The notes under the pieces were generated by a model that did not search any database, was not told the origin of the DNA, and saw nothing but the letters and a program-made list of their open reading frames with translations. A program made the position numbers and the translations under genes. Below, one piece after another: positions 1 to 64,000 of a stretch of 64,000 nt of DNA. The stretch is from NCBI GenBank assembly GCA_020724465.1, contig DYGX01000016.1, positions 1-64,000 on the forward strand, given 5' to 3'. Every line of letters begins with the position of its first letter. Position 1 is the first letter of the stretch. The DNA comes from Thermoflexus sp. GTDB taxonomy: Bacteria; Chloroflexota; Anaerolineae; Aggregatilineales; Aggregatilineaceae.

Positions 1-49
1 GCTCATACCCCCAGTTTAGCATCGTCCGTTTCAAAAGTGCATAACACGC
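1..49. other. Foreign or junction sequence at left edge
   Basis: The first 49 bases do not continue the permease reading frame that starts to their right. In that frame there is a TAA at 42-44, and the other two plus frames also stop before or at about base 54. The bases look like the edge of an inserted element or an assembly junction, but no transposase or inverted repeat can be confirmed from so little sequence. Confidence 0.35.
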
Positions 50-494
50 TCTAGGCGATCCGGCCACGGTCAAGCCGGCGCTGATTGTAATGGGTGTCTG
101 GGGCGGGCTGGGTTTCGGCATCCTGATCTATCTGGCCGCGTTGCAGAACGTCCCTCGACACCTGTATGAGGCTGCCGAGATCGACGGCGCGGGGACGCTG
201 GCACGCTTCCGTTATATCACCTGGCCGAGCCTGACGCCAACGACTTTCTTCCTGCTCGTGACGGGTATGATCGGCGGGTTTCAGAACTTCATTCAGCCCT
301 ATATCATGACCAACGGCGGACCCTACTTCGCCTCGACAACAACTGTGATGGTGATCTGGCAGAACGCCTTCCGCGACCTGCAAATGGGGTATGCCTCGGT
401 GCAGGCCTGGGTGTTGGGGACCATCATCATCATTATCACGATCATCAACTTCCTGATCGCACGTCGCTGGGTCTACTATCAGTTCGAGGCCTGA
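45..494 (+). pseudogene. Sugar ABC transporter permease (MalF/UgpA-like), 5' truncated
   Basis: This is the C-terminal half of a CUT1-type inner-membrane permease. The conserved cytoplasmic EAA loop, which contacts the ATPase, is visible as EAAEIDGAGTLARFRYITWP, followed by hydrophobic segments and a typical permease C-terminus. The frame is open only from base 45, after an in-frame TAA at 42-44; the first ATG is at 90, which would remove most membrane segments. A full family member is about 290-310 residues, so over half is missing. The second permease follows after 3 bp. The gene is either broken by an insertion or cut by an assembly junction at about base 49. Confidence 0.75.
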
Positions 495-497
495 GCC

Positions 498-1382
498 ATG
501 ATCGAGAGCAAGAGCGAAAGCACCGGCGCAATCCCTCGCTACTACGTCGGGCAGCGCGAGAAGCGTATCATCTTCAAAACGATTTCGTACATTGTGGTCA
601 CGGCGGGGGCCTTCACCATGCTGCTGCCGTTCTTCTGGATGCTATCCACGTCGTTCAAACCGGAGCGCGGGGTGTTCCAGATGCCGCCGCAGTGGATCCC
701 GCAGCCGTTTACCACCGAGCACTACGAAGAAGTCTGGCGCGTCAACAACATGGCGCGCGGGATGTGGAACTCGTTCTTCGTGGCGTTCACCAGCACGGCA
801 GGCGAGATCTTCACCAGCACGCTGGCGGGCTTTGCCTTCGCGCGCATCCGCTTTCCGGGCCGCAATTTCCTGTTCGGAATGCTGCTGCTGACCATGATGA
901 TCCCGGGGGTGGTCACCATGATCCCCGCCTTCATCTTATTCCGAGAGCTGGGGTGGTTGAACAGCTTCCGGCCGCTGATCATCCCCCTGCTCTTTGGCAC
1001 GCCCTTCGCGCTGTTCCTCAGCCGGCAGTTCTTCACCGGCCTGCCCAGCGAGCTGGAAGACGCCGGTAAGGTCGACGGCGCGAACTTCTTCCAGATCTAC
1101 TGGCGGATCTTCATGCCGCAGGCCAAGCCGCTCGTCGCGACCCTGTTCGTGCTGGGCTTCATGGCCCGCTGGAACGACTTCCTCGGCCCGCTGATCTACC
1201 TGCAGCAAGAGAAGCTCTATACGCTGCCGCTGCTGCTGGCGCGGCTGAACACGCTCTATGTCCAGAAGTGGTCGATGCTGATGGCCGGGTCGATGATCGC
1301 GCTGCTGCCCATCCTGATCTTGTTCCTGCTGCTGCAGCGGTTCTTCATCGAGAGCGTCGCCTTTTCAGGGCTTAAAGGATGA
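498..1382 (+). CDS. Sugar ABC transporter permease (MalG-like, CUT1)
   Basis: A 294-residue inner-membrane subunit of an oligosaccharide ABC importer. Six hydrophobic segments are visible, the first at about residues 30-55. The EAA motif, LEDAGKVDGANFFQIYWRIF, lies near residue 190 and matches the MalG/AraQ class. It starts 3 bp after the first permease gene and overlaps the following glycosidase gene by 4 bp (ATGA), so the three are translationally coupled. No ATPase gene is nearby, which is common for CUT1 systems that share an MsmK-type ATPase. The downstream GH43 genes suggest that the substrate is an arabino-oligosaccharide; that is inference from context. Confidence 0.88.
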   Translation: MIESKSESTGAIPRYYVGQREKRIIFKTISYIVVTAGAFTMLLPFFWMLSTSFKPERGVFQMPPQWIPQPFTTEHYEEVWRVNNMARGMWNSFFVAFTSTAGEIFTSTLAGFAFARIRFPGRNFLFGMLLLTMMIPGVVTMIPAFILFRELGWLNSFRPLIIPLLFGTPFALFLSRQFFTGLPSELEDAGKVDGANFFQIYWRIFMPQAKPLVATLFVLGFMARWNDFLGPLIYLQQEKLYTLPLLLARLNTLYVQKWSMLMAGSMIALLPILILFLLLQRFFIESVAFSGLKG

Positions 1383-2458
1383 TGGTCATGCGTCGCATGC
1401 GCTTGATCCGGCGGCTGGGTTGGGCCTTGCTGGTCACGACGCTGGCCCTGCCGCTGGTTGCCCCAACGGATAACGTCATGTCGCAAGAGCCAACTTTCCG
1501 CAACCCGGTGCTGGCCTTCCGCGGGGCGGACCCGTGGATGGTGTATCACGAGGGGAATTACTACCTCATCACGACCTCGGGCGGGTCCGAGCTGTTTATG
1601 CGCCGGTCACCGACCATCGGCGGGCTACAAAGCGCCAGGCCGGTCCGCGTCTGGCAGGACTACACGGCTGACCGATGCTGCAATATGTGGGCGCCTGAAC
1701 TCCATCTGCTGGACGGACCCAACGGCCCACGCTGGTACCTGTACTACACCGCCGGCCCGGTATCCCAGGACTTCGGCAAAACACAGCACACGCACGTCCT
1801 CGAAAGCGAGGGGATGGATCCGCTCGGCCCGTATACCTACAAGGCGCGCGTCTACGACCCGAAGCACGACACTCCGCAGCTTGACGGCAGCATCCTGCAA
1901 TGGGAAGACAAGCTGTATTTTCTGGTCTCGGTGTGGGACGAGTACGGCCAGAGCCTGTACATCGCGCCGATGAACAACCCGTGGACCATCAGTGGCGACC
2001 GCGTGCGCATCTCCAGCCCGACCTATCCCTGGGAACGGCACCTATTCACGGTCAACGAGGGACCGGTCGCCCTCATCCACGACGACCGGCTGTTCATCAT
2101 CTATTCGGCCAGCGCCTGCTGGGGGCCGGAATACAAGTTGGGGATGCTCATCTTCACCGGCGGCGATGTCCTCGATCCCGCCTCCTGGGTCAAACACCCG
2201 GAGCCGGTGTTTGAGCAGTCGCCCGAAAACGGTGTATACGGGCCGGGGCACAACGGCTTCTTCAAATCCCCGGACGGGACCGAAGACTGGATTATCTACC
2301 ACGCCAATAATTCACCGAGCGGTGGCTGCGACAACCGGCGGACCACCCGCGCCCAGCCCTTTACCTGGAACGAGGACGGCACGCCCAATTTCGGCGTCCC
2401 GGTCTCGCTGGACACCGAGCTGCCCGTCCCATCCGGCGAACAGGCGGTGAACCCATGA
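1379..2458 (+). CDS. Exported glycoside hydrolase family 43 protein
   Basis: A 359-residue GH43-like five-bladed propeller enzyme. A positively charged start and hydrophobic stretch (about residues 5-30) make a Sec signal peptide, with the mature protein near SQEPTF. Family hallmarks are the N-terminal RGADPWMVYHEGNYYLITT (catalytic-base Asp), NMWAPELH, DGSILQW (pKa-modulating Asp), NEGPVALIHDD (acid Glu) and YGPGHNGFF. GH43 members act on arabinan, arabinoxylan or related pentose side chains; the exact substrate cannot be read from sequence. It overlaps the upstream permease gene by 4 bp and the next GH43 gene by 4 bp. Confidence 0.85.
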   Translation: MMVMRRMRLIRRLGWALLVTTLALPLVAPTDNVMSQEPTFRNPVLAFRGADPWMVYHEGNYYLITTSGGSELFMRRSPTIGGLQSARPVRVWQDYTADRCCNMWAPELHLLDGPNGPRWYLYYTAGPVSQDFGKTQHTHVLESEGMDPLGPYTYKARVYDPKHDTPQLDGSILQWEDKLYFLVSVWDEYGQSLYIAPMNNPWTISGDRVRISSPTYPWERHLFTVNEGPVALIHDDRLFIIYSASACWGPEYKLGMLIFTGGDVLDPASWVKHPEPVFEQSPENGVYGPGHNGFFKSPDGTEDWIIYHANNSPSGGCDNRRTTRAQPFTWNEDGTPNFGVPVSLDTELPVPSGEQAVNP

Positions 2459-3507
2459 AACGGCGCCAGTTTCTCAGAGCCAGTCTGATCGCCGGTGCCG
2501 GGCTGGTGGCGTCGCCCGCCCTACTGCTGTCGGGCAGCCGCTCGCCTCATGTGCGCGGCGACGACGCAACCCCCACCCCATTCGCCGGCCGCACGCCTGC
2601 CAGTCTGGAACTGACGGGGACCTTCCGGCAGGTGCACGACCCGTGCATCATTCGCGAGGGCGAGACCTATCACCTGTTCTGCACCGGCGCCGGCTTGATG
2701 GCCCGCAGCTCGCCCGATCTGCGCACGTGGAAACTGCATGACGACGTGTTCCGCTCCATCCCGGCCTGGGCGCGCCAGGCCGTCCCCGGCGTCAGCAACC
2801 TGTGGGCGCCGGACATCTCGTACTTCAACGGTCTGTATCACCTGTACTATTCCGTCTCGACCTTCGGCAGCAACATCTCGTGTATCGGGTTGGCAACGAC
2901 GCCCACCCTGGACCGCACATCGCCCGATTTCGGCTGGACCGACCGGGGCATGGTCATCCAATCCACACGCACCGATGACTGGAATGCGATCGATCCGAAC
3001 CTGATCCTCGACGAAGACGGGCAGCCCTGGCTGGCATTCGGCAGCCATTGGAGCGGGATCAAGATGCGGCGCCTTGATCCGGAAACAGGGCTGCTCTCCG
3101 CCGAGGACGAAACGCTCTATGCCCTGGCGAGCCGCGCCGTTCATCCAAGGGCGATCGAAGCGCCGTTCATCATCCGGCGCGAGGGGGCCTACTACCTCTT
3201 CGTCTCGTTCGACGCCTGCTGTCGTGGAGTGGACAGCACCTACAAGATCATGGTCGGGCGCGCCGAGCGCGTTACCGGGCCGTATGTCGACCGCGCGGGT
3301 GTGCCGATGCTGGAAGACGGCGGCACGCTTGTCCTGGCTGGAGATGATCACTGGCGCGGGCCGGGCCATAACGCGGTGCTGCAAGAAGAAGACGGGGATA
3401 AGCTGGTCTATCACGCCTATGATGCCCGCTTCGGCGGCGTGCCCACGCTGCGCATCTCCCCGCTGGCATGGGACGCGGACGGCTGGCCGTTCGTCCCGCC
3501 CGCATAA
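2455..3507 (+). CDS. abnA: Arabinan endo-1,5-alpha-L-arabinosidase (GH43), Tat-exported
   Basis: A 350-residue secreted GH43 enzyme predicted to cut alpha-1,5-arabinan. The N-terminus KRRQFLRAS followed by a hydrophobic run is a twin-arginine (Tat) signal, so export is probably in folded form. Propeller motifs seen in order are VHDPCIIREGETYHLFCTG, NLWAPDISYFNGLYHLYYS, NAIDPNLILDEDGQPWLAFG (typical of the endo-arabinanase subgroup), IEAPFIIRREGAYYLF and GPGHNAVLQ. It overlaps the preceding GH43 gene by 4 bp and is followed after 17 bp by a third GH43 gene. Together they suggest staged arabinan hydrolysis: exported endo-cleavage, then trimming of imported fragments. Confidence 0.85.
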   Translation: MKRRQFLRASLIAGAGLVASPALLLSGSRSPHVRGDDATPTPFAGRTPASLELTGTFRQVHDPCIIREGETYHLFCTGAGLMARSSPDLRTWKLHDDVFRSIPAWARQAVPGVSNLWAPDISYFNGLYHLYYSVSTFGSNISCIGLATTPTLDRTSPDFGWTDRGMVIQSTRTDDWNAIDPNLILDEDGQPWLAFGSHWSGIKMRRLDPETGLLSAEDETLYALASRAVHPRAIEAPFIIRREGAYYLFVSFDACCRGVDSTYKIMVGRAERVTGPYVDRAGVPMLEDGGTLVLAGDDHWRGPGHNAVLQEEDGDKLVYHAYDARFGGVPTLRISPLAWDADGWPFVPPA

Positions 3508-3524
3508 ACTGCGCGGAGCGAGGC

Positions 3525-4475
3525 GTGCGCGGGACGTATACCAATCCGGTCTACGGCGACTACTTCGCCGATCCGTTCGTGCTGCGCCACGATGGGACCT
3601 ACTTTGCCTATGGGACGGCGCCACACGGCCCGGACCGGCAGGTCTTCCCCGTGCTGGCCTCGCCCGACCTGGTGCGCTGGCAGCGCGCCGGGTGGGCGCT
3701 GACCCTGCCGCCCGGCGCGGACGACGCCTGGGCGCCGGAAGTCGCGTTTGACGGCCAGCGGTTCTATCTGTACTACTCGGCGCATGGCATCGACGGGCGC
3801 GATCACCAGCTTCGCGTGGCGCACAGCCCGCATCCGCTCGGCCCCTTCGCGGATTGCGGGAGCGTGCTCGTCCCCGACGACCCGTTCACCATCGACGCGC
3901 ACCCGTTCCAGGATCACGACGGTCAGTGGTATCTGTTCTACGCGCGCAACTTCCTGGAGCCGGATGCTGAGGCGCGGATCGGGACCGGGATCGTGGTCGA
4001 CCGCCTGCTGACGATGACGTCCCTGGCGGGAGAGCCGCGCGTCGTGGTCAGGCCGCACGCGGACTGGCAGTTGTTCCAGGCACAGCGCGCCATCTACGGC
4101 GGCGTCTACGACTGGCACACCGTTGAAGGCCCCGCGCTGCGCTATCACGACGGCCGCTACTTCTGCTTTTACAGCGGCGGTGCCTGGGAGCGCGAGAACT
4201 ACGGCGTGTCGTATGTCGTCGCCGATCATCCGCTGGGGCCGTATCGCTCGCCTGCCGGGTTGGACGGCCCGCTGCTGCGCTCGGTTGCCGGGCGCGTGAT
4301 CGGGCCGGGGCACAACTCGTTTACCCTCTCGCCGGACGGCACGCGGGAGTATATAGTCTACCACGCCTGGGATCCGGCCAGGACCGCCCGGCTGATGCGC
4401 ATCGACCGTCTGGTGTGGGACGCGGGCCGGCCCACCGTCGCCGGCCCGACCTGGACACCCCAGCCCGCGCCCTAA
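3525..4475 (+). CDS. Glycoside hydrolase family 43 protein, cytoplasmic
   Basis: A GH43 protein of 316 residues from a GTG start at 3525, chosen because GGAGCGAGG sits just upstream. A longer frame from 3468 would overlap the previous gene by 40 bp. No signal peptide is visible, so it probably acts inside the cell on imported arabino- or xylo-oligosaccharides. Motifs are NPVYGDYFADPFVLRHDGTY, DAWAPEVAFDGQRFYLYYS, FTIDAHPFQDHDGQWYLFYA, VEGPALRYHDGRYFCFYSGG and GPGHNSF. It is the last gene of the plus-strand run and overlaps the 3' end of a convergent gene by 4 bp. Confidence 0.82.
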   Translation: MRGTYTNPVYGDYFADPFVLRHDGTYFAYGTAPHGPDRQVFPVLASPDLVRWQRAGWALTLPPGADDAWAPEVAFDGQRFYLYYSAHGIDGRDHQLRVAHSPHPLGPFADCGSVLVPDDPFTIDAHPFQDHDGQWYLFYARNFLEPDAEARIGTGIVVDRLLTMTSLAGEPRVVVRPHADWQLFQAQRAIYGGVYDWHTVEGPALRYHDGRYFCFYSGGAWERENYGVSYVVADHPLGPYRSPAGLDGPLLRSVAGRVIGPGHNSFTLSPDGTREYIVYHAWDPARTARLMRIDRLVWDAGRPTVAGPTWTPQPAP

Positions 4476-5671
4476 CGCGGCCGTCCGGGGCCGGCGAACT
4501 GGATCACGCCGTAGCGGCCGGTCGTCCGCCAGGCCGGGTCGTCCTGGTCGGCGGCGCGGATGCGCTCGGCGGGAACACCGACGAGCGCGTCACTCTTGAT
4601 ACTCCGCAGGGCCAGCAGCGGCGCGGGGAAATAGCTTAGCGCCCCGGCAAACGACACGCCTGTGTCCCAGATCGCGTCGCCCACCACGCGCCGGTAGTTC
4701 ACATCGCCCTTGACCACCACCAGACGTGCCTGCGCCAGCGACCGCCGCAGCGAGTCCGGCATCTCCCACAGGAAGCGGCTGCTGGTCCACAGAACCGGCG
4801 CTGCCAGACGCAGCCGCCCCGCCTGCCATGCCTCGCGCAAGCGCTGCGCCAGGGCCGCAGGACGTCCGCCGCAGCCTTCCATCGCGCGGATGGTCTGCCA
4901 CACGTCCGGGATTGTCGTGTCGGATACGAAGACCGGATACGCTTTCACATGCACCACCACCGGCGTGCCCTGTTCCAGAAAGGCATCCGCCAGGGCCAGA
5001 TCGACGGCCAGCTCCAGCCCGGCGTTGTCGATCACCAGATGCACCGGCTGGTGTACGCGGTCGCCGGGCGAAGCCAGGTGGTCCAGCACGGCGCCCCGGT
5101 CGTCGACCAGCAGATCGTCGTCCGTGGCGGATTCTTCGACCAGATCGCCCGCCACGTGGCTCAGATCGGCGCGGTTGCCCCACAGGGCAGACAGCAGCAG
5201 ATGGGATAGACGGTCCGGGTTACCTTCCTCGCCCTCGAGCACCTGGTCGAATGCGTCCCACAGACGGTCGCTCTCAAGCTCCGCCTGCTTGATCGGCGCA
5301 AACGGATCGCGCCCCGTCTCGTGCCAGCGCACCGCCTGGATCAGATGCCGGTAGAGAAAGGTCTCGACGAAGAACCACGCGCCGTGCTGCCAGGTGAGGG
5401 GTTGGAACACCCGGGCATGAGCATAGTAGGCGTCCGCCCACTCGTCATAATCCGGCGGCGGGACCGGCACGTCGTCGAGCATGGGAACCGGTGCCCCATC
5501 GAGCAGCGCGGCGCGCAGCCGCTCGATCTGCTGCCGGATAACCGGCGGGTAATCCGGATTGGCCTCGATCACGTCGCGCAAAATGCCGGGAATCCGCTCG
5601 GTCATGGTGTGCCGTGCGAATGCGTTCTCCATCGTCAGCGGGTGGGGACGAACCGGGGTCTGGTCTGTCAT
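4472..5671 (-). CDS. DUF89 (ARMT1-like) metal-dependent phosphatase
   Basis: A 399-residue protein of the DUF89 damage-control phosphatase family, which removes phosphate from damaged or surplus sugar phosphates with a divalent metal. Diagnostic stretches are ALWGNRADLS (about 162-171), VIDNAGLELAVDLALAD (213-229) with the Asp-Asn metal pair, VSDTT (249-253) and VVVKGDVNYRRVVGD (318-332). The predicted substrate is a phosphorylated sugar by-product, consistent with nearby pentose pathways, but not specified by sequence. It is transcribed alone, convergent with the GH43 operon with a 4 bp overlap. Confidence 0.82.
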   Translation of the reverse strand: MTDQTPVRPHPLTMENAFARHTMTERIPGILRDVIEANPDYPPVIRQQIERLRAALLDGAPVPMLDDVPVPPPDYDEWADAYYAHARVFQPLTWQHGAWFFVETFLYRHLIQAVRWHETGRDPFAPIKQAELESDRLWDAFDQVLEGEEGNPDRLSHLLLSALWGNRADLSHVAGDLVEESATDDDLLVDDRGAVLDHLASPGDRVHQPVHLVIDNAGLELAVDLALADAFLEQGTPVVVHVKAYPVFVSDTTIPDVWQTIRAMEGCGGRPAALAQRLREAWQAGRLRLAAPVLWTSSRFLWEMPDSLRRSLAQARLVVVKGDVNYRRVVGDAIWDTGVSFAGALSYFPAPLLALRSIKSDALVGVPAERIRAADQDDPAWRTTGRYGVIQFAGPGRPR

Positions 5672-5792
5672 TCTTTCCTCATCTCATGGTGGGCTGCGGC
5701 CGCGAGCGCCGCGCGCCGACTCCAGCACCGTAGCATCCAGATCATATAGGGACTGGCCGCTTCTTCAAAGCGCGATTCGCCCACCAAAAGAA

Positions 5793-5824
5793 CAGGCCAG
5801 GGCGATGGGGATCGCCCTGGCCTG
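5793..5824 (-). terminator. Terminator hairpin of first LysM gene
   Basis: A perfect 14 bp stem (CAGGCCAGGGCGAT paired with its complement) closes a GGGG loop. In the minus direction it is followed by TTCTTTTGG. It lies just past the stop of the LysM gene at 5851 and is nearly identical to the hairpin after the neighbouring LysM gene. Confidence 0.7.
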
Positions 5825-5850
5825 AGGGGTGAGGCAGGGTGAGCGGCGCG

Positions 5851-6540
5851 TTACTGGCCGGGGCCTTGCGGCAGGCCGATAACCTGGACCAGCGAGGGAT
5901 CGGCTGTGACCCAGCAGTTGCCGCTTGCGTCGGTCACGCAGGTGACGCGATACCACAGACCATCGAAACTCCGCCCGGTCACATGCGCCTGCTCGCCCAC
6001 GCGCATGATCCCTTCCACAGCGTAGGTCAGGCCGGGGCCAGAGCGCAGACGCACGTTGGCGAGCGCCACCAGATACGACGGCGGCGTGCTGATCACATCG
6101 CCGGACGGGACGGGAATGGTCAGAACCTGGCCGACGAAGATGCGGCTGGGGTTCGCAATCCCGTTGATCTGCGCCAGCAGCGCGGTCGTGACGTTGAAAC
6201 GGCGTGCGATGGCCGACAGCGTATCACCCGGCTGGACGCGGTAGGTAGTCTGGCCGCCCGGCACCGGCTGCGGCACGGGCTGCGGGCTGGTGTTCACCGG
6301 CGCGACGCACAAAGTCTGCCCCGCGTAGATCAGGTTGGCGTTGGACAGGCCGTTCGCGGCGCGCAGCACGGCCACGGTGGTGTTATAGCGCAGCGCGATG
6401 CGAAACAGGTTCTCGCCACGCTGAACGGTGTGATACTGCTGGCACAGCGCCGACGCCTCTGTTTCCGAGACGACTGCCAGTGAGCTGGCGACCAACATCA
6501 GAGACGCCAGAAGGAAGATGAGCGAGCGATGGCGATGCAT
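5851..6540 (-). CDS. Secreted LysM-SH3b protein
   Basis: A 229-residue exported cell-wall protein. A Sec signal (about residues 5-31) is followed by two LysM repeats (about 36-79, YHTVQRGENLFRIALRYNTT; 99-143, YRVQPGDTLSAIARRFNVTT) and a C-terminal bacterial SH3-like domain (about 158-215, NVRLRSGPGLTYAVEG). LysM domains bind N-acetylglucosamine polymers such as peptidoglycan; no catalytic domain is present, so it may anchor or sense the wall. The start at 6540 is preferred over 6624 because AGGGAGG lies just upstream and the signal peptide begins there. A LysM paralogue follows upstream with its own promoter-like element. Confidence 0.85.
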   Translation of the reverse strand: MHRHRSLIFLLASLMLVASSLAVVSETEASALCQQYHTVQRGENLFRIALRYNTTVAVLRAANGLSNANLIYAGQTLCVAPVNTSPQPVPQPVPGGQTTYRVQPGDTLSAIARRFNVTTALLAQINGIANPSRIFVGQVLTIPVPSGDVISTPPSYLVALANVRLRSGPGLTYAVEGIMRVGEQAHVTGRSFDGLWYRVTCVTDASGNCWVTADPSLVQVIGLPQGPGQ

Positions 6541-6587
6541 GGCCTGGGGCCTCCCTGAACTCGAATGCAGGACTCGCGTCCACAGTG

Positions 6588-6658
6588 ATGTTCTCAGCAT
6601 AGGCGCGTTCGCGGGCGCGTTCATCCGTCTTCCGGCGGATGCCCGGTCTGACCTTCGG
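6588..6658 (-). promoter_or_regulatory. Conserved upstream element A of LysM genes
   Basis: About 70 bp upstream of the first LysM gene aligns without gaps to 7349-7419 upstream of the second; 50 of 70 positions are identical by hand count. The best-kept blocks are CGAAGGTC-GACCG, GGATGA and GCCTAT-CTG--AACAT. The last block contains a plausible -10 (TATGCT). This suggests a shared promoter and regulator. Confidence 0.5.
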
Positions 6659-6708
6659 CGTATTCTTTCACAATCTGCACCGGCGCGAGCCTTCGCACAC
6701 CCAAACGA

Positions 6709-6738
6709 AGGCCAGGACGATGGCGATCGTCCTGGCCT
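6709..6738 (-). terminator. Terminator hairpin of second LysM gene
   Basis: A perfect 13 bp stem (AGGCCAGGACGAT) with a GGCG loop, 28 bp past the stop of the LysM gene at 6766. Compared with 5793-5824, the stem differs by a compensatory base-pair change (G-C replaced by A-T). The following minus-strand sequence is only weakly T-rich. Confidence 0.6.
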
Positions 6739-6765
6739 GATGATGTCGATGAGCGGGACACAAGT

Positions 6766-7317
6766 CTAGCGCGGGGCGACGGGCAGCGCGTACATCTGGA
6801 ACCGCAGGGAACCGGCCTGCACCCAGCCCTGGCCGTCGACGTTCGACGTCGAAGCAACCAGGAACCACTCGCCATCCGCACTGCGCCCCAGCACCAGCGC
6901 GGTTTCGCCGGCGCGCATTGTCGCGGCAATGCCGTATTCCACCGCAGGGCGGGCGAACAGCGCCATCGAGGAAGTCGCTTCCACGTAGGCGGGAGCTACT
7001 GCCACGGTGGCCGGGGCTGCTGCGGCTTCTTCGGTCTTCAGCAGGGGGATCCACACCACCTGACCGGTGGTCAGCGCGTCGAAGTTCGAAATGCCGTTGG
7101 TGGCCGCGATGACAGGCGCGGGGATGCCGAAGCGCTCGGCAATCTCAACCAGCGATTCATTCGCCTGGACGACATACGGCAGCCAGTAACGCTCGATAGC
7201 GGATGTAGCGACACTGGCAGGCTCCTGGTAAGAAGCTTCGGCGGTTGCAGCAGCGACAGAGGCGACGACCATCATCAGAACGGCCACGATGAGCTTCAGT
7301 GTGCGTGTGCGGGACAT
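6766..7317 (-). CDS. Secreted LysM-SH3b protein (paralogue)
   Basis: A 183-residue exported protein with the same layout as its downstream neighbour but with one LysM. It has a signal peptide (about 1-29), a LysM domain (about 47-91, YVVQANESLVEIAERFGIPA) and a C-terminal SH3-like domain (about 110-178) with SADGEWFLVAS. The start is well supported by AGGAGG 8 nt upstream of the ATG. It is probably a peptidoglycan-binding wall protein without enzymatic activity. Similar terminators and a conserved upstream element indicate that it arose with the neighbouring gene by tandem duplication. Confidence 0.8.
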   Translation of the reverse strand: MSRTRTLKLIVAVLMMVVASVAAATAEASYQEPASVATSAIERYWLPYVVQANESLVEIAERFGIPAPVIAATNGISNFDALTTGQVVWIPLLKTEEAAAAPATVAVAPAYVEATSSMALFARPAVEYGIAATMRAGETALVLGRSADGEWFLVASTSNVDGQGWVQAGSLRFQMYALPVAPR

Positions 7318-7348
7318 GACCTTACCTCCTGGGTTGTAGTGTGAGCTT

Positions 7349-7419
7349 ATGTTGACAGAATAGGCTCATTCCCACACCGGCTCATCCATCCTCTGACGGA
7401 AACACGGTCGGACCTTCGA
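7349..7419 (-). promoter_or_regulatory. Conserved upstream element B of LysM genes
   Basis: Second copy of the element at 6588-6658, at a similar distance from its gene (about 32 bp to the ATG here). It keeps CGAAGGTC-GACCG, GGATGA and GCCTATTCTG--AACAT, with TATTCT as a plausible -10. No classical TTGACA -35 is seen, so an activator or alternative sigma factor is possible. Confidence 0.5.
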
Positions 7420-7456
7420 TCTAGGTCCCACAGCTGCGAGCAAGCGGGCGGACGGC

Positions 7457-7488
7457 AAAAAAAACGAGCGGGCACTCAGGCCCGCTCG
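7457..7488 (-). terminator. Rho-independent terminator of ParB-like gene
   Basis: A perfect 9 bp stem CGAGCGGGC / GCCCGCTCG with a 6 nt loop, followed in the minus direction by eight T residues. It lies 28 bp past the stop at 7517. Confidence 0.88.
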
Positions 7489-7516
7489 CGCGATGGTGCT
7501 TCTGATGTGCGTCAGC

Positions 7517-8035
7517 CTAGCGGCGCAGGCTGCACCCACCGCCCTCGCCCTGGCCGTTGACTTCCCACACGATGACTTCGGCGTCAATGTGGGTGTTCTT
7601 GAGGATGCGCGCCACCGAGATGCGGTGATGCCCATCGACGACGAAATAACGATCCCCCAGCGCGATAAGCTGAACCGGCGGCAGCGCCTTGCCCTGCAGG
7701 ATGGCCGTCGCCACCTGCACCCAACGTTTCTCGGCGCGGTAGTCGAGCGGGTAGAATTCGCTGTCGAAACCGCCGGCGCCGTCCAGGCTTCCCTGAATGC
7801 AGTCCAGCGGGACGGTGCGCACGCCCTCGTCGTGACGCCCGGTCAGTTGCAGCTCGGCGCGAGCATTATCGAACTGCTCCAGCCGGCGCAGCCGGCCGTG
7901 CAGCCGTGCCACAAGCCGCTTACGACGGGCGACATGCACCGCGTGCTCGAACAAGCGAACAGCCTGCGACGAAACAAACCCGGCGCCAGCCAGGTGTCCG
8001 GAAGGTTGTCCGGCAATAGAGAAGGGTGCAAACAC
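7517..8035 (-). CDS. ParB-like nuclease-domain protein
   Basis: A 172-residue protein with a C-terminal ParB/sulfiredoxin-like fold, seen as PLDYRAEKRWVQVATAI, LPPVQLIALGDRYFVVDGHH and RISVARILKNTHIDAEVIVW. The GHHRISVARI stretch matches the ParB nucleotide-binding motif box. The N-terminal half is basic and has no recognised domain. There is no ParA, no helix-turn-helix and no parS-like repeat nearby, so a role in chromosome partition is unlikely. The GTG start at 8035 is chosen for the upstream GAGGAGAG; the frame is open to 8062. A strong terminator follows the gene. Confidence 0.65.
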   Translation of the reverse strand: MFAPFSIAGQPSGHLAGAGFVSSQAVRLFEHAVHVARRKRLVARLHGRLRRLEQFDNARAELQLTGRHDEGVRTVPLDCIQGSLDGAGGFDSEFYPLDYRAEKRWVQVATAILQGKALPPVQLIALGDRYFVVDGHHRISVARILKNTHIDAEVIVWEVNGQGEGGGCSLRR

Positions 8036-8300
8036 GGTGTTCTCTCCTCGCGGGCTGCACACCCGGCGCGATCGCCCAACACCTCTATCTTACGTACTCA
8101 GGGTACGATCCGTTGCACGCCTGGCACATCCGACTTTAGGCCGAGCGTGACTCACACTTCGGGCGGGTACCACGAGGATTTCGTTTTTTGTGAAAATGCA
8201 TATGATTAAGGTAGTTGTTTAGAAGCTCATAAACACTAACGGCACGAGCGTCTGGTCTGACCGTGTGTGTCATTTCGAAACAGCAAATGGAGAGTGGATT

Positions 8301-8735
8301 ATGCTCAAAGAATTTCGAGATTTTATCATGCGAGGCAACGTCCTCGACCTGGCGGTCGGCATCATCATCGGCGCGGCGTTCACGACGGTCGTCAATTCGC
8401 TGGTGAACGACATCCTGATGCCGCCCATCGGTGTTCTAGTCGGCGGCGTCGATTTCTCGGATATTGGCATCACGCTGAAAAGCGCCAGCGGCGATGATCC
8501 CGAGGTGCGGATGGGCATCGGGCTGTTCATCAACGCGGTGATCAACTTCCTGATCGTGGCCGCCGCCGTGTTCGTCGTCATCAAGGCGTTCAATCAGATG
8601 ATGGCCCGCGCCCGCCGCAAGGAAGAAGAAGCGCCGGCTGCACCCGCCGAGCCGACCGTGGACGAAAAGCTGCTGGCGACTCTGGAGCGCCTCAACACCA
8701 CGCTGGAGAAGCTGGAGCAGCGCCCGCCCGCCTGA
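8301..8735 (+). CDS. mscL: Large-conductance mechanosensitive channel MscL
   Basis: A 144-residue channel that opens on membrane tension to release solutes during osmotic downshock; it works as a homopentamer. The signature N-terminus [26 protein letters not shown] leads into TM1 (about 15-45), a periplasmic loop with the usual DDPE-type insertion, TM2 (about 70-96) and a charged cytoplasmic helix ending in a heptad-like [17 protein letters not shown] coil. The start is at 8301 with GGAGAG upstream; a longer frame from 8265 lacks support. It is transcribed alone. Confidence 0.95.
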
Positions 8736-8858
8736 GGCCGGGTTCTGGGACAGCCTTGGTTCCACTCTGGCGCGACACGCCGAAGCAACACGGCGCCGCC
8801 CGCATCCGGACGGCGCCGCGCTGAATTATCTCGCCCGGCAGGTGGGGCCGCGCCGCAC

Positions 8859-10259
8859 CTAGACCTCGGCGACCTCGATCCCGGCCAGCTCGGCAAAGAG
8901 CCGCCAGCGGTTGGCGTGATGCCCCAGGTTGAGGCACTTGTGGTGCGTGCCCCCGGCGCGCAGCCAGTTGTTCAGGGTCTGGCGCACGCCGCCGTTGGGA
9001 CGGTATTCGCCGTAGGGCATTTCCAGGTTGGGCATCACCGGCGAATCGGGGATGATCTCGCCCTCCGATAGCACCAGCCGGAAGTGCTCGCCGCCCAGCG
9101 ACACCAGCGAGGTCAGGGTCGCCGGGCCGGGCTGCACGCGGAACAGCACCGTCGGCGGGCGGTCGAGGCCGCCAATGCCCAGCGGGCGGTCGATCAGCCT
9201 GACCGGCTCGTCCTGGCGCGCAACCTTCCAATTCCCCTCGCCCATGTGACTCAACAGCGCCGTGTCGCGGTCGAAGTCCATTGCGTACATTTCGGTGAAG
9301 TGCGCGTCGCCGATCAGGATCTGCCCGGCGGCCACCAGCACAGCGCTGCACGCATCGCCCTCGGCGCCAAAGCCGTAGCCCTGCGCCATCAGGTTCGAGG
9401 CCGCCGCCACCGGCAGGAACTTGAAGCGCCCGTCTTCGGCGATGGCGCCAAAGTGCGTCGAGTAGGCGCTGTAACCGCCCTCGTCCAGAATCTTCTTGAG
9501 CGCTACCTGATAGCGGGCGGATTCCTCGCGCTGTGCCTGCGAAAGCCTGGGGTCGATCTCGAACCAGGCATTCTCCTGCTCGATCACCGCGTCAATCTCC
9601 TCGCCGGTCGCGGCCTGCATCGCGCGGTAGAGATCGCCGGTCGCCAGGTAGCGGACTTCCGGTCCCAGGCGGCGGAGCATCGCGGTTTCGTCGAAGCGGA
9701 TGTCGCCCATGCCATTCATGGCGTAGCCAAAGATGGCGACCTTCATGCGGCGCAGGCGGCTGACCGCAGCCGCGGCGCGCGCCCAGTCCTCAAACTGGCG
9801 CTTGAACGATTCCGACCGCCAGTCGTCGGTGATGACCGGGAGCGGGACACCGGCCCGCACCAGCGCGTTCGCCTGGTCCTGCGCGCCGTGCACGCCCTGG
9901 TTGTATGTCATATCGCCCATATCCCAGGCGGGCGTGATGTTGCGTTCCGGCTGGATGTTGGCGAGCATCAGCGGCAGGCGGGTGTTGACCAGTGCCCGCG
10001 TCACGTTCATCGCCGGGCCGTAGGTGAGCATCACGATCATGATGCCGTCCAGGCCTTCGCGCTCGAACTGCGCCACCACCTCATCGGCATCCGCGCGGTT
10101 GCGAACCGCCCTGGGAAACACCACATCGGCCACATCGCTGAGCTGCGCGGCCACCGCGCGGGCATAGTTCGACTGGCGCTCGGTGATTCCCGGCAGCATA
10201 GCGTCGTAGAGGTCTTGCATGATCCCCATCAAACCGATCCGGGGTTTGACATCGGCCAT
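8859..10259 (-). CDS. L-arabinose isomerase family protein
   Basis: A 466-residue protein of the arabinose/fucose isomerase fold, predicted to convert L-arabinose to L-ribulose in the cytoplasm. It is related to AraA though shorter than the approximately 500-residue enterobacterial enzyme. Conserved stretches include YNQGVHGAQDQAN (about 128-140), the metal-binding region near IAEDGRFKFLPVAAASNLMA, GYGFGAEGDACSAVL (about 312-326) and LLSHMGEGNWKV. The C-terminus ends with the His-rich THHKCLNLGHHANRW, typical of this family. It is the last gene of the minus-strand arabinose operon and sits 109 bp after a second isomerase-like gene with a terminator between them. Confidence 0.75.
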   Translation of the reverse strand: MADVKPRIGLMGIMQDLYDAMLPGITERQSNYARAVAAQLSDVADVVFPRAVRNRADADEVVAQFEREGLDGIMIVMLTYGPAMNVTRALVNTRLPLMLANIQPERNITPAWDMGDMTYNQGVHGAQDQANALVRAGVPLPVITDDWRSESFKRQFEDWARAAAAVSRLRRMKVAIFGYAMNGMGDIRFDETAMLRRLGPEVRYLATGDLYRAMQAATGEEIDAVIEQENAWFEIDPRLSQAQREESARYQVALKKILDEGGYSAYSTHFGAIAEDGRFKFLPVAAASNLMAQGYGFGAEGDACSAVLVAAGQILIGDAHFTEMYAMDFDRDTALLSHMGEGNWKVARQDEPVRLIDRPLGIGGLDRPPTVLFRVQPGPATLTSLVSLGGEHFRLVLSEGEIIPDSPVMPNLEMPYGEYRPNGGVRQTLNNWLRAGGTHHKCLNLGHHANRWRLFAELAGIEVAEV

Positions 10260-10318
10260 CTGTTTTCCTCCTGAAACTGACTTACTTCGTCGGCATCAGA
10301 TCGGCATCGGACACAGAT

Positions 10319-10358
10319 CAAAAAAGCCCCCCTCGACGCCGGCGCAGCATCGAGGGGG
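10319..10358 (-). terminator. Rho-independent terminator between the two isomerase genes
   Basis: The stem CCCCCTCGA / TCGAGGGGG is followed in the minus direction by GCTTTTTTG. It lies 10 bp past the stop of the isomerase gene at 10368 and may reduce read-through into the arabinose isomerase gene. Confidence 0.8.
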
Positions 10359-10367
10359 ATCAAGCGA

Positions 10368-11786
<1,419 letters not shown>

Positions 11787-11821
11787 GGCGTCTATCCTTT
11801 GTGAAAATCGACACTAGTTTT

Positions 11822-11866
11822 GAGCGGCCAGGCGCGCCGCCAACCGGACCGGTCGCCTGGCCGCTC
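11822..11866 (-). terminator. Hairpin between araD and isomerase gene
   Basis: A 13 bp perfect stem GAGCGGCCAGGCG / CGCCTGGCCGCTC with a 19 nt loop, just past the araD stop. No U-tract follows on the minus strand, so an mRNA-processing or attenuating hairpin is as likely as a terminator. Confidence 0.4.
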
Positions 11867-11878
11867 GCTTGCGAGCGC

Positions 11879-12538
11879 TTATTGCCCGTAGACGTGTGTG
11901 TAACGATGGTGGAGGCGCTGGATGTCTTCCGGTGCAATCGGGATCGGTTCGCCAAGCTGAACAGCCAGATAGACAGTCCGCGCGACATCCTCGCACATCA
12001 CCGCTGCCTTGACCGCTGCCAGCGGCGTCGGCCCCACGGTGAACACCCCGTGATTCTGCATAATCACGGCTGGGGAGTTCGGGTTTGGCCCCTCGCGCAG
12101 CACGCGAACGACCTCGCGCCCGATCTCCTCGCCGCCGATTAACGCAAACCCGCCACACGGGATCACGCCGCCGAATTCATCGGCCATCGCCGTCAGCACG
12201 CAGGGGATGTCGCGCCCCAGCGCGGCCCAGGCGGTGGCATAGGGACTGTGCGTGTGGACAATGCCGCCCACTTCGGGCATCTGCCGGTAGATGTAGCAGT
12301 GTGTCGCGGTGTCGGACGAGGGCTTGAGGGTCCCCTCGACCAGCTTCCCGTCCGCATCCACGATCACCATGTGCTCTGGCGCAAGCTCCTCGAAGCGCAG
12401 GCCGCTCGGCTTGATCACCACCAGCCCGGTTTCCGGGTCGCGGGCGCTGATGTTGCCCGAGGTCCAGGTAACGAGGTTGTTGCGCGGCAGCTCGGCATGA
12501 AGATCGCTGACCGTCCGGCGCAGTTCATCCAGCATCAA
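11879..12538 (-). CDS. araD: L-ribulose-5-phosphate 4-epimerase
   Basis: A 219-residue class II aldolase/adducin-family enzyme that converts L-ribulose 5-phosphate to D-xylulose 5-phosphate, the last step of L-arabinose entry to the pentose phosphate pathway. Motifs include WTSGNISARD (phosphate loop), IKPSG, SSDTATH, HTHSPYATAWAALGRDIPC with zinc-binding histidines, and IMQNHGVFTVG with the third His. It starts with ATGATG and overlaps the end of araB by 4 bp (ATGA), showing translational coupling. AraD and FucA share this fold; the ribulokinase partner favours AraD. Confidence 0.88.
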   Translation of the reverse strand: MMLDELRRTVSDLHAELPRNNLVTWTSGNISARDPETGLVVIKPSGLRFEELAPEHMVIVDADGKLVEGTLKPSSDTATHCYIYRQMPEVGGIVHTHSPYATAWAALGRDIPCVLTAMADEFGGVIPCGGFALIGGEEIGREVVRVLREGPNPNSPAVIMQNHGVFTVGPTPLAAVKAAVMCEDVARTVYLAVQLGEPIPIAPEDIQRLHHRYTHVYGQ

Positions 12539-14202
12539 TTCACTCCTCGCGCTTCGTTACGGATCGCGCGGAGACGCTTCATCACGTCGTTCTCGCCGCG
12601 TCCGAAGTAGTCATGCAATAGGACATATTCGGCGTAGAGCCTGTCGTAGACGGGCATATGCTCCGCGATGGGCCGGTAGACCTCATCTTTAAGCTTGCCC
12701 ATTTTTTCCGCCGCGGCCTTGATGTCGGGATAGGCACCCGCGGCCACGGCGGCATGCATCGCGCTGCCCAGCGCCGGCCCCTGCGCGCTGCCGATCACGC
12801 GGAACTCGCGCCCGGTCACATCGGCGTAGATCTGCATGAGCAGCTTGTTGCGTTCCGGCAGGCCGCCCGCCGCCACGATCTCCTTGATCGGGACGCCGCT
12901 CTTCTCAAACGTCTCGATGATCACGCGCGTGCCAAAGGCGGTCGACTCGATCAAGGCGCGGTAGATATCGGGCGCGCGCGTCGCCAACGTCGCACCGATC
13001 AGCAGGCCGCTGAGGTCCACATCGACCAGCACGGAGCGGTTGCCGTTCCACCAATCGAGCGCCAGCAGGCCGTGCTCGCCCGGCTTCTGCTTGGCCGCTT
13101 CTGCTTCCAGATAGGCGTGCAGGTTCATCCCGGCCTGCTCCGCCGCGGCGTGATATTCCGGCGGCACGGCGTTGTCCACAAACCAGGCGAAGATGTCGCC
13201 AACGCCGCTCTGCCCCGCCTCGTACCCGTAGAATCCGGGGATAATGCCACCATCCACCACGCCGCACATCCCCGGCACCTCGACGAGCTTATCATCCAGA
13301 ACCATATGGCAGGTGCTGGTGCCCATGATCATCACCATCACGCCGGTGTCGGTGACGCGCGCCGCAGGGACGGTCACATGCGCGTCCACATTCGCCACAG
13401 CGACGGCGATCCCCGGCCGCAGCCCCATCCAGCGCGCCGCCTCTTCGGTCAGGTCGCCTGCGCGCCCGCCCAGGGGCGACAGCTCGCGCTTCATCTTGGT
13501 GTCCACCACATCCGCCAAGTCAGGATGCAGCGCCGCCAAATACTCGCGCCGGGGGAAGGTTCCGTCCTGGTAGATCGCCTTGTAGCCGGCGGTGCAGGTG
13601 TTGCGCGTCTCTACCCCGCAAAGCTGCCAGACGACCCAGTCCGCCGCTTCGATGAGGCGATCGGCAGCGTGGTAGACTTCGGGCGCTTCGTCGAGGATCT
13701 GCAATACTTTGCTAAAGAACCACTCGGATGAGATCTTGCCGCCATAGCGCGCCAACCACGGCTCGCCCATCTCGCGCGCCGTGGCGTTGATCTTGTCCGC
13801 TTCGGGTTGGGCGGCGTGGTGCTTCCACAGCTTAACCCACGCATGCGGATTGTCGCGCCACTCCGGCAGGCGCATCAAGGGAGTGCCGTCGGCCAGCGTG
13901 GGCATCATCGTGCAGGCGGTGAAGTCAATGCCGATGCCGATGACGTCATCGGGGTTCACGCCGCTGGCGCGCAGGGCTTCGGGCACGGCGTTCTGAAAGA
14001 CGCGGATGTAATCGTCGGGGTTTTGCAGCGCCCATTCGGGCGGCAGCGGGGTGTTGCTCCCAGGCAGTGCCCGGTCGATCACGCCGTCGCTGTATTCGTA
14101 CACGGCGCTGCCCACCTCGGCCCCGTCGCGCACGCGCACGACCACGGCCCGCCCCGACTCGGTTCCAAAGTCTATGCCGATGGTGTATTTGTCCTGATTC
14201 AT
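12535..14202 (-). CDS. araB: L-ribulokinase (FGGY family)
   Basis: A 555-residue carbohydrate kinase that phosphorylates L-ribulose with ATP; the length matches AraB (about 560). The N-terminal phosphate-binding strand YTIGIDFGTESGRAVVVRV, the GIDFTACTMMP segment, the FGGY signature region MIMGTSTCHMVL and the C-terminal ATPase block IVAAGGLPERNKLLMQIYAD are visible. The start at 14202 is taken for the strong GAAGGAGAA upstream; the frame is open to 14265. It overlaps araD by 4 bp and lies 93 bp downstream of the LacI-type regulator gene in the same operon. Confidence 0.9.
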   Translation of the reverse strand: MNQDKYTIGIDFGTESGRAVVVRVRDGAEVGSAVYEYSDGVIDRALPGSNTPLPPEWALQNPDDYIRVFQNAVPEALRASGVNPDDVIGIGIDFTACTMMPTLADGTPLMRLPEWRDNPHAWVKLWKHHAAQPEADKINATAREMGEPWLARYGGKISSEWFFSKVLQILDEAPEVYHAADRLIEAADWVVWQLCGVETRNTCTAGYKAIYQDGTFPRREYLAALHPDLADVVDTKMKRELSPLGGRAGDLTEEAARWMGLRPGIAVAVANVDAHVTVPAARVTDTGVMVMIMGTSTCHMVLDDKLVEVPGMCGVVDGGIIPGFYGYEAGQSGVGDIFAWFVDNAVPPEYHAAAEQAGMNLHAYLEAEAAKQKPGEHGLLALDWWNGNRSVLVDVDLSGLLIGATLATRAPDIYRALIESTAFGTRVIIETFEKSGVPIKEIVAAGGLPERNKLLMQIYADVTGREFRVIGSAQGPALGSAMHAAVAAGAYPDIKAAAEKMGKLKDEVYRPIAEHMPVYDRLYAEYVLLHDYFGRGENDVMKRLRAIRNEARGVN

Positions 14203-14295
14203 GATAGAAAATATTCTCCTTCGTCCACGGTCAACAGAAGAAGCACAGCCAACAGACGCTTCCATGCGGCGCCACCCGGCGCCAGTCGCTTTGAC

Positions 14296-15315
14296 CTAAC
14301 GCGGCGGGCGTGTGCTCTGACGCTCAATGAACTGCGGATAGAGCACCCGCTGATGCACGGGCGTATCGGGCTTTTCGACCAACGTGATCAGGTATTCCAC
14401 ACTCTGCTCGCCCAGCGCGGCAAAGTTTTGCCGGACGGTCGTCAGCGGCGGAGAAAAGTAGGCCGCTTCGGGCACATCGTCAAATCCGACAACCGACACG
14501 TCTTCCGGCACGCGCAGCCCGTGCTCGTGCAGCGCCGACAGCGCGCCAAGCGCCATCTGGTCGTTGCCGACTACCAACCCGGTGAACCGCGCCCCCTGGG
14601 CCAGCAGACGTTTGGCAGCCTCGTAGCCGCTGCGCGCCGTCCAATCCCCCTCCACCGAGGGGCCCGGCTCCAGCCCGGCAGCCAGCAGGGTATCGCGCCA
14701 GCTCGTGTGACGCGCCTGCGCCCCATACCAGGTCAGCGGCCCGCTGATCTCGGCGATGACACGATGGCCCAGGTCAATCAGGTGCTGCGTCGCGATTTGG
14801 CTCCCGTAGCGCTGATCAATCACGACAGACGGCACGTTGGCAAACAATTCGGTGTCGATCTGCACGAAGGGAACCGAGCCGCAGACGTTCACCAGGTCGT
14901 TGTAAGTGACCCCCACCACCGGCGAGATAAACAACAACCCGTCAACGGCATTGGCCCCCACACCGACCACTGCCTGGCTGACTTCGTCGAGGGTCATGCT
15001 ATCAACCGTCGCCAGGATGACGGTGTACCCGCGCCGCTTGGCCGTTTGCTCAATGTGCGTCACCATCTGGGCCGGGCCGTAGAAGGTGATGTCGTAGCCG
15101 ATCACGCCGATCGTGCACGAGCGCCGAGTCGCCAGGCTGCGCGCTGCGCGGTTGGGATGGTAGTTCAGTTTGCGGATGGCGGTCAGGACTCGGCGCCGCG
15201 TGTCTTCAGACACGTAGGGATGGTTGTTAACAACCCGCGACACCGTCTGAGAGGAAACCCCCGCCAGGAGCGCGACGTCGTTGAGGGTGATGCGTTTGGT
15301 GTTAGGCTTATCCAT
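14296..15315 (-). CDS. LacI-family transcriptional regulator
   Basis: A 339-residue repressor. The N-terminal helix-turn-helix TLNDVALLAGVSSQTVSRVV (about 10-29) and hinge helix YHPNRAARSLATRR (about 52-65) are classic LacI elements; the rest is a periplasmic-binding-like sensor domain ending GFDDVPEAAYFSPPLTTVRQ. It is first in the arabinose operon and divergent from the RbsACB-like transporter. Two operator-like sites in the shared intergenic region fit local repression of both operons and autoregulation, probably relieved by a pentose. The effector is inferred from context. Confidence 0.9.
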   Translation of the reverse strand: MDKPNTKRITLNDVALLAGVSSQTVSRVVNNHPYVSEDTRRRVLTAIRKLNYHPNRAARSLATRRSCTIGVIGYDITFYGPAQMVTHIEQTAKRRGYTVILATVDSMTLDEVSQAVVGVGANAVDGLLFISPVVGVTYNDLVNVCGSVPFVQIDTELFANVPSVVIDQRYGSQIATQHLIDLGHRVIAEISGPLTWYGAQARHTSWRDTLLAAGLEPGPSVEGDWTARSGYEAAKRLLAQGARFTGLVVGNDQMALGALSALHEHGLRVPEDVSVVGFDDVPEAAYFSPPLTTVRQNFAALGEQSVEYLITLVEKPDTPVHQRVLYPQFIERQSTRPPR

Positions 15316-15353
15316 GCGCGCCAGACCGAGCGTAAGGCATCTGTGATGAATAA

Positions 15354-15367
15354 TGATAACGCTAACA
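15354..15367 (-). promoter_or_regulatory. LacI-type operator 1 (araBDA side)
   Basis: TGATAACGCTAACA matches the symmetric pattern TGTTAGCGCTAACA at 12 of 14 positions. It sits directly after the -10 of the minus-strand promoter, a position where bound repressor blocks initiation. Confidence 0.6.
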
Positions 15368-15396
15368 TCATATCACATTGATAAGAACACAGTCAA
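15367..15396 (-). promoter_or_regulatory. Promoter of lacI-ara operon
   Basis: On the minus strand, TTGACT (15396-15391) and TATGAT (15372-15367) are separated by 18 nt, a near-consensus sigma-70 promoter about 50 bp upstream of the regulator ATG. Confidence 0.65.
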
Positions 15397-15487
15397 GCAG
15401 GCCGCCGGCGCGCCGGGCGAATATGCCGTTCCGGCCCTCGACTGAAACGGGCGTTTTCCGGCAATCACGGCCTGCATCGGCGGGTAC

Positions 15488-15517
15488 TTGACGCGCATAT
15501 GAAAACCATTATATACT
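15488..15517 (+). promoter_or_regulatory. Promoter of sugar ABC operon
   Basis: TTGACG (15488-15493) and TATACT (15512-15517) with an 18 nt spacer, about 70 bp before the ATPase gene start and immediately before operator 2. Confidence 0.65.
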
Positions 15518-15525
15518 GGGTTATG

Positions 15526-15539
15526 TGTTTGCGCTAACA
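15526..15539 (+). promoter_or_regulatory. LacI-type operator 2 (transporter side)
   Basis: TGTTTGCGCTAACA, a near-perfect palindrome (one asymmetric pair), matches the same pattern as operator 1 at 13 of 14 positions. It begins 8 bp after the -10 box, covering the expected transcription start. Confidence 0.68.
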
Positions 15540-15588
15540 TAGTGACTTGTTTAATTAGACGTTGCTCAGCAGCACTGCGAGTTGTTGT

Positions 15589-17088
15589 ATGCCACCCCTA
15601 TTGCAAGCCAGCGGTATTGTAAAGCAGTTCCCAGGCACGCTCGCGCTTGACCGCGTCCAGCTTGATCTGTACCCCGGCGAGATTCACGCGGTCGTCGGCG
15701 AGAACGGCGCGGGCAAGAGCACTCTGATGAAGATCCTGTCCGGCGTCTACACCGCCGACGCCGGGGAGATTTTGTTCGAGGGCCGGCGCGTGACACCCTC
15801 AACCCCGCGGGAAGCCTTGCAGCTCGGAATCGCCATCGTTCACCAGGAACTCAGCCTGGTGCCCCCCTTGACCGTCGCCGAGAACATCTTCCCCGGCCGG
15901 CTGCCCACCAACTGGCTGGGGTTTGTCAAGTACGGCCAGCTCTTCCGCGATGCGCGCCGCGTGCTCGACGATCTGGACGTCCACGTGGACCCACGCGCGC
16001 TGGTCAGCGACATCTCAATCGCCAACCAGCAGTTGGTCGAGATCGCCAAGGCTTTGTCTCAGAACTGTAAGGTCCTCATCCTGGATGAGCCGACCTCGGC
16101 CCTGACCGAGCGCGAAGTCGAGATCCTGTTCTCATTGCTGAAACGCCTTGCGGCGCAGGGGGTGGGCATTCTCTACATCAGCCACAAGCTGGATGAGATC
16201 TTCCGCCTCTCCGACCGCATCACCGTGCTGCGCGACGGCCAGTACATCGGCACGGTGAAGACTGCGGAAGCGACCACCGACATGATCATCCGCATGATGG
16301 TAGGGCGCGAGCTGGGGAGCATGTACCCGCCCAAGGCGGATGAGATCGGCCAGCCGCTGCTCGAAGTGCGTGATCTGCGCCTGCCAGGCAGCAGCGCGAA
16401 GATCAACCTGGCGCTGCGAGCCGGCGAGATCGTGGGCGTCGCCGGGCTGATTGGAGCCGGGCGAACGGAGCTGGCCCGCGCCATCTTCGGGGTGGATCCG
16501 ATCACAGACGGGCAGATCTTGCTCGATGGCAAGCCGATCTCCATCTCGTCGCCCAGCGAGGCTATTCAACATCGCATCGGCTATTTGCCTGAAGACCGCA
16601 AGGCCGCCGGGTTGTTTCTCGATATGTCCGTCAAGTGGAATATCGAATCGGTTAACCGCCCGGCGGTCACCAGCTACGGTTTCGTCAATCCCAACCGCGA
16701 AGCCGAACTGGCCCGGGAATATATCTCCCGGCTGGAGATCAGCACGCCCAGCATCGAGCAGGAAGTGCGCCGGCTCTCCGGCGGCAACCAGCAGAAAGTT
16801 CTGGTTGCGAAATGGCTGGCGATCCGCCCGCGCGTCTTTATGGTCGACGAACCCACTCGCGGCGTAGACGTCGGCGCCAAGAGCGAGATCCATCACTTGC
16901 TGCGCGAGCTGGCGGCGGCGGGTGTCGCGGTGATGATGATCTCGTCCGAGTTGCCTGAAATCCTGGGCCTGAGCGATCGCATTTTGGTGATGCACAACGG
17001 CGCGATTGTGGCCGAACTGGACGGCAACGCGGCCACCGAAGAACAGATCATGCACTATGCCAGCGGTCAGGCGGCGGTTGCAGTCTAG
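15589..17088 (+). CDS. Sugar ABC transporter ATP-binding protein (RbsA/AraG-like)
   Basis: A 499-residue duplicated ATPase of a CUT2 sugar importer. The first domain carries Walker A GENGAGKST (about 36-44), a Q-loop, and Walker B LILDEPTSAL. The second has the degenerate Walker A GLIGAGRTE, signature LSGGNQQKV and VDEPTRGVDVGAK. It powers uptake of a monosaccharide, probably L-arabinose or another pentose given the divergent ara operon. The ATG at 15589 is chosen over a TTG at 15562; neither has a strong Shine-Dalgarno site. Permease and binding-protein genes follow. Confidence 0.9.
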   Translation: MPPLLQASGIVKQFPGTLALDRVQLDLYPGEIHAVVGENGAGKSTLMKILSGVYTADAGEILFEGRRVTPSTPREALQLGIAIVHQELSLVPPLTVAENIFPGRLPTNWLGFVKYGQLFRDARRVLDDLDVHVDPRALVSDISIANQQLVEIAKALSQNCKVLILDEPTSALTEREVEILFSLLKRLAAQGVGILYISHKLDEIFRLSDRITVLRDGQYIGTVKTAEATTDMIIRMMVGRELGSMYPPKADEIGQPLLEVRDLRLPGSSAKINLALRAGEIVGVAGLIGAGRTELARAIFGVDPITDGQILLDGKPISISSPSEAIQHRIGYLPEDRKAAGLFLDMSVKWNIESVNRPAVTSYGFVNPNREAELAREYISRLEISTPSIEQEVRRLSGGNQQKVLVAKWLAIRPRVFMVDEPTRGVDVGAKSEIHHLLRELAAAGVAVMMISSELPEILGLSDRILVMHNGAIVAELDGNAATEEQIMHYASGQAAVAV

Positions 17089-17143
17089 CCGCTTCGGATC
17101 CAGGCATGCACGGTTCACGTGTTGAAGGAAGAGATAACTAGAG

Positions 17144-18184
17144 ATGGAAACGGCAACGAAAGAATCGGCGCCCACGCTGCGAACCAACGCTCTGCTCAAT
17201 GCGCTAAAACAGATCGTGCGCGCTCGCGAGTTCTTCCTGGTGGTACTGATCGTCTTTATCGCCATCGTGCTGCACCTCGAAACCGGCCACTTCCTGACCG
17301 GGCGCAACATGCGCGCCATTGCGCTGGGCTTTTCGGCGCACGGGATCATGGCGGTCGGCATGGCGGCGGCGCTGGTGTCGGGCGGCTTCGATCTGTCGGT
17401 TGGGTCGGTGTACGCGGTGGGCGGTGTCGTCACCGCGGTTGCCCTGCGCGAGGACATGGCGTTCGGCGGCCTGCCGATCGAGCTGGCGATGGCGCTGGGG
17501 ACGCTGGCCGGGGTGATCGCCGGTTTCATCAACGGCCTGTTGATCACCAAGGCGGGCATTAACCCGTTCATCACAACGCTGGGCATGATGAGTATCGCAC
17601 GAGGTGTCGGTTACGTGATCACCGAAGGCTCGCCGATCGCCCGTCTGCCCCAAGAGTTTTTCAAGTACGGTCAAGGGGCGGCGTTCTTCGGGATTCCCAA
17701 CGTGATCCTGATTGCACTGGTGATCATCTTCATCGGCGACATTCTCATGCGCCGCTCGGCGGTTTTCCGCCAGATTTACTATGTCGGCGGCAACCCCGAG
17801 GCCGCACGGCTGTCGGGCATCAATGTTGACCGTGTCAGGATCGGCGTCTTCACGCTGTCCGGCATGCTGGCTGCCTTCGCGGGCGTGCTTTCGGTGTCGC
17901 GCTTCACGGTCGCGGACCCCGGCACCGGCATGGGTTTCGAGCTACAGGTCATCGCTGCGTGCATCATCGGTGGCGCGAGCCTGAACGGGGGTAAAGGGAC
18001 CGTGCTAGGCGCGCTGTTGGGCCTGATCTTCGTGGGCTTCATCAACAACGGCATGGTGCAGCTTCGCGTGCCGGTCTACTGGCAGAACCTTGCCATGGGT
18101 GTCATCCTGCTGGTGGCGGTCGGTTCCGACACGCTCAGCCAGCGACTCCAGGCCAGGCCACGCGTCAAAAGAACCGAGGCGTGA
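17144..18184 (+). CDS. Sugar ABC transporter permease (RbsC-like)
   Basis: A 346-residue inner-membrane permease of the CUT2 family with about 8-10 hydrophobic segments. Typical stretches are GIMAVGMAAALVSGGFDLSV (about 66-85), GLLITKAGINPFITTLGMMS (about 126-145), VGGNPEAARLSGINVDRVRI and ACIIGGASLNGGKGTVLGAL. It forms the channel used by the preceding ATPase and the following binding protein. The start is preceded by GGAAGAG in the leader. The C-terminal tail is basic and cytoplasmic. Confidence 0.9.
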   Translation: METATKESAPTLRTNALLNALKQIVRAREFFLVVLIVFIAIVLHLETGHFLTGRNMRAIALGFSAHGIMAVGMAAALVSGGFDLSVGSVYAVGGVVTAVALREDMAFGGLPIELAMALGTLAGVIAGFINGLLITKAGINPFITTLGMMSIARGVGYVITEGSPIARLPQEFFKYGQGAAFFGIPNVILIALVIIFIGDILMRRSAVFRQIYYVGGNPEAARLSGINVDRVRIGVFTLSGMLAAFAGVLSVSRFTVADPGTGMGFELQVIAACIIGGASLNGGKGTVLGALLGLIFVGFINNGMVQLRVPVYWQNLAMGVILLVAVGSDTLSQRLQARPRVKRTEA

Positions 18185-18268
18185 CCGGTGCCGGTTTTCT
18201 GCTGGGTTCGCTCCGGCGTTTCGCCGGATTAGTTATAGCCGGTTTAGGTGAGATGGAGAGGGATTCTT

Positions 18269-19249
18269 ATGAACCGTCGCGATTTTCTCAAGACCAGTGC
18301 CCTGGCCGCTGCCGCCGCCGCATTTCCAGCGGGGCTGCGCAAGGCCGCCGCTCAGGAAGACCAGCTCTACTACATGGTCACCTTCGTCTCGGGGATTGAC
18401 TACTGGAAGGACTGCTATCGCGGCATGCAGGATGCCGCCGAGTTCCTGGGCGTGAATGTTGAGTACACCGGTACGCCGGAGAACGACATCACCGCCGAGG
18501 TGCGCGTCTTCGAGGAGGTCGCCGGTCAGAACCCCGCCGGCATTCTGGCGACCATCATCAACCCTGACGCGTTCATTGAGGCGATCAATAACGCGATCGA
18601 TTCCGGCGTTCCGGTGGTGTGCTTCGACGCAGACTCGCCGATGAGCAAACGCTACAGCTTCGTCGGCACGGGCAACTACTATGCCGGTGTCGTGGCCGCG
18701 CGCTACCTCGGCCCGCTGGTCGGCGAGGGCAAGGTTGCCATCTCCAGCGTGGCCGCGCAGCTCAACCACGTCCAGCGCCGCCAGGGCTTCATTGAAACGC
18801 TGGCTGCCGAATATCCCGGCGTGGTCACCTCAGACGACCTGATCATCGACGACCAGAACAACTCGACCTTGGCCGCCGAGAAGATGTCCGCTCTGCTGAT
18901 CGCGCATCCGGACATCAAGGGTATCTTCGCGACCGACGCGCTCGGCGCGGTCGGCGTGGGCCAGGCCGTGCGCGAGGCCGGCCTCAGCGGCCAGCTTCCA
19001 ATCATCGGTTTCGACTACGACGAAGGCACGCTGGACCTGATCGACAGCGGCGAACTGAGCGCCACCCTGGCCCAGGGCACCTGGCAGATGGGCTTCTGGG
19101 GTCTGCTGATGCTCTACGCCGTCCGCAACGGCCTGATCCAGTCCGTCTCCGACTGGCAGGCGGCCGGCATCTCGCCGCTGCCGCCGAACGTGGACACCGG
19201 TGTGGTGGTCATCACGGCGGAGAACAGCCAGTACTGGCGCGCCTCGTAA
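18269..19249 (+). CDS. Sugar-binding protein, Tat signal (RbsB/XylF-like)
   Basis: A 326-residue extracellular sugar-binding protein of the type 1 periplasmic-binding fold. The N-terminus NRRDFLKTSALAAAAAAFPA is a twin-arginine signal. The mature part begins YYMVTFVSGIDYWKDCYRGM and contains INPDAFIEAINNAIDSGVPV, VGTGNYYAGVVAARYL and IIGFDYDEGTLDLIDSGELS, the usual ligand-cleft segments. GGAGAGG precedes the start at 18269; a longer frame from 18248 would displace the signal. It ends the CUT2 operon and is followed by a strong terminator. Confidence 0.9.
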   Translation: MNRRDFLKTSALAAAAAAFPAGLRKAAAQEDQLYYMVTFVSGIDYWKDCYRGMQDAAEFLGVNVEYTGTPENDITAEVRVFEEVAGQNPAGILATIINPDAFIEAINNAIDSGVPVVCFDADSPMSKRYSFVGTGNYYAGVVAARYLGPLVGEGKVAISSVAAQLNHVQRRQGFIETLAAEYPGVVTSDDLIIDDQNNSTLAAEKMSALLIAHPDIKGIFATDALGAVGVGQAVREAGLSGQLPIIGFDYDEGTLDLIDSGELSATLAQGTWQMGFWGLLMLYAVRNGLIQSVSDWQAAGISPLPPNVDTGVVVITAENSQYWRAS

Positions 19250-19270
19250 GCGCGAGCGCCCAGCGTACCG

Positions 19271-19303
19271 ACCCGCGGCCCACACAGCCGCGGGTTTTTT
19301 TTT
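19271..19303 (+). terminator. Rho-independent terminator of sugar ABC operon
   Basis: Stem CCCGCGGC / GCCGCGGG with a 7 nt loop followed by nine T residues, 23 bp after the binding-protein stop. Confidence 0.93.
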
Positions 19304-19410
19304 GTTGGCCAGCAGCGCTCTGCTTGCCGAACTGCCCCTCGATTTGTCTATAATCATGAGTAAATCCGCCTGAGCAGAACACCCGTTGCGTGCAGCCAAG
19401 AAAGGTTTCA

Positions 19411-22215
19411 ATGAACGTCTGGCGCGATTTTCCAGGCCCTAATGCCGCCTACATCCTCGAACTCTACGAACGCTATCGCACCGATCCGGCAGCGGTGGAC
19501 GACGCGACGCGCCGGTTCTTCGAGCACTGGACTCCGCCAGTCGACATGGCGATCCGCGGCAATGGAACGGCTGTTGCGGCAGGAATCGCATTGGAACAGG
19601 CCGTGGCGATCGCCAACCTGGCCGAGGCAATCCGCACCTACGGCCATCTGGACGCCCGGCTCGATCCGCTGGGCAGCGAGCCGCCCGGCGACCCGATGCT
19701 GCGGCTGGACGCGCACGGCCTCACCGAAGACATTCTGCGGGAACTGCCCGCCAGCCTGGTTGGCGGACCGGCCGCTGAGGGCGCGGCCAGCGCGCTGGAA
19801 GCCATCGCCGCGCTGCGCCGCATTTACTCGTCTACCACAGGGTACGACACCAACGATATCCGCATCTGGGAAGAGCGCGACTGGCTGCGCGAGGCGATTG
19901 AATCGCGCCGCTACGCCGTCGAGCGCGTCCCCATCGATCCGCTTGCGCTGCTTGACCGCCTGACGCAGATCGAAGCGTTCGAACAGTTTCTGCACCGCAT
20001 CTTCCCCGGCAAACACCGCTTCTCAATCGAGGGGCTGGACATCATGATCCCGATGATCGACGAGTTGATCTGCGCTGTCGCCGAGCAGGGGACCACGCGG
20101 GTGTTGCTCGGCATGGCACACCGCGGGCGGCTGAACGTGCTAGCGCATGTCCTCAACAAGCCGTACGCGCAGATTATGGCCGAGTTCAAAGACCCGGTGC
20201 AGGGACGTCACTTCCGCGAGGACCTGGGCTGGACGGGCGATGTGAAATATCATCTGGGGGGCGTGCGTACCGGCCAGGGCACAGACGGCTGCGACATCGC
20301 GATCACGATGCCGGCCAATCCAAGCCACCTGGAAGCGATCAACCCGGTGGTGCTGGGTATGGCGCGCGCCGCCGGGACGGACTCCAGCCAGCCGGGCGAG
20401 CCGTCCTTCGACCCCGGCGTGACGCTGCCGCTGCTTATTCACGGCGACGCATCCTTCCCCGGCCAGGGCATCGTCGCAGAAACGCTCAACCTGTCGCGGC
20501 TGCCCGGCTATTGGACGGGCGGTACGATTCACATCATCGCCAACAACCAGCTCGGCTACACCACTCTGCCCAAAGACGGCCGTAGCACGCACTATGCCAG
20601 CTCGCTGGCCAAGGGCTTTAAAATCCCAATCGTGCATGTCAACGCTGACGACCCCGAAGCCTGCATCGAGGTGATCCGGCTGGCTGCAGCCTATCGCGAG
20701 CGGTTTAAAAAGGACTTCGTGATCGACCTGATCGGCTACCGCCGCCACGGGCACAACGAAGGCGACGAGCCAAGTTTTACCCAGCCGCTGATGTACGAGA
20801 CCATCCGCCGCCATTCCACCGTGCGCGAGCTGTGGGCCGAAACGCTCGTCGCGCGCGGGATCATCCGCCCGGAAGACGCGGCGGAGCGGATGGCACAGGC
20901 GATGGCGAAGCTGCAGGCGGTCTACGACTCACTGGATCCGGAGCGCGACCTGATCGAGCCGCAGCCCAAAGTCGCGCCGCCCGGCACCGCGCGCCGTGTC
21001 AAGACAGCTGTCTCGCTGGACACGCTGCACGCCATTCACGAGGCTCTGCTGACTCTGCCGCCCGATTTCAACGTCCACCCGAAGCTGAGCCGGCTCCTGG
21101 AGCGCCGCCGCGAGGCACTACGCTCTGACGACGAGCCGGTGGTGGACTGGGCAACCGCCGAGTTGCTCGCCTTCGGAACCATCCTGGCCGACGGCATCCC
21201 GATCCGGCTGACCGGCGAGGATACCGAGCGCGGGACCTTCAACCAGCGCCACGCCGTCTTCCACGACGTCAAGACCGGGCAGACCTATACCCCGCTTCAG
21301 GCCATCCCCCAGGCCAAAGCTGCCTTTGAGATCCACGACAGCCCACTCACCGAAAACGCCGTGCTAGGCTATGAGTACGGCTACAACCTGCAGGCACTAG
21401 GCACGCTCGTGCTGTGGGAAGCGCAGTATGGGGACTTCATTAACGGCGCGCAGGTTATCGTAGACGAGTTCATCACGTCTGCTCGCGCCAAGTGGGGCGA
21501 CGCCCCCTCGCTGGTGTTGCTGCTCCCACACGGCTATGAAGGCGCCGGGCCGGATCATTCGAGCGCGCGGCTGGAACGCTTCCTGACCCTGTCGGCAGAA
21601 AACAATCTGCGTGTCGCCAACCCAACCACCCCGGCGCAGTACTTCCACCTGCTGCGCCGCCAAGCACGGCTGTTGGAGACCGATCCCCTGCCGCTGGTCG
21701 TGATGACGCCCAAGAGCCTGCTGCGGCACCCGATGGTGATGTCGAGCCTGCGCGAGCTGGCAAAGGGGCGCTGGCAGCCGGTCATCCCCGAGCCGCGTCT
21801 GCGCGAGAATCCGGACGCGATCCGGCGGGTCTTTCTGTGCAGCGGCAAGGTGGTGATCGATCTGCTGACCAGCGAGCAGTGGCCGGCCCACCCGGAAGTG
21901 GGGTTGATTCGCGTTGAGCAGCTTGCGCCCTTCCCCGCCGGCGACATCGCCGCGCTGCTGGACGAGCTACCGGCGCTTGAGGAGATCGTGTGGGTGCAGG
22001 AAGAGCCGGAGAACATGGGCGCCTGGGGCTACGCGGCGCCACGCCTGCGGAAGCTGACTGCGGATCGCTGGCCGCTGCGCTACGTCGGGCGCGCGCCCAG
22101 TTCCAGCCCGGCAGAAGGATCGGCGGCGTGGCACGCGGCCAACCAGGCCCTGCTGCTCAAGCAGGCGTTCGACACCGGCCCGGACCAGATCGCGGACGAT
22201 TTCATTATCAGCTAA
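19411..22215 (+). CDS. sucA: 2-oxoglutarate dehydrogenase E1 component
   Basis: A 934-residue thiamine-diphosphate enzyme that decarboxylates 2-oxoglutarate and passes the succinyl group to the E2 lipoyl arm (TCA cycle). The N-terminal VWRDFPGPNAAYILELYERY is the E1o N-terminal motif. MAHRGRLNVLAHVLNKP lies at about 234, and HGDASFPGQGIVAETLNLS at about 343 is part of the ThDP/Mg site. HNEGDEPSFTQPLMY and the C-terminal transketolase-like domain complete the enzyme. The ATG at 19411 with AAGAAAGG upstream is chosen over a GTG at 19390. sucB follows after 12 bp; no lpd gene is in view. Confidence 0.93.
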   Translation: MNVWRDFPGPNAAYILELYERYRTDPAAVDDATRRFFEHWTPPVDMAIRGNGTAVAAGIALEQAVAIANLAEAIRTYGHLDARLDPLGSEPPGDPMLRLDAHGLTEDILRELPASLVGGPAAEGAASALEAIAALRRIYSSTTGYDTNDIRIWEERDWLREAIESRRYAVERVPIDPLALLDRLTQIEAFEQFLHRIFPGKHRFSIEGLDIMIPMIDELICAVAEQGTTRVLLGMAHRGRLNVLAHVLNKPYAQIMAEFKDPVQGRHFREDLGWTGDVKYHLGGVRTGQGTDGCDIAITMPANPSHLEAINPVVLGMARAAGTDSSQPGEPSFDPGVTLPLLIHGDASFPGQGIVAETLNLSRLPGYWTGGTIHIIANNQLGYTTLPKDGRSTHYASSLAKGFKIPIVHVNADDPEACIEVIRLAAAYRERFKKDFVIDLIGYRRHGHNEGDEPSFTQPLMYETIRRHSTVRELWAETLVARGIIRPEDAAERMAQAMAKLQAVYDSLDPERDLIEPQPKVAPPGTARRVKTAVSLDTLHAIHEALLTLPPDFNVHPKLSRLLERRREALRSDDEPVVDWATAELLAFGTILADGIPIRLTGEDTERGTFNQRHAVFHDVKTGQTYTPLQAIPQAKAAFEIHDSPLTENAVLGYEYGYNLQALGTLVLWEAQYGDFINGAQVIVDEFITSARAKWGDAPSLVLLLPHGYEGAGPDHSSARLERFLTLSAENNLRVANPTTPAQYFHLLRRQARLLETDPLPLVVMTPKSLLRHPMVMSSLRELAKGRWQPVIPEPRLRENPDAIRRVFLCSGKVVIDLLTSEQWPAHPEVGLIRVEQLAPFPAGDIAALLDELPALEEIVWVQEEPENMGAWGYAAPRLRKLTADRWPLRYVGRAPSSSPAEGSAAWHAANQALLLKQAFDTGPDQIADDFIIS

Positions 22216-22227
22216 GGACAGCGAGCG

Positions 22228-23508
22228 ATGCCAACAGAGATCATAGTTCCAGACCTGGGTGAGTCGATTGTCGAAGCCACCATCGCCGAATGGCTCAAGG
22301 CCGTGGGCGACCCGGTCAAGGCCGGCGAGCCGGTGCTGATGCTGGAAACGGACAAAGTTGACCTGGAAGTCGGCGCGACGAAGGACGGCGTGCTGGCGGA
22401 GATCCGCGTCCAGCAGGGCGAGGATGTCAAGGTGGGCGACGTGGTCGGGATTATCGACGAGACAGCCGCCGCTGAAGCTACCGGGGCAGCTTCCGAGGCA
22501 ACCGCTGAACAGCCGCCGGAGTCCGCGCCGGAAGCGCCGCCCGCCGAAGCGGCACGCGATGAAAAAGCCGAGCGCGAGCGGGTGTCGCCCCTCGCGCGCA
22601 AGCTGGCTGAGGAAAAGGGGATCGATCTTGCTCAGGTGCGCGGGACAGGCGCGCATGGCCGCGTGACCAAAGAGGACGTCGAGCGCCACCTGGCCGAAGC
22701 CGCAAAGCCCGCTGCCAGGTCATCTGAAACGGCACCCGCCCCGGAACAGCCCGCCCCGCCGCGCCCGGAAGCCCGTCCCGCCGCGCCACCCCCGCCCGCC
22801 ATGGACTCGCGCCGCGAGGAGCGGATCCGCATGTCGCGCCGCCGCCGCACCATTGCGGAACGCCTGGTCGAGGCGCAGCGCACCGCCGCCATGCTGACTA
22901 CCTTCAACGAGATCGACATGAGCGCGATTATGGCGCTGCGCGCGCGCCGCAAGGATGCGTTCAAAGAGCGCTACGGAGTCAGCCTGGGGCTGACGTCGTT
23001 CTTCGTCAAGGCGGCCGTCGGGGCGCTGAAGATGTTCCCCCGGCTGAACGCCGAGATCGACGGCGACGAGATGGTCATCAAGCATTACTACGACATCGGG
23101 GTGGCGATCGGAGCCGAAGAAGGGTTGATCGTCCCGGTCCTGCGCGACGCTGACCGGATGTCGTTCGCCGAGATCGAGCGCAAAGTGCGCGAGTTCGTCG
23201 AGCAGGCGGAGAGCGGCACGCTGTCGCTCGAAGACCTGCGCGGCGGCACCTTCACCATCACCAACGGGGGCGTGTTCGGCTCGCTGCTCAGCACGCCGAT
23301 CCTCAACCCGCCGCAGGTCGGTATCCTGGGCCTGCACAAGATCGAGGAACGTCCGATCGCGCTAAATGGCCAGGTGGAGATTCGCCCGATGATGTACGTG
23401 GCCCTCAGCTACGATCACCGCATCGTGGATGGACGCGAGGCAGTGCAGTTCCTGGTCCGCGTCAAAGAGCTGGCCGAAGACCCGGAGACACTCCTGATTG
23501 AGGGATGA
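22228..23508 (+). CDS. sucB: Dihydrolipoyllysine succinyltransferase (E2)
   Basis: A 426-residue E2 subunit that accepts the succinyl group on its lipoyl arm and transfers it to CoA. The lipoyl domain (about 1-77) has the lipoylated lysine in ETDKVDLE (Lys43). An Ala/Pro/Glu-rich linker leads to the E3-binding domain (about 118-155, [20 protein letters not shown]), a second flexible linker, and the catalytic core ending [17 protein letters not shown] with His about 396 and Asp about 400. It is coupled to sucA (12 bp gap), confirming the 2-oxoglutarate rather than pyruvate complex. Confidence 0.92.
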
Positions 23509-23541
23509 CGGGCCGTCGCACGGCCCGGGCAGGAAGCAGCA

Positions 23542-24720
23542 ATGTCCGAATGGAAGAAAGCCGTCGCCCAGGTCGCCAGCAGCGTCGAGGATCACTACGA
23601 TCAGCTCAAGCTGCGGCTGCGGCAGAAGCTGGGCATTGGCCCGGTCCACATTCTCACCTACCTGGGCTACGGCACGCAAAGCACGCTGATCGCGCGTGGG
23701 CGCGCCGTCGCCGACCATGACGTCGCGCCAGCCGCCGATAACGACACCATCTGGCGCAACCTGCTGAATATGTATCGTCGCTTCCACACGCACGAGATCC
23801 CGTTCGCGCAGGTGCGCGCTCGCTTCGGCGCGCTGGAACAGACCGTTGAGGCCAACGAGGAGGGTTTCTTCGAGGCGCGCTTCGAGCTGGACGAACCGCT
23901 AGCGGATGGAACGTTGTGGCATGAAGTGGCGCTGGAGCTGGTGGACTATGCGGATCAGGCCGGGGCGCAGGCCGCAGCCAGCGTTCTTGTGCCGCCGGCG
24001 CGGGCGCAGTTTGGTGTGATCAGCGATCTGGACGACACCGTGCTGCGCACCGATGTCCTGAATCTGGTGAAGATGGCGCGCAACACCTTTCTGCGCAACG
24101 CGCGCACACGGCTGCCTTTCGCCGGCGTCGCCGAGTTCTACCGGGCGCTCCAGCGCGGCACCCAGGGTACGTTCAACCCCATTTTCTACATCTCCAACAG
24201 CCCGTGGAATCTCTACGATCTGCTGGTCGATTTCTTCGAAGTGCGCCACATCCCGCTCGGGCCGATGTTCCTGACCGACCTCGGCCTGACCGACGAATAC
24301 TTCCTCCGCCGCGAGCCGGTTGAGCACAAGGTGGAGCACATCGAAACCTTGCTGGACACCTACCCCACCCTGCCCTTCATTTTGATCGGCGACAGTGGCG
24401 AGGCGGATCCCGAGATCTATCACCGGACTGTGCTCGAGCATCCGGGGCGGATTCTAGCGGTCTACATCCGCGACGTCACTCCCGGCGCGCGCGACGCGGA
24501 GCTGGCCGCCCTTTGCCGCGATGTTGAGCAGGCCGGCTCGGAAATGCACCTCATCGCAGACACCACCGCCGCTGCGCTGGTTGCGGTCGAACGCGGCTTC
24601 ATCCTGCCCACCACGCTCAGCGCCATCGCCGAGGAAACCGACGAAGACAAGCGCGCGCCCGACGGCCTGGAAGCAGTGCTCGACACCCTCTCTTCAGACT
24701 CGCCCGACATCTCGTCCTGA
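23542..24720 (+). CDS. App1-like phosphatase domain protein (DUF2183)
   Basis: A 392-residue protein with a C-terminal DUF2183 domain, the catalytic domain of yeast phosphatidate phosphatase App1. The HAD-like nucleophile motif appears as ISDLDDTVLRTD (about 160-171); IFYISNSPWNLYDLLVDFF and ILIGDSGEADPEIY give motifs II and IV. The N-terminal half (about 1-155) has no recognised domain. It would hydrolyse phosphate from a lipid or related ester in the cytoplasm or at the membrane. The gene is 33 bp after sucB and may share its transcript. Confidence 0.75.
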   Translation: MSEWKKAVAQVASSVEDHYDQLKLRLRQKLGIGPVHILTYLGYGTQSTLIARGRAVADHDVAPAADNDTIWRNLLNMYRRFHTHEIPFAQVRARFGALEQTVEANEEGFFEARFELDEPLADGTLWHEVALELVDYADQAGAQAAASVLVPPARAQFGVISDLDDTVLRTDVLNLVKMARNTFLRNARTRLPFAGVAEFYRALQRGTQGTFNPIFYISNSPWNLYDLLVDFFEVRHIPLGPMFLTDLGLTDEYFLRREPVEHKVEHIETLLDTYPTLPFILIGDSGEADPEIYHRTVLEHPGRILAVYIRDVTPGARDAELAALCRDVEQAGSEMHLIADTTAAALVAVERGFILPTTLSAIAEETDEDKRAPDGLEAVLDTLSSDSPDISS

Positions 24721-24888
24721 CCGCCCCCGCACTGGCTGCAAAACAGCCCACCTCGCCTAGACCAAGATCGTCCACCTGGTCGATACGGCGCGGCGCTGCT
24801 TCCACTAGACTCTAGGCAGCTAAACGAGCCAATCGGTCACAGAGTCGGGCGCGGCTCGATCTGTGCGAAATCGAAAGGAAAATAAACG

Positions 24889-25248
24889 ATGAACCTGCTT
24901 CAGCAGATCCGTGAAGGGATGGACGTGTACGACAGCACCGGCGAGCGCGTGGGCACGGTGGAGTATGTCCACTTTGGCGACGAGAACCCAGCCCTGCCCG
25001 GCCCCGAAGCTGCCACGCCGTCGCCGATGATCGAGCGCGACCCCACGCTCGTGGACATGGTCGCCGAGGCGTTTTCGACGGATGACATCCCTGAAGAACT
25101 GCAGCAGCGGCTGCGACTGCATGGATTTGTGAAAGTCGATTTTGGGCTGCTGCGCTCCGATCGCTACATTCTGCCGGATCAGATCGCCGGCGTTAGCGCG
25201 GACAAAGTGCATCTGAACGTTTCGCAAGACGAGCTGGTAAGCGGCTAG
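24889..25248 (+). CDS. DUF2171 domain protein
   Basis: A 119-residue soluble protein with the DUF2171 pattern: IREGMDVYDSTGERVGTVEYVHFGD at the N-terminus, resembling a PRC-barrel-like beta strand pair, and FGLLRSDRYILPDQIAGVSADKVHLN at the C-terminus. The function is unknown; relatives are common in Chloroflexota and soil bacteria next to stress genes. GAAAGG lies upstream of the ATG. A strong terminator follows. Other members of the same small-protein cluster lie at 25505, 25837, 26131, 27410 and 28420. Confidence 0.72.
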   Translation: MNLLQQIREGMDVYDSTGERVGTVEYVHFGDENPALPGPEAATPSPMIERDPTLVDMVAEAFSTDDIPEELQQRLRLHGFVKVDFGLLRSDRYILPDQIAGVSADKVHLNVSQDELVSG

Positions 25249-25283
25249 CTCCGCCGCGCCAGGCGGCGCTCTCCTGTGCGCGT

Positions 25284-25322
25284 GCCGGCCCAGGGCTGTA
25301 CAACCCTGGGCCGGCGCTTTTT
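25284..25322 (+). terminator. Rho-independent terminator after DUF2171 gene
   Basis: A perfect 12 bp stem GCCGGCCCAGGG / CCCTGGGCCGGC with an 8 nt loop, followed by GCTTTTTC. Confidence 0.9.
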
Positions 25323-25504
25323 CACAGCGGTAGAGAAGCAGCCCGGGGGTCCACCTGGCCCATCGCCAGACCGGACCGCTGGCCCAAGGAAAAACCCGCC
25401 ACCGATCTCATGTGCTCGCCTGCCTCTCGGCATACAGTAGTAACGTGCTTTGCCGCGCGCCGGGCTCCGGCAGGCGAAGCGGATTCGGACCGGACGAAAG
25501 GCAA

Positions 25505-25675
25505 ATGACCATGCTAAGTTGGGCAGTCTTCTTCTTGATTGTGGCGCTGATCGCCGCCGTCTTCGGATTTGGCGGGATCGTCGCTGCTGCAGCCGGCATC
25601 GCGAAGGTGCTCTTTGTCCTGTTTCTGATTCTGTTCGTCGCGGCGCTGTTGTTTGGCCGGCGCGCCGTCGCGTAG
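25505..25675 (+). CDS. DUF1328 small membrane protein
   Basis: A 56-residue, almost wholly hydrophobic protein with two membrane segments. [20 protein letters not shown] and the C-terminal [18 protein letters not shown] match the YtjA/DUF1328 family of unknown function, often linked to envelope stress. The ATG at 25505 follows AAAGG; the frame is open to 25412 but the extension is unlike the family. A close paralogue lies on the minus strand at 28420-28584. Confidence 0.8.
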
Positions 25676-25836
25676 CAGAACGGAACAGACGGAACAAGGT
25701 CCAGCGCAGGCAGCTGGCAAGGGCACGTATCGACTCGATCGCCGCCAGCAACGCGACTGCTCGACCTGGCCCCGTTCGCGCTCAGCACCCAAGGGGTCTA
25801 TCTGCGCGGCGGCACAACCAATAAAGGAGGGTAAAC

Positions 25837-25983
25837 ATGTTGACGTGGCTGCTGTTGATTCTCCTGGTTCTGCTCGTCTTGGGGGCGCTGCCCGCCTGGC
25901 CGTACAGCCGGGGCTGGGGCTACTACCCAAGCGGCGGCCTGACGCTGCTGCTGATCATCTTGCTGCTGATCATCCTGCTATAA
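25837..25983 (+). CDS. DUF3309 small membrane protein
   Basis: A 48-residue peptide missed by length filters. It starts MLTWLLLILLVLLVLGALPA, continues WPYSRGWGYYPSGGLTL and ends in a run of Leu/Ile, exactly the two-helix DUF3309 layout with the conserved PYSRGWGY-PSGG core. AAAGGAGGG stands 6 nt upstream of the ATG, an excellent ribosome site. It is probably an integral membrane protein; the function is unknown. It sits between DUF1328 and PRC-barrel genes in the same stress-type cluster. Confidence 0.82.
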   Translation: MLTWLLLILLVLLVLGALPAWPYSRGWGYYPSGGLTLLLIILLLIILL

Positions 25984-26130
25984 GGACAAGCGCGGAACCG
26001 GCCGGATGCCGGGGCGTGGTTCGCGATGTGCGACCGGCCCGGCGTCCCTCAGGCAGCGGATCGCTGCCCAAGCTAATCGCAAACGACCGTTCACGATGTA
26101 TCGTTCACAGTCTGTACAAGGAGAAAAACC

Positions 26131-26484
26131 ATGCAACCGCTCGTACTGTCAGCAACAACGCTCATCGGCGACAACGTCCGCAACCCGCAGGGCGAGGACC
26201 TGGGCACGCTCAAGGATATCATGATCGACCTGGACGCTGGTCACGTGGCTTACGCGGTGCTGTCGTTCGGCGGCTTCCTGGGCATGGGCGATAAGCTGTT
26301 CGCCATCCCGTGGGGCATGCTGTCGGTGGACACCGAGAACAAAGAGCTGGTGCTCAACGTCGACAGGAGCGTTCTGGAGAACGCCCCGGGGTTCGACAAA
26401 GACAACTGGCCGAACATGGCGGACCGCACCTGGGCACGCGAGATCTACACCTATTACGGCTACGAACCCTACTGGGACCGGTAA
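26131..26484 (+). CDS. PRC-barrel domain protein
   Basis: A 117-residue protein with one PRC-barrel: LIGDNVRNPQGEDLGTLKDI, VAYAVLSFGGFLGMGDKLFA and IPWGMLSVDTENKELVLNVD form the expected strands. PRC-barrels occur in photosynthetic reaction centres, RNA-processing factors and many stress proteins; here no partner domain is present. AAGGAG precedes the ATG. The C-terminus is rich in Trp and Tyr. A hairpin terminator follows. A two-barrel relative is encoded at 27410-28276. Confidence 0.8.
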   Translation: MQPLVLSATTLIGDNVRNPQGEDLGTLKDIMIDLDAGHVAYAVLSFGGFLGMGDKLFAIPWGMLSVDTENKELVLNVDRSVLENAPGFDKDNWPNMADRTWAREIYTYYGYEPYWDR

Positions 26485-26515
26485 GCTTCCGGTCGGAGTT
26501 CGACTCCTAAAACGC

Positions 26516-26549
26516 AAACCGGCGCTCTCAATGATGGGAGCGCCGGTTT
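26516..26549 (+). terminator. Terminator after PRC-barrel gene
   Basis: A 12 bp stem AAACCGGCGCTC / GAGCGCCGGTTT with a 10 nt loop between two converging genes; the short A and T ends could serve both strands. Confidence 0.65.
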
Positions 26550-26604
26550 CGTTGTTCGCGTTGTTCACACCACCGGCGTACAGGACGAACGCCCGGCGGC
26601 CGCC

Positions 26605-27387
26605 CTAGCCCACCAGCAGCGACTGCCCGCCGTCGATCCAGATCTCCGTGCCCGTGATGTGGTTCGATGCGTCGGACGCGAGGAACAGCACCAGCTCAGC
26701 CACCTGTTCCGGGCTGCCGGGCCGCCCATCGGTCAGCGGGATGGCGCCTTCGGGGAACTCCACCGGCTCGCGGGCGGCTTCCAGGTTCTGCTTTTCTGTG
26801 TTCTCGTCAATCTGGGTTTCGATGGCGCCGGGGCAGATGACGTTAACCCGGATCCGGTGCTTGGCCAGCTCCAACGCAGCCATCTTGGCAAAGGCGACCT
26901 GACCTGCTTTAGTCGTCGCGTAAGCCGATGCGCCGGCGTTGCTGAAGACGCGTGTCCCGTTGATCGACGAGGTGACGATCACCGAGCCGCCCCGCGCTTT
27001 GAGTAGCGGCAGAGCGTATTTCACCGTCAGAAACGTCCCTTTCAGGTTGATAGACGAAGTTTCGTCCCAGTCCTCTGGGTCTAGCTTGTCGAGCGGCGCC
27101 CAGGTGCCGTTGATCCCGGCGTTGGCAAAGACGATGTCAAGCCGCCCCCACCGCTGTTCGATCTGGCGATAGGCGCGTTCCATCTCGGCGGGCGCGGAAA
27201 TATCGGCTTCGACCACCATCCCCTCGCCCTCAGCCTCGGCGATCTGCGCGACGACGCGCTCCAACTCGTCACGGGTGCGGCCCAACGCAGCCACACGCGC
27301 CCCTGCGCGTGCCAGGCGCCGCGCCGCCGCCGCGCCAATGCCGGATCCCGCCCCGGTAATGACAGCAACTCGCCCGGTCAAATCCAT
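26605..27387 (-). CDS. Short-chain dehydrogenase/reductase
   Basis: A 260-residue SDR oxidoreductase using NAD(P). The Rossmann motif TGAGSGIG (about 11-18), NAGINGTW (NAG motif), ITSS-type VIVTSSINGT with the catalytic Ser, and YATTKAG (Tyr-x-x-x-Lys) are all present; PGAIETQI matches the classical SDR loop. The C-terminus ITGTEIWIDGGQSLLVG is typical. The start at 27387 is preferred because AAGGAG lies 9 nt upstream; the longer frame from 27420 would overlap the upstream gene. The substrate is unknown. Confidence 0.88.
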   Translation of the reverse strand: MDLTGRVAVITGAGSGIGAAAARRLARAGARVAALGRTRDELERVVAQIAEAEGEGMVVEADISAPAEMERAYRQIEQRWGRLDIVFANAGINGTWAPLDKLDPEDWDETSSINLKGTFLTVKYALPLLKARGGSVIVTSSINGTRVFSNAGASAYATTKAGQVAFAKMAALELAKHRIRVNVICPGAIETQIDENTEKQNLEAAREPVEFPEGAIPLTDGRPGSPEQVAELVLFLASDASNHITGTEIWIDGGQSLLVG

Positions 27388-27409
27388 CCCATCACTCTCC
27401 TTGATCGGT

Positions 27410-28276
27410 TCACGATCCACGCTTTGACCCCGACGGCTCCTGCTGGCGCAGCACGGCCAGCAACTCGTGCATTGGATTGACTCCCACCGCTGTCAACAGC
27501 GCGCGCTCCTGGTTGTGGGCGCGCGCCCGTTCCAGCGTCCGCGCTGTGACAATCTGCCCCCGGACTACAATGTACCAGCCGTCCCGCGTCATTACCGCCC
27601 GCGTTGCTCGCAAGCCTTCGGCCAGATGGACCGCTGCGCGAGCCACTGCGTGCACCAGCGCACGCGGGATCGTGTCGGACTGCGGATCGTAGTCGCCGAG
27701 GTCGGCCCGGGTCCAGACGTCGCGCGCCAGCAAACGCAATGCGTGCGGCAGGCGGCGCCGGGCAGCCGCGTTTTCCTCCATACCTCGCAGATGATCGTCC
27801 GGGAGAATCGCCGTGCCTCTCTCAACCCACACGGCACGCGGCGCGGGCACGAAATACAGGTTGTCCCCAGTTTCGCCGCGATCTTGAACGGCATAGCCTT
27901 CCAGCACGCCGTAGGCGGTGAAGTAAATATCCTGCACGCGCCCCAAGACCTGGCCGCTGCGGAGCATCAGGCGCGTGCCACGCCGGATGCTTTCTCGCTC
28001 AAAAACCCGCCGCACGGTCAAGAGGTTGACGCCGGACGTGATCATCGCGGCGTTGTGCGCGGTAACGCCGTCCGGTTGGACCGCGTAGATGCCGCTCCAG
28101 GGCAGCGTGCGCGCTTCGACCCGCCAGCGATGGTCAAGCAGGAAAGCCAGCACCTGATTCTGATCGTGATCGAACACAATGTCCTGGACGGTCCCCAGGG
28201 TCTCGCCAGTATCCCGCGCCGTGATCGGTTTGCGGAGCAGACTGCGGCCTTTCAGCAGGCAACTGGCTGACATCAT
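27410..28276 (-). CDS. Two-PRC-barrel protein
   Basis: A 288-residue protein with two predicted PRC-barrels: residues about 10-80 (RSLLRKPITARDTGETLGTV, FDHDQNQVLAFLLDHRW) and about 95-165 (RGTRLMLRSGQVLGRVQDIY, GVLEGYAVQDRG). The C-terminal third is mostly helical and rich in Arg and Ala, with TRAVMTRDGWYIVVRGQIVT. No enzymatic motif is seen. GAGGTGG lies upstream of the ATG pair. It is followed after 22 bp by the SDR gene in the same direction. The function is unknown; the neighbours suggest stress tolerance. Confidence 0.65.
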   Translation of the reverse strand: MMSASCLLKGRSLLRKPITARDTGETLGTVQDIVFDHDQNQVLAFLLDHRWRVEARTLPWSGIYAVQPDGVTAHNAAMITSGVNLLTVRRVFERESIRRGTRLMLRSGQVLGRVQDIYFTAYGVLEGYAVQDRGETGDNLYFVPAPRAVWVERGTAILPDDHLRGMEENAAARRRLPHALRLLARDVWTRADLGDYDPQSDTIPRALVHAVARAAVHLAEGLRATRAVMTRDGWYIVVRGQIVTARTLERARAHNQERALLTAVGVNPMHELLAVLRQQEPSGSKRGS

Positions 28277-28419
28277 GATTCCACCTCAGGCTTCGTGCCA
28301 ATACCGTATGCCGCGCTTGTGTCCACACGCGACCCCAGCGCGGCAAACGGCGCCGCCGCTCGCAGAGGATCGCGCGCGGCGGCGTCAGGATGGCCCCCGT
28401 GTTGTCGTTTCGCGCTGTT

Positions 28420-28584
28420 TTAGGCGACCGTCCGGCGGCCAAACAGCAACGATACAATGAACAACACCAAGAAGATCACGAAGAGAATCTGAGCGATGCT
28501 CGTCGCTGCACCGGCGATACCGCCGAAACCAAACAGCGCCGCGATCAACGCCACGATTAAGAAAAAGATCGCCCAACCTAGCAT
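28420..28584 (-). CDS. DUF1328 small membrane protein (second copy)
   Basis: A 54-residue hydrophobic protein, clearly paralogous to the one at 25505: [20 protein letters not shown] and [24 protein letters not shown] precedes the ATG at 28584. Two membrane helices are predicted, with the conserved GFGGIAG turn. It was recognised by reading the minus strand directly and bounds the stress-protein cluster on its right side. Confidence 0.8.
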
Positions 28585-28833
28585 TGTGTCCTTCCTTTCC
28601 GATTACCGCTCGCCGAGGCGTGAGGCCCTGGCAGCTTTGCACTGACTGTCCTACGATGATGTTCAAAGTTTAAAGGAAGCGCCGGCCAATCACATGAGGT
28701 AGCTGGGGGATTTATCCTTAGGACACGTGCAGGGACGGGGGATGGGTCATGTGGCGGATGGCGACTGCGGGCGCCCGCCAGGGGGATCCACACGCCCCGG
28801 CCTGTGCCGCCATCCGCCGCCCGTGGCGTCGAC

Positions 28834-29775
28834 TCACGCCGGCGTTTCGCGCGCCAGCCTGGCATCCCATTCTTTGAGCCGGTCCAGCGTGGGCGCAGCC
28901 GTTGCGCCACCCACCGCCGTCACCGAGATCCCGCCACAGATATTGCCATAGCGCGCGCAAACATCCAGCGGCGCGCCTTCAACCACCCACCCGTACAGAA
29001 AGCCAGCGTTGAAGCTATCGCCTGCGCCGGTCGTGTCCAGCACGGGCCCGGCGTCGATGGCCGGCGAGTGTAGGATCGTGCCGCCGTGCCCGACCCAGGC
29101 GCCATTGGCCCCGTCTTTGACCACCACAACCTCGACCCACTCCATGAGCCTTTCGAGCGCCGCCTGAACCGCAGTCGTCCCCGTGATCTGCATCGCTTCA
29201 CGGGCATTGGGCACGAACACATCCACCAACCCCAGCAGCTCGGCCCACGAGCAGATGGTGTAGAGGTCCGGCATATCCTGGCAGTCCATCGAGATGGTCG
29301 CCCCCTGGGCACGGGCCACTTCCGCCATCGGCTCCAGCCGCGCCTGCGACAGAATTGCCCCCAGGTGCAGATGCTTGAAATCGCAAGACTTCATCTGGGC
29401 GATCCAGTAGGCGTCCTGGTCGGGCGGGATCGGATCGACATAGGTCACAAAGGCGCGCTCGCCAAGATAGGGAATGGCGGTCGACACCCGGCGGTAGGGG
29501 CGGTCGATATGGCGTGCCAGCGACAGATCCAGCCCTTCAGCAACAGCCAGGCGCCGCACGAACTGGCTGTACTCGTCCGTGCCAAAGGTCGATGACCAGC
29601 CGACCCTGACCTGCAGCCGGTGGAGCGCCACGGCGGTGATAAACAGCGCCCCACCCGTCGCCAGCAGATCCTGGCTGTAGATCTCGCGGCCCGGCACGGG
29701 GAATTCGGGCAGGCCGGTGAAGATCAGATCGTAGAAGTAATCGCCGGGCAGGAAGACATCATATGAGGGCCGCAT
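28834..29775 (-). CDS. PfkB-family carbohydrate kinase
   Basis: A 313-residue sugar or nucleoside kinase of the ribokinase/PfkB fold. The N-terminal GDYFYDLIFTGLPEFPVPGR carries the first PfkB signature region with ATGGALFITAVALHRL. The C-terminal signature DTTGAGDSFNAGFLYGWVVE contains the catalytic Asp and the anion hole. Start at 29775 because the ATG shares one base with the stop of the GH4 gene (TGATG), giving tight coupling. It probably phosphorylates the sugar set free by the upstream glycosidase; the exact substrate is not readable. Confidence 0.85.
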   Translation of the reverse strand: MRPSYDVFLPGDYFYDLIFTGLPEFPVPGREIYSQDLLATGGALFITAVALHRLQVRVGWSSTFGTDEYSQFVRRLAVAEGLDLSLARHIDRPYRRVSTAIPYLGERAFVTYVDPIPPDQDAYWIAQMKSCDFKHLHLGAILSQARLEPMAEVARAQGATISMDCQDMPDLYTICSWAELLGLVDVFVPNAREAMQITGTTAVQAALERLMEWVEVVVVKDGANGAWVGHGGTILHSPAIDAGPVLDTTGAGDSFNAGFLYGWVVEGAPLDVCARYGNICGGISVTAVGGATAAPTLDRLKEWDARLARETPA

Positions 29776-31151
29776 CAGTGCCAATCTCCGATGGTGTGGC
29801 GGTGAGCATCCAGATAGCCGGTGACCAGTTGTGTCGCCAGGGCGTAGGACCCGACCAGGGGGTGCGCGGCCAGCGCCTCGACCGCCAGCCCGCGATCGCG
29901 CGTGAGAATCGCCTCGACAGCCAGACGCTCGTAGTGTTTGACGCTGCGCATCAGCAGATACGGCCCTTCGGGTACCGCGCCGATGGACACCGGATGCACG
30001 CCGCGCCCGTCCACATGGCACGTGACCTCAACTACATCGTCCGGCGCCATGCCGTCGATCGCGCCGCCGTTCGGCACATTGAGCGCGATCCGCAGCGGGC
30101 GGTCCTGGGTGAGCGCCAGCCCGGCGCGCAGGGCCACCCCGGCATAGCCGCCCACCTCGGCCTGGGCGTGGTGCATCGACCGGGTGTGCTCGGTGGGGTG
30201 CAACCGCTCCTCGCGCAGGGCGGCATCGCTCTCGGCGTAAGCCATATAGCTGGCGCTGCGCCGCCGGTTGTAGGCGTCATAGGTCCGCAGGGCCTCGGTA
30301 GGCGCCAGCTCGCGCAGCGCCGGAAACAACTCCCGATTCAGCATCTCGATCTCTTCGCCGCGGGTCAGCTCTTCGGCTTGAATCCGCTGGACGGCGATGT
30401 CGCGGAAGTAGTAGTAGAACAGGTACTCGTTGAGGAACATGCCAATCCGCCGCACCAGCTCGGGCCCGAAAAAGCGCAGGTGCGTGTCTTGAATGAACGC
30501 ATCGTCGGCCAGCAGCTCCGGCAGCACATTGCGTCCATCGACCCGCGCGGAACGTGTCCACGAGAGGTGGTTCAAACCGAAAACCTCGGTCTTGACGCTG
30601 TCGACAGGCCGCTTCAGCCAGCGCGCGACGTCGTACTGCGCGGTGTTAGCGCTGTCGCAGATGCCGATCACACGGGGGAAGCCGGCCGCATGGAGCGCCT
30701 GCGCCACCAGACCGGCAGGGTTGGTGAAGTTGAAGGTCCAGGCGCGCGGTGCGAGCACTTCGGCCCGCTGAGCGACCTCGATCAGCGCAGGGACATTCCG
30801 CATCGCCATGGCGAAGCCGCCCGGCCCTGTCGTCTCCTGGCCGAGCACGCCCAGCCGCAGGGCGACCCGTTCGTCGAGTACGCGCCCGCGCTCGAACCCG
30901 ACGCGAATGGTCGTGACAATGATCGACGCGTCACGCAGCGCGTCATCCAGCGCGGTCGTGCGGCGGATCTGAAACGGCTCGCCGGCCTGCCGCACGATCT
31001 CCTCGCACAGCGGAACCATCGGGTCCAGCCGCGCCGGTTCGATGTCCATCAGCCAGAGTTCTTGCAGGTCGAGATCGCGCGCGAACGCCAGCGCGCCGCG
31101 CACGAATTCGGGCGAGCGGACGCTGCCGCCCCCGATTAATGCAAGTTTCAT
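29775..31151 (-). CDS. Glycoside hydrolase family 4 protein
   Basis: A 458-residue NAD- and metal-dependent glycosidase of family 4, which cleaves by an oxidation-elimination route. The N-terminal dinucleotide fold KLALIGGGSVRSPEFVRGAL, the NFTNPAGLVAQAL segment, GICDSANT with the metal-binding Cys, and FGLNHLSW with the metal-binding His are all present. Many GH4 enzymes act on 6-phospho-glycosides, but here the transporter is an ABC system rather than a PTS, so the substrate may be unphosphorylated. The gene is 15 bp after the permease gene and overlaps the kinase gene. Confidence 0.85.
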   Translation of the reverse strand: MKLALIGGGSVRSPEFVRGALAFARDLDLQELWLMDIEPARLDPMVPLCEEIVRQAGEPFQIRRTTALDDALRDASIIVTTIRVGFERGRVLDERVALRLGVLGQETTGPGGFAMAMRNVPALIEVAQRAEVLAPRAWTFNFTNPAGLVAQALHAAGFPRVIGICDSANTAQYDVARWLKRPVDSVKTEVFGLNHLSWTRSARVDGRNVLPELLADDAFIQDTHLRFFGPELVRRIGMFLNEYLFYYYFRDIAVQRIQAEELTRGEEIEMLNRELFPALRELAPTEALRTYDAYNRRRSASYMAYAESDAALREERLHPTEHTRSMHHAQAEVGGYAGVALRAGLALTQDRPLRIALNVPNGGAIDGMAPDDVVEVTCHVDGRGVHPVSIGAVPEGPYLLMRSVKHYERLAVEAILTRDRGLAVEALAAHPLVGSYALATQLVTGYLDAHRHTIGDWH

Positions 31152-31166
31152 CTGTCTCCCTTTCGT

Positions 31167-32033
31167 CTAGCGTTTGACACCGCCCATCGAAATGCCTGCG
31201 ATAAAGTAGCGCTGCAGCAGCACGAAAAGCGCCAGCATGGGCAGCGTCGCCAGAAAAGACCCCATCATCAACAGGTTCATCGGCGTGCGCCGCTCACCTT
31301 GCAGCAGCGCAATCCCGATCGTCACCACCCGTGTGTCCGGTGTGCTGGAAACCACCAGCGGGTAGAGAAAATCGTTCCACGCCGCCTGAACGGTGATCAC
31401 GGCAAACGCCGCCAGCGCCGGCACGGAGAGCGGCAGGGTGATGTGCCACAGCACGCGCAGCGGGTTCGCCCCGTCGATGATCGCCGCCTCTTCGATCTCC
31501 AGCGGGATCTGCAAAAATGCCTGCCGCAGCAAGAACAGCGCAAAGGCGCTGAACGTCCCCGGAATGATCAGGGCGCGGAAGGTGTTCAGCCAGCCCAGCT
31601 TGCGGATCAGCATGTACTCCGGGATCAAGATGGCCTGGAACGGAACCATCAGCAGCCCCAGGCACAACGCGAAGATCACATCGCGGCCCGGAAACCTGAA
31701 ACGGGCGAAGCCATACGCCGCCAGCGAGCACGTGATCAACTGGCCGAGCGTGCGGCCGGCCGTCACCAGCGCCGAGTTTAGCATATAGCGGTTGAAATGC
31801 GGAGAGGTGGTGTAAAGCTGTTGGAGATTCCCCAGGCACACCGGGTTTTCCGGCAGCCAGCGCACCGGTATCTTGTTCAGCTCCACGTCCGGCTTGCAGG
31901 CGGTTGAGGCCATCCACACGAAGGGCATTATCATCACCAGCGCCCCCGCCGCCAGCGCGCAATACAGCAGCATCTGGCCCGGCAGGGACAGCCCTCCGGC
32001 GGGCGATCTGCGCAACGACATCAGGCGTCTCAT
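31167..32033 (-). CDS. Sugar ABC transporter permease (MalG-like)
   Basis: A 288-residue CUT1 inner-membrane permease with six hydrophobic segments. The EAA loop reads EIEEAAIIDGANPLRVLWHI (about 187-206), followed by LPLSVPALAAFAVI. The C-terminus LLQRYFIAGISMGGVKR is typical of MalG-type subunits. Its start overlaps the stop of the partner permease by 4 bp. It is part of the binding protein-permease-permease-GH4-PfkB operon; no ATPase gene is present. Confidence 0.9.
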   Translation of the reverse strand: MRRLMSLRRSPAGGLSLPGQMLLYCALAAGALVMIMPFVWMASTACKPDVELNKIPVRWLPENPVCLGNLQQLYTTSPHFNRYMLNSALVTAGRTLGQLITCSLAAYGFARFRFPGRDVIFALCLGLLMVPFQAILIPEYMLIRKLGWLNTFRALIIPGTFSAFALFLLRQAFLQIPLEIEEAAIIDGANPLRVLWHITLPLSVPALAAFAVITVQAAWNDFLYPLVVSSTPDTRVVTIGIALLQGERRTPMNLLMMGSFLATLPMLALFVLLQRYFIAGISMGGVKR

Positions 32034-32962
32034 GTTTCACCCGCCTCGTAGTACACCCAAAAACGCTGAATGCGAAGCTGGAACACTGTAACCAGCAAAA
32101 TCGCCGCGAAGAGGACCAGCGCCACCGCCGACGCGTACCCAAACTCTGAGTTGGTGAACGCGCGCCGGTACAGATAGTAGGTCAGGGTCGTGGCGCTGCC
32201 CCCCACACCCCCCGGCACCGTGCGCAATGTCATGATGTACACCTGATCGAAGATCTGGAAGCCATTGATGACCGCCAGCACGACGACCAGAAACGTCGTC
32301 GGCGAGAGCAGCGGCAGCGTCACATGCCGGAACCGCTGCCAGCGGCCCGCGCCGTCGATGCGCGCCGCCTCGTACAACTCCGCCGGGATCGCCTGAAGCC
32401 CTGCCAGAAACAGCACCATATCGAACCCGATGCGTTGCCAGATCGCCACAACCGCGATCGGGATTAGCACCAGGCCGGGATCCACCAGCCAGCGAACCTC
32501 ACCTAACCCAAGCGGCGCGAGCAGGTTGCTCAGGCTGCCATAGCGCGGCTGGAAAATGCTCGTCCAGACCACGGACGCAGCGACCGTCGACGTCACCACC
32601 GGCAGGAAGTAGGCGGTCCGAAACAAGTTGCGCGCACGCAGGGGCTGGTTGAGCATGACTGCGACCAGCAGCGCCAGGACAACCTCGCCCGGCACGACCA
32701 ATGCCAGCAGCTTCAGCGTGTTGAGAAAGGCCTGGTGGAAATTCGGATCGGCAAGCAAGCGCCGGAAGTTGGCGAAGCCGACAAACTCAGGGGGCGTGAT
32801 CGCGTTCCAGCGCTGGAACGAGGTCGAAAACGCCATCAGCACCGGGATACCGAAGAAGAACATCAGCCCCAGAACGTTCGGGGCGACCAACGCCATCCCC
32901 CACAGCGCATGACGCCGACTGAGGGGGGTAGGGCCGAGCCACTGAAGAAGTGCGGATCTCAT
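32030..32962 (-). CDS. Sugar ABC transporter permease (MalF-like)
   Basis: A 310-residue CUT1 permease, partner of the previous entry. TM segments begin at about residue 23 (ALWGMALVAPNVLGLMFFFG). The EAA motif is LYEAARIDGAGRWQRFRHVT (about 206-225), and the C-terminal FQLRIQRFWVYYEAGET is typical. It lies about 115 bp downstream of the binding-protein gene. Confidence 0.9.
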   Translation of the reverse strand: MRSALLQWLGPTPLSRRHALWGMALVAPNVLGLMFFFGIPVLMAFSTSFQRWNAITPPEFVGFANFRRLLADPNFHQAFLNTLKLLALVVPGEVVLALLVAVMLNQPLRARNLFRTAYFLPVVTSTVAASVVWTSIFQPRYGSLSNLLAPLGLGEVRWLVDPGLVLIPIAVVAIWQRIGFDMVLFLAGLQAIPAELYEAARIDGAGRWQRFRHVTLPLLSPTTFLVVVLAVINGFQIFDQVYIMTLRTVPGGVGGSATTLTYYLYRRAFTNSEFGYASAVALVLFAAILLVTVFQLRIQRFWVYYEAGET

Positions 32963-33076
32963 GCGCCTGACTCACGTTGTCGAGGGCGATCGCTGCGCCA
33001 TGCCCGCCGGACACGGTTGGGGAGCAGCGGCGCTGCTCCCCAAGCACACGTCTTGGCGCGGACGCGCGGAACGAAG

Positions 33077-34390
33077 TTAGTCGACCAGATACTCCTCAAC
33101 CACGGCGCATGCCTGTGCAACGGCATCTTCAACCGGGATGTCCAGGTCGAAGATGTTGACCACGATCTCGCTGTTGATCGCGTCCCAGATCTCGCCGAAG
33201 ACGGTCACGCCCTGCGAGTCTTCGGTCGCGTCCACGAACGCCTGGATGTTCTTGCCGGTGTCGCCGAACGAGTCAATCCACAACTGCTGCAGTTCCGGCG
33301 ACGGATTGCCGGGGGCCACATTGCCGCCTTCCGCAAAGAACCGCTGGCCCACGTCGCTCGCCAGGAACAGGATCAGATTCGCAGCCAGGTCCGGATTCTC
33401 CGTGCGGGCCGAGGCGACATAGCCTACGGCATGCACGATCGAGCGGCTGCGGCCGGTTTCCGGATGCTTGGGAAGCTGGACGACATCCCAATCGAAGGTG
33501 ACTTCATCAACCGCCTGGCTGAGCTTCCACGAGCCACCGGTGATCATGGCGACCTTCCCCGACGCCCAGAAATTGAATGCATCGTCTGCCGAGGTGCCGC
33601 CCATGATCGAGACGCTGGGCATCACCCCTTCGTCATACAGCCCCTTGAGGAAGTTCAGGGCTTCCAGGCTGCCCGGCTCGGTGAGGGTGCACATCGTGCG
33701 ATCAGCATCCACCACCGGCGTCACCCCGGTGGCCGCGATCCAGTTGGGATAGCCCGCCTGATACTCCGCATAGACTGCCGCGCCATACACATCGTTCTCC
33801 GGGTCGGTTAGGGCGCGCGCTGCAGCCGCGAAATCGTCCCAGGTCCAGTCTGCGGTTGGGTAGTCCAGCCCGGCGGCATCGAACATCTCTTTGTTGTAGA
33901 AGATGGCGATGGTGTCCCAGTTGACGGGCGCGGCATAGAGATCTCCCGCCTCGCCCCAGCGATAGGGATCGACCAGACCAGTGCCCCAGAGCGTGGTATC
34001 CACGCCATACTCATCGAAATAGGGCTGCAGGTTCAAAAGAACGCCGTTCTCCGCGTAGAAACGGAAGCGGTCCTGGGACATATTGAACACATCCGGCAGT
34101 TCCCCGCCAGCAGCATTGGTCGTGAGCAGATCCCAGTACTGGCCCCACGGCTGAACCTGGAGCTCTACTTCCGCGCCGGGGCAGTACTCGGTCTTCCACA
34201 GTTCAATCGAATTACCGATGATGGTGGCCCAGTTTTCATCCCAGACCCACATCGTGAGGGTGCCTGGTTCGGCGCACGGCTGCGGGCTGATCACCAGCTC
34301 GTCCCCTTCTTGGGCCTGCGCAGAGAACACAAGCACAGACATTGACAGAAGAATAACCAGCGCTGTCAGTATTGCAGAACGGCTTTTCAT
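33077..34390 (-). CDS. Extracellular sugar-binding protein (CUT1)
   Basis: A 437-residue solute-binding protein of the maltose-type class. The Sec signal is KSRSAILTALVILLSMSVLV with cleavage near AQA; no lipobox Cys is seen, which is unusual for a monoderm. The mature part has MWVWDENWATIIGNSIELWK, LPDVFNMSQDRFRFYAENG (cluster 1 binding-protein motif) and GTSADDAFNFWASGKVAMIT. The start at 34390 has AGGAGA upstream; the frame is open to 34453. It heads the operon with two permeases, GH4 and PfkB. Confidence 0.9.
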   Translation of the reverse strand: MKSRSAILTALVILLSMSVLVFSAQAQEGDELVISPQPCAEPGTLTMWVWDENWATIIGNSIELWKTEYCPGAEVELQVQPWGQYWDLLTTNAAGGELPDVFNMSQDRFRFYAENGVLLNLQPYFDEYGVDTTLWGTGLVDPYRWGEAGDLYAAPVNWDTIAIFYNKEMFDAAGLDYPTADWTWDDFAAAARALTDPENDVYGAAVYAEYQAGYPNWIAATGVTPVVDADRTMCTLTEPGSLEALNFLKGLYDEGVMPSVSIMGGTSADDAFNFWASGKVAMITGGSWKLSQAVDEVTFDWDVVQLPKHPETGRSRSIVHAVGYVASARTENPDLAANLILFLASDVGQRFFAEGGNVAPGNPSPELQQLWIDSFGDTGKNIQAFVDATEDSQGVTVFGEIWDAINSEIVVNIFDLDIPVEDAVAQACAVVEEYLVD

Positions 34391-34483
34391 AGGTAGTCTC
34401 CTAAATTGTCGAAATCCCAAAACGGCGAACAGGCGCAGCCGAGGTACGCTCAACGCCTTGAAGCAGATGGCTGCCTCGCCTCT

Positions 34484-34489
34484 ATTATA
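34484..34489 (-). promoter_or_regulatory. Possible -10 box of the binding-protein operon
   Basis: A consensus TATAAT on the minus strand about 95 bp upstream of the binding-protein ATG. No convincing -35 box is seen at the usual distance, so an activator may be needed. Confidence 0.35.
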
Positions 34490-34574
34490 ACGACGATCGA
34501 GGGCTTAGCCGGGGGCAAATCGTGAAATCGGTCACCGTGAGGGTTGGTTTGGGCGGTGCGGGGGGAAATTATCC

Positions 34575-34603
34575 TTGACGGCGCCAGAGGGCTATGTTAT
34601 CAT
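34575..34603 (+). promoter_or_regulatory. Promoter of tRNA-Asp
   Basis: TTGACG (34575-34580), a 17 nt spacer and TATCAT (34598-34603), ending 14 bp before the tRNA. This is a near-consensus sigma-70 promoter. Confidence 0.7.
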
Positions 34604-34617
34604 GGCGACCGTTAGCA

Positions 34618-34690
34618 GGGGGCGTAGTGTAGCGGTTAACATGCCGGCCTGTCAAGCCGGAGATCGCGGGTTCGAATCCCGTCGCTCCCG
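34618..34690 (+). tRNA. tRNA-Asp (GTC)
   Basis: A 73 nt cloverleaf. The acceptor stem GGGGGCG pairs with CGCTCCC (one G-U), the D arm follows, the anticodon stem GCCGG / CCGGC encloses the loop with anticodon GTC, and the T arm has TTCGAAT. The discriminator is G and CCA is not encoded. The ICE begins at or just inside its 3' end: the serine recombinase gene runs antisense into it and stops at 34636 within the D arm. Confidence 0.95.
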
Positions 34691-36327
34691 TGGCGGCTAC
34701 GAGCGGAAATCTCACTCGTAGCCGCATTTTTTATGTCCAAAACTTGTGCAATTTCCGCCGTTTCCTGCTCATTCTCTCCCAACACAACGCCAAAGTCACC
34801 ATGTACCACCACCGCCAGGACCTTTCCCTCATGGACGAAGACCCGTTCCACGATTTTCTGGAGCAGCTGCTGGCGTGCATCCATAGGTTTGTCCATCCGC
34901 TCGCACTGCTCCCAATACGCCTGGAAATTCTGGACCAGATCCGCCGCCTCGATCAAGTCGTCATAGTCCATCGGGCGTAGCGCATCCATCTCTAACTGAA
35001 GCTGCTGCCGTTTTTCAACGTACTCCTCCCGTGAGATGAACCCCTGGTCCCAGCGAAAGTCAATGCGCTCAATGATCTCCCGGATTTCTGCCATACGCTG
35101 CAACGCCACTGCATTATCCACCCGGTTCTGAACCGCCGCTTCCACCCGTTCACGAAACCCGTCCGGGATGGTCAGATTGGACAGAATCGCCACAACCTGG
35201 TCATCCAGATCGGCCACATCAATGTACGGTTGACCACAGGGGGCATACCCGCGCTGCCGTGCCAGACACCGGTAATAGGCCTTCTCGTTGTCAGTATGCC
35301 AGAAGGGACGCATCTTGCCGTAGTTGTCGTCTACCAGTCCTTGTGGCTTATGCGCGATACACTCGGCGCAGAACACCCGGTCGTGCAGGAGGTAGATGCG
35401 GTGCTGGCTGGGGATGGTGCTCCGGCGCGCCAATCCGGCGCGCACTTCCTGGCACCGTTCGAACAGCTCGTCCGAGATGAACCCCTGGTGCTTGCCCTCA
35501 TACCACTCTTTACGCCCACGGGAGGACTGCTTGCGTTCGCCCAAGGTGCCCGCATAGATGGTTTCGGCATGGGGCACCCGCCCCGTATACACCCGGTTCT
35601 GCAGCATATCGCGCACCATCTCCTTGTTGATCGGCTGCTTGCCCGCCCGCAGTTTCTGAATGATCGGCTGCGCGTTCATCCAATCGGCGATCTGCTGGTC
35701 GCTGAAATTCCCGGTCGCATACATCCGAAAAGCGCGGCGCACAATCACAGCCACACGCATGATGATGTAGAGGCCTGCCGGGCGTTCCGGTGTCGCTTCT
35801 TTGGCAGTCACCAGCAGGTATCCGATCGGAGCCACGCTGCCGTTGAACTCCCCGCGCACGGCGCGCTGCTTCTTGGCGCGCTTGGTGTCCGAACTCAGAT
35901 TCCTGGAGAACATCGCCGCCTGGACTGCCAGCATCTGTTCGATCATCGCCCCGTAGAAGCTGTCGTCATCATCCTGGCTGACCCCCTCAACACAATAGAG
36001 CTTGAGCTTGTACTCATGGCGCAGAAACGCTTTCACAATGACCGACTGCTCGAAGTCACGCGCCAATCTATCAAACTTCCAGACCATCAACGCGTCAAAC
36101 CTGCCCATTTCGGCGGCTTTCTGCATCTGCTTGAACCCGTCTCGGTCCAGGCTCCAGCCGTGTTCCGCCCCATCCTTATACACCCCAACGACGACACCCC
36201 CGCGCTGGCCGATGGCCTCACGGCAGACGATTTCCTGGTCTTCCAGACTGATTTCATTCTGCATATCCGAGGAATAACGGGCATAGATGGCGAAACGCAT
36301 CCGTTTGTTATTGTTATTGCCTGACAT
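34636..36327 (-). CDS. Large serine recombinase (ICE integrase)
   Basis: A 563-residue site-specific recombinase. The N-terminal resolvase domain (about 10-150) has YARYSSDMQ with the nucleophile Ser19 in the Y-x-R-x-S pattern and KFDRLARDFEQSVIVKAF. The recombinase domain (about 185-290) includes FRMYATGNFSDQQIADWMNA and MLQNRVYTGRV. A zinc ribbon follows (VFCAEC ... YYRCLARQRGYAPCGQ), then a coiled-coil tail. The start at 36327 has AAGGAG upstream. The last 18 codons (HGSDGIRTRDLRLDRPAC) are antisense to tRNA-Asp, so this C-terminus is set by the integration site. It should integrate and excise the element. Confidence 0.92.
   Translation of the reverse strand: MSGNNNNKRMRFAIYARYSSDMQNEISLEDQEIVCREAIGQRGGVVVGVYKDGAEHGWSLDRDGFKQMQKAAEMGRFDALMVWKFDRLARDFEQSVIVKAFLRHEYKLKLYCVEGVSQDDDDSFYGAMIEQMLAVQAAMFSRNLSSDTKRAKKQRAVRGEFNGSVAPIGYLLVTAKEATPERPAGLYIIMRVAVIVRRAFRMYATGNFSDQQIADWMNAQPIIQKLRAGKQPINKEMVRDMLQNRVYTGRVPHAETIYAGTLGERKQSSRGRKEWYEGKHQGFISDELFERCQEVRAGLARRSTIPSQHRIYLLHDRVFCAECIAHKPQGLVDDNYGKMRPFWHTDNEKAYYRCLARQRGYAPCGQPYIDVADLDDQVVAILSNLTIPDGFRERVEAAVQNRVDNAVALQRMAEIREIIERIDFRWDQGFISREEYVEKRQQLQLEMDALRPMDYDDLIEAADLVQNFQAYWEQCERMDKPMDARQQLLQKIVERVFVHEGKVLAVVVHGDFGVVLGENEQETAEIAQVLDIKNAATSEISARSRHGSDGIRTRDLRLDRPAC
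34670..34692. other. Putative attL at tRNA-Asp 3' end
   Basis: Chromosomal operon, tRNA promoter and tRNA lie to the left; the recombinase and other ICE genes lie to the right. The left attachment site is therefore inside the 3' part of the tRNA, as for many tRNA-targeting elements. The exact crossover cannot be placed because the right end, which should carry a matching copy of the 3' segment, is beyond the window. Confidence 0.55.
34693..34732 (+). terminator. Terminator after tRNA-Asp, inside the recombinase gene
   Basis: A perfect 11 bp stem GCGGCTACGAG / CTCGTAGCCGC with an 11 nt loop, followed by ATTTTTT, beginning 3 bp after the tRNA. It lies on the element side of the tRNA and at the same time is coding (antisense) for the C-terminal part of the recombinase. 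Confidence 0.85.
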
Positions 36328-36490
36328 GGGGATTCTCCTTATCTGCTGTTTCCGGCTGTTCATCGGACTTCAAAACGTTCCTGGCAAGAATCAGCACGCC
36401 GCGAAGGGACTGCTTTTCAGTCTTTTTGAAGGGGGTATATATCCCCTCCTCGACCGTGATCTTGCCCCCGGAGAAGATGTACCGCGGCAT
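36314..36490 (-). CDS. Small basic protein upstream of recombinase
   Basis: A 58-residue open frame starting PRYIFSGGKITVEEGIYTPF and ending in ENPHVRQ. It overlaps the recombinase start by 14 bp, suggesting translational coupling. GAGAGG lies about 9 nt before the ATG. No domain is recognised. Small basic proteins beside integrases are often recombination directionality factors, but that is only a positional guess here; it could also be a leader peptide. Confidence 0.45.
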   Translation of the reverse strand: MPRYIFSGGKITVEEGIYTPFKKTEKQSLRGVLILARNVLKSDEQPETADKENPHVRQ

Positions 36491-36523
36491 CGCCTACACC
36501 CTCTCCCAGCCCGGAACAACAAA

Positions 36524-36558
36524 GCGGCCCAATCCGACAAAGGAGTCAGTTGGGCCGC
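36524..36558 (-). promoter_or_regulatory. Hairpin in leader of small ORF and recombinase
   Basis: A 9 bp perfect inverted repeat GCGGCCCAA / TTGGGCCGC with a 17 nt loop, 34 bp upstream of the small gene. There is no U-tract, so it may be an operator or mRNA leader structure rather than a terminator. Confidence 0.4.
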
Positions 36559-36638
36559 GGAATCCACACAGGACAGGAGTCCCGTGATTCTGTATAATGC
36601 TATGCAGCCCGGTCACTGCCTTACCCAGTGTCGGGTTA

Positions 36639-36681
36639 GAACCGTGTGGAGTGTTCCCGCACTCCGCACGGTTCGCCTTTT
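36639..36681 (+). terminator. Terminator-like hairpin in plus orientation
   Basis: A 15 bp stem, GAACCGTGTGGAGTG with CACTCCGCACGGTTC (one G-U), followed by GCCTTTTTG. The surrounding 36491-36788 has no convincing gene. It may shield the integrase promoter region from transcription. Confidence 0.55.
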
Positions 36682-36788
36682 TGTTCTCGGCTGCCATCAA
36701 ACTACAACACGTTGCCCCGTTTGTCAAGCGTTTGCAGGCCATTCTGGGGCCTCTGAAGACCCTTTTCATTGTCTCTCTCCTCCCTTTT

Positions 36789-37805
36789 TTAGCGCACCGG
36801 CGGAGTTACAATCGCGTCCTGGCGCACCCGGCGCAGCTCGTGCGCCAGCCAGGTGAACACCTCCCCACCCTGCAGGTGGAATTCGGTGATGTCTTTGCCA
36901 TACGGCACGCGGATGACATGCACCCGTTGGGAAAGCGCCTGCAAGCGCGCAGCGCCTTTTGCCCCGGCCCGGTCCATGTCATATGCGACCAGGATCAGCG
37001 GCACGGTCACCAGGTCGCCGATCCACCGGTCGCTCAAGCCGGTGCCCGCGCTGCCCAACGTCACCGCCGTGACCAGCGGCTCCGCTTCCTGGTGCGCCAG
37101 CAGCGCGTCGAACTCCCCTTCGCAGAACAACACCGCTTTCGCGCCCGGCAGCGCATCCCCCCGATACAGCCCGCTGCTGCTGCCGCCGGCGATCTGGGCG
37201 TACTTGGGCTGCCCGGCAGCGCGCCGCACCTTCACCGCCCACACCGTCTCGCCCGTCATCCACGGGATGGTGATGCCGCACGGCACGCTCAGCCCGGCGA
37301 TGGTCCGCCACTGCCGATAGCCACCCGGCACCACGCCGAGGTGCGCTGCCTGGATCGTCTCGCCTGCCAGCCCGCGCCCGGTCAGGTAGTCCAGCGCCTG
37401 TTCGCCACGCACCGACCACAGCGTTTCTTCGGCCCCCTCCACCACCTGCCGGGCAGCGACCTGCCACTCGCCGGGCGGCGGCTCTGCCGGTGCCATCGGA
37501 CGATTGACCAGCCTGGCAAGCGCTGTGCGCGACATGTCGCCCAACGCTTCGAGCGCTTCCTGAAAGCTCAGGCCGCGATAGCGCGCCAGCCAGTCGAAGA
37601 CATCCCCGCTGACCTGGCACTTGCCAAAACAGCGGAACCCGTCCGCCCACACCGCCAGGCTGTAGCCTTTGCGCTCCTGGTGGAACGGGCAGCGCCACAG
37701 CAGCGCCTGCCCGCCGCGCAGGGGGGCCGGTCCCAGGTCCTGCTCGACGATACGCCGCAGGTCAACCCGCGCTTTGAGAGTCCGGGTGTCTACATTCACC
37801 ACCAT
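36789..37805 (-). CDS. DNA primase with CHC2 zinc finger and TOPRIM domain
   Basis: A 338-residue DnaG-related primase. The N-terminal zinc finger reads CPFHQERKGYSL followed by FRCFGKC (about 39-62). The TOPRIM domain (about 225-315) has LFCEGEFDALLAHQ with the conserved Glu and AYDMDRAG with the DxD. No helicase-binding C-terminal domain is present, so it is shorter than chromosomal DnaG (about 600). It probably primes ICE DNA synthesis after conjugative transfer. It lies downstream of a DUF3987-like gene in the same direction, separated by a repeat-rich spacer. Confidence 0.85.
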   Translation of the reverse strand: MVVNVDTRTLKARVDLRRIVEQDLGPAPLRGGQALLWRCPFHQERKGYSLAVWADGFRCFGKCQVSGDVFDWLARYRGLSFQEALEALGDMSRTALARLVNRPMAPAEPPPGEWQVAARQVVEGAEETLWSVRGEQALDYLTGRGLAGETIQAAHLGVVPGGYRQWRTIAGLSVPCGITIPWMTGETVWAVKVRRAAGQPKYAQIAGGSSSGLYRGDALPGAKAVLFCEGEFDALLAHQEAEPLVTAVTLGSAGTGLSDRWIGDLVTVPLILVAYDMDRAGAKGAARLQALSQRVHVIRVPYGKDITEFHLQGGEVFTWLAHELRRVRQDAIVTPPVR

Positions 37806-37843
37806 GTGCCCTCATACGAATGTGTCACCGGCCCATGACATGA

Positions 37844-38044
37844 GACAGGTTGACAGGTTCGTGAACCTGTCGCATCGCCGTGACACGTTCGGCACAGACC
37901 CAACCGGCTCACAGCCTGCCCCCAGATATGGGCTGTCATAACTCCATTCACCGCAAAACCCCCGGATGTAGGCCCTATAACTCCAGCCTGCCCAAAAGGA
38001 ACCTGTCACGCGCGGTGACAGGTTGACAGATTCGTCAACCTGTC
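37844..38044. repeat. Six GACAGGTT boxes in inverted pairs
   Basis: GACAGGTT or its complement occurs at 37844, 37852, 37864, 38000, 38017 and 38037. The outer pairs make hairpins: GACAGGTT-CGTG-AACCTGTC at 37852-37871 and an 11 bp stem GACAGGTTGAC / GTCAACCTGTC at 38017-38044. The central 37872-37999 also has a short repeat (TATAACTCCA / CATAACTCCA). The spacer lies between two replication genes and may bind a replication or regulatory protein. Confidence 0.6.
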
Positions 38045-39674
38045 ACGGACCCTCTAGCCCGACCAGCCGGTAACACTCCGCTTTGGGGCCGTGCTGCCCG
38101 CTGCGCGCGTAGTGCTGTTCGACCTGCCCATCCTGCTCCAGCGCCTTGAGCGCTTCCAGCACCGGCTTGCGCGGCGAGCGCAGCGCGCGGTAAATGTCGC
38201 GCACCGACAGACCGTTGGCATGGGACGCCAGCAGCTTGAGGATGCGCATCTCCAGGCGGGCTTCTTCGCTCTCGCCCAGGTCATGCAGCAGCCGGTGAGC
38301 CGATGCCCGCCAGGTTTCGACGATTTGCTGGGCGCGGTACCAGTGCGCCGCGCGCACAATGGGTTTGTTTGGCTTGCGTTCACCCAGCGCGATCCAGTCC
38401 AGCGCCGCCAGGATGATGGCGACCTTCAGCGCCTGGATGTGCAGCCGTCCGTAGACCGTGCGCAGCCGGTCATCCAGCGGCGCATCCGGCGCGGTCATCT
38501 CGCGCAGCACGCGCTCGTAGATATGCAGCGGCTCCCAGATTTCGGTCGCCACCAGCGACCAGGGTTCGGTGACGGGCTGCGCGTCGCCGATGGCCTGCGG
38601 CTCCGGCGGCGCGGGCAGCGTCTCGTGCAGTTGACGCAGCAAGCGCACCAGGTCCTGCGGCATGGTCGTGTCACGCGCGGCGATGCGCTCCGCGTAGTCC
38701 GGCTCCGGCGTGAGCAGCACAAACCGCGCCAGTGTTCCGTTGTGCCAGTCGTTATGGCTGAGCGAGACCGACAGTTCCGCCGGGGTGGCTGCCCCCAGAA
38801 TGGACAGCGCCGCATCCCGAATGACCACCAGGCCGCGGTTGTTGGTGTTGGAGTCGAGATAGTCCGGGCAGTCGTAGAGCTGCATCAGCAGTTCTTTCAT
38901 GCCGCTCATGTAGTCCCGGCCAAACGACTTGAACAGCGCCGACAATTCATCGCGCAGGATGCCGCGCTGCGCCGCGTAACGGTTGCCCTTGACCAGCCGC
39001 TCGCGGTCGCGGACGGGGATTTCATCGAAGTTGGGCGGCAAGACCCCGCCCAGCATACTCATGAACGCTTCCGGCGATCCCGGCTGGGGTAAGATCATGT
39101 GCGGCATGGCCGCGCGCGCCATGTCGTGCGCCAAGTTCAGTCCGGCGGACTTGCGGTAGTAGGTCGAGACCGCCACCGACATGATGTAGAGATTGGGGAA
39201 GACGCGCTGCCGCCAGGGCGTGTGCACGTACAACCGGCGGCCAATCGCCAGCGCCCCCAACCACAGCCCCGCGCCTTCGTGAAAGCGCAGCGGCGTTTCG
39301 TTCGCGGCGGTGCTCGCCCAGGCCAGGTAGTCGTCCAGCCACCGCCCCACCCCGGCAGCCTGTTCCTGCTGCTCCGGCGTCAGGCGGGCCGACTCCGGCA
39401 GATCGGGCACCAGGTTGACATCCTCCGCACGCGCGCGGGTGTCCTCCGGCAGCGGGGTCTCAGGGTCCACACGGAGAACGGCGCGCAAGCCTTCCGGGCC
39501 GAGAAACCGGCGCAGCGCGGCCAGGTCATCCGGGCTGGACAGATCGACATGGGACAGGATCAGGCGGGTCAGCGGGCTGCACGGCAGGTCGTGCCACTCC
39601 AGCCCGACCAGGGCGCGCGCCAACACATACGTGTCGTGTGGGGAAAGGTTGACTTCACAGATGAGGGAAGACAT
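38043..39674 (-). CDS. DUF3987-like replication protein with C-terminal winged helix
   Basis: A 543-residue protein resembling the DUF3987 primase/helicase-associated family found on mobile elements: YIMSVAVSTYYRKSAGLNLA, ILRDELSALFKSFGRDYMSG and LVVIRDAALSILGAATPAEL follow the family pattern of a RecA-like core with a weakly conserved P-loop. The C-terminus (about 465-540, LKLLASHANGLSVRDIYRAL) is a winged helix, probably DNA-binding. An ATG at 39674 with GGAG upstream is preferred to a GTG at 39689. It is placed next to a primase, so a replication role is likely; helicase activity is not proven. Confidence 0.6.
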   Translation of the reverse strand: MSSLICEVNLSPHDTYVLARALVGLEWHDLPCSPLTRLILSHVDLSSPDDLAALRRFLGPEGLRAVLRVDPETPLPEDTRARAEDVNLVPDLPESARLTPEQQEQAAGVGRWLDDYLAWASTAANETPLRFHEGAGLWLGALAIGRRLYVHTPWRQRVFPNLYIMSVAVSTYYRKSAGLNLAHDMARAAMPHMILPQPGSPEAFMSMLGGVLPPNFDEIPVRDRERLVKGNRYAAQRGILRDELSALFKSFGRDYMSGMKELLMQLYDCPDYLDSNTNNRGLVVIRDAALSILGAATPAELSVSLSHNDWHNGTLARFVLLTPEPDYAERIAARDTTMPQDLVRLLRQLHETLPAPPEPQAIGDAQPVTEPWSLVATEIWEPLHIYERVLREMTAPDAPLDDRLRTVYGRLHIQALKVAIILAALDWIALGERKPNKPIVRAAHWYRAQQIVETWRASAHRLLHDLGESEEARLEMRILKLLASHANGLSVRDIYRALRSPRKPVLEALKALEQDGQVEQHYARSGQHGPKAECYRLVGLEGP

Positions 39675-39792
39675 GACGTCCGGCTCCACAGCTTGTCCAG
39701 CACAGACCGGATGATGGTGGGGGTGTCATCACAGACTCCTTTCACCGGATCGGCGGATGGATCAAGCGTATCAGGGGGCAGGCGTCAAATCA

Positions 39793-39898
39793 TGGTCAAT
39801 TTCGGAAGTGTGGAGGGGCAATTTTGCACATCGGCATGGTCAATTTCGGAAGTGGCGCTGGTCAATTTCGGAAGTGCGGGTGGCCAATCGAGGGAACG
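39793..39898. repeat. Iteron-like array, 22 bp period
   Basis: TGGTCAATTTCGGAAGTG occurs exactly at 39793, 39837 and 39859. In the same 22 bp phase, degenerate copies stand at 39815 (11 of 18 matching) and 39881 (about 10 of 18). No gene covers 39690-40034. Iterons of about this length bind plasmid initiator proteins, but multiple repeats of similar sequence also occur in the ends of IS21-family elements, so a relic insertion sequence is the main alternative. Confidence 0.7.
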
Positions 39899-40034
39899 GG
39901 CGGCGTCAATAAGCCCAACACAGCGCCATGAGCGCAAAAGCTCACCACTGTAAAGCGTTCGCCAGGACGTGCCAATGGTATCGCAGGGGGAAGGTCGAGA
40001 GGTCGTTGAGGGTTCGCCAGCGGCAACAGCTTGG

Positions 40035-40481
40035 CTACGGCTCTCCGTCACCCTCACGAGCAAACGGCGGCGTTTCGCGCCCCGCTTTGCGCTCCCGCTC
40101 GGCAGCCTCCACCCAGCCGATGATCTTGAGGATATCCTGCTGCGCTTCCGCCGATAACCCCCTGGCCCGGAAGGCGATCTCCGCCACGGGGCCGGGCAGG
40201 TCCTCCGGACGCTGACCGACCAGCATCGCGTAACACTCTTCCTCTGTCGAACACTCGAAGAAGCTCAGCGGGACGTTGAAGAAACCGGCGATTTCCTGCA
40301 GAGTCGGTACGCTCGGATTCTTGTTGCGCCCGGTGCGCAGTTGATTGATCGTCGCGTGACTGATGCGAACCTTGTCGGCCACTTCCTGCGTGATGTAGGG
40401 CCGCCCGTCCGGGTGGTGGATGTGCTCAAACAGGAAGTTGATCAGGTCTTTGAGCGGGAGCGGCTGTTTGTCCTTGCGCAT
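40035..40481 (-). CDS. XRE-family helix-turn-helix regulator
   Basis: A 148-residue regulator. The HTH (about 30-80) reads YITQEVADKVRISHATINQL followed by RTGRNKNPSVPTLQEIAGFF, the Cro/C1 pattern. The C-terminal part is helical, with CYAMLVGQRPEDLPGPVAEI and a charged tail. ATG at 40481 is chosen for AGAGG 6 nt upstream. It may be the ICE maintenance repressor controlling divergent genes; the intergenic 40482-40717 contains an AT-rich promoter block. There is no ImmA-type protease beside it. Confidence 0.85.
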   Translation of the reverse strand: MRKDKQPLPLKDLINFLFEHIHHPDGRPYITQEVADKVRISHATINQLRTGRNKNPSVPTLQEIAGFFNVPLSFFECSTEEECYAMLVGQRPEDLPGPVAEIAFRARGLSAEAQQDILKIIGWVEAAERERKAGRETPPFAREGDGEP

Positions 40482-40572
40482 GGTCATCCTCTTCGATTCG
40501 CCGGTACCTGGGCGTAATGATACCCGGAAAACCGGTCGGTTCAACCGGGACAATTGTACTATGGTTCCATAC

Positions 40573-40600
40573 TTTCAGAATTATAAACTCTTTTTATAAT
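40573..40600 (+). promoter_or_regulatory. AT-rich promoter before response regulator gene
   Basis: TTTCAG (40573-40578) and consensus TATAAT (40595-40600), 16 nt apart, within an AT-rich block that also has the short inverted repeat TTATAAA / TTTATAA. It lies between the divergent XRE and response-regulator genes and could be the XRE target. Confidence 0.45.
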
Positions 40601-40717
40601 ATAGACTGTGTACCAGCACATCCATTGGGTGCTCCCATCGTCGTTCAGGCCGCCATCTGCCATCGCCGCCTTCGACCCGTCAACAAGCGGGGGCCTTTCT
40701 GAGAAAGGAAGGGTTGC

Positions 40718-41344
40718 TTGACCATCCAGGTAGCCATCATAGATGACCAGGACATCATCCGTTTGGGCGTCCGGCAGTCGCTGGCCGACTTCCCTCACCT
40801 CACCTTTCTGGGCGGGTACCCTGATGTGCCCTCGTTCTGCCGCTCTTCGTCAGCTCACTATGCCGACGTGGTCCTGCTGGATGACTCGCTGCCGGATACC
40901 GATGTCGTCCGGGCTTACCAGGCCATCCAGGAACGGTGCCCCCATGCTGCTGTGCTTGTCCTCGGTTCTCAGCTGTCTGCGCACGATATTCACCGGCTCA
41001 TCGGGAGGGGAGCCTTGGGGGTCGTGTGCAAGAACGAACCGGTGCAGGACATGCTGGTGATGGGCATCCAACATGCCCACGCACGAAAGGTGTATCTTTC
41101 CCCCCATGCCGCGCTGATCGCGGGGTGTCTCGACTCCTCGCCGGTCCTCAGCCCACGCCTCGAGCAGGTGCTGCACCTGATGGCGCGCGGGCATCACGTC
41201 CAGAGCATCGCGCGCGAGTTGGGCATCACCGACCGGGCAGTCTACAACGCCCGCAAGCGCCTGCGCGAAATCCTGGATGTGGGCACCAACGAGCAGATCG
41301 TGGCCGAAGCCATGCGGCGCGGGCTGCTGCGGGGTGAGGACTGA
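40718..41344 (+). CDS. NarL/FixJ-type response regulator
   Basis: A 208-residue regulator starting with TTG at 40718 after AAAGGAAGGG. The receiver (about 1-118) has acidic Asp9/Asp10, phospho-acceptor Asp55 in VVLLDDSLPD, Ser84 and Lys105, the full active-site set. The C-terminal LuxR-type HTH (about 140-200) reads RLEQVLHLMARGHHVQSIAR and ELGITDRAVYNARKRLREIL. No histidine kinase is nearby, so it is an orphan on the ICE, probably signalled by a chromosomal kinase or acting constitutively. A terminator-like hairpin follows. Confidence 0.82.
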   Translation: MTIQVAIIDDQDIIRLGVRQSLADFPHLTFLGGYPDVPSFCRSSSAHYADVVLLDDSLPDTDVVRAYQAIQERCPHAAVLVLGSQLSAHDIHRLIGRGALGVVCKNEPVQDMLVMGIQHAHARKVYLSPHAALIAGCLDSSPVLSPRLEQVLHLMARGHHVQSIARELGITDRAVYNARKRLREILDVGTNEQIVAEAMRRGLLRGED

Positions 41345-41352
41345 CGCCGGAG

Positions 41353-41377
41353 AATTACGGGGCGGCCCGGTAATTTT
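41353..41377 (+). terminator. Terminator-like hairpin after first response regulator
   Basis: AATTACGGG pairs with CCCGGTAATT (one bulged G) and runs into TTTT, 9 bp past the stop codon. Confidence 0.55.
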
Positions 41378-41464
41378 GCCCCCCTCATCTTCCTGATTTG
41401 CTCATGCTTTCCGCCTCAGAGGATGATATGCTAAGGGAAAGTTTCCCTCGTGAGGTGAGTGGGC

Positions 41465-42097
41465 ATGACGGTCAGGATTGTGGTTGCCGATGACATGGAC
41501 CTGGCGCTGGAAGGGATAAAGACCATCCTGCGCCAGTATGGTGCGTTTCAGGTCACCGGCACGTACCGGGCACTGGCCGATCTGCTGGACGCCCTGACCG
41601 CCCAGCCGCCGGAGGTGATCCTGCTCGGCGACCGGCTCGAACCGGGCATGGACGTGCTGGCGCTGGTCGAGCGTGTCCGGCAGGCGGCACCGCATGCCCG
41701 CCTGTTGGTGATGGGCAGTCTGCCGGACGGTCTCATCGTGCAGGAACTGCTCACCTGCGGCGTGGCCGGGTACCTCTACAAGCCCGATCCCTTGAGCAGC
41801 TGCCTGCCGGAAGCGCTCCGGGTGGTGCTGCGTGGCCGACCATATCTCTCCCCCACGGCGAATGCCGAATACCTGCTGGCAGTGCAGTCTGGCCGTGCAG
41901 GCTGGCAGCTGGACACCGAAGGACGCGAGGTGCTGCGTCAACTCGCCCAGGGGTTTCGCCCGCAGGAAATCGCCCTGCTGCGCGGCGTGCCGGTCCGGCG
42001 GGTGTACTGGGTGATTGACAAGCTGCGCCGCCGCTTTGGGGCGGAGACCAACGAGCACCTGATGGCACGAGCGGCAGAAGAGGGGTTTGTATCCTGA
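41465..42097 (+). CDS. Response regulator with degenerate receiver
   Basis: A 210-residue paralogue of the preceding regulator. Receiver residues Asp9/Asp10, Ser85 and Lys106 are kept, but the phospho-acceptor position is Gly55 (VILLGDRLEP), with an Asp only at 56. The C-terminal HTH (about 145-205) includes REVLRQLAQGFRPQEIALLR and VYWVIDKLRRRFGAETNEHL. It starts at ATG 41465 after GAGGTGAG; a GTG at 41459 is possible. It may work without phosphorylation or form heterodimers with its neighbour. Ordinary conjugation genes follow downstream. Confidence 0.78.
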   Translation: MTVRIVVADDMDLALEGIKTILRQYGAFQVTGTYRALADLLDALTAQPPEVILLGDRLEPGMDVLALVERVRQAAPHARLLVMGSLPDGLIVQELLTCGVAGYLYKPDPLSSCLPEALRVVLRGRPYLSPTANAEYLLAVQSGRAGWQLDTEGREVLRQLAQGFRPQEIALLRGVPVRRVYWVIDKLRRRFGAETNEHLMARAAEEGFVS

Positions 42098-42134
42098 CCT
42101 GCATGTCCGATACTGGTCGCTGGTCCACCAGGTG

Positions 42135-42157
42135 CCCGGCTCAAACCGGGTGTTTTT
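42135..42157 (+). terminator. Rho-independent terminator after second response regulator
   Basis: CCCGG / CCGGG stem with a 6 nt loop followed by TGTTTTTG, 38 bp after the stop. Confidence 0.65.
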
Positions 42158-42283
42158 GTTGCCGTCGTGACTCTGCTCCGAAAACCCGCGGGTTTGCCCT
42201 CCAAAAACCGTAAACCTACCGCCTTTCTGTCCCCTGCTTCGCTACGATGGGTGATGGCCGAACTCACCTCGCCGGAGCTGTAT

Positions 42284-43393
42284 ATGTCCCGCATCCTTTG
42301 TGTAACGCTGGTAATGCTGGCGCTCGCCGCCTGTGGTCATGACGACGCATCACCGGTAGAAAACACACCGACTGTCACCGCAACGTCTACTGCGACGGTG
42401 GAGAACATCATCCTTCCAACGGCCACACCGACGCTGACGCCAACGGTCACTTCAACGTCGACCGCTTCGCCTACCCTAACGGTCACGCCAACGCTGGCCG
42501 TGCGCGTGCTGGAGATCACCGCGGTGATGCCCGGTGTTGTGCTCGATACGGCCCCGGCATCTGAGGCTGAGGCGCTGCCACTCGACGAGTGGGTACGGCT
42601 GGAGTCCGACCACCCCAACCTGGAATACATCGCCGGACAGTGGACGCCGATGTGGTCCTGGTCGGCGGGGCAGAACGAATACCGCTACAGCGTAGACCCG
42701 GAGGCTGCTGTGCGCCTGGACTTCGAAGGCGAAGGCGTGCGGGTGTGTTACGTGGCGTTCTGGAACGGCGGGATGTGGGAGATCGTGATCGATGGGCAGG
42801 TGGTCGGCACTGTCGATTCCTACTCTGCCGAAGCGCACTTCACCTGCACCGATACGTTTCCCGTCGCGGCGGAGGCGCATACGCTGCTGGTACACAACAC
42901 GCCGCAACGCAACGCCGCCAGTTCCGACACCATGCTTGCCCTGGACGCCGTGCTCACCTACCGCGCCAACCCGTCGGCGGTCGCTCAAGCCACAACGCTG
43001 ACGCCTTCACCGCAGCCGCAGCCCGCGCGCCGGGTGGAACTCATCCAGGGGCCGCCGACCATCCAGCCGACCGCCACCCCTGCGCCGCCCGTCAACATCA
43101 CGGTCGCGGTGCTCATCGCCTACGACGAGAACGCCAACCACTCGGTGGACCCGGCGGAAGGCGTGCGCGGTATCCCCGTGCGGCTGGTCGATGTCGCCAC
43201 CAACCGCGCCCTGGCGCAGGCCTTCACCGATGAGTCCGGCTACGCGCGCATCCAGATTCAGACCAACGCCCAGGTCAGCCTGGTCGTGCCCTACTTCGGC
43301 CAATCGTGGGATGTCTCGCGCCGGTGGGGCAGCGCTGAGGCCATCTTTACCCTGCTCCTGCCCGCAGGCAACCAGCCCGGCCTTATTCCATGA
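42284..43393 (+). CDS. Surface lipoprotein with jelly-roll-like and SdrD_B/Cna-B-like domains
   Basis: A 369-residue exported lipoprotein. MSRILCVTLVMLALAACG has a lipobox (LAAC) for lipid anchoring. A Thr/Pro-rich stalk (about 25-75) follows. The middle (about 105-235, WSAGQNEYRYSVDPEAAVRL and AHTLLVHNTPQRNAASSDTM) looks like a beta jelly-roll carbohydrate-binding module. The C-terminus has YDENANHSVDPAEGVRGIPV then RLVDVATNRALAQAFTDESG, a pattern of Ca-binding SdrD_B/Cna-B repeats. GGAG precedes the start. It overlaps the next lipoprotein gene by 4 bp. It is probably a mating-surface adhesin. Confidence 0.65.
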   Translation: MSRILCVTLVMLALAACGHDDASPVENTPTVTATSTATVENIILPTATPTLTPTVTSTSTASPTLTVTPTLAVRVLEITAVMPGVVLDTAPASEAEALPLDEWVRLESDHPNLEYIAGQWTPMWSWSAGQNEYRYSVDPEAAVRLDFEGEGVRVCYVAFWNGGMWEIVIDGQVVGTVDSYSAEAHFTCTDTFPVAAEAHTLLVHNTPQRNAASSDTMLALDAVLTYRANPSAVAQATTLTPSPQPQPARRVELIQGPPTIQPTATPAPPVNITVAVLIAYDENANHSVDPAEGVRGIPVRLVDVATNRALAQAFTDESGYARIQIQTNAQVSLVVPYFGQSWDVSRRWGSAEAIFTLLLPAGNQPGLIP

Positions 43394-44499
43394 GGGAGAC
43401 CATCTTGAACTATCGCCAACGCCCCATCATCCTGGCAGCAATGCTGCTGCTGGCGGCTGCCATCGCCTGTGCAGGCGAAGTACAAAACCTGTACATCGGG
43501 GACTTGCCGCAGTACCTCTGCCCGTCCAGCACACCGCGTCCGACCCATACCCAGCCGCCAACCGGTCAGCCGCTGTGGCCGCCGTATTTTGCGTCGAATG
43601 TCAGTTGGTATCAGGTCGCGCCCAACTTCAACACCATCACCGCCCAGTGGACCGGCCAGAGCGCCGGAACCGTATATCTGTCCTATTCGGGCAGCATGAG
43701 CACCTACCCCTACTACTGGCCCGGCAGCGGCGGATACCTCGCGGTCGATACCATCCCCGGCCCGACCCGGACCGGGCTGTATCCCATCACCATTCCCCCC
43801 AACGTGACCTATGCGACTATCAGCCTTTATGCCAGCGGCGTGACGGGATCGAGCCGGAGCTACACCGTCACACGGGTCTATTACGCCATCTACCCGGTGC
43901 TTTACCCGCCGCCGGGCGGCGCGCCGGGCAGCATCACCCCCACACCGCGTCCCACCTACACCCCCTGGCCGACGCCGACCCAGTACGTGCGCACCAATGA
44001 CTACTTCGTCGGCGACGCCATCTACACTTCGGAGCAACCTTCCGGCCTGCGCCTGCGCTTCCGCGTGACGGACATTCAGGATATGCCTGCTGCCAAAGTA
44101 GGTGAAGAGGGGCAGCCGCAGTCGATTTACCTGTGGACGGTGGAAATCAAGAACATCGGCAGTGTCGAGTATGACGTGTTCCCCGCTGCCCAGATGTACG
44201 TCAGCGCCATCACTCTACCGGGTGGAATGGAGACGGAGGGCGTCTGGGGCGCGAGCCTGGCAGCCGCAGAGGAAGCCGGGCTGACGCCCAACTACGAAGC
44301 GACCGACATCCAGCCGGACGAGACCAAGACCTTCACCCTGGCGGCGTATGGTCCGCGCGGCACGGCGCGCCGCATCTCGTATGCCCTGGATGCCAGCGCA
44401 CGGGAGGACCTCAACCCCACCGTCGTGCCGGGGCGTAACATCGTCTCGTGGATCAATGAAACCAACACCATCTGCACCGGAGAAATCGAGGAACCGTAG
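43390..44499 (+). CDS. Second surface lipoprotein of the conjugation operon
   Basis: A 369-residue predicted lipoprotein. The signal RPIILAAMLLLAAAIACAG ends in a lipobox-like AIAC. A Pro/Thr-rich region (about 47-65) precedes a beta-rich, Tyr-rich domain (WYQVAPNFNTITAQWTG, GTVYLSYSGSMSTYPYYWPG). A second Pro/Thr linker (about 180-200, TPTPRPTYTPWPTPT) leads to a C-terminal beta domain resembling a DUF4352-type immunoglobulin fold (WTVEIKNIGSVEYDVFPAAQ). No enzyme motif is seen. It overlaps the upstream lipoprotein by 4 bp and the VirB6-like gene follows after 3 bp, so it is probably a T4SS surface component. Confidence 0.6.
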   Translation: MRETILNYRQRPIILAAMLLLAAAIACAGEVQNLYIGDLPQYLCPSSTPRPTHTQPPTGQPLWPPYFASNVSWYQVAPNFNTITAQWTGQSAGTVYLSYSGSMSTYPYYWPGSGGYLAVDTIPGPTRTGLYPITIPPNVTYATISLYASGVTGSSRSYTVTRVYYAIYPVLYPPPGGAPGSITPTPRPTYTPWPTPTQYVRTNDYFVGDAIYTSEQPSGLRLRFRVTDIQDMPAAKVGEEGQPQSIYLWTVEIKNIGSVEYDVFPAAQMYVSAITLPGGMETEGVWGASLAAAEEAGLTPNYEATDIQPDETKTFTLAAYGPRGTARRISYALDASAREDLNPTVVPGRNIVSWINETNTICTGEIEEP

Positions 44500-44502
44500 C
44501 CG

Positions 44503-46971
44503 ATGCCCTGGGTAGATGACATTCTCAACGGGCTGGAAGTCCAGATCGACAAGCTGTGGTATGACCTGCTGCACCTGCTGGCGGTAGCCGGGTGGACTCT
44601 GCAAAAGGGCCTGTTCATGATGGGTCACGCCATCGAGCTGGCCAACCTCTGGCTAGCCCAAAACGCCTTCGCCCCGCTCATCTCGCAGACCAACAACCAG
44701 ATGCGCGTCACGGCCAGCCTGGCGTTCGTGATCGCCCTCATCGTGCTGGGCATCACCTACCTGCTGGCGGCCTTCGTGAAGCTCGATGTGGTCAGCCCGC
44801 GCAGCGCTGTTGGCTGGTACCTGGCGGGCGCGGTGTTCTTTCAGTTGGGACCTACCCTCTACCAGGGAATGCACGATTTCCGCCGCGACCTGAGTTCCGG
44901 CTTCTACCACGTCGCGCTGGAGAGTATGCAGAGCGCGGGCAGCCCCTTCGGGTCGCTGGCCGCTGTGACCAGCAGTGACCTGCCGCCGCTGCCCGCCTGT
45001 GACGCGCTGGGACCGTACCTGCCCGGCGCGACCATGACGCCCTTCGGCTCCAGCGTGGATGGGCTGGACATCGCCCTGGCCTACCTGCGCGCCGATGGGC
45101 AGGACGTGATGGGTTACCCTGCGCCGGTGCCAACCGCCTGCTTCCAGCCGCGTGCCCCTGGTCAGGATACCGACCTGCCCACCGACTGGATTTTTCGCGA
45201 GGAGGGCTACTTCTACTCGCTGGCCAGCTCGCAGTTCTTTGGTGACCCGCTCGGCGAGGAAGAACGTAAGGCATCCATTGACAAAGCAGGCGCGGCGCAG
45301 TTCCGCATCTTCTCCGCCTGGCCGCTGATCATCTTCGGCGTGGTCGAACAGCTCATCTTCCTGCTGCTGACCATCGCCCAGGGCCTGACCTTCGTTTCGT
45401 TCAGCGTGGCCATTCTGTTCGCCTTTTTCAAAAAGACGGAGGTCATCGCCCGCTCCATCCTGGACATGTGGATTGAACTCATCGTGCAGACGGTCGTCAT
45501 CGCCCTGATGCAGTCGCTCATCGTCTCGTTTCTGCTCGGCGCTGCCGCGACCCAGAACGCGCTGGTCGTGTTGGGCGTGTCGCTGCTGTGCACCATTTTC
45601 ATCCTGGTGCTGCTGTGGAGCGGGGTGAAAGCCGTGTGGAACAGCTTCAACCGGCTGTTCGGCTCGATTGGCCAGGTCACCGGCGGCGTGATGGCCGCCC
45701 CCGGTGTGGTGGGTCTGGGTCTGGCCGGAGCCGGGACGGCTGCCGCCGTGGGCACCGCTGCGCTCGCTGCCAATGTGGGCAGCAGCGCGCTGGCCGGGGT
45801 GTCTGCCATGCAGCAGGGCGCGACGGTAGCGCAGGCGGCGGGTGTGATGTTGGGCGGCTCGCGGGGCTTGCAGACTGCCGCCCGCACCCTGGCTTATCTG
45901 CCCGGCACGCGCAATACGGACATTGGCCGGATGGCGGATGAGTTCACCGAAGGCTCGGTGCTGCGCCAGGCCGGTCAGAGCATCCCGCTCGTAGGTGGGG
46001 TCGCCGGGCCGATCCTGGCCGCCCACATGCTCAGTGATCGCGGCGAGGCAGCCAAAGCCAAACGGGGAATCAGCCTGCCTGCCGAGCCGGTCGATGAAAC
46101 CGAAGAGCAGCCGCGTACCCGTCGTAACAGGCCGCCGCGTATGGGCACTTTCACGCCTGAGGATGAAATCGCCGCTCCGGCTGTCATCCGGCCCCCTGCC
46201 GCCGGAGACAACGTGCAGCAGCAGGTCAGTGCGGTTGGCGCGGACGTGCGCGCGCAGGCAGGCCAGGCCAAAGCCGACCGCGAGCGCAGCGACTACGCGG
46301 ATGATATGCACGGCGAAGAAGTCGAGGACCGCATCGCCACCCTGGGCGCGACGCTGCAATCCGGGCAAACCCAGCACGTCCTGGGTCTGATGCGGGTTGA
46401 GGGGGCCGCCAACATCGCCGGAATCATGGGGGACTTCATCTCTCAGATGCGCGTGCAGCGTACTCTGGACGGGCTGCCGCTGGCCGGTGGGGCCGACCAC
46501 TTCACGGTTGCTCAAGGCGTGGCGCGGGCGATGGGCGTCACCCCCAAGGAAGGCGACCGCGCGCCTATCGTGGGGGATATGGCCCGGCTGGGGCTGTTTG
46601 GCGACCACGCGCTGAAGCTGGGTCTGACCGGCCAGCAGGTCCAGACCGTGATCTCCGAAGTGAAGAATTCACCCACCGGTCAGCTCACCCCGCAGACGCA
46701 GGCGGTGCTGGTCGAGCAGGCGCGCGGCACGCTCAATACCGGCTGGGAAGGCGCGCAGCAGGCGGTGAGTGCCTTGCAGCGAGCGGCAGCGATGCTGCCC
46801 AACGCTCTCACGGCGCGCGGGACGGTAGCTGTGCCAAACGTCAATTTTACGCCGCAGGTGCAGGTGAACGTCAGTGCACCTTCGTCATCCGGCAGCAGCC
46901 TTGACGATGCAATGAAATCTCAGGCGGCGCTGGCGGGAAGCCAGGTCGCGGCGAAAGGGAGCGGAGCATGA
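44503..46971 (+). CDS. VirB6/TrbL-like conjugation membrane protein
   Basis: An 822-residue polytopic protein. Hydrophobic segments lie at about 25-55, 69-94, 102-120, 267-309 (double), 322-380 (double) and 395-430 (Gly/Ala-rich). The last 380 residues are hydrophilic and helical, ending in a Ser/Ala-rich tail. This layout matches VirB6/TrbL-type channel proteins of type IV secretion. No conserved catalytic residues exist in the family. It overlaps the following bitopic protein gene by 4 bp. Assignment rests on topology and position upstream of VirB2/VirB3/VirB4 genes. Confidence 0.65.
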   Translation: MPWVDDILNGLEVQIDKLWYDLLHLLAVAGWTLQKGLFMMGHAIELANLWLAQNAFAPLISQTNNQMRVTASLAFVIALIVLGITYLLAAFVKLDVVSPRSAVGWYLAGAVFFQLGPTLYQGMHDFRRDLSSGFYHVALESMQSAGSPFGSLAAVTSSDLPPLPACDALGPYLPGATMTPFGSSVDGLDIALAYLRADGQDVMGYPAPVPTACFQPRAPGQDTDLPTDWIFREEGYFYSLASSQFFGDPLGEEERKASIDKAGAAQFRIFSAWPLIIFGVVEQLIFLLLTIAQGLTFVSFSVAILFAFFKKTEVIARSILDMWIELIVQTVVIALMQSLIVSFLLGAAATQNALVVLGVSLLCTIFILVLLWSGVKAVWNSFNRLFGSIGQVTGGVMAAPGVVGLGLAGAGTAAAVGTAALAANVGSSALAGVSAMQQGATVAQAAGVMLGGSRGLQTAARTLAYLPGTRNTDIGRMADEFTEGSVLRQAGQSIPLVGGVAGPILAAHMLSDRGEAAKAKRGISLPAEPVDETEEQPRTRRNRPPRMGTFTPEDEIAAPAVIRPPAAGDNVQQQVSAVGADVRAQAGQAKADRERSDYADDMHGEEVEDRIATLGATLQSGQTQHVLGLMRVEGAANIAGIMGDFISQMRVQRTLDGLPLAGGADHFTVAQGVARAMGVTPKEGDRAPIVGDMARLGLFGDHALKLGLTGQQVQTVISEVKNSPTGQLTPQTQAVLVEQARGTLNTGWEGAQQAVSALQRAAAMLPNALTARGTVAVPNVNFTPQVQVNVSAPSSSGSSLDDAMKSQAALAGSQVAAKGSGA

Positions 46972-48317
46972 GCGAACACCTGATGTACCACACCATCGAC
47001 GAACTGCGCGCCTTGAGTCTGGACGAGTTGCGCGCCTTGTGGGAGTTGGTCCCCACCGCCCGGCAGCACCACTACCAGACCGTCTACCAGCGCGAAGTGC
47101 GCACTAATGGGGCCGCCGGGTCAGACGCGCTCGAACAGCAGGTCGTGACCGCGCTCATCCAGCGCTACCAGGATGGCGCGCTAGTGCCGATTGGCGCGCG
47201 CTGGGCCAAGACTCCGGCACGCATCCAGCAGGCGGTCCACGAAGGGGCATCGCTGATACCGCCCGAAGCGGAGTTCACCCCGCCTGCCCCCAAGAAGACA
47301 CAGGCGCTGCTCATCTTCGGCGGCGCGGGGGTGTTCCTGGTCTTCTTTGTCTTCATGCTGCTGTCACGCGGGGATGGCAATGAGCTAAAGCCCACTCAAG
47401 CAGCCAATCTCTCCGGCTACGCTACGCCGACGCTGCGCTACACGCCTTCCCCCACCCCGATCGCCCTGGAAGAGCAGGATGTCATCATCCGCGATGGCGT
47501 GCGCGACCGCGCCCCGGCTTATCCGGTCAACCTGCAAATCTTGCCTGCGGGTCACACGCAGCCGCGCGTATTCGTCGTGCAGCGCCGCAAAGTCGAACTC
47601 TCCGAATGGCAGTACGACCCCAACCCGGACACCGCGTCGTTTCTGCACGGCTTGAGCGTGCGCCCGGTCATCGGCGTGCCCTGGTCGGAGGAGAACGAAG
47701 TGCTGTTCCAGTCACTGGGGCCGGGTGCGACCTTCAGCATCCGCCTGAACACCGGCGCGGTGCAGCAGTTCCAGTTCACCAGCCGGAGTGAAGTCAGCCG
47801 CAGCGATACGGGTGCCTTCCGCCAGGTCGAGCCGGGGCTGGTGCTCGTCCTCATTGGCGAGCGGGATGAACGCGGCGCACCAACCGCCACACGCCTGCTG
47901 GTGCTGGCCACCTACCCGCCGGAGCAGGAGCTTTCGCGGGAGGATGTGCTGGCGGCTGAACTGGTCGAGTTACCACAGGTGGATGTAACCCCCACCCTGC
48001 CTGCCACGCCGATCCCGGCGCGCGATCTCCTGCACGTGGACGTGATCTCGGTGGAGACGGTGCCGGAGAGAATATCAATCCGGCTGAGAGCCTACAACGG
48101 CCAGCCGGAGCCGGTGGACCTTCGCCCGGAAGACTTCGCCATCGCCTTCGGCTATGCCCCACAGCCGCCCGGTCCCTGGACGACCGCCGATGGGCTGGAG
48201 CCGTTCACCCTGCTGCCCGGCCAGGCGGTGGACTTGACGCTCATCTGGCCCTGGTCAGGTGAACCGTATGCAATGATGAAAGTAGGCGTATATCGATATG
48301 CCGTTCAGCCAGGGTAG
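46968..48317 (+). CDS. Bitopic conjugation protein with sortase-like outer domain
   Basis: A 449-residue protein with one membrane helix at about 111-129 (ALLIFGGAGVFLVFFVFMLL). The cytoplasmic N-terminus (about 1-105) is helical and repeats the DELRALSLDELRALW heptads. Outside, after a Thr/Pro linker, residues about 180-325 form a beta domain whose strand order (VRPVIGVPWSEENEVLFQSL, GATFSIRLNTGAVQQFQFTS, RLLVLATYP) recalls a sortase, but the expected catalytic His and Cys are absent. A C-terminal domain (about 345-449) is beta-rich. A VirB8-like scaffold role is the alternative. Function unproven. Confidence 0.5.
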   Translation: MSEHLMYHTIDELRALSLDELRALWELVPTARQHHYQTVYQREVRTNGAAGSDALEQQVVTALIQRYQDGALVPIGARWAKTPARIQQAVHEGASLIPPEAEFTPPAPKKTQALLIFGGAGVFLVFFVFMLLSRGDGNELKPTQAANLSGYATPTLRYTPSPTPIALEEQDVIIRDGVRDRAPAYPVNLQILPAGHTQPRVFVVQRRKVELSEWQYDPNPDTASFLHGLSVRPVIGVPWSEENEVLFQSLGPGATFSIRLNTGAVQQFQFTSRSEVSRSDTGAFRQVEPGLVLVLIGERDERGAPTATRLLVLATYPPEQELSREDVLAAELVELPQVDVTPTLPATPIPARDLLHVDVISVETVPERISIRLRAYNGQPEPVDLRPEDFAIAFGYAPQPPGPWTTADGLEPFTLLPGQAVDLTLIWPWSGEPYAMMKVGVYRYAVQPG

Positions 48318-48340
48318 AAACATTCCCCGCTTCCTCTCAA

Positions 48341-48370
48341 AGCAGCCTGGTTGCAGCAAGCTGCTCTTTT
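48341..48370 (+). terminator. Possible weak terminator within T4SS operon
   Basis: AGCAGC / GCTGCT with a 13 nt loop, followed by CTTTTG, 24 bp past the stop at 48317. The 257 bp gap 48318-48574 holds no other gene and may contain a second promoter for the VirB2-VirB4 part. Confidence 0.35.
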
Positions 48371-48574
48371 GCAGGGCGTGATCCGCAATTTCCCATACCC
48401 GCGATGGCAATCCTCCGCATGAGCGCCCCCCTCGCTTTGATATCCTGAAAGTGTCGGGTGTGCGGGGTGGCGTCGCACCAGGACCTTACCACTCAGAAGG
48501 AGAAGCGCGCCGTTGACCGCGACCCCCACCCCGCCCCGGCCCATCGTCTCATCCACATGTGGAGGGCTTTTCCT

Positions 48575-48814
48575 GTGTCTCTATCTCAGACGATTGAACA
48601 GTGGTTTGCCGAAGCGCAATCCGTCGCCCAACTGGTCGCTCCGATGGCGGCCTTCCTGGGGATGATCGGCCTCGGCGTAATGTACATGGGGTCGTCCTGG
48701 CCGATCATTTCCCAATGGAAACAGGACAACCCGCGCGCCGCCAACCAGGTCGTGGTGGGGCTCCTGTTCGTCATCGCCGCCTCGACCGTCGCCAGCCTCA
48801 TCTCGTTTTCGTAG
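48575..48814 (+). CDS. VirB2/TrbC-like pilin or channel protein
   Basis: A 79-residue protein with two hydrophobic segments (about 20-38, APMAAFLGMIGLGVMYMG; about 57-77, VVVGLLFVIAASTVASLISF) separated by a short polar loop, the typical VirB2 arrangement. The GTG at 48575 is chosen because GGAGG stands 9 nt upstream; an ATG at 48557 and a frame open to 48458 lack support. The gene sits immediately before a PrgI-like and a VirB4-like gene, the standard order in Gram-positive conjugative elements. Confidence 0.65.
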   Translation: MSLSQTIEQWFAEAQSVAQLVAPMAAFLGMIGLGVMYMGSSWPIISQWKQDNPRAANQVVVGLLFVIAASTVASLISFS

Positions 48815-48887
48815 CCCCGTCCGCTCATCAGCCGCCGCCGTGAGGGCAGTCGTGAAGCTGCCCTCGCGCTCCGGCAGAGGACTATGC

Positions 48888-49364
48888 ATGGCTGCTGACA
48901 TCAAATCGCACGTCTTGCGCCGGGATGAAAAGGGCTTCGCCGGGATTCCGTTCAAGCGCCTGCTGCTGGGCGGAGTCAGCGGCGGCATGACGCTCATCAT
49001 TGCCCGCTTCGCGGTGGGCAACCTGGCGTTCCTGCTGGCCGCGCTCACCTGCATCCTGGCGCTGATGCTGACCGGCTCGCGCGGTGGCCTGCCGCTCTGG
49101 CAGCGCCTGCTGTACCGGCTGCGGGGTACCCTGACGCTCGCCGCCGCCCGCAAGCCCAAGAGCCTGAGCGGTCGCCTGGGAAACACACTCGACATGCCCA
49201 CCGGACTGGTTGTACTTGACGCGGAGGCCGTGTTCGCGCCACCGGAAGGTGAGGTAGAGGCCGATATGACCGAGTGGGTCACCTTCGCACGAGCGGATGA
49301 GGCCGACCACGACAGCGGGTTGGTCTTCGTCGAACAGGCACTGGAGGGAGTCAGTCATGGCTGA
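48888..49364 (+). CDS. PrgI/VirB3-like conjugation protein
   Basis: A 158-residue membrane protein: a hydrophilic start (ADIKSHVLRRDEKGFAGIPF), one or two hydrophobic segments at about 25-65 (LLLGGVSGGMTLIIARFAVG, LAFLLAALTCILALMLTG), then LPLWQRLLYRLRGTL and an acidic tail. This matches PrgI, the VirB3 counterpart that partners the VirB4 ATPase in monoderm systems. AGAGGA precedes the ATG at 48888. The stop overlaps the VirB4 start by 8 bp. Confidence 0.62.
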   Translation: MAADIKSHVLRRDEKGFAGIPFKRLLLGGVSGGMTLIIARFAVGNLAFLLAALTCILALMLTGSRGGLPLWQRLLYRLRGTLTLAAARKPKSLSGRLGNTLDMPTGLVVLDAEAVFAPPEGEVEADMTEWVTFARADEADHDSGLVFVEQALEGVSHG

Positions 49365-51483
49365 TAAATCCGTGCCTGTGCGCACGTTCCTGATTGAACC
49401 CTTCGACATCATGCTGCACGCGACCGAAGAGGGCGTGCAGGCGCTGCAGGCGCGCTTCGCCACCTGGCTGCGCACCCTGCCGGGTCCGGCGCGCTTCTTC
49501 TGCTGGCAGACGCCCGCCAGCCTGGACGCGAAGATCGCCCAGGTCAGCCGCGCCGCCCGTGAAACCGATGACGAGCGCCGCGCCGCCCTGCTGATGGAAT
49601 ACCGCCGCCACTACGAGCTGCTGCAAGCCGAAGCGGATTACCAGCGTACCCTGTGCGGTATGGCGTTGTGGACGGATGAGACGCCGCGCGCCCTGGCCGG
49701 TGGCCTGATCTCCGCCTTCGACACGCCCGTTGTCGAAGCGCCGCTGCCCCCGCTCTTCGAGGGGCGCTACGAGCTGCGCGAATCCCCGTTTTGGCATCTG
49801 GCTCCGGTCGGGCGTCCGGGCGGGCGTCCGCTGCTGGCGGTGCTGACCGGCTACGAATTCTTGCCCGCCTCGTGGAACTTCTTCCGCCCGCTGGCCAGCG
49901 TGCTGCGGCTCAACATCCCGCTGGCGCTGGTAGTAGACATCCCCAAGACCTTCGAGCGGAATGCCGCCGTGGATGCGGTGGAGAACATCATCGCCGCGTA
50001 TCAGGTCCATCTGTCGGGCGTGCGCGGCGAGGACAGCCGCTCGGTCACGCGCATCAACGACTGCCGCCGCACGCTGCAAGAGATTAACGCCGGGGATGCG
50101 CTGCACCAGGTACAGATCAGTATCGCTGTCTTCGCCCCGGACCCGAAGACCCTCAAGCGCCGCGTGCATGAGGTCATCAACGAGACGCGGCCCTGGTTCC
50201 TGCTGCGTCAGGAAGTGGGCGAACTGCTGTCGCGCTCGGTGCAGTTCTTCTCGCACACGCCCACCCGGCTCATCACCATCCCGCCAACGACCTGGCCGGT
50301 CACGTCACGCGAGCTGGCGCTCATGCTGGCGCCGCTCGGCTACCGTAAACTGTCCACCACGGATGGGGTCTTGCGGGGTGAGGCAGTGGGTGCGGCCTAC
50401 CCGGTCTTCCACAACTCCTGGCGCGACAAACGCGCCACCCACGAGGTCTGGGTGGGAACGACTGGGTTCGGCAAGACGTTCCTGCTCAACGGCTACCTTT
50501 CGCGTGAATACGCCGAAGCCGGTATCCCGTTCGACCTGCTCGAACCAATGGGGCATGGCCGTCACATCGTCGAAGCCTTCAATTTGCCCTGGTATGTGCT
50601 CAGCGCCCGGCACACCTGCCTCAATCCGCAGGATGTCATGTTTCCGACGCTCATCGAGCAGAAGTCGCACACCATCCGCATCTACGAGACGGTCTTGGGG
50701 CGGCAGCTTTCCAGCGGGCAGCGCGAGAACCTGGAGCGCGGTTTGCTCGGTGAAGCGCTCGAAATCCTGTACGCGGGGTTTGGGGACCTGCAGGCGGTCA
50801 CACCCGACATCGCGCCGCTGTGTGAGACGGTGTGTGACGTGCTGGCCGGGTTGGGCGACAAACCGCACATTCAGCAGGTGGCACGCGACCTGGCCGACGA
50901 AATCGCCGGGCTGTGTACCGGCTCCGGTCCCTGGGCGAAATTCCTCAACGGGCACACAACCGTCGATTTTGGGCGCAGTGGTCGCCAGCAGATCGGTCCG
51001 CGCGTCTTCTCGTTCCACGAACTCGAAGGCGACCCGGTCATGACCGCGCTCGCCTACGCCCAGGTGCTCTCGGCCATCCGCCGCGACAGCCTGTACGACG
51101 AGCAGCCGCGCATCATCGCCGTGGATGAGGTCTACCGCCTGATGCGCCACCCGTCGCTGCTCGACTTCCTCATCGAAGCCGCCAAGACCTTCCGCACCCG
51201 CCGCAAGAAACTGGTGGTGATTGATCAGCAGATGAGCATCTTCTTAGATGGCAAGGCGCGATTGGTCTTCGAGAACTGCCCGATCCGCGTCATTTTCTCG
51301 CAGCGGCAGGGCATGAACGTTTTTCGGGAGGATGCCGCATTCCAGCACCTCAACAAACACCATCTGGACATCATCGCCAGCCTGCCGCGCTTTCAGTACG
51401 TGCTGGACATCCAGGACGAGGGGATTTTCTGGCTGGTCAATCGCGCGCCCCTCTCGGAAATCGCCCGCTTTGGGACTACCTAA
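49357..51483 (+). CDS. VirB4-like conjugation ATPase
   Basis: A 708-residue cytoplasmic ATPase that energises assembly of the type IV secretion channel. The N-terminal domain (about 1-350) is the VirB4/TraC-type non-catalytic part. Walker A is GTTGFGKTF (367-375), Walker B RIIAVDEVYRLM (about 587), with KLVVIDQQMSIF for the Gln-containing motif and a C-terminal RFQYVLDIQDEG. GGAGGGAG lies upstream of the ATG at 49357; a frame from 49297 would overlap the preceding gene further. It is the most secure T4SS marker in the window. Confidence 0.88.
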   Translation: MADKSVPVRTFLIEPFDIMLHATEEGVQALQARFATWLRTLPGPARFFCWQTPASLDAKIAQVSRAARETDDERRAALLMEYRRHYELLQAEADYQRTLCGMALWTDETPRALAGGLISAFDTPVVEAPLPPLFEGRYELRESPFWHLAPVGRPGGRPLLAVLTGYEFLPASWNFFRPLASVLRLNIPLALVVDIPKTFERNAAVDAVENIIAAYQVHLSGVRGEDSRSVTRINDCRRTLQEINAGDALHQVQISIAVFAPDPKTLKRRVHEVINETRPWFLLRQEVGELLSRSVQFFSHTPTRLITIPPTTWPVTSRELALMLAPLGYRKLSTTDGVLRGEAVGAAYPVFHNSWRDKRATHEVWVGTTGFGKTFLLNGYLSREYAEAGIPFDLLEPMGHGRHIVEAFNLPWYVLSARHTCLNPQDVMFPTLIEQKSHTIRIYETVLGRQLSSGQRENLERGLLGEALEILYAGFGDLQAVTPDIAPLCETVCDVLAGLGDKPHIQQVARDLADEIAGLCTGSGPWAKFLNGHTTVDFGRSGRQQIGPRVFSFHELEGDPVMTALAYAQVLSAIRRDSLYDEQPRIIAVDEVYRLMRHPSLLDFLIEAAKTFRTRRKKLVVIDQQMSIFLDGKARLVFENCPIRVIFSQRQGMNVFREDAAFQHLNKHHLDIIASLPRFQYVLDIQDEGIFWLVNRAPLSEIARFGTT

Positions 51484-51493
51484 GGGAGCAATC

Positions 51494-51688
51494 ATGGCCA
51501 AACAGCCCAGTACCAGCCCGTTCAAGGTCATGGAGGAAAAGGCGTATCACGCTTTTCTGGAATGGCCCGTCTGGCTGGTCCTTCGAGAGAAAGAACTCGC
51601 GGCGTATCTGGCCGCGCATCGACCGCCAGCGGACCCGCGAGCAACTCAAGGCGCTCGTGCGGCTGCTCAATCTGACAGGGAAAACTGA
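51494..51688 (+). CDS. Small protein between VirB4 and topoisomerase genes
   Basis: A 64-residue protein from an ATG with AAGGGAG upstream: residues 10-45 read FKVMEEKAYHAFLEWPVWLV then LREKELAAYLAAHR, a predicted amphipathic helix pair; the C-terminus is Ala/Arg-rich. Gaps of 10 bp to the VirB4 stop and 3 bp to the topoisomerase start show that it is within the operon. No family is recognised. It might be a small accessory subunit. Confidence 0.55.
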   Translation: MAKQPSTSPFKVMEEKAYHAFLEWPVWLVLREKELAAYLAAHRPPADPRATQGARAAAQSDREN

Positions 51689-51691
51689 CCG

Positions 51692-53560
51692 ATGACCTGC
51701 CGGTTGCTTTTGGTCGAAAGCCCGGCCAAGCAGAAACGCATCGCCGCGATCCTGGGTCAAGGCTGGCGTGTGGAAGCGACACGTGGACACGTGCGTGACC
51801 TGCCCCAGGACAGCCTGGGCGTTGAGGTAGATCAGGATTTCCGCCCGCAGTACGAGGTGCTGCCGCGCCAGGCCAACACCGTCAAACGGCTGCTCAAGGC
51901 TATCCGTGAGGCGGAATCCGTGTTCGTGGCGACCGACCTGGACCGCGAGGGCGAGGCCATCGCCTGGCACGTCTTGCAACTGGCCGACCTGCCGCCCGAC
52001 AAGCCCGTCTACCGCGTGGCGTTTACGGCCATCACCGAGAGTGCGGTGAAGGCCGCCATCGCCGCGCCGCGCCCGCTGGATGTGAGCCTGGTCGAAGCGC
52101 AGCAGACGCGCCGCATCATCGACCGGCTGGTCGGTTACCTGGTGTCGCCGCTGGTCTGCAGGGCGCTGGACGGTTCTTATTCCGCCGGGCGCGTGCAAAG
52201 CGCGTGCTTGCGGTTGGTCGTGGAAAGGGAGCGGCAGATCGCCGACTTCACGCCAGAAACCTACTGGACGCTGGATGCCCGGCTAATGGCTGACTCCGCT
52301 GAGTTCACCGCCCGGCTGTATTCGGTCAAGGGGCAGCGCATCGAGCGCCTGAGCGGCGACCAGGTGGCCGCGCTCACCGGTGGGCTGAAAGAAGCGGTGT
52401 TCTGGGTGGGCAAGGTCGAACATGGCGAGCAGGTACGCCATCCCGCGCCGCCGTTCACGACCAGTGCCATGCAGCAGGCCGCCAGCCAGGCGCTGGGCCT
52501 GTCGCCGGAGCGCACGATGCAGATAGCCCAGCGGTTCTACGAGGCGGGGCACATCACCTACCACCGCACCGATGGGGCCGATGTCGCCCCGGAAGCGCAA
52601 GACGCTGCCCGCCGCTTCATTGCGCAGACCTGCGGCGGGGATTATGTACCCAACGAACCGCCGGTCTACCAGGCCAAAGCCAGACATGCCCAGGAAGCCC
52701 ACGAAGCCATCCGGCCTACGGACGTGATGCGCCCGCCGCAGGACATCGAGGGAGATGGAGCCGGGCTGTACGCACTCATCTGGCGGCGCTTTGTCGCCTC
52801 GCAGATGGCCCCGGCGCGCTATGTCGTGCAAACGGTCGAGGTACTGGCTGGCAAGACGCATGGCCTGCCCTACCCGCTGTCGTTTCGCGTCAAGAGCCGG
52901 ACGCTGGTGTTTGACGGGTTCCTCAAGGTGTACCAGGACCCGCCCGACCCCGACGCCGAGCCGGAAGAAAACCCGGTCCTGCCGCTGCTGTCCGAAGGCG
53001 CGGCGCTGCGACTGATGGGCTGGCTGCCGGTCGAGCGCCAGACCCAGGCTCCGCCGCGCTTCACCGAGGCCTCGCTGGTGCGCGAGTTGGAGAAGCTCGG
53101 CATTGGCCGCCCTTCGACTTATGCCAGCATGGCCCAGACGCTCAAGCAGCGCGGCTACGTGACGCTCAAGAGCAAGCGCCTGGTGCCCAGCGAGAGCGGG
53201 GTGGCGCTCTGCGACTACCTGACCGCCCACTTCCCCGACCTGTTCGCCGCCGGGTACACCGCCCATCTCGAAAACACGCTGGATGCGGTCGCCGGTGGCC
53301 AGATGGCGCGATTGGAGGTGCTGCGCGCCTTCTGGGCTGACTTCACACCGCAGTTGCAGGCCGCCGGACAGGCGATTCAGGTCACCAAACCTCAGTTGAC
53401 ACTCACCGGTGAAACCTGTCCCGTCTGTGGCGGCGACCTGGTCGAGCGCTCCGGCAAACACGGCAAATTCACCGGCTGCGCCAATTACCCCGACTGCGGC
53501 TACACGCGCGGCCTGGAACGCAAGCCGGTCACGCTGCACGGCGCGGGAGTCAGGGGATAG
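51692..53560 (+). CDS. Type IA DNA topoisomerase (TopA-like)
   Basis: A 622-residue topoisomerase I that relaxes negative supercoils by single-strand passage. TOPRIM residues Glu9 and Asp82/Asp84 (TDLDREGEAIAWH), the conserved SAGRVQSACLRLV, and the catalytic Tyr290 in HITYHRTDG are visible; RPSTYASMAQTLKQRGYV is the family C-terminal box. A single zinc finger ends the protein (CPVCGGDLVERSGKHGKFTG with later CANYPDC). ICE-borne TopA homologues (TraE/TopB type) occur in conjugative plasmids and help unwind transferred DNA. The acidic protein gene follows after 3 bp. Confidence 0.9.
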   Translation: MTCRLLLVESPAKQKRIAAILGQGWRVEATRGHVRDLPQDSLGVEVDQDFRPQYEVLPRQANTVKRLLKAIREAESVFVATDLDREGEAIAWHVLQLADLPPDKPVYRVAFTAITESAVKAAIAAPRPLDVSLVEAQQTRRIIDRLVGYLVSPLVCRALDGSYSAGRVQSACLRLVVERERQIADFTPETYWTLDARLMADSAEFTARLYSVKGQRIERLSGDQVAALTGGLKEAVFWVGKVEHGEQVRHPAPPFTTSAMQQAASQALGLSPERTMQIAQRFYEAGHITYHRTDGADVAPEAQDAARRFIAQTCGGDYVPNEPPVYQAKARHAQEAHEAIRPTDVMRPPQDIEGDGAGLYALIWRRFVASQMAPARYVVQTVEVLAGKTHGLPYPLSFRVKSRTLVFDGFLKVYQDPPDPDAEPEENPVLPLLSEGAALRLMGWLPVERQTQAPPRFTEASLVRELEKLGIGRPSTYASMAQTLKQRGYVTLKSKRLVPSESGVALCDYLTAHFPDLFAAGYTAHLENTLDAVAGGQMARLEVLRAFWADFTPQLQAAGQAIQVTKPQLTLTGETCPVCGGDLVERSGKHGKFTGCANYPDCGYTRGLERKPVTLHGAGVRG

Positions 53561-53563
53561 GCC

Positions 53564-54616
53564 ATGACCACCGCACCGGACTTCTTCCCGCCGGAACCGC
53601 CGCCGGACGAGCTGCGCTTCCTGGAAGAGCCGCCCGAAGAATACGACTATGAGCCGGAGCCGTTCATGGTCGCGCCGGGCCAGCAGGTACTGCCGGGCAT
53701 GGAGCCGCCGGATGAGCCGCCGGATCACTGGGCCTGGCTGGATGCGCGCTTCGTCGGGCTGGAACAGGTCGATGACCGCGGCAACCTGACCGGCTACGAG
53801 GTCGGCTGTGTGGACCTCTACGCCGACACCGTGTCGGGCGACCTGGGCGGCACGTTTCTGCGCGTGCAGGACTTCGGTCCGGACGAGCGGGATGAAGCCG
53901 AAGACCTGCTCAACCGGCTGAACGGCTACGCCGGCGAGAAAAACATGGCGGCACACGAACTGCCGGGGCTGGCCGAGAAGGTCGCGCGTCAGATCGCCGG
54001 GCGCGAGGGGTACGCGCCGCCGCAGTGGCGCGAACTCACGACCGACGAATACGGCCTGTTCGCGCGCGAGTTTGGCCTGGCTCAGGAAGCCGGGCCGGAC
54101 ATCCCGCCCGAATACGCCCATGACGAACTGCTGCGCACGGCCTATGAACTGGGCGGCGTGGAAGTCGAGCAGCCGGACCCCGCCGCGCAAGCCCTGCACA
54201 AGATTGGCCTGTCCGCCGAAGGCTTCGACCCCGACCGCGACATGCCGCCCTTCTACGACGAGACGACTCACACCGCCTACTGGGTCGGCATCTATCAGCC
54301 GCAGGCCGATGACCGCGAGGTATGCTTCGCCAGCATTCTTTCCCTGACGCGCGACACCGAGTCGGGGGCCTACGAGGCGCAGCTTGCGCCGTGTATGGTC
54401 GGGGACTGGGACCAGGCCTACGCCGCCAGCGAGCACCTCATCGGCATCGCGGAACGCAGCGAGGACATCGAGCGCGTCTTCGAGGCCGCCGAGGGGATGG
54501 CGATTGCCGCCAACCAGCGTGAAGGCTGGCAGCACGGGCGCGGCGTCTCGCTGGAGCCGGAATCGGCTCAGGGTATCGGCGAGTATGCGGCGCAGCAGTG
54601 GGAGTTGGAGCTATGA
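53564..54616 (+). CDS. Acidic modular protein A (unknown family)
   Basis: A 350-residue strongly acidic soluble protein, starting with a Pro/Glu-rich stretch (PPEPPPDELRFLEEPPEEYD). Two alpha/beta modules can be recognised: about 55-150 (WLDARFVGLEQVDDRGNLTG, YEVGCVDLYADTVSG) and about 225-320 (TTHTAYWVGIYQPQADDREV, AYEAQLAPCMVGDWDQAYAA). Each begins with an aromatic strand and ends in an Ala-rich helix. Between them stands PPQWRELTTDEYGLFAREFG, nearly repeated in the protein at 54828. No known domain is recognised; it could be a DNA mimic or a relaxosome factor. It sits in the T4SS operon. Confidence 0.6.
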   Translation: MTTAPDFFPPEPPPDELRFLEEPPEEYDYEPEPFMVAPGQQVLPGMEPPDEPPDHWAWLDARFVGLEQVDDRGNLTGYEVGCVDLYADTVSGDLGGTFLRVQDFGPDERDEAEDLLNRLNGYAGEKNMAAHELPGLAEKVARQIAGREGYAPPQWRELTTDEYGLFAREFGLAQEAGPDIPPEYAHDELLRTAYELGGVEVEQPDPAAQALHKIGLSAEGFDPDRDMPPFYDETTHTAYWVGIYQPQADDREVCFASILSLTRDTESGAYEAQLAPCMVGDWDQAYAASEHLIGIAERSEDIERVFEAAEGMAIAANQREGWQHGRGVSLEPESAQGIGEYAAQQWELEL

Positions 54617-54831
54617 GTGACCTGACCACCTCATTCACTTTCCGGCTGAGCCAGGAGGACAAAAGCGCCCTGTCGGAGCTGGCTGAACGGTTGGGCTGTG
54701 ACCGGGGCGCAGCGCTGCGCCGCTTCATCCGGCAGGCCAACGTGAAGCTCACATCCGGCGCACATAGTCAGTTCACGGTCAACGGTCGTGTGTTTCCGCT
54801 CAAGTTGGGTATGGGAGAGCGTGGAGAATGA
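54613..54831 (+). CDS. Ribbon-helix-helix protein
   Basis: A 72-residue small DNA-binding protein. The N-terminal TTSFTFRLSQEDKSALSELA and ERLGCDRGAALRRFIRQANV fit the Arc/MetJ ribbon-helix-helix fold, with a beta strand (TSFTFRLS) followed by two helices. The C-terminus QFTVNGRVFPLKLG adds a strand pair. Both ends overlap neighbours by 4 bp (ATGA), so it is tightly coupled to the two acidic proteins. It may autoregulate the operon or bind oriT. Confidence 0.7.
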   Translation: MSDLTTSFTFRLSQEDKSALSELAERLGCDRGAALRRFIRQANVKLTSGAHSQFTVNGRVFPLKLGMGERGE

Positions 54832-56885
54832 CAGAGCAGCACACTATCGTCCGCAAGGAATTTCCCAACGGCGACGTGGCCGTAGACGAGGGGAACGGCC
54901 TGGTCTACCACACGCCGGACGCCCGTTACACGGTGGAGCTGGTCCCCCCGCCGTCGCCCGGCGAGGATCCGTATGGGGTGGACCTGGTGCGCACCACCCG
55001 CAGCCAGCACGGCCTGGAACGGGCGCAGCGCCTGACCCTGGCAGAATACCGTTCCCAGATGGCGGCAGAAGCCCATGTCCACCAGGTGGAGCGGGCGCTG
55101 CTGGAGCGAGGGCGCGACGGACTGCTCGATGAAATGAACCGGGTCGAGACCATGCCGTTTGAGCCGGACACGGCCACCTACCTGACCGGCATCTACCCGC
55201 CGGAATGGAGTTCCGGGCGGGTCACACTCAGCGTCATCCGCCTGGAGGGGGAGCGGATAGAAGTGGCGCCGGTGGCCTACGGCCCGGTGGACAGGCTGGC
55301 AGCCGTGGACCAGCGTCTGGAGCAGGCCCTGGCCGAAGGCGGTCCCGCCCGGCTGCTCGATGTGGCAACCGCCGAAGCGGTACAGGCAGGCATTCTGCCG
55401 CCCGACACGCCGTTGTTTGCCCCTGCCGGGGGAGACTGGAAAGCGAACAGGCCGCTGACGGTGGAAGACCGGCCCCAAGGGCCTGTGCTCGCGGTGCCGG
55501 GTCTGCCGGTGACGCTGGGAGAAGACATGACCCCGTATGATGCCCAGGGGCGGTATGTGGCACACCACCTTGATGAGACGGGCACGGTCCATTTCTTCGC
55601 CGTGGTAGACCGCCCACCGGAGAATCTCATGCCGGGAGACGCCCCGCGCGAGTTTCGCTACTTCCGGGCACAGAAGACTGCCGACGGACAGGTGCTCCAC
55701 GACTCGCTGCCGGTGATGCCGGTGTCTGCCCCCGGCTCTCCCTGGCCGATTCCGCTCTTCAGCAGCCTGCTGGAAGACAACCGGCTGGAGGACGTGCAGG
55801 CGCTGGCCGGGGAACTGGCCCACCTGCACGACCTGCCGTTCCCGGATACACTGCCCCCGCTGGGGCAAGAGCCTCAGCCGGAGACTGGCTGGTACCACTA
55901 CGACACGGCGCTGGTTTTGGCGACACCGCAGGGAGTGGACGACAGTTACAGCGTGGGCGCGGTCGATGTCTACCGCAACCACCAGCGCGAAGCGTGGGCG
56001 GCGCGCTATCTGCCGATGGGCGAGTTTGACACGCTCGATGAGGCATTGGACGGCGAATTGATGATGATGCGCATGCGCAGCGAGGAGCGGCTGGCGCTAT
56101 CTCCCCCGCGGTTCCGCGACGAACCGGCCATCTACGAGCGCATCGCGCGCGCCGGGGCCGATGTCGCCCTGGCCGACCTGCTGGAGCAGCACGACGGACA
56201 CCTGCCGCCCGACTACGACGGGGACCACGAGCCGCAGTGGGAACCGCTCACCACCAGGGAATGGGAGGCCTACCGCGACTTTGTGCGGATGATCCGGCAC
56301 GCCGACCCGGAAATCGTGCCTGTCTACGGCACGCTGCCCACCGCCGTCCCCCGCTTCGCCGACGAACGGTTGGTCGCGGGCAGCGAGCAGCCCGCCCTGC
56401 CCTACCGCACGCCGGAGGACTTCGCGCCGGAGGTCGTCGCCCTGCCGACCGCGCTCGCCCCCACCTGGCGGCTCGACATCGTGCCCGCGCGCAATCCTGA
56501 AGGCGCGCCGTTGGGTTATTCTGCCGTGTGCGTGGTGGACTTCAGCGATCTGGCCGGGACGCTCTCGCCCGACTCATCGGAGCGCGGCCAGTGGCTCGAA
56601 GTGGCGCAGTTTACAACGGAAGAACGGGCCAACCAGTTCCGCGAAGACTTCATGTCGCTGGCGAACGCAGATGAGGCGAGTCGCCTCTCCGGCCCGGCTT
56701 TGGCTGAGGCGGTCGCGAATGACCTGGGCATGAGCGGCGGGTGGCAGGTGATGGACAAGGAGTCGCTGGAGAAGCTGAAGGCGGGGGAATGGGTAGTTGA
56801 ACATCCGGCTCAGGCATGGCAGCCCCGGCTGAATGAGGTATCCAGTCCGGCGCTGGAAGCTGCTTACCTCGATCTTGACCTGTAA
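54828..56885 (+). CDS. Acidic modular protein B (unknown family)
   Basis: A 685-residue acidic protein, paralogous to protein A in parts. At least three modules are visible: about 105-195 (TATYLTGIYPPEWSSGRVTL, IEVAPVAYGPVDRLAAVDQR), about 355-435 (WYHYDTALVLATPQGVDDSY, SVGAVDVYRNHQREAWAARY) and about 545-640 (WRLDIVPARNPEGAPLGYSA, GQWLEVAQFTTEERANQFRE). QWEPLTTREWEAYRDFVR (about 467) echoes protein A. The N-terminus has a beta-rich segment (VAVDEGNGLVYHTPDARYTV). No catalytic motif or membrane segment is seen. It is last in the plus-strand operon and followed by a hairpin. Confidence 0.6.
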   Translation: MTEQHTIVRKEFPNGDVAVDEGNGLVYHTPDARYTVELVPPPSPGEDPYGVDLVRTTRSQHGLERAQRLTLAEYRSQMAAEAHVHQVERALLERGRDGLLDEMNRVETMPFEPDTATYLTGIYPPEWSSGRVTLSVIRLEGERIEVAPVAYGPVDRLAAVDQRLEQALAEGGPARLLDVATAEAVQAGILPPDTPLFAPAGGDWKANRPLTVEDRPQGPVLAVPGLPVTLGEDMTPYDAQGRYVAHHLDETGTVHFFAVVDRPPENLMPGDAPREFRYFRAQKTADGQVLHDSLPVMPVSAPGSPWPIPLFSSLLEDNRLEDVQALAGELAHLHDLPFPDTLPPLGQEPQPETGWYHYDTALVLATPQGVDDSYSVGAVDVYRNHQREAWAARYLPMGEFDTLDEALDGELMMMRMRSEERLALSPPRFRDEPAIYERIARAGADVALADLLEQHDGHLPPDYDGDHEPQWEPLTTREWEAYRDFVRMIRHADPEIVPVYGTLPTAVPRFADERLVAGSEQPALPYRTPEDFAPEVVALPTALAPTWRLDIVPARNPEGAPLGYSAVCVVDFSDLAGTLSPDSSERGQWLEVAQFTTEERANQFREDFMSLANADEASRLSGPALAEAVANDLGMSGGWQVMDKESLEKLKAGEWVVEHPAQAWQPRLNEVSSPALEAAYLDLDL

Positions 56886-56889
56886 GTAG

Positions 56890-56920
56890 ATGCGCCTGGG
56901 CGGAAATTGTCCAGGCGCAT
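56890..56920 (+). terminator. Hairpin at end of the long conjugation operon
   Basis: A perfect 10 bp stem ATGCGCCTGG / CCAGGCGCAT with an 11 nt loop, 5 bp past the stop. No U-tract follows, so it may be a Rho-assisted or processing structure. Confidence 0.45.
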
Positions 56921-57067
56921 AACCGTTATCATCGGCAATACAACCTCATCTTTTGCCGTGCGTACATTCCAAATCGATGATGGTCGCCTCATTCGCGCAG
57001 ACAAATCTGTGTGAAGTAGAATGTGATCATCAACAGGTTCCTATATACGATTGCGCAGAAGGCGACC

Positions 57068-57508
57068 ATGCCGAGTTCCCATCTAGACAAAACCCTTGTT
57101 GGCCTTGCAGGGGAATTCCTGGTAGCTGGACACCTCTGTCTTAAGGGCTATGTGGCTTCACTCACCCTTAAGAACTACCCAGGAGTCGATATCTTCTGTC
57201 TGAACCCAAGAAATGGCAGGCAGGTAGCAATACAAGTCAAGACCATTCATGGTCACAGGGGAGGGGAATATTTCGTCCCTGAAAATGTGGATACGTTAGT
57301 CTGTCCTTTCGTCTTTGTCTTCATTGGTCCCGACGAGTCTGTTGAGTTCTTTGTTGTTCCAGCAGAACGGGTAGCGCACATTAGCGCCCAAGAGCGAGAC
57401 GATTATCTGCGAGCGCATCCTAAGGCGAAGCGCGAACAGCCCCGCATGATAAGGAAAAATAGCCTTCTGGATTACAAAGATCGGTGGGATTTGCTGGGGC
57501 TTGAGTGA
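57068..57508 (+). CDS. PD-(D/E)XK nuclease-like protein
   Basis: A 146-residue soluble protein with a restriction-endonuclease-like core: VGLAGEFLVAGHLCLKGYVA gives the N-terminal Glu helix, YPGVDIFCLNPRNGRQVAIQ VKT the Asp and Gln-x-Lys active-site strand. The start at 57068 is preferred for AAGG upstream; the frame is open to 57023. The region 56886-57510 has visibly lower GC than the rest of the ICE, a sign of separate acquisition. It might be a nuclease in defence or repair. It overlaps the convergent HU-like gene by 37 bp. Confidence 0.6.
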   Translation: MPSSHLDKTLVGLAGEFLVAGHLCLKGYVASLTLKNYPGVDIFCLNPRNGRQVAIQVKTIHGHRGGEYFVPENVDTLVCPFVFVFIGPDESVEFFVVPAERVAHISAQERDDYLRAHPKAKREQPRMIRKNSLLDYKDRWDLLGLE

Positions 57509-57807
57509 TCTCCAGGTTTATCTTCTTTGAGTTTATCCAACCGCTTTTTCAATCCCTTGCCGGATCGTACAACCACCCGCCAGATCACCCGCCTCGGTTC
57601 GCCAGTGCTCAGCATTCCACGCCGCTCGCCCCGGTCAATGCGCTGCACTTCGAGCACCAGGAAGTTCTCCAGCTCTATCCGCCCGCCGGACGCCAGTTCT
57701 TCGGTCCACACCTCGATGAGCGCTTCCAGCATCCGCTGTACGTCGTGATTGCGTAAGCGCGTGCGGCGGCCAATCTCGCTCACCATCTTGTTCTTGGTCA
57801 GGCTCAT
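57472..57807 (-). CDS. HU/IHF-like DNA-binding protein
   Basis: A 111-residue member of the HU/IHF family: LTKNKMVSEIGRRTRLRNHD (helix pair), VQRMLEALIEVWTEELASGG and RIELENFLVLEVQRIDRGER followed by the arm region and a Lys-rich C-terminal tail (about 85-111) beyond the usual 90 residues. HU-type proteins bend DNA and often help relaxosome or integrase assembly. GGAGAG precedes the start. It is the last gene of the MobC-relaxase-coupling-protein operon (1 bp gap). Confidence 0.75.
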   Translation of the reverse strand: MSLTKNKMVSEIGRRTRLRNHDVQRMLEALIEVWTEELASGGRIELENFLVLEVQRIDRGERRGMLSTGEPRRVIWRVVVRSGKGLKKRLDKLKEDKPGDHSSPSKSHRSL

Positions 57808-57808
57808 G

Positions 57809-59815
57809 TTATCTCTCCCGCGCAGCAGCGACCCGCGCCCGATGCGCTTCCCTCATCTTCGTCAGCGAAATGAGCGGCGAAGGGATGCTTTCCATTCCCG
57901 TCACCCGCTCAGCCACCCGCTCCATCCTGGCCCGGTCAGGGCTGGGATTAGCGGCGGGGACGTTCTCCGACACGGTGACCGGCTTCAGGTTCAGGGAGAT
58001 GCCCCGCTCCAATAGCAGCGGTTCGACGTCCTTCGCGGCGGCGAATCGCTCCCGCCAGTCGCGGCGCTCATAGAGGCGCGTCAGGCGGGCGGTCAGGATG
58101 GCCTGGGTAGCGAAGTTCGGCTCGACATAGCGCGCGAAGATGGTGCAGTTGCCCGACTGCGGGGTGATGACCTCATCCACCGTCAGCAGCGGGCGCTGGC
58201 GCAGGTGGCTGTTGGGATCGTCGCGGTTCGCGTCCGCGGTGGCGATGCCGGACGCCTTCGAGTAGTACTCCGCCGTTTCCGCGTCGCAGCCGCCGAACAC
58301 AATCTGCGTCGCCAGGCCGGTGAGCAGCGCCTGCGTGCCTTCCTGCCCGTAGATCAGGTGGAACTGCCCCTTGGTCTGCGCACCAATGAGAATGGAGATA
58401 CGGCGCTTGCGTACCAGGTTCACATCGGCCACCAGGCTGTCGAGTTTGCCCAGAGTCGGGAACTCGTCCAGCACCACACCGACCGGCACGGGCAGCGGCC
58501 CGCCGTTCAGTTCGCCGATGGTGTCCAGGTCGAGCATCAGCTTGCGCAGCGTCGCGCCCAGGTAGGACGCATACACCGCCCGCATCCGGCCCGGACAGGT
58601 CAAGACGACCACGGTCGGCTGCGAGACGATCAGGTCCGCGCCGAAATCCGAGGCGCTGGTGTTGGCGCGCACGTCGGCAGAGGCCCAACCGGTCAGCGCG
58701 GTGGCGAGCGTGGCGACCACGTTAGCCGCGACCTTGCCATCCGACTTCGCGCTGGCGATGAAGGCGTTCGCCAGCAGCGAAGCGTCGTCCTTGCCTGCTG
58801 CGAGGGTCTCCGCCAGGGACTTGATGTCGTTGAGCGCGTTGTAGATGTCGCCCAGCGTGTCAAAGCGAATCAGACAGGCGGCCAGCAGCGCGGCGGCGCT
58901 GTCGCTCCAGAAGCGGTTGTCGCCGTGCGCGCTGGGGACCAGCACATCGGCAATCGCGCGGGCGTCAGACACGCTCGTGATGTCCGCCGCCAGGTTGTAA
59001 CGCGGCCCGGCGCTGCTGGTCGGATCATGCACAGCCACCAGATGCCCGGTCACCTGCGCAAAGCGAATGACGTGATCCCTGATTTCGCCCTGCGGGTCGG
59101 CCACGATCAGGCTGTGTCCGGCCAGCATCCGGTCGCCGATGACCGGCAGGATCACGCCCTGCGTCTTACCTGACCCCGCGCCGCCCAGGGTCAGGATGCC
59201 GCGCGCCGCATCTTCGCCGCTCAGGTGAAAGGTACCTGTCCCGTAATCCAGGCGCCACCTGTTCTCGCCCCAGAATGCGCCCAGGAAGCTCACCCCTTCC
59301 CGGTCCCGGCGGCGGTAGCGGCGGTACTCACGCATCGTGCAGAAATGGGATGAGCCGAGCGAGCCTCTACGCACAGCCGGGCGGCGCATCCGGTCCACGC
59401 GCTCGCGCAGCCACCCACCCTGGCGCAGACCCTCATGCACGGCGACATTCGCCACGCACACCGCCATACACCCCAGCAGTCCGGCCATGAACAGCCGCAT
59501 CCGGTTGACGGTGAGCGGTCCCCCTGCCATCGAGGTAATGAATCCATTATCCACCTGCGGCATAGTCGAGCGACGGATGGCAAAGTCACCCATCAGCGTG
59601 AGATACAGCGCAAAGATACCCAGCGAGACGATCCCATGTGCCAGCAGGCGCAAGACGAAATCGCGGCGGGTGCTCTGCTTTTCCCGGTCGGTGCGGCGAA
59701 TGGATGTGCCCATCAGGGCGGCGGCCATGACGGGAGCCAGGGGGATCAGGCACAGCAGCGGCGCAAGACAGCCGCTCAGTGCCGCCCGACCTTCGGTGAA
59801 CAGCCAGTAGAACAC
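57809..59815 (-). CDS. VirD4/TraG-type coupling protein
   Basis: A 668-residue membrane ATPase that brings the relaxase-DNA complex to the secretion channel. N-terminal hydrophobic segments lie at about 12-36, 58-76 and 108-128. Walker A is GGAGSGKTQG (211-220), Walker B VGVVLDEFPTLGKLDSLV (about 440-457), with IVADPQGEIRDHVI and ARYVEPNFATQAI typical of TraG/VirD4. It follows the relaxase gene by 12 bp and lies in a minus-strand operon with the MobC-like and HU-like genes. Confidence 0.9.
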   Translation of the reverse strand: MFYWLFTEGRAALSGCLAPLLCLIPLAPVMAAALMGTSIRRTDREKQSTRRDFVLRLLAHGIVSLGIFALYLTLMGDFAIRRSTMPQVDNGFITSMAGGPLTVNRMRLFMAGLLGCMAVCVANVAVHEGLRQGGWLRERVDRMRRPAVRRGSLGSSHFCTMREYRRYRRRDREGVSFLGAFWGENRWRLDYGTGTFHLSGEDAARGILTLGGAGSGKTQGVILPVIGDRMLAGHSLIVADPQGEIRDHVIRFAQVTGHLVAVHDPTSSAGPRYNLAADITSVSDARAIADVLVPSAHGDNRFWSDSAAALLAACLIRFDTLGDIYNALNDIKSLAETLAAGKDDASLLANAFIASAKSDGKVAANVVATLATALTGWASADVRANTSASDFGADLIVSQPTVVVLTCPGRMRAVYASYLGATLRKLMLDLDTIGELNGGPLPVPVGVVLDEFPTLGKLDSLVADVNLVRKRRISILIGAQTKGQFHLIYGQEGTQALLTGLATQIVFGGCDAETAEYYSKASGIATADANRDDPNSHLRQRPLLTVDEVITPQSGNCTIFARYVEPNFATQAILTARLTRLYERRDWRERFAAAKDVEPLLLERGISLNLKPVTVSENVPAANPSPDRARMERVAERVTGMESIPSPLISLTKMREAHRARVAAARER

Positions 59816-59827
59816 GGATACTCGCCC

Positions 59828-60484
59828 CTAGCGCGGGAACCACAGGTCGAGACTGTCGGAATCGGTCGGGATGTCGTGCGCGACTTGCGGCTCTTCCCGC
59901 AGCCGACGCCACTCCGGGCCGATGGTCCGATCCAGCGCCTGCTCGAATTCCTCGCGGGCAATGTCATTGAACAGCGCATCATGCCCCTGCCGTTTGTTGA
60001 TGTACAGGGGTTCCCATCCCCCAACGGTCGGAGCCAGGCCCGGCAGGATCACGTGCGTATGAAGCTGCTGTTCGCCTTCTTTGGTCTGTCGGTCGTGCAA
60101 AACGTAGCTGTAGCGCGGAATCTGGAAACCGAGCGCCTCGTAGTAGGCTTCCACGATACGCTCGGTCACGTCCATGACCAGGGCGCGGCGGCGCTCTTCT
60201 GGTACAAGAGCCATCAGGTCCGGCGCAGGCGAGATCACCCAGGTCCACGCCAGCACATGTCGGCTCTTGAGCCGGTCGCAGTTGGCCTGGATGTCGCGGT
60301 AGTGCGCGCCCAATCCCCGGTCCTGCCAGCGGTCACGCAACTTGCTGGGGCTGGCTTTGGTGTTGGGATCCTCGCGATACTGGAAATACTTGAGCGCGCC
60401 GCGCAGCCCTTTATGGCCGCTGCCGCGCCCCCCTCGCGTGGGCGATTTGTACTTCAGGTCGGCGACGATCAGGGCCTTACTCAT
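59828..60484 (-). CDS. Small relaxase-like protein (MOBP-type)
   Basis: A 218-residue protein. The metal-binding motif is seen as YVLHD (His130) and LHTHVILPG (His142, His144), which fits the HUH three-histidine pattern of MOBP relaxases. Candidate catalytic tyrosines are Tyr33 and Tyr36 in ALKYFQYRED. Relaxases nick oriT and stay covalently bound during transfer; the protein is short and has no helicase or primase extension. The ATG at 60484 is chosen over a GTG at 60490 and overlaps the upstream MobC-like gene by 8 bp. The coupling protein gene follows. Confidence 0.68.
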   Translation of the reverse strand: MSKALIVADLKYKSPTRGGRGSGHKGLRGALKYFQYREDPNTKASPSKLRDRWQDRGLGAHYRDIQANCDRLKSRHVLAWTWVISPAPDLMALVPEERRRALVMDVTERIVEAYYEALGFQIPRYSYVLHDRQTKEGEQQLHTHVILPGLAPTVGGWEPLYINKRQGHDALFNDIAREEFEQALDRTIGPEWRRLREEPQVAHDIPTDSDSLDLWFPR

Positions 60485-60875
60485 GGTCACGCACGGCGTC
60501 TATCTGCGCCTGGATGGCAGCGGCGTTCTGCTGAGCGGCGATGATCGCGGCCTGGATCAGCTCACCGGCGGTGATGGGCTGTTCGGTGAACACCGGCAGC
60601 ATGACCGCCAGCCCGTGTGCCAGCAGCGCCGTGATGAGATGCAGGTGGAATTCCAGGTCAGCTTGCAGCTCATCGATCCGCTCCTGGAACGCCTTACGGA
60701 AGTGCGCCCGGCTGCCTACGACATCTTCCTGGCGATCCAGGTACTCGCGGATAGCCTGGCGGATCAGGTCCGCCTCGGTGACGTCGCGCGTTTCGCGGGC
60801 GAGAAGCTGCTGCAGGCGGGCGCGCAGTTCAGGCGTCATGGCGATGCTGCGGCGGACGGTTTTGGTCGCTCGCAT
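60477..60875 (-). CDS. MobC-like ribbon-helix-helix accessory protein
   Basis: A 132-residue protein. The N-terminus VRRSIAMTPELRARLQQLLA and EADLIRQAIREYLDRQED is a ribbon-helix-helix with the strand SIAMT. A long helical C-terminal half (about 60-130) rich in Ala, Gln and Leu may form a coiled coil. AAAGGG lies upstream of the ATG. Its position directly before the relaxase gene and after a hairpin-dense intergenic region suggests an oriT-binding relaxosome protein. Confidence 0.68.
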   Translation of the reverse strand: MRATKTVRRSIAMTPELRARLQQLLARETRDVTEADLIRQAIREYLDRQEDVVGSRAHFRKAFQERIDELQADLEFHLHLITALLAHGLAVMLPVFTEQPITAGELIQAAIIAAQQNAAAIQAQIDAVRDHE

Positions 60876-60993
60876 GCGAAACCCTTTCGGTTACATCGGA
60901 CAGTCTCATTGTCTCAAAGCGGGGTGCGGTCAGGTGCGGAGAATTGCCGCTTGGAGCATGAGAATATACCGCAATGGCGGCGCACATTTCCGC

Positions 60994-61341
60994 GCGCGAC
61001 ACCTGTCGCGCCGTGCGTCGTGAGTCGGTCGCACAAGCGACCGTCGCACCCGAAACACAGCGCCACCGGTCGTCATTGGGCGGGGTGTTTGCTGTCGGAG
61101 CGGCTCCCCGCTCCGACCGACCGCACGGGTGCGCAGCAATCCGTGCGGGTGCCGCGCCGGGGCGCGGCACGTCAGCCCCACCGGCGCATGAGGTGCGAGC
61201 TTTTAGCTCGCTACGCTCCCGGACAGCCAGGCTGCGCCCAGACCCCGCAAGACACACCCCGTCTTGCACAGCGGATGGCGCTGTCCGGGAGCGTCGGTCA
61301 CCGCCGGGTGGCGGTGACCGGGCGCGCCGCGCGGCGCGCCC
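60994..61341. repeat. Field of nine hairpins, candidate oriT
   Basis: Intergenic 60876-61479 has no credible gene. Perfect inverted repeats occur at 60994-61011 (8 bp arms), 61026-61043 (7), 61095-61116 (9), 61121-61148 (8), 61149-61170 (10), 61195-61211 (7), 61214-61293 (14 bp arms CGCTCCCGGACAGC, with an inner GCAAGAC / GTCTTGC hairpin at 61247-61267), 61295-61320 (11) and 61320-61341 (11, no loop). The field lies directly upstream of the MobC and relaxase genes, as expected of an oriT or single-strand origin. Confidence 0.7.
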
Positions 61342-61424
61342 AAACTGCGCACGAGCACACCGAGCAGCCAGGGAAATCTCCCACACACCTCCCCTCCCGC
61401 CCTTCGAAGCGCGACCGGCTGAAA

Positions 61425-61452
61425 AACAGAAACGGCACGCTCGCGCGTGCCG
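61425..61452 (-). terminator. Rho-independent terminator of ssb
   Basis: CGGCACGC / GCGTGCCG with a TCGC loop (61433-61452), followed on the minus strand by TTTCTGTTTTTC, 27 bp past the ssb stop. Confidence 0.8.
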
Positions 61453-61479
61453 CTCTGTGGTGTGGGGATGTCGTGCGGG

Positions 61480-61848
61480 CTAGAAGGGCAACGAGTCCTC
61501 GTCTGCGCCGGTGTCGGCAGCCGGCCCGCGCCTGGTGATGATGAACTCCACGCGGCGGGCGGTCACTTCCAACTGGCCCTGCGGCGTCTTGTCCTGCGCG
61601 CTCCACACCGCCACCTGGAAGCGCTCCGCGTGCACGCAGACCAGGTCACCCTTGCTCAGGTACTGGTGGCAGGCTTCCGCCTGTTTGCCCCAGACCGCGA
61701 CCCGCACCCAGACGGTGGTCTTGCGCTCACCGTATCCCTGGTCAATCGCCAGGTTGAAGTTGGCGACCGGCTCGCCGGTCTGCGTTGTGCGGAGTTGAGG
61801 ATCGTTGCCGAGACGACCGCGGAAGATGAGCGTAGCTGAGGTGGACAT
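61480..61848 (-). CDS. ssb: Single-stranded DNA-binding protein
   Basis: A 122-residue SSB with an OB fold: FRGRLGNDPQLRTTQTGEPV, ANFNLAIDQGYGERKTTVWV, VAVWGKQAEACHQYLSKGDL and VCVHAERFQVAVWSAQD. The C-terminal acidic tip DEDSLPF matches the protein-interaction tail. It lacks a long Gly/Gln linker, as is common for mobile-element SSBs. AAGGAG precedes the start. It protects ssDNA during conjugative transfer or ICE replication. A terminator follows and a large nested inverted repeat lies upstream. Confidence 0.9.
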   Translation of the reverse strand: MSTSATLIFRGRLGNDPQLRTTQTGEPVANFNLAIDQGYGERKTTVWVRVAVWGKQAEACHQYLSKGDLVCVHAERFQVAVWSAQDKTPQGQLEVTARRVEFIITRRGPAADTGADEDSLPF

Positions 61849-61906
61849 TGTCTGACACTCCTTTGTTGTTTTTCGCCCGGTTGGGCTGATGCGTTGCCCG
61901 CCCTCA

Positions 61907-62040
61907 GCCGAACCGCTCCCCGGACGCCTGTCACCGCAGGCGCCATGTCGACCGGTGAGCGCAGCGGCGCAAGCCCGGAGGTCGACATGGCATCAGAACC
62001 CGGCGCAGCGCGGCGGGTTTGACAGGCGGCGCGGTTCGGC
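61907..62040. repeat. Nested inverted repeat upstream of ssb
   Basis: Three perfect arm pairs are nested about one centre: GCCGAACCGC (61907-61916) with 62031-62040; CGCCTGTCA (61925-61933) with 62020-62028; GCCATGTCGACC (61942-61953) with 61980-61991. The inner loop is 26 nt. This 134 bp structure could extrude as a cruciform or fold as ssDNA. It lies in the gene-free 61849-62492. Confidence 0.65.
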
Positions 62041-62084
62041 ACAATGGCAACGCGAGTCATCAGCCCTGGGCAGCAAAACAAAGG

Positions 62085-62202
62085 GAGTGCCTGTCCACCG
62101 GGGCACTCATCGTCGGCTGCTGGCAGGCATCCCCGGCATCGCACGACACAGCGAGCAGCCAACATCCTGGCGATGGCAGGCGAGCAGCCGCGCTGTCGTG
62201 CG
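62085..62202. repeat. Two further hairpins and a direct repeat
   Basis: GAGTGCC / GGCACTC (62085-62108) and CGCACGACA / TGTCGTGCG (62140-62202); GCGAGCAGCC is directly repeated at 62151 and 62180. No open frame in 62041-62492 resembles a known protein. Confidence 0.5.
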
Positions 62203-62492
62203 GGAGAAACGGTAAGGCAATCGGCAGCACCGCTCTGAGCAAGAGTAACGACCTGGATCGCACCGTGAGCGAAGGTGGCGCAGCGCAAGACAACCAGGGG
62301 TCAGTGGAGGTGCGGCGCGGTTCAGCAAGGCGCGGCGGAGACACAGGGGACAGCGGATGCTCGACACGCACGACACCCGCATCCCGGCACGCGGTGTCGC
62401 TTTGAGGGCCGAGTCGCGCCGATCCGTGTTGAGCTGGTGCGCAGCACGCGCTCGCGGTTACAATGAGCACATCAATTCACGGAGGAAACACC

Positions 62493-62789
62493 ATGTCCCC
62501 TACCCCCAAGACCTTCAAACGGCCCGACCAGAAGCCGCTGCCGAAACCCAATGTGGACCTCACCGTCAGTGAAGACGGCGAAATGACCGCTGCGCAAGTC
62601 CGGGCGATGTTCTGCAACCCTCTCTATGCGGGGATAACGGCGAATTTCCCGAAGCTGGTCGATGATGAGACCTGGATCCGGGCTGCCGCGCAGGCCATTC
62701 GCGAGCATGGCCCCGAACAATGGCTGGTCAACATGCTCTATGTCTTGCGCGAGTTTCTGGGCAGCGATGCCCCTAAAGCAGACGAATAA
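62493..62789 (+). CDS. Small hypothetical protein
   Basis: A 98-residue soluble protein with GGAGG upstream of the ATG. A Lys/Pro-rich start (PTPKTFKRPDQKPLPKPNVD) precedes a helical domain with VRAMFCNPLYAGITANFPKL and EQWLVNMLYVLREFLG. The MFCNPLYAG stretch faintly recalls the end of a serine-recombinase domain, but no catalytic part is present. The only plus-strand gene in the right 6 kb; followed by a hairpin terminator. Function unknown. Confidence 0.55.
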   Translation: MSPTPKTFKRPDQKPLPKPNVDLTVSEDGEMTAAQVRAMFCNPLYAGITANFPKLVDDETWIRAAAQAIREHGPEQWLVNMLYVLREFLGSDAPKADE

Positions 62790-62826
62790 CCTCCCGCCCT
62801 CCGCTCAAAAAAAGAAAGGCGGGAGG
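62790..62826 (+). terminator. Hairpin after small hypothetical gene
   Basis: A perfect 9 bp stem CCTCCCGCC / GGCGGGAGG with a 19 nt A-rich loop between converging genes. Confidence 0.6.
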
Positions 62827-62842
62827 CTTGCGCCCCCCTGCC

Positions 62843-63796
62843 TCAATGCCGTGCAGATGAATGAAGTTGAACCGGTATCGTGTCGCGCGCCGGTTTCATC
62901 AACCCGCCCAGGGCCATTGGATCGATCCCCACTGCGCCACACAGGTCTCTGGTCAGCAGTGTGCCGCAGACGTGACAGAATCCATACCCACTTGCCGTAT
63001 TGTAGCCGAACGACGGGTGCGCGTCGCCGTGCTTGTGACGTTCGGGGTACACGCAGGGACCGTTGAGCCAGGCTCCCCTGGGCTTGAATCCCTGTGCCAG
63101 GAAGCGATCGGCCAGCGCATTCACGACACGCGGGTTGAGTTCGCCGGTTGCCCTGAATGGCGACATCCGGTGCGGGAAGATCGGCTTACACAGCGGGATG
63201 TTGTATCGTGCAAAGTCGTCCATCGTGTAACGTCGCTCCGGATGGAATTCCAGCAGGCGGCACAGTGCTCCGCTCACCTGGGCTTTGGTGTTGCGAGTGC
63301 CGACCAGTCTCATGCTCTGGGCTGGCGACATCACATCACCGCATAAGGCCGCGGCCAAGCCATGCAAGACGGACTTCGCCTGACGCATGTCCTGGGTCGG
63401 CGTGACGAGCAGCCAGTACACGTGCACGCCCCTTCCGCTCGCTACAATGCAAGACGGAGCCGGTTGGAAGTCGCGCAGCTCATGCAAGACGTCTTCCGGC
63501 GGGCGGTCGAGGTCGGCGAACAACGCAGGCAGCGCCAGCAGGTCGTCTTGCCTACCGCGCCGCCAGCGTCCGAGGTTCGCCTTGCGGGTGGCGATTGCCA
63601 TATATGCGCCCCAACCCTGTTCGTTGGCTGCCCTGAGCTTATCCAGTGTGCATGCAAGACAGGCCGGATCACCGACCGGCACATGCCGCGAGGGTGTCGG
63701 ATGCCGCCCATCCGGGTGAATAGCGGTGAACGTGAGAAAGCCCTGCTCGCACGGGGCAAACAGGGCTTCCAGAAACGTCAGCGTGTCGGTGCTCAC
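62843..63796 (-). CDS. Mobile-element primase (AEP/RepB-like) with zinc finger
   Basis: A 317-residue protein. The catalytic Asp-x-Asp of archaeo-eukaryotic-type primases is suggested by LPALFADLDRPPED (about 90-103), with CIVASGRGVHVYWLL and MRLVGTRNTKAQ forming the His and basic strands. The C-terminus (about 265-300) has a Cys/His cluster, GPCVYPERHKHGDAHPSFGY and GFCHVCG, like a CHC2 zinc finger. The GTG at 63796 is chosen because it begins the conserved STDTLTFLEALF. It would be the second primase of the ICE and follows an upstream gene by 10 bp. Confidence 0.65.
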   Translation of the reverse strand: MSTDTLTFLEALFAPCEQGFLTFTAIHPDGRHPTPSRHVPVGDPACLACTLDKLRAANEQGWGAYMAIATRKANLGRWRRGRQDDLLALPALFADLDRPPEDVLHELRDFQPAPSCIVASGRGVHVYWLLVTPTQDMRQAKSVLHGLAAALCGDVMSPAQSMRLVGTRNTKAQVSGALCRLLEFHPERRYTMDDFARYNIPLCKPIFPHRMSPFRATGELNPRVVNALADRFLAQGFKPRGAWLNGPCVYPERHKHGDAHPSFGYNTASGYGFCHVCGTLLTRDLCGAVGIDPMALGGLMKPARDTIPVQLHSSARH

Positions 63797-63806
63797 GGCG
63801 CACCGC

Positions 63807-64000
63807 CTAGAAGAGCGCCAGCTGCCGGACTTCGGGCATCGGCTTGACCGGCACCGGCTCCGGCTGGCGAACCGGCCAGTTCGGCACCTGGATAGGTTCG
63901 TCGGATTCGGGCACATCGAAGAGGCTCACCTTGCGGCGGCGCGTCTTCTTGCGCGGCGGCAGCGGGACAAGGCGCGGCGCGGGCTGTGGTTCGACACTTT
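63807..64000 (-). CDS. Partial hypothetical protein at right edge
   Basis: The C-terminal 63 residues of a gene that begins beyond the window. The visible part is basic and Pro-rich (PLPPRKKTRRRKVSLFDVPE, PIQVPNWPVRQPEPVPVKPM) and ends in EVRQLALF, a shape seen in clamp-binding or disordered tails. The stop (TAG) lies 10 bp before the primase start, so the two are probably co-transcribed. No family can be assigned. Confidence 0.5.
   Translation of the reverse strand, partial: SVEPQPAPRLVPLPPRKKTRRRKVSLFDVPESDEPIQVPNWPVRQPEPVPVKPMPEVRQLALF

Follow-up and report, generated by a model that had tools for sequence, protein, structure and literature searches.

The window analysed here is a stretch of 64,000 nucleotides from a Thermoflexus sp. 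contig that carries a set of conjugation genes (Table 1). Among these are two genes for acidic proteins, here termed A and B, and a small ribbon-helix-helix (RHH) gene. The topA stop codon is separated from the start of A by a 3-nt gap, A and the RHH gene overlap by the tetranucleotide ATGA (54613-54616), as do the RHH gene and B (54828-54831), and all of these genes have the same direction. A first-pass annotation, made from the sequence, described two acidic proteins of 350 and 685 residues coupled to an RHH gene. Both statements hold: the open reading frames are where that annotation placed them, the calculated pI values are 4.07 for A and 4.51 for B, and there is an ATGA overlap at each junction. 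The RHH protein belongs to the RHH/CopG proteins by its match to PF01402 (E 6.1e-5, 23.3 bits vs a cut-off of 20.5).

Table 1. Features of the A/B region and of neighbouring conjugation genes in the window
Feature	Position	Strand	Remark
VirB4-like ATPase	49297..51483	+	putative, from context and motifs; sub-threshold Pfam TraG P-loop
Topoisomerase IA, one zinc ribbon	51692..53560	+	PF01131, 1.4e-105; directly upstream of A
Protein A, 350 aa, acidic, two modules	53564..54616	+	44 aligned homologues
A N-tail, residues 1-53	53564..53722	+	acidic, proline-rich, low confidence, net charge -13
A module M1, residues 54-150	53723..54013	+	b-b-b-a-a, VGxVDxY core
A module M2, residues 206-326	54179..54541	+	TAYWxGIY core
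A C-terminal tip	54599..54613	+	WELEL
RHH protein gene	54613..54831 (ATG start); alternative GTG start at 54598	+	ATGA overlap at each end
Protein B, 685 aa, acidic, five modules	54828..56885	+	
B module D1, residues 34-106	54927..55145	+	
B module D2, residues 118-190	55179..55397	+	TATYLTGIYPP core
B module D3, residues 245-340	55560..55847	+	predicted secondary structure as in others
B module D4, residues 354-430	55887..56117	+	VGAVDVY core, nearest to A-M1
B module D5, residues 545-651	56460..56780	+	in nearly all B proteins
B C-terminal tip	56871..56882	+	DLDL
VirD4/TraG coupling protein	57809..59815	-	PF02534, 4.5e-35; proposed tip receptor
HUH-type relaxase candidate	59828..60490	-	ends SLDLWFPR; family-invariant Tyr and three His
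Element-encoded SSB	61480..61848	-	ends DEDSLPF; near relaxase candidate

Compared with the closest relative, dN/dS is 0.15 for A, 0.25 for B and 0.06 for VirB4. The values for A and B represent purifying selection, so both genes are coding. Within the operon B evolves fastest, with 60% identity where VirB4 has 92%. Antisense to topIA and A runs an open frame of 750 aa (window 52283-54535, minus strand), which is most likely artefactual, a product of high GC content in coding sequence. A 161-aa open reading frame at 57023-57508 (plus strand) has a GVDIFCLN...VAIQVKT pattern that resembles the PD-(D/E)XK nuclease fold; it has no Pfam match and no homologue among the 47 related loci.

The gene order virB4, small gene, topIA, A, (RHH), B recurs in most of these 47 loci, of which those cut by contig ends display part of the neighbourhood, and VirD4, HU-like and relaxase genes are usually near. 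The placement of A and B inside a conjugation operon, as originally proposed, is thus borne out by conservation of the operon in Anaerolineae relatives. In nearly all loci, A is immediately preceded by topIA. About two thirds of the loci have an RHH gene between A and B; as no homologue was detected there in the other third, RHH is not an obligate partner. The relaxase family has Y23, Y40, H138, H154 and H156 invariant in 14 members, in keeping with an HUH-type enzyme; Pfam support is weak (TrwC, 0.0025, in 2 of the 14).

In the genome samples searched, A/B proteins are confined to one Anaerolineae order. The A profile has matches in 36 of the 154 genomes searched from the order and in two of 400 in a sample of the phylum, these two being the window's own genome and one weak partial match. 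A profile of the C proteins, the relatives present in divergent systems, finds 33 of the 154 and one of the 400, the latter from the same order. Most relatives with a name are metagenome assemblies from Anaerolineae, among them Aggregatilineales and OLB13. No homologues were found in plasmids or IMG/VR with A and C as queries, nor in phages with A as query. To our knowledge, little has been established about the mechanism of conjugation in Chloroflexota.

What kind of proteins are A and B? Neither has a convincing match in Pfam, NCBIfam, PHROGs, PADLOC or PDB sequences, in agreement with the earlier view that no known family is evident. Even with the threshold relaxed to E 0.05, Pfam assigns no domain to the A and B proteins of the window; other members have scattered weak matches. 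Those to PAS, YycE-like and AP2 domains, in a few B proteins from outside the window, are short pieces or have scores below cut-off and are attributed to chance. Comparison of the predicted structures with the PDB by Foldseek and VIA-align gives best Z values of 4.0 (A) and 5.5 (B), which is chance level, and the matches to WGR, PUR, Rad52 and topoisomerase C-terminal entries do not rise above noise; the modules may nevertheless adopt a known fold. At the level of sequence, A and B represent a novel family of acidic proteins built from modules, within a conjugation system of Anaerolineae, and their beads a new domain family.

The modules are predicted to be beads. Structure prediction with 44 A and 37 B homologues places two of them in A and five in B, and each consists of three antiparallel strands and then one or two helices. 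The beads are well scored, D4 of B below the others; the linkers score low, above all residues 420-542 of B. Predicted packing between domains is uncertain (pTM 0.44 for A, 0.37 for B), and neither model positions the beads relative to a partner.

Relatedness of the modules is found at the profile level. A profile of eight A proteins matches B with E 3.8e-5 in a whole-genome search, and a 44-sequence M1 profile matches B residues 355-410 (4.5e-7) and 586-648 (1.2e-3); the VGxVDxY core noted in the first-pass annotation is therefore common to A and B. Iterated profiles connect M1 with D4, D5 and D1, and M2 with D2 and D1, whereas none of 81 reversed and 318 neighbour proteins used as controls matched at inclusion level. 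Profile-profile comparison agrees. The TAYxxGIYxP core, also proposed as shared, is weak in a direct search, but A-M2 and B-D2 are joined by the iterated profiles and, in profile-profile comparison, at E about 1e-27 (99.8%). For D3, a sequence link to other modules is not significant, and only predicted secondary structure is in common. The PQWxxLTT stretch, thought to be a further common segment, is colinear in its position after M1 and D4 but not significant by itself (E about 0.5). A repeated module was proposed as well, and profile statistics support the repeat; its length is about 75-105 residues and not a fixed 90. Other B proteins have three to seven recognised modules, and the range across relatives is one to seven. 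Among the invariant positions of the 44 aligned A homologues there is no catalytic set, and the beads thus look like multivalent binding units. One family has a third module-bearing protein of about 600-775 aa 3' of B (L104 9285-11612, L106 13589-15379, L100 13439-15751), with the ends FDLEI in L104 and TELDL in L106.

Acidity is a property of the whole family: median pI is 4.05 for A and 4.26 for B, and net charge per residue is -0.17 and -0.13, respectively. Much of this charge is in tails and linkers, the modules being moderately acidic (-0.05 to -0.12 per residue). The neighbours in the window are mostly neutral or basic, i.e. VirB4, the topoisomerase, VirD4, the HU-like protein and RHH.

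The C-terminal ends of A and B offer the strongest clue to function. They have the acidic-hydrophobic pattern [DE]-Φ-[DE]-Φ-COOH, where Φ is hydrophobic. A proteins end in WELEL, WEVEL, WEIDL and similar sequences; B proteins end in PELDF, PDFDL, LDLDL and the like, after highly variable linkers. Of the non-redundant proteins, 15 of 19 A and 15 of 18 B have this tip; among 106 non-redundant members of other conserved element genes, none does. Inner offsets almost all lack it. In B it is at the very C-terminus in 29 of 34 proteins, and 20 inner offsets give no case; in A, where 34 of 44 have it at the C-terminus, seven have it at one inner offset. The tip is short and degenerate, and in A its final codon runs into the start codon of the following gene.

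Relaxases carry the tip as well. Among 18 non-redundant relaxases, five have it exactly and one nearly so (TLDL), and most of the others have a longer D-Φ-[DE]-x-(W/F)F ending. The canonical relaxases end in DLDxWFPR or IDLDDFFSR, and that of the window, with SLDLWFPR, has this extended form and not the exact tip. As a whole the window relaxase is not acidic, and the tip on relaxases is therefore not a matter of composition. When all loci are taken together, 78 of 644 gene-like open reading frames carry the tip, and these encode module proteins (L112 7073-8353 being counted as such through its A-profile match) or relaxases, with the exception of one DUF4058 protein adjoining a divergent virB4. 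Like the C-terminal acidic signals of type IV secretion systems (T4SS), the tip is conserved and located at the C-terminus. A relaxosome or transfer role gains support from the presence of the tip on relaxases; the first-pass annotation, with the tip unseen, had raised a relaxosome role as one possibility.

How might these observations be combined? The modules, their number, the acidity, the operon and the tip common to A, B and relaxases are observed; to these we would add, with a probability of about 0.5, that A and B are non-enzymatic, multivalent acidic adaptors or cargo, recruited together with the relaxase to VirD4 by a common C-terminal signal. The tip would be functional, recognised by the transfer machinery and most likely by the VirD4 coupling protein, and would bring A and B to the channel together with the relaxase-DNA complex. 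There, the beads, strung on flexible linkers, may gather DNA-processing factors in the donor, or A and B may themselves be cargo that enters the recipient. Relaxases are established substrates of VirD4 coupling proteins. In a T4SS there is precedent for a coupling-complex protein that binds acidic C-terminal signals (PMC5802825). A tip on A, B and the relaxase most simply suggests a common receptor, VirD4 being the first candidate. In F-type conjugation, SSB and PsiB are transferred, with relaxosome-VirD4 engagement (PMC8406263). Several observations count against this reading: the tip is brief and loosely defined and in A shares sequence with a start codon, the window relaxase does not have the exact tip, the DotM ligands are longer and Glu-rich, the tip is akin in character to the acidic tail of SSB, and the structure models give low confidence in domain packing and place the beads next to no partner.

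The Legionella signals bound by DotM (PMC5802825) resemble the A/B tip in being acidic, C-terminal and read by a coupling-complex protein. They are longer Glu-rich stretches, whereas the A/B tip alternates acidic and hydrophobic residues, is at the very end and is common to relaxases. A more tentative proposal is that an undescribed acidic-hydrophobic signal sends relaxases and bead proteins with the DNA into the recipient, where the beads would protect or establish the incoming strand. Should A and B prove to be transferred, their tail would represent a T4SS signal of a new kind, usable for finding other cargo by sequence. A tail on the relaxase and two accessory proteins also provides a simple handle on substrate recognition, as five residues can be deleted or swapped, and the natural variation in bead copy number makes the role of valency testable.

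The main rival, which we consider unlikely, is that the tip works in the manner of an SSB tail, docking A, B and the relaxase on a DNA-processing enzyme such as the neighbouring topoisomerase IA, host SSB-binding proteins or the primase. On this view A and B would serve as scaffolds while the transferred strand is unwound and primed, and would not be substrates for secretion. SSB tails, whose last residues are likewise acidic-hydrophobic, recruit many partners (PMC7145534); the position of topIA next to A, the element's own SSB and the additional D/P/F-rich motifs in the N-tail of A are consistent with such docking. The host SSBs end in YPF or DLPF, and all three SSB tails of this genome end in Pro-Phe (SLPF, EYPF, DLPF), an ending that A (ELEL), B (DLDL) and the relaxases do not have. 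This difference is not decisive. That relaxases also carry the tip, and that in some divergent systems the module gene is located between virB4 and topIA, argues further against SSB-like docking.

Could A and B imitate DNA and so block restriction or other defence nucleases in the donor or recipient? ArdA and Ocr are acidic antirestriction DNA mimics encoded by mobile elements, and A and B are similar in being acidic and element-encoded. Family-wide acidity, together with the rapid evolution of B and a variable bead number as in an arms race, fits this reading, as does the frequency of anti-defence genes in conjugative elements (PMC11541004). It is nevertheless judged improbable: A and B have no sequence match to ArdA or Ocr, nor any match to known antirestriction families in PADLOC or Pfam, ArdA-type models included; they are beaded, with modules less charged than their tails and linkers; and the genes are in the transfer operon and not in a separate cargo region. 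Least probable is that the modules act as relaxosome accessory factors together with the RHH protein and bind DNA, single- or double-stranded, at oriT. An RHH gene often lies between A and B, and the folds are weakly like nucleic-acid binding b-b-b-a folds (WGR, PUR repeats; Z at most 4.0), but the proteins are strongly acidic, those structure matches are at noise level and RHH goes undetected in about a third of the loci.

Two further known systems invite comparison. TraM of the F plasmid is a relaxosome factor of the RHH type and docks to TraD (PMC8406263); its parallel here is the RHH gene of the transfer region. In the present system, RHH forms a small protein of its own, and it is A, B and the relaxase that bear a docking-type tail. 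The polyvalent proteins of phages and conjugative elements (PMC5512222) are likewise multidomain, variable in domain number and encoded by conjugative elements. They mix enzymatic and other catalogued domains, several different ones per chain, whereas A and B have one uncatalogued type of module and no enzyme domain was found in them.

Divergent systems, with virB4 genes 64-67% identical, have either a single C protein of two to three modules with a repeated linker, RxDPRLFTEGPPDPFTT, or one-module proteins. The C proteins were found by neighbourhood and end in DELEL, DEVEL, DEIDF, HEIDF or VDMDM. Of three one-module proteins found by module homology alone, two have the tip (VDFDL, VEMDL) and one is a near miss (GIDL); additional one-module proteins end less exactly (DHEIE, QVEIE). 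L149 2145-2660 and L148 3025-3567 are examples of proteins with one module. A protein with a DUF4058 match (L115 5156-6175) ends in GLDMEL, and one that resembles it by eye (L110 8879-9952) ends in LDFDLD, both ends being the tip or close to it; the two adjoin virB4 or topIA in divergent systems.

A second type of relaxase (L067 3089-4117, L063 3519-4517, L066 3012-4025, L089 2487-3485, L097 2944-3942) is longer at the C-terminus by about 100 aa, an extension with an M2-like pattern which ends in a tip of the A/B type, i.e. ELDL, EIDL or DIDF. Profile comparison of this extension with M2 gives E 3e-4 in one direction, above controls, and 0.01 in the other, within controls; this sequence likeness is suggestive only of a relationship to M2.

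In several relatives (loci L117/L118, L119/L120 and L122/L123, and also genomes G358, G319 and G318), virB4 is split at a conserved codon, about 645 (...DQ/QMS...), by inserts of about 25-42 kb. A recombinase was not identified in them. The inserts are read as a second mobile element, which probably uses the ICE's own virB4 as its target. Where read, they encode their own tip-bearing relaxase, an RHH protein, a DUF927/PriCT-type primase and an actin-like ALP protein, and at least one carries DISARM-type defence genes.
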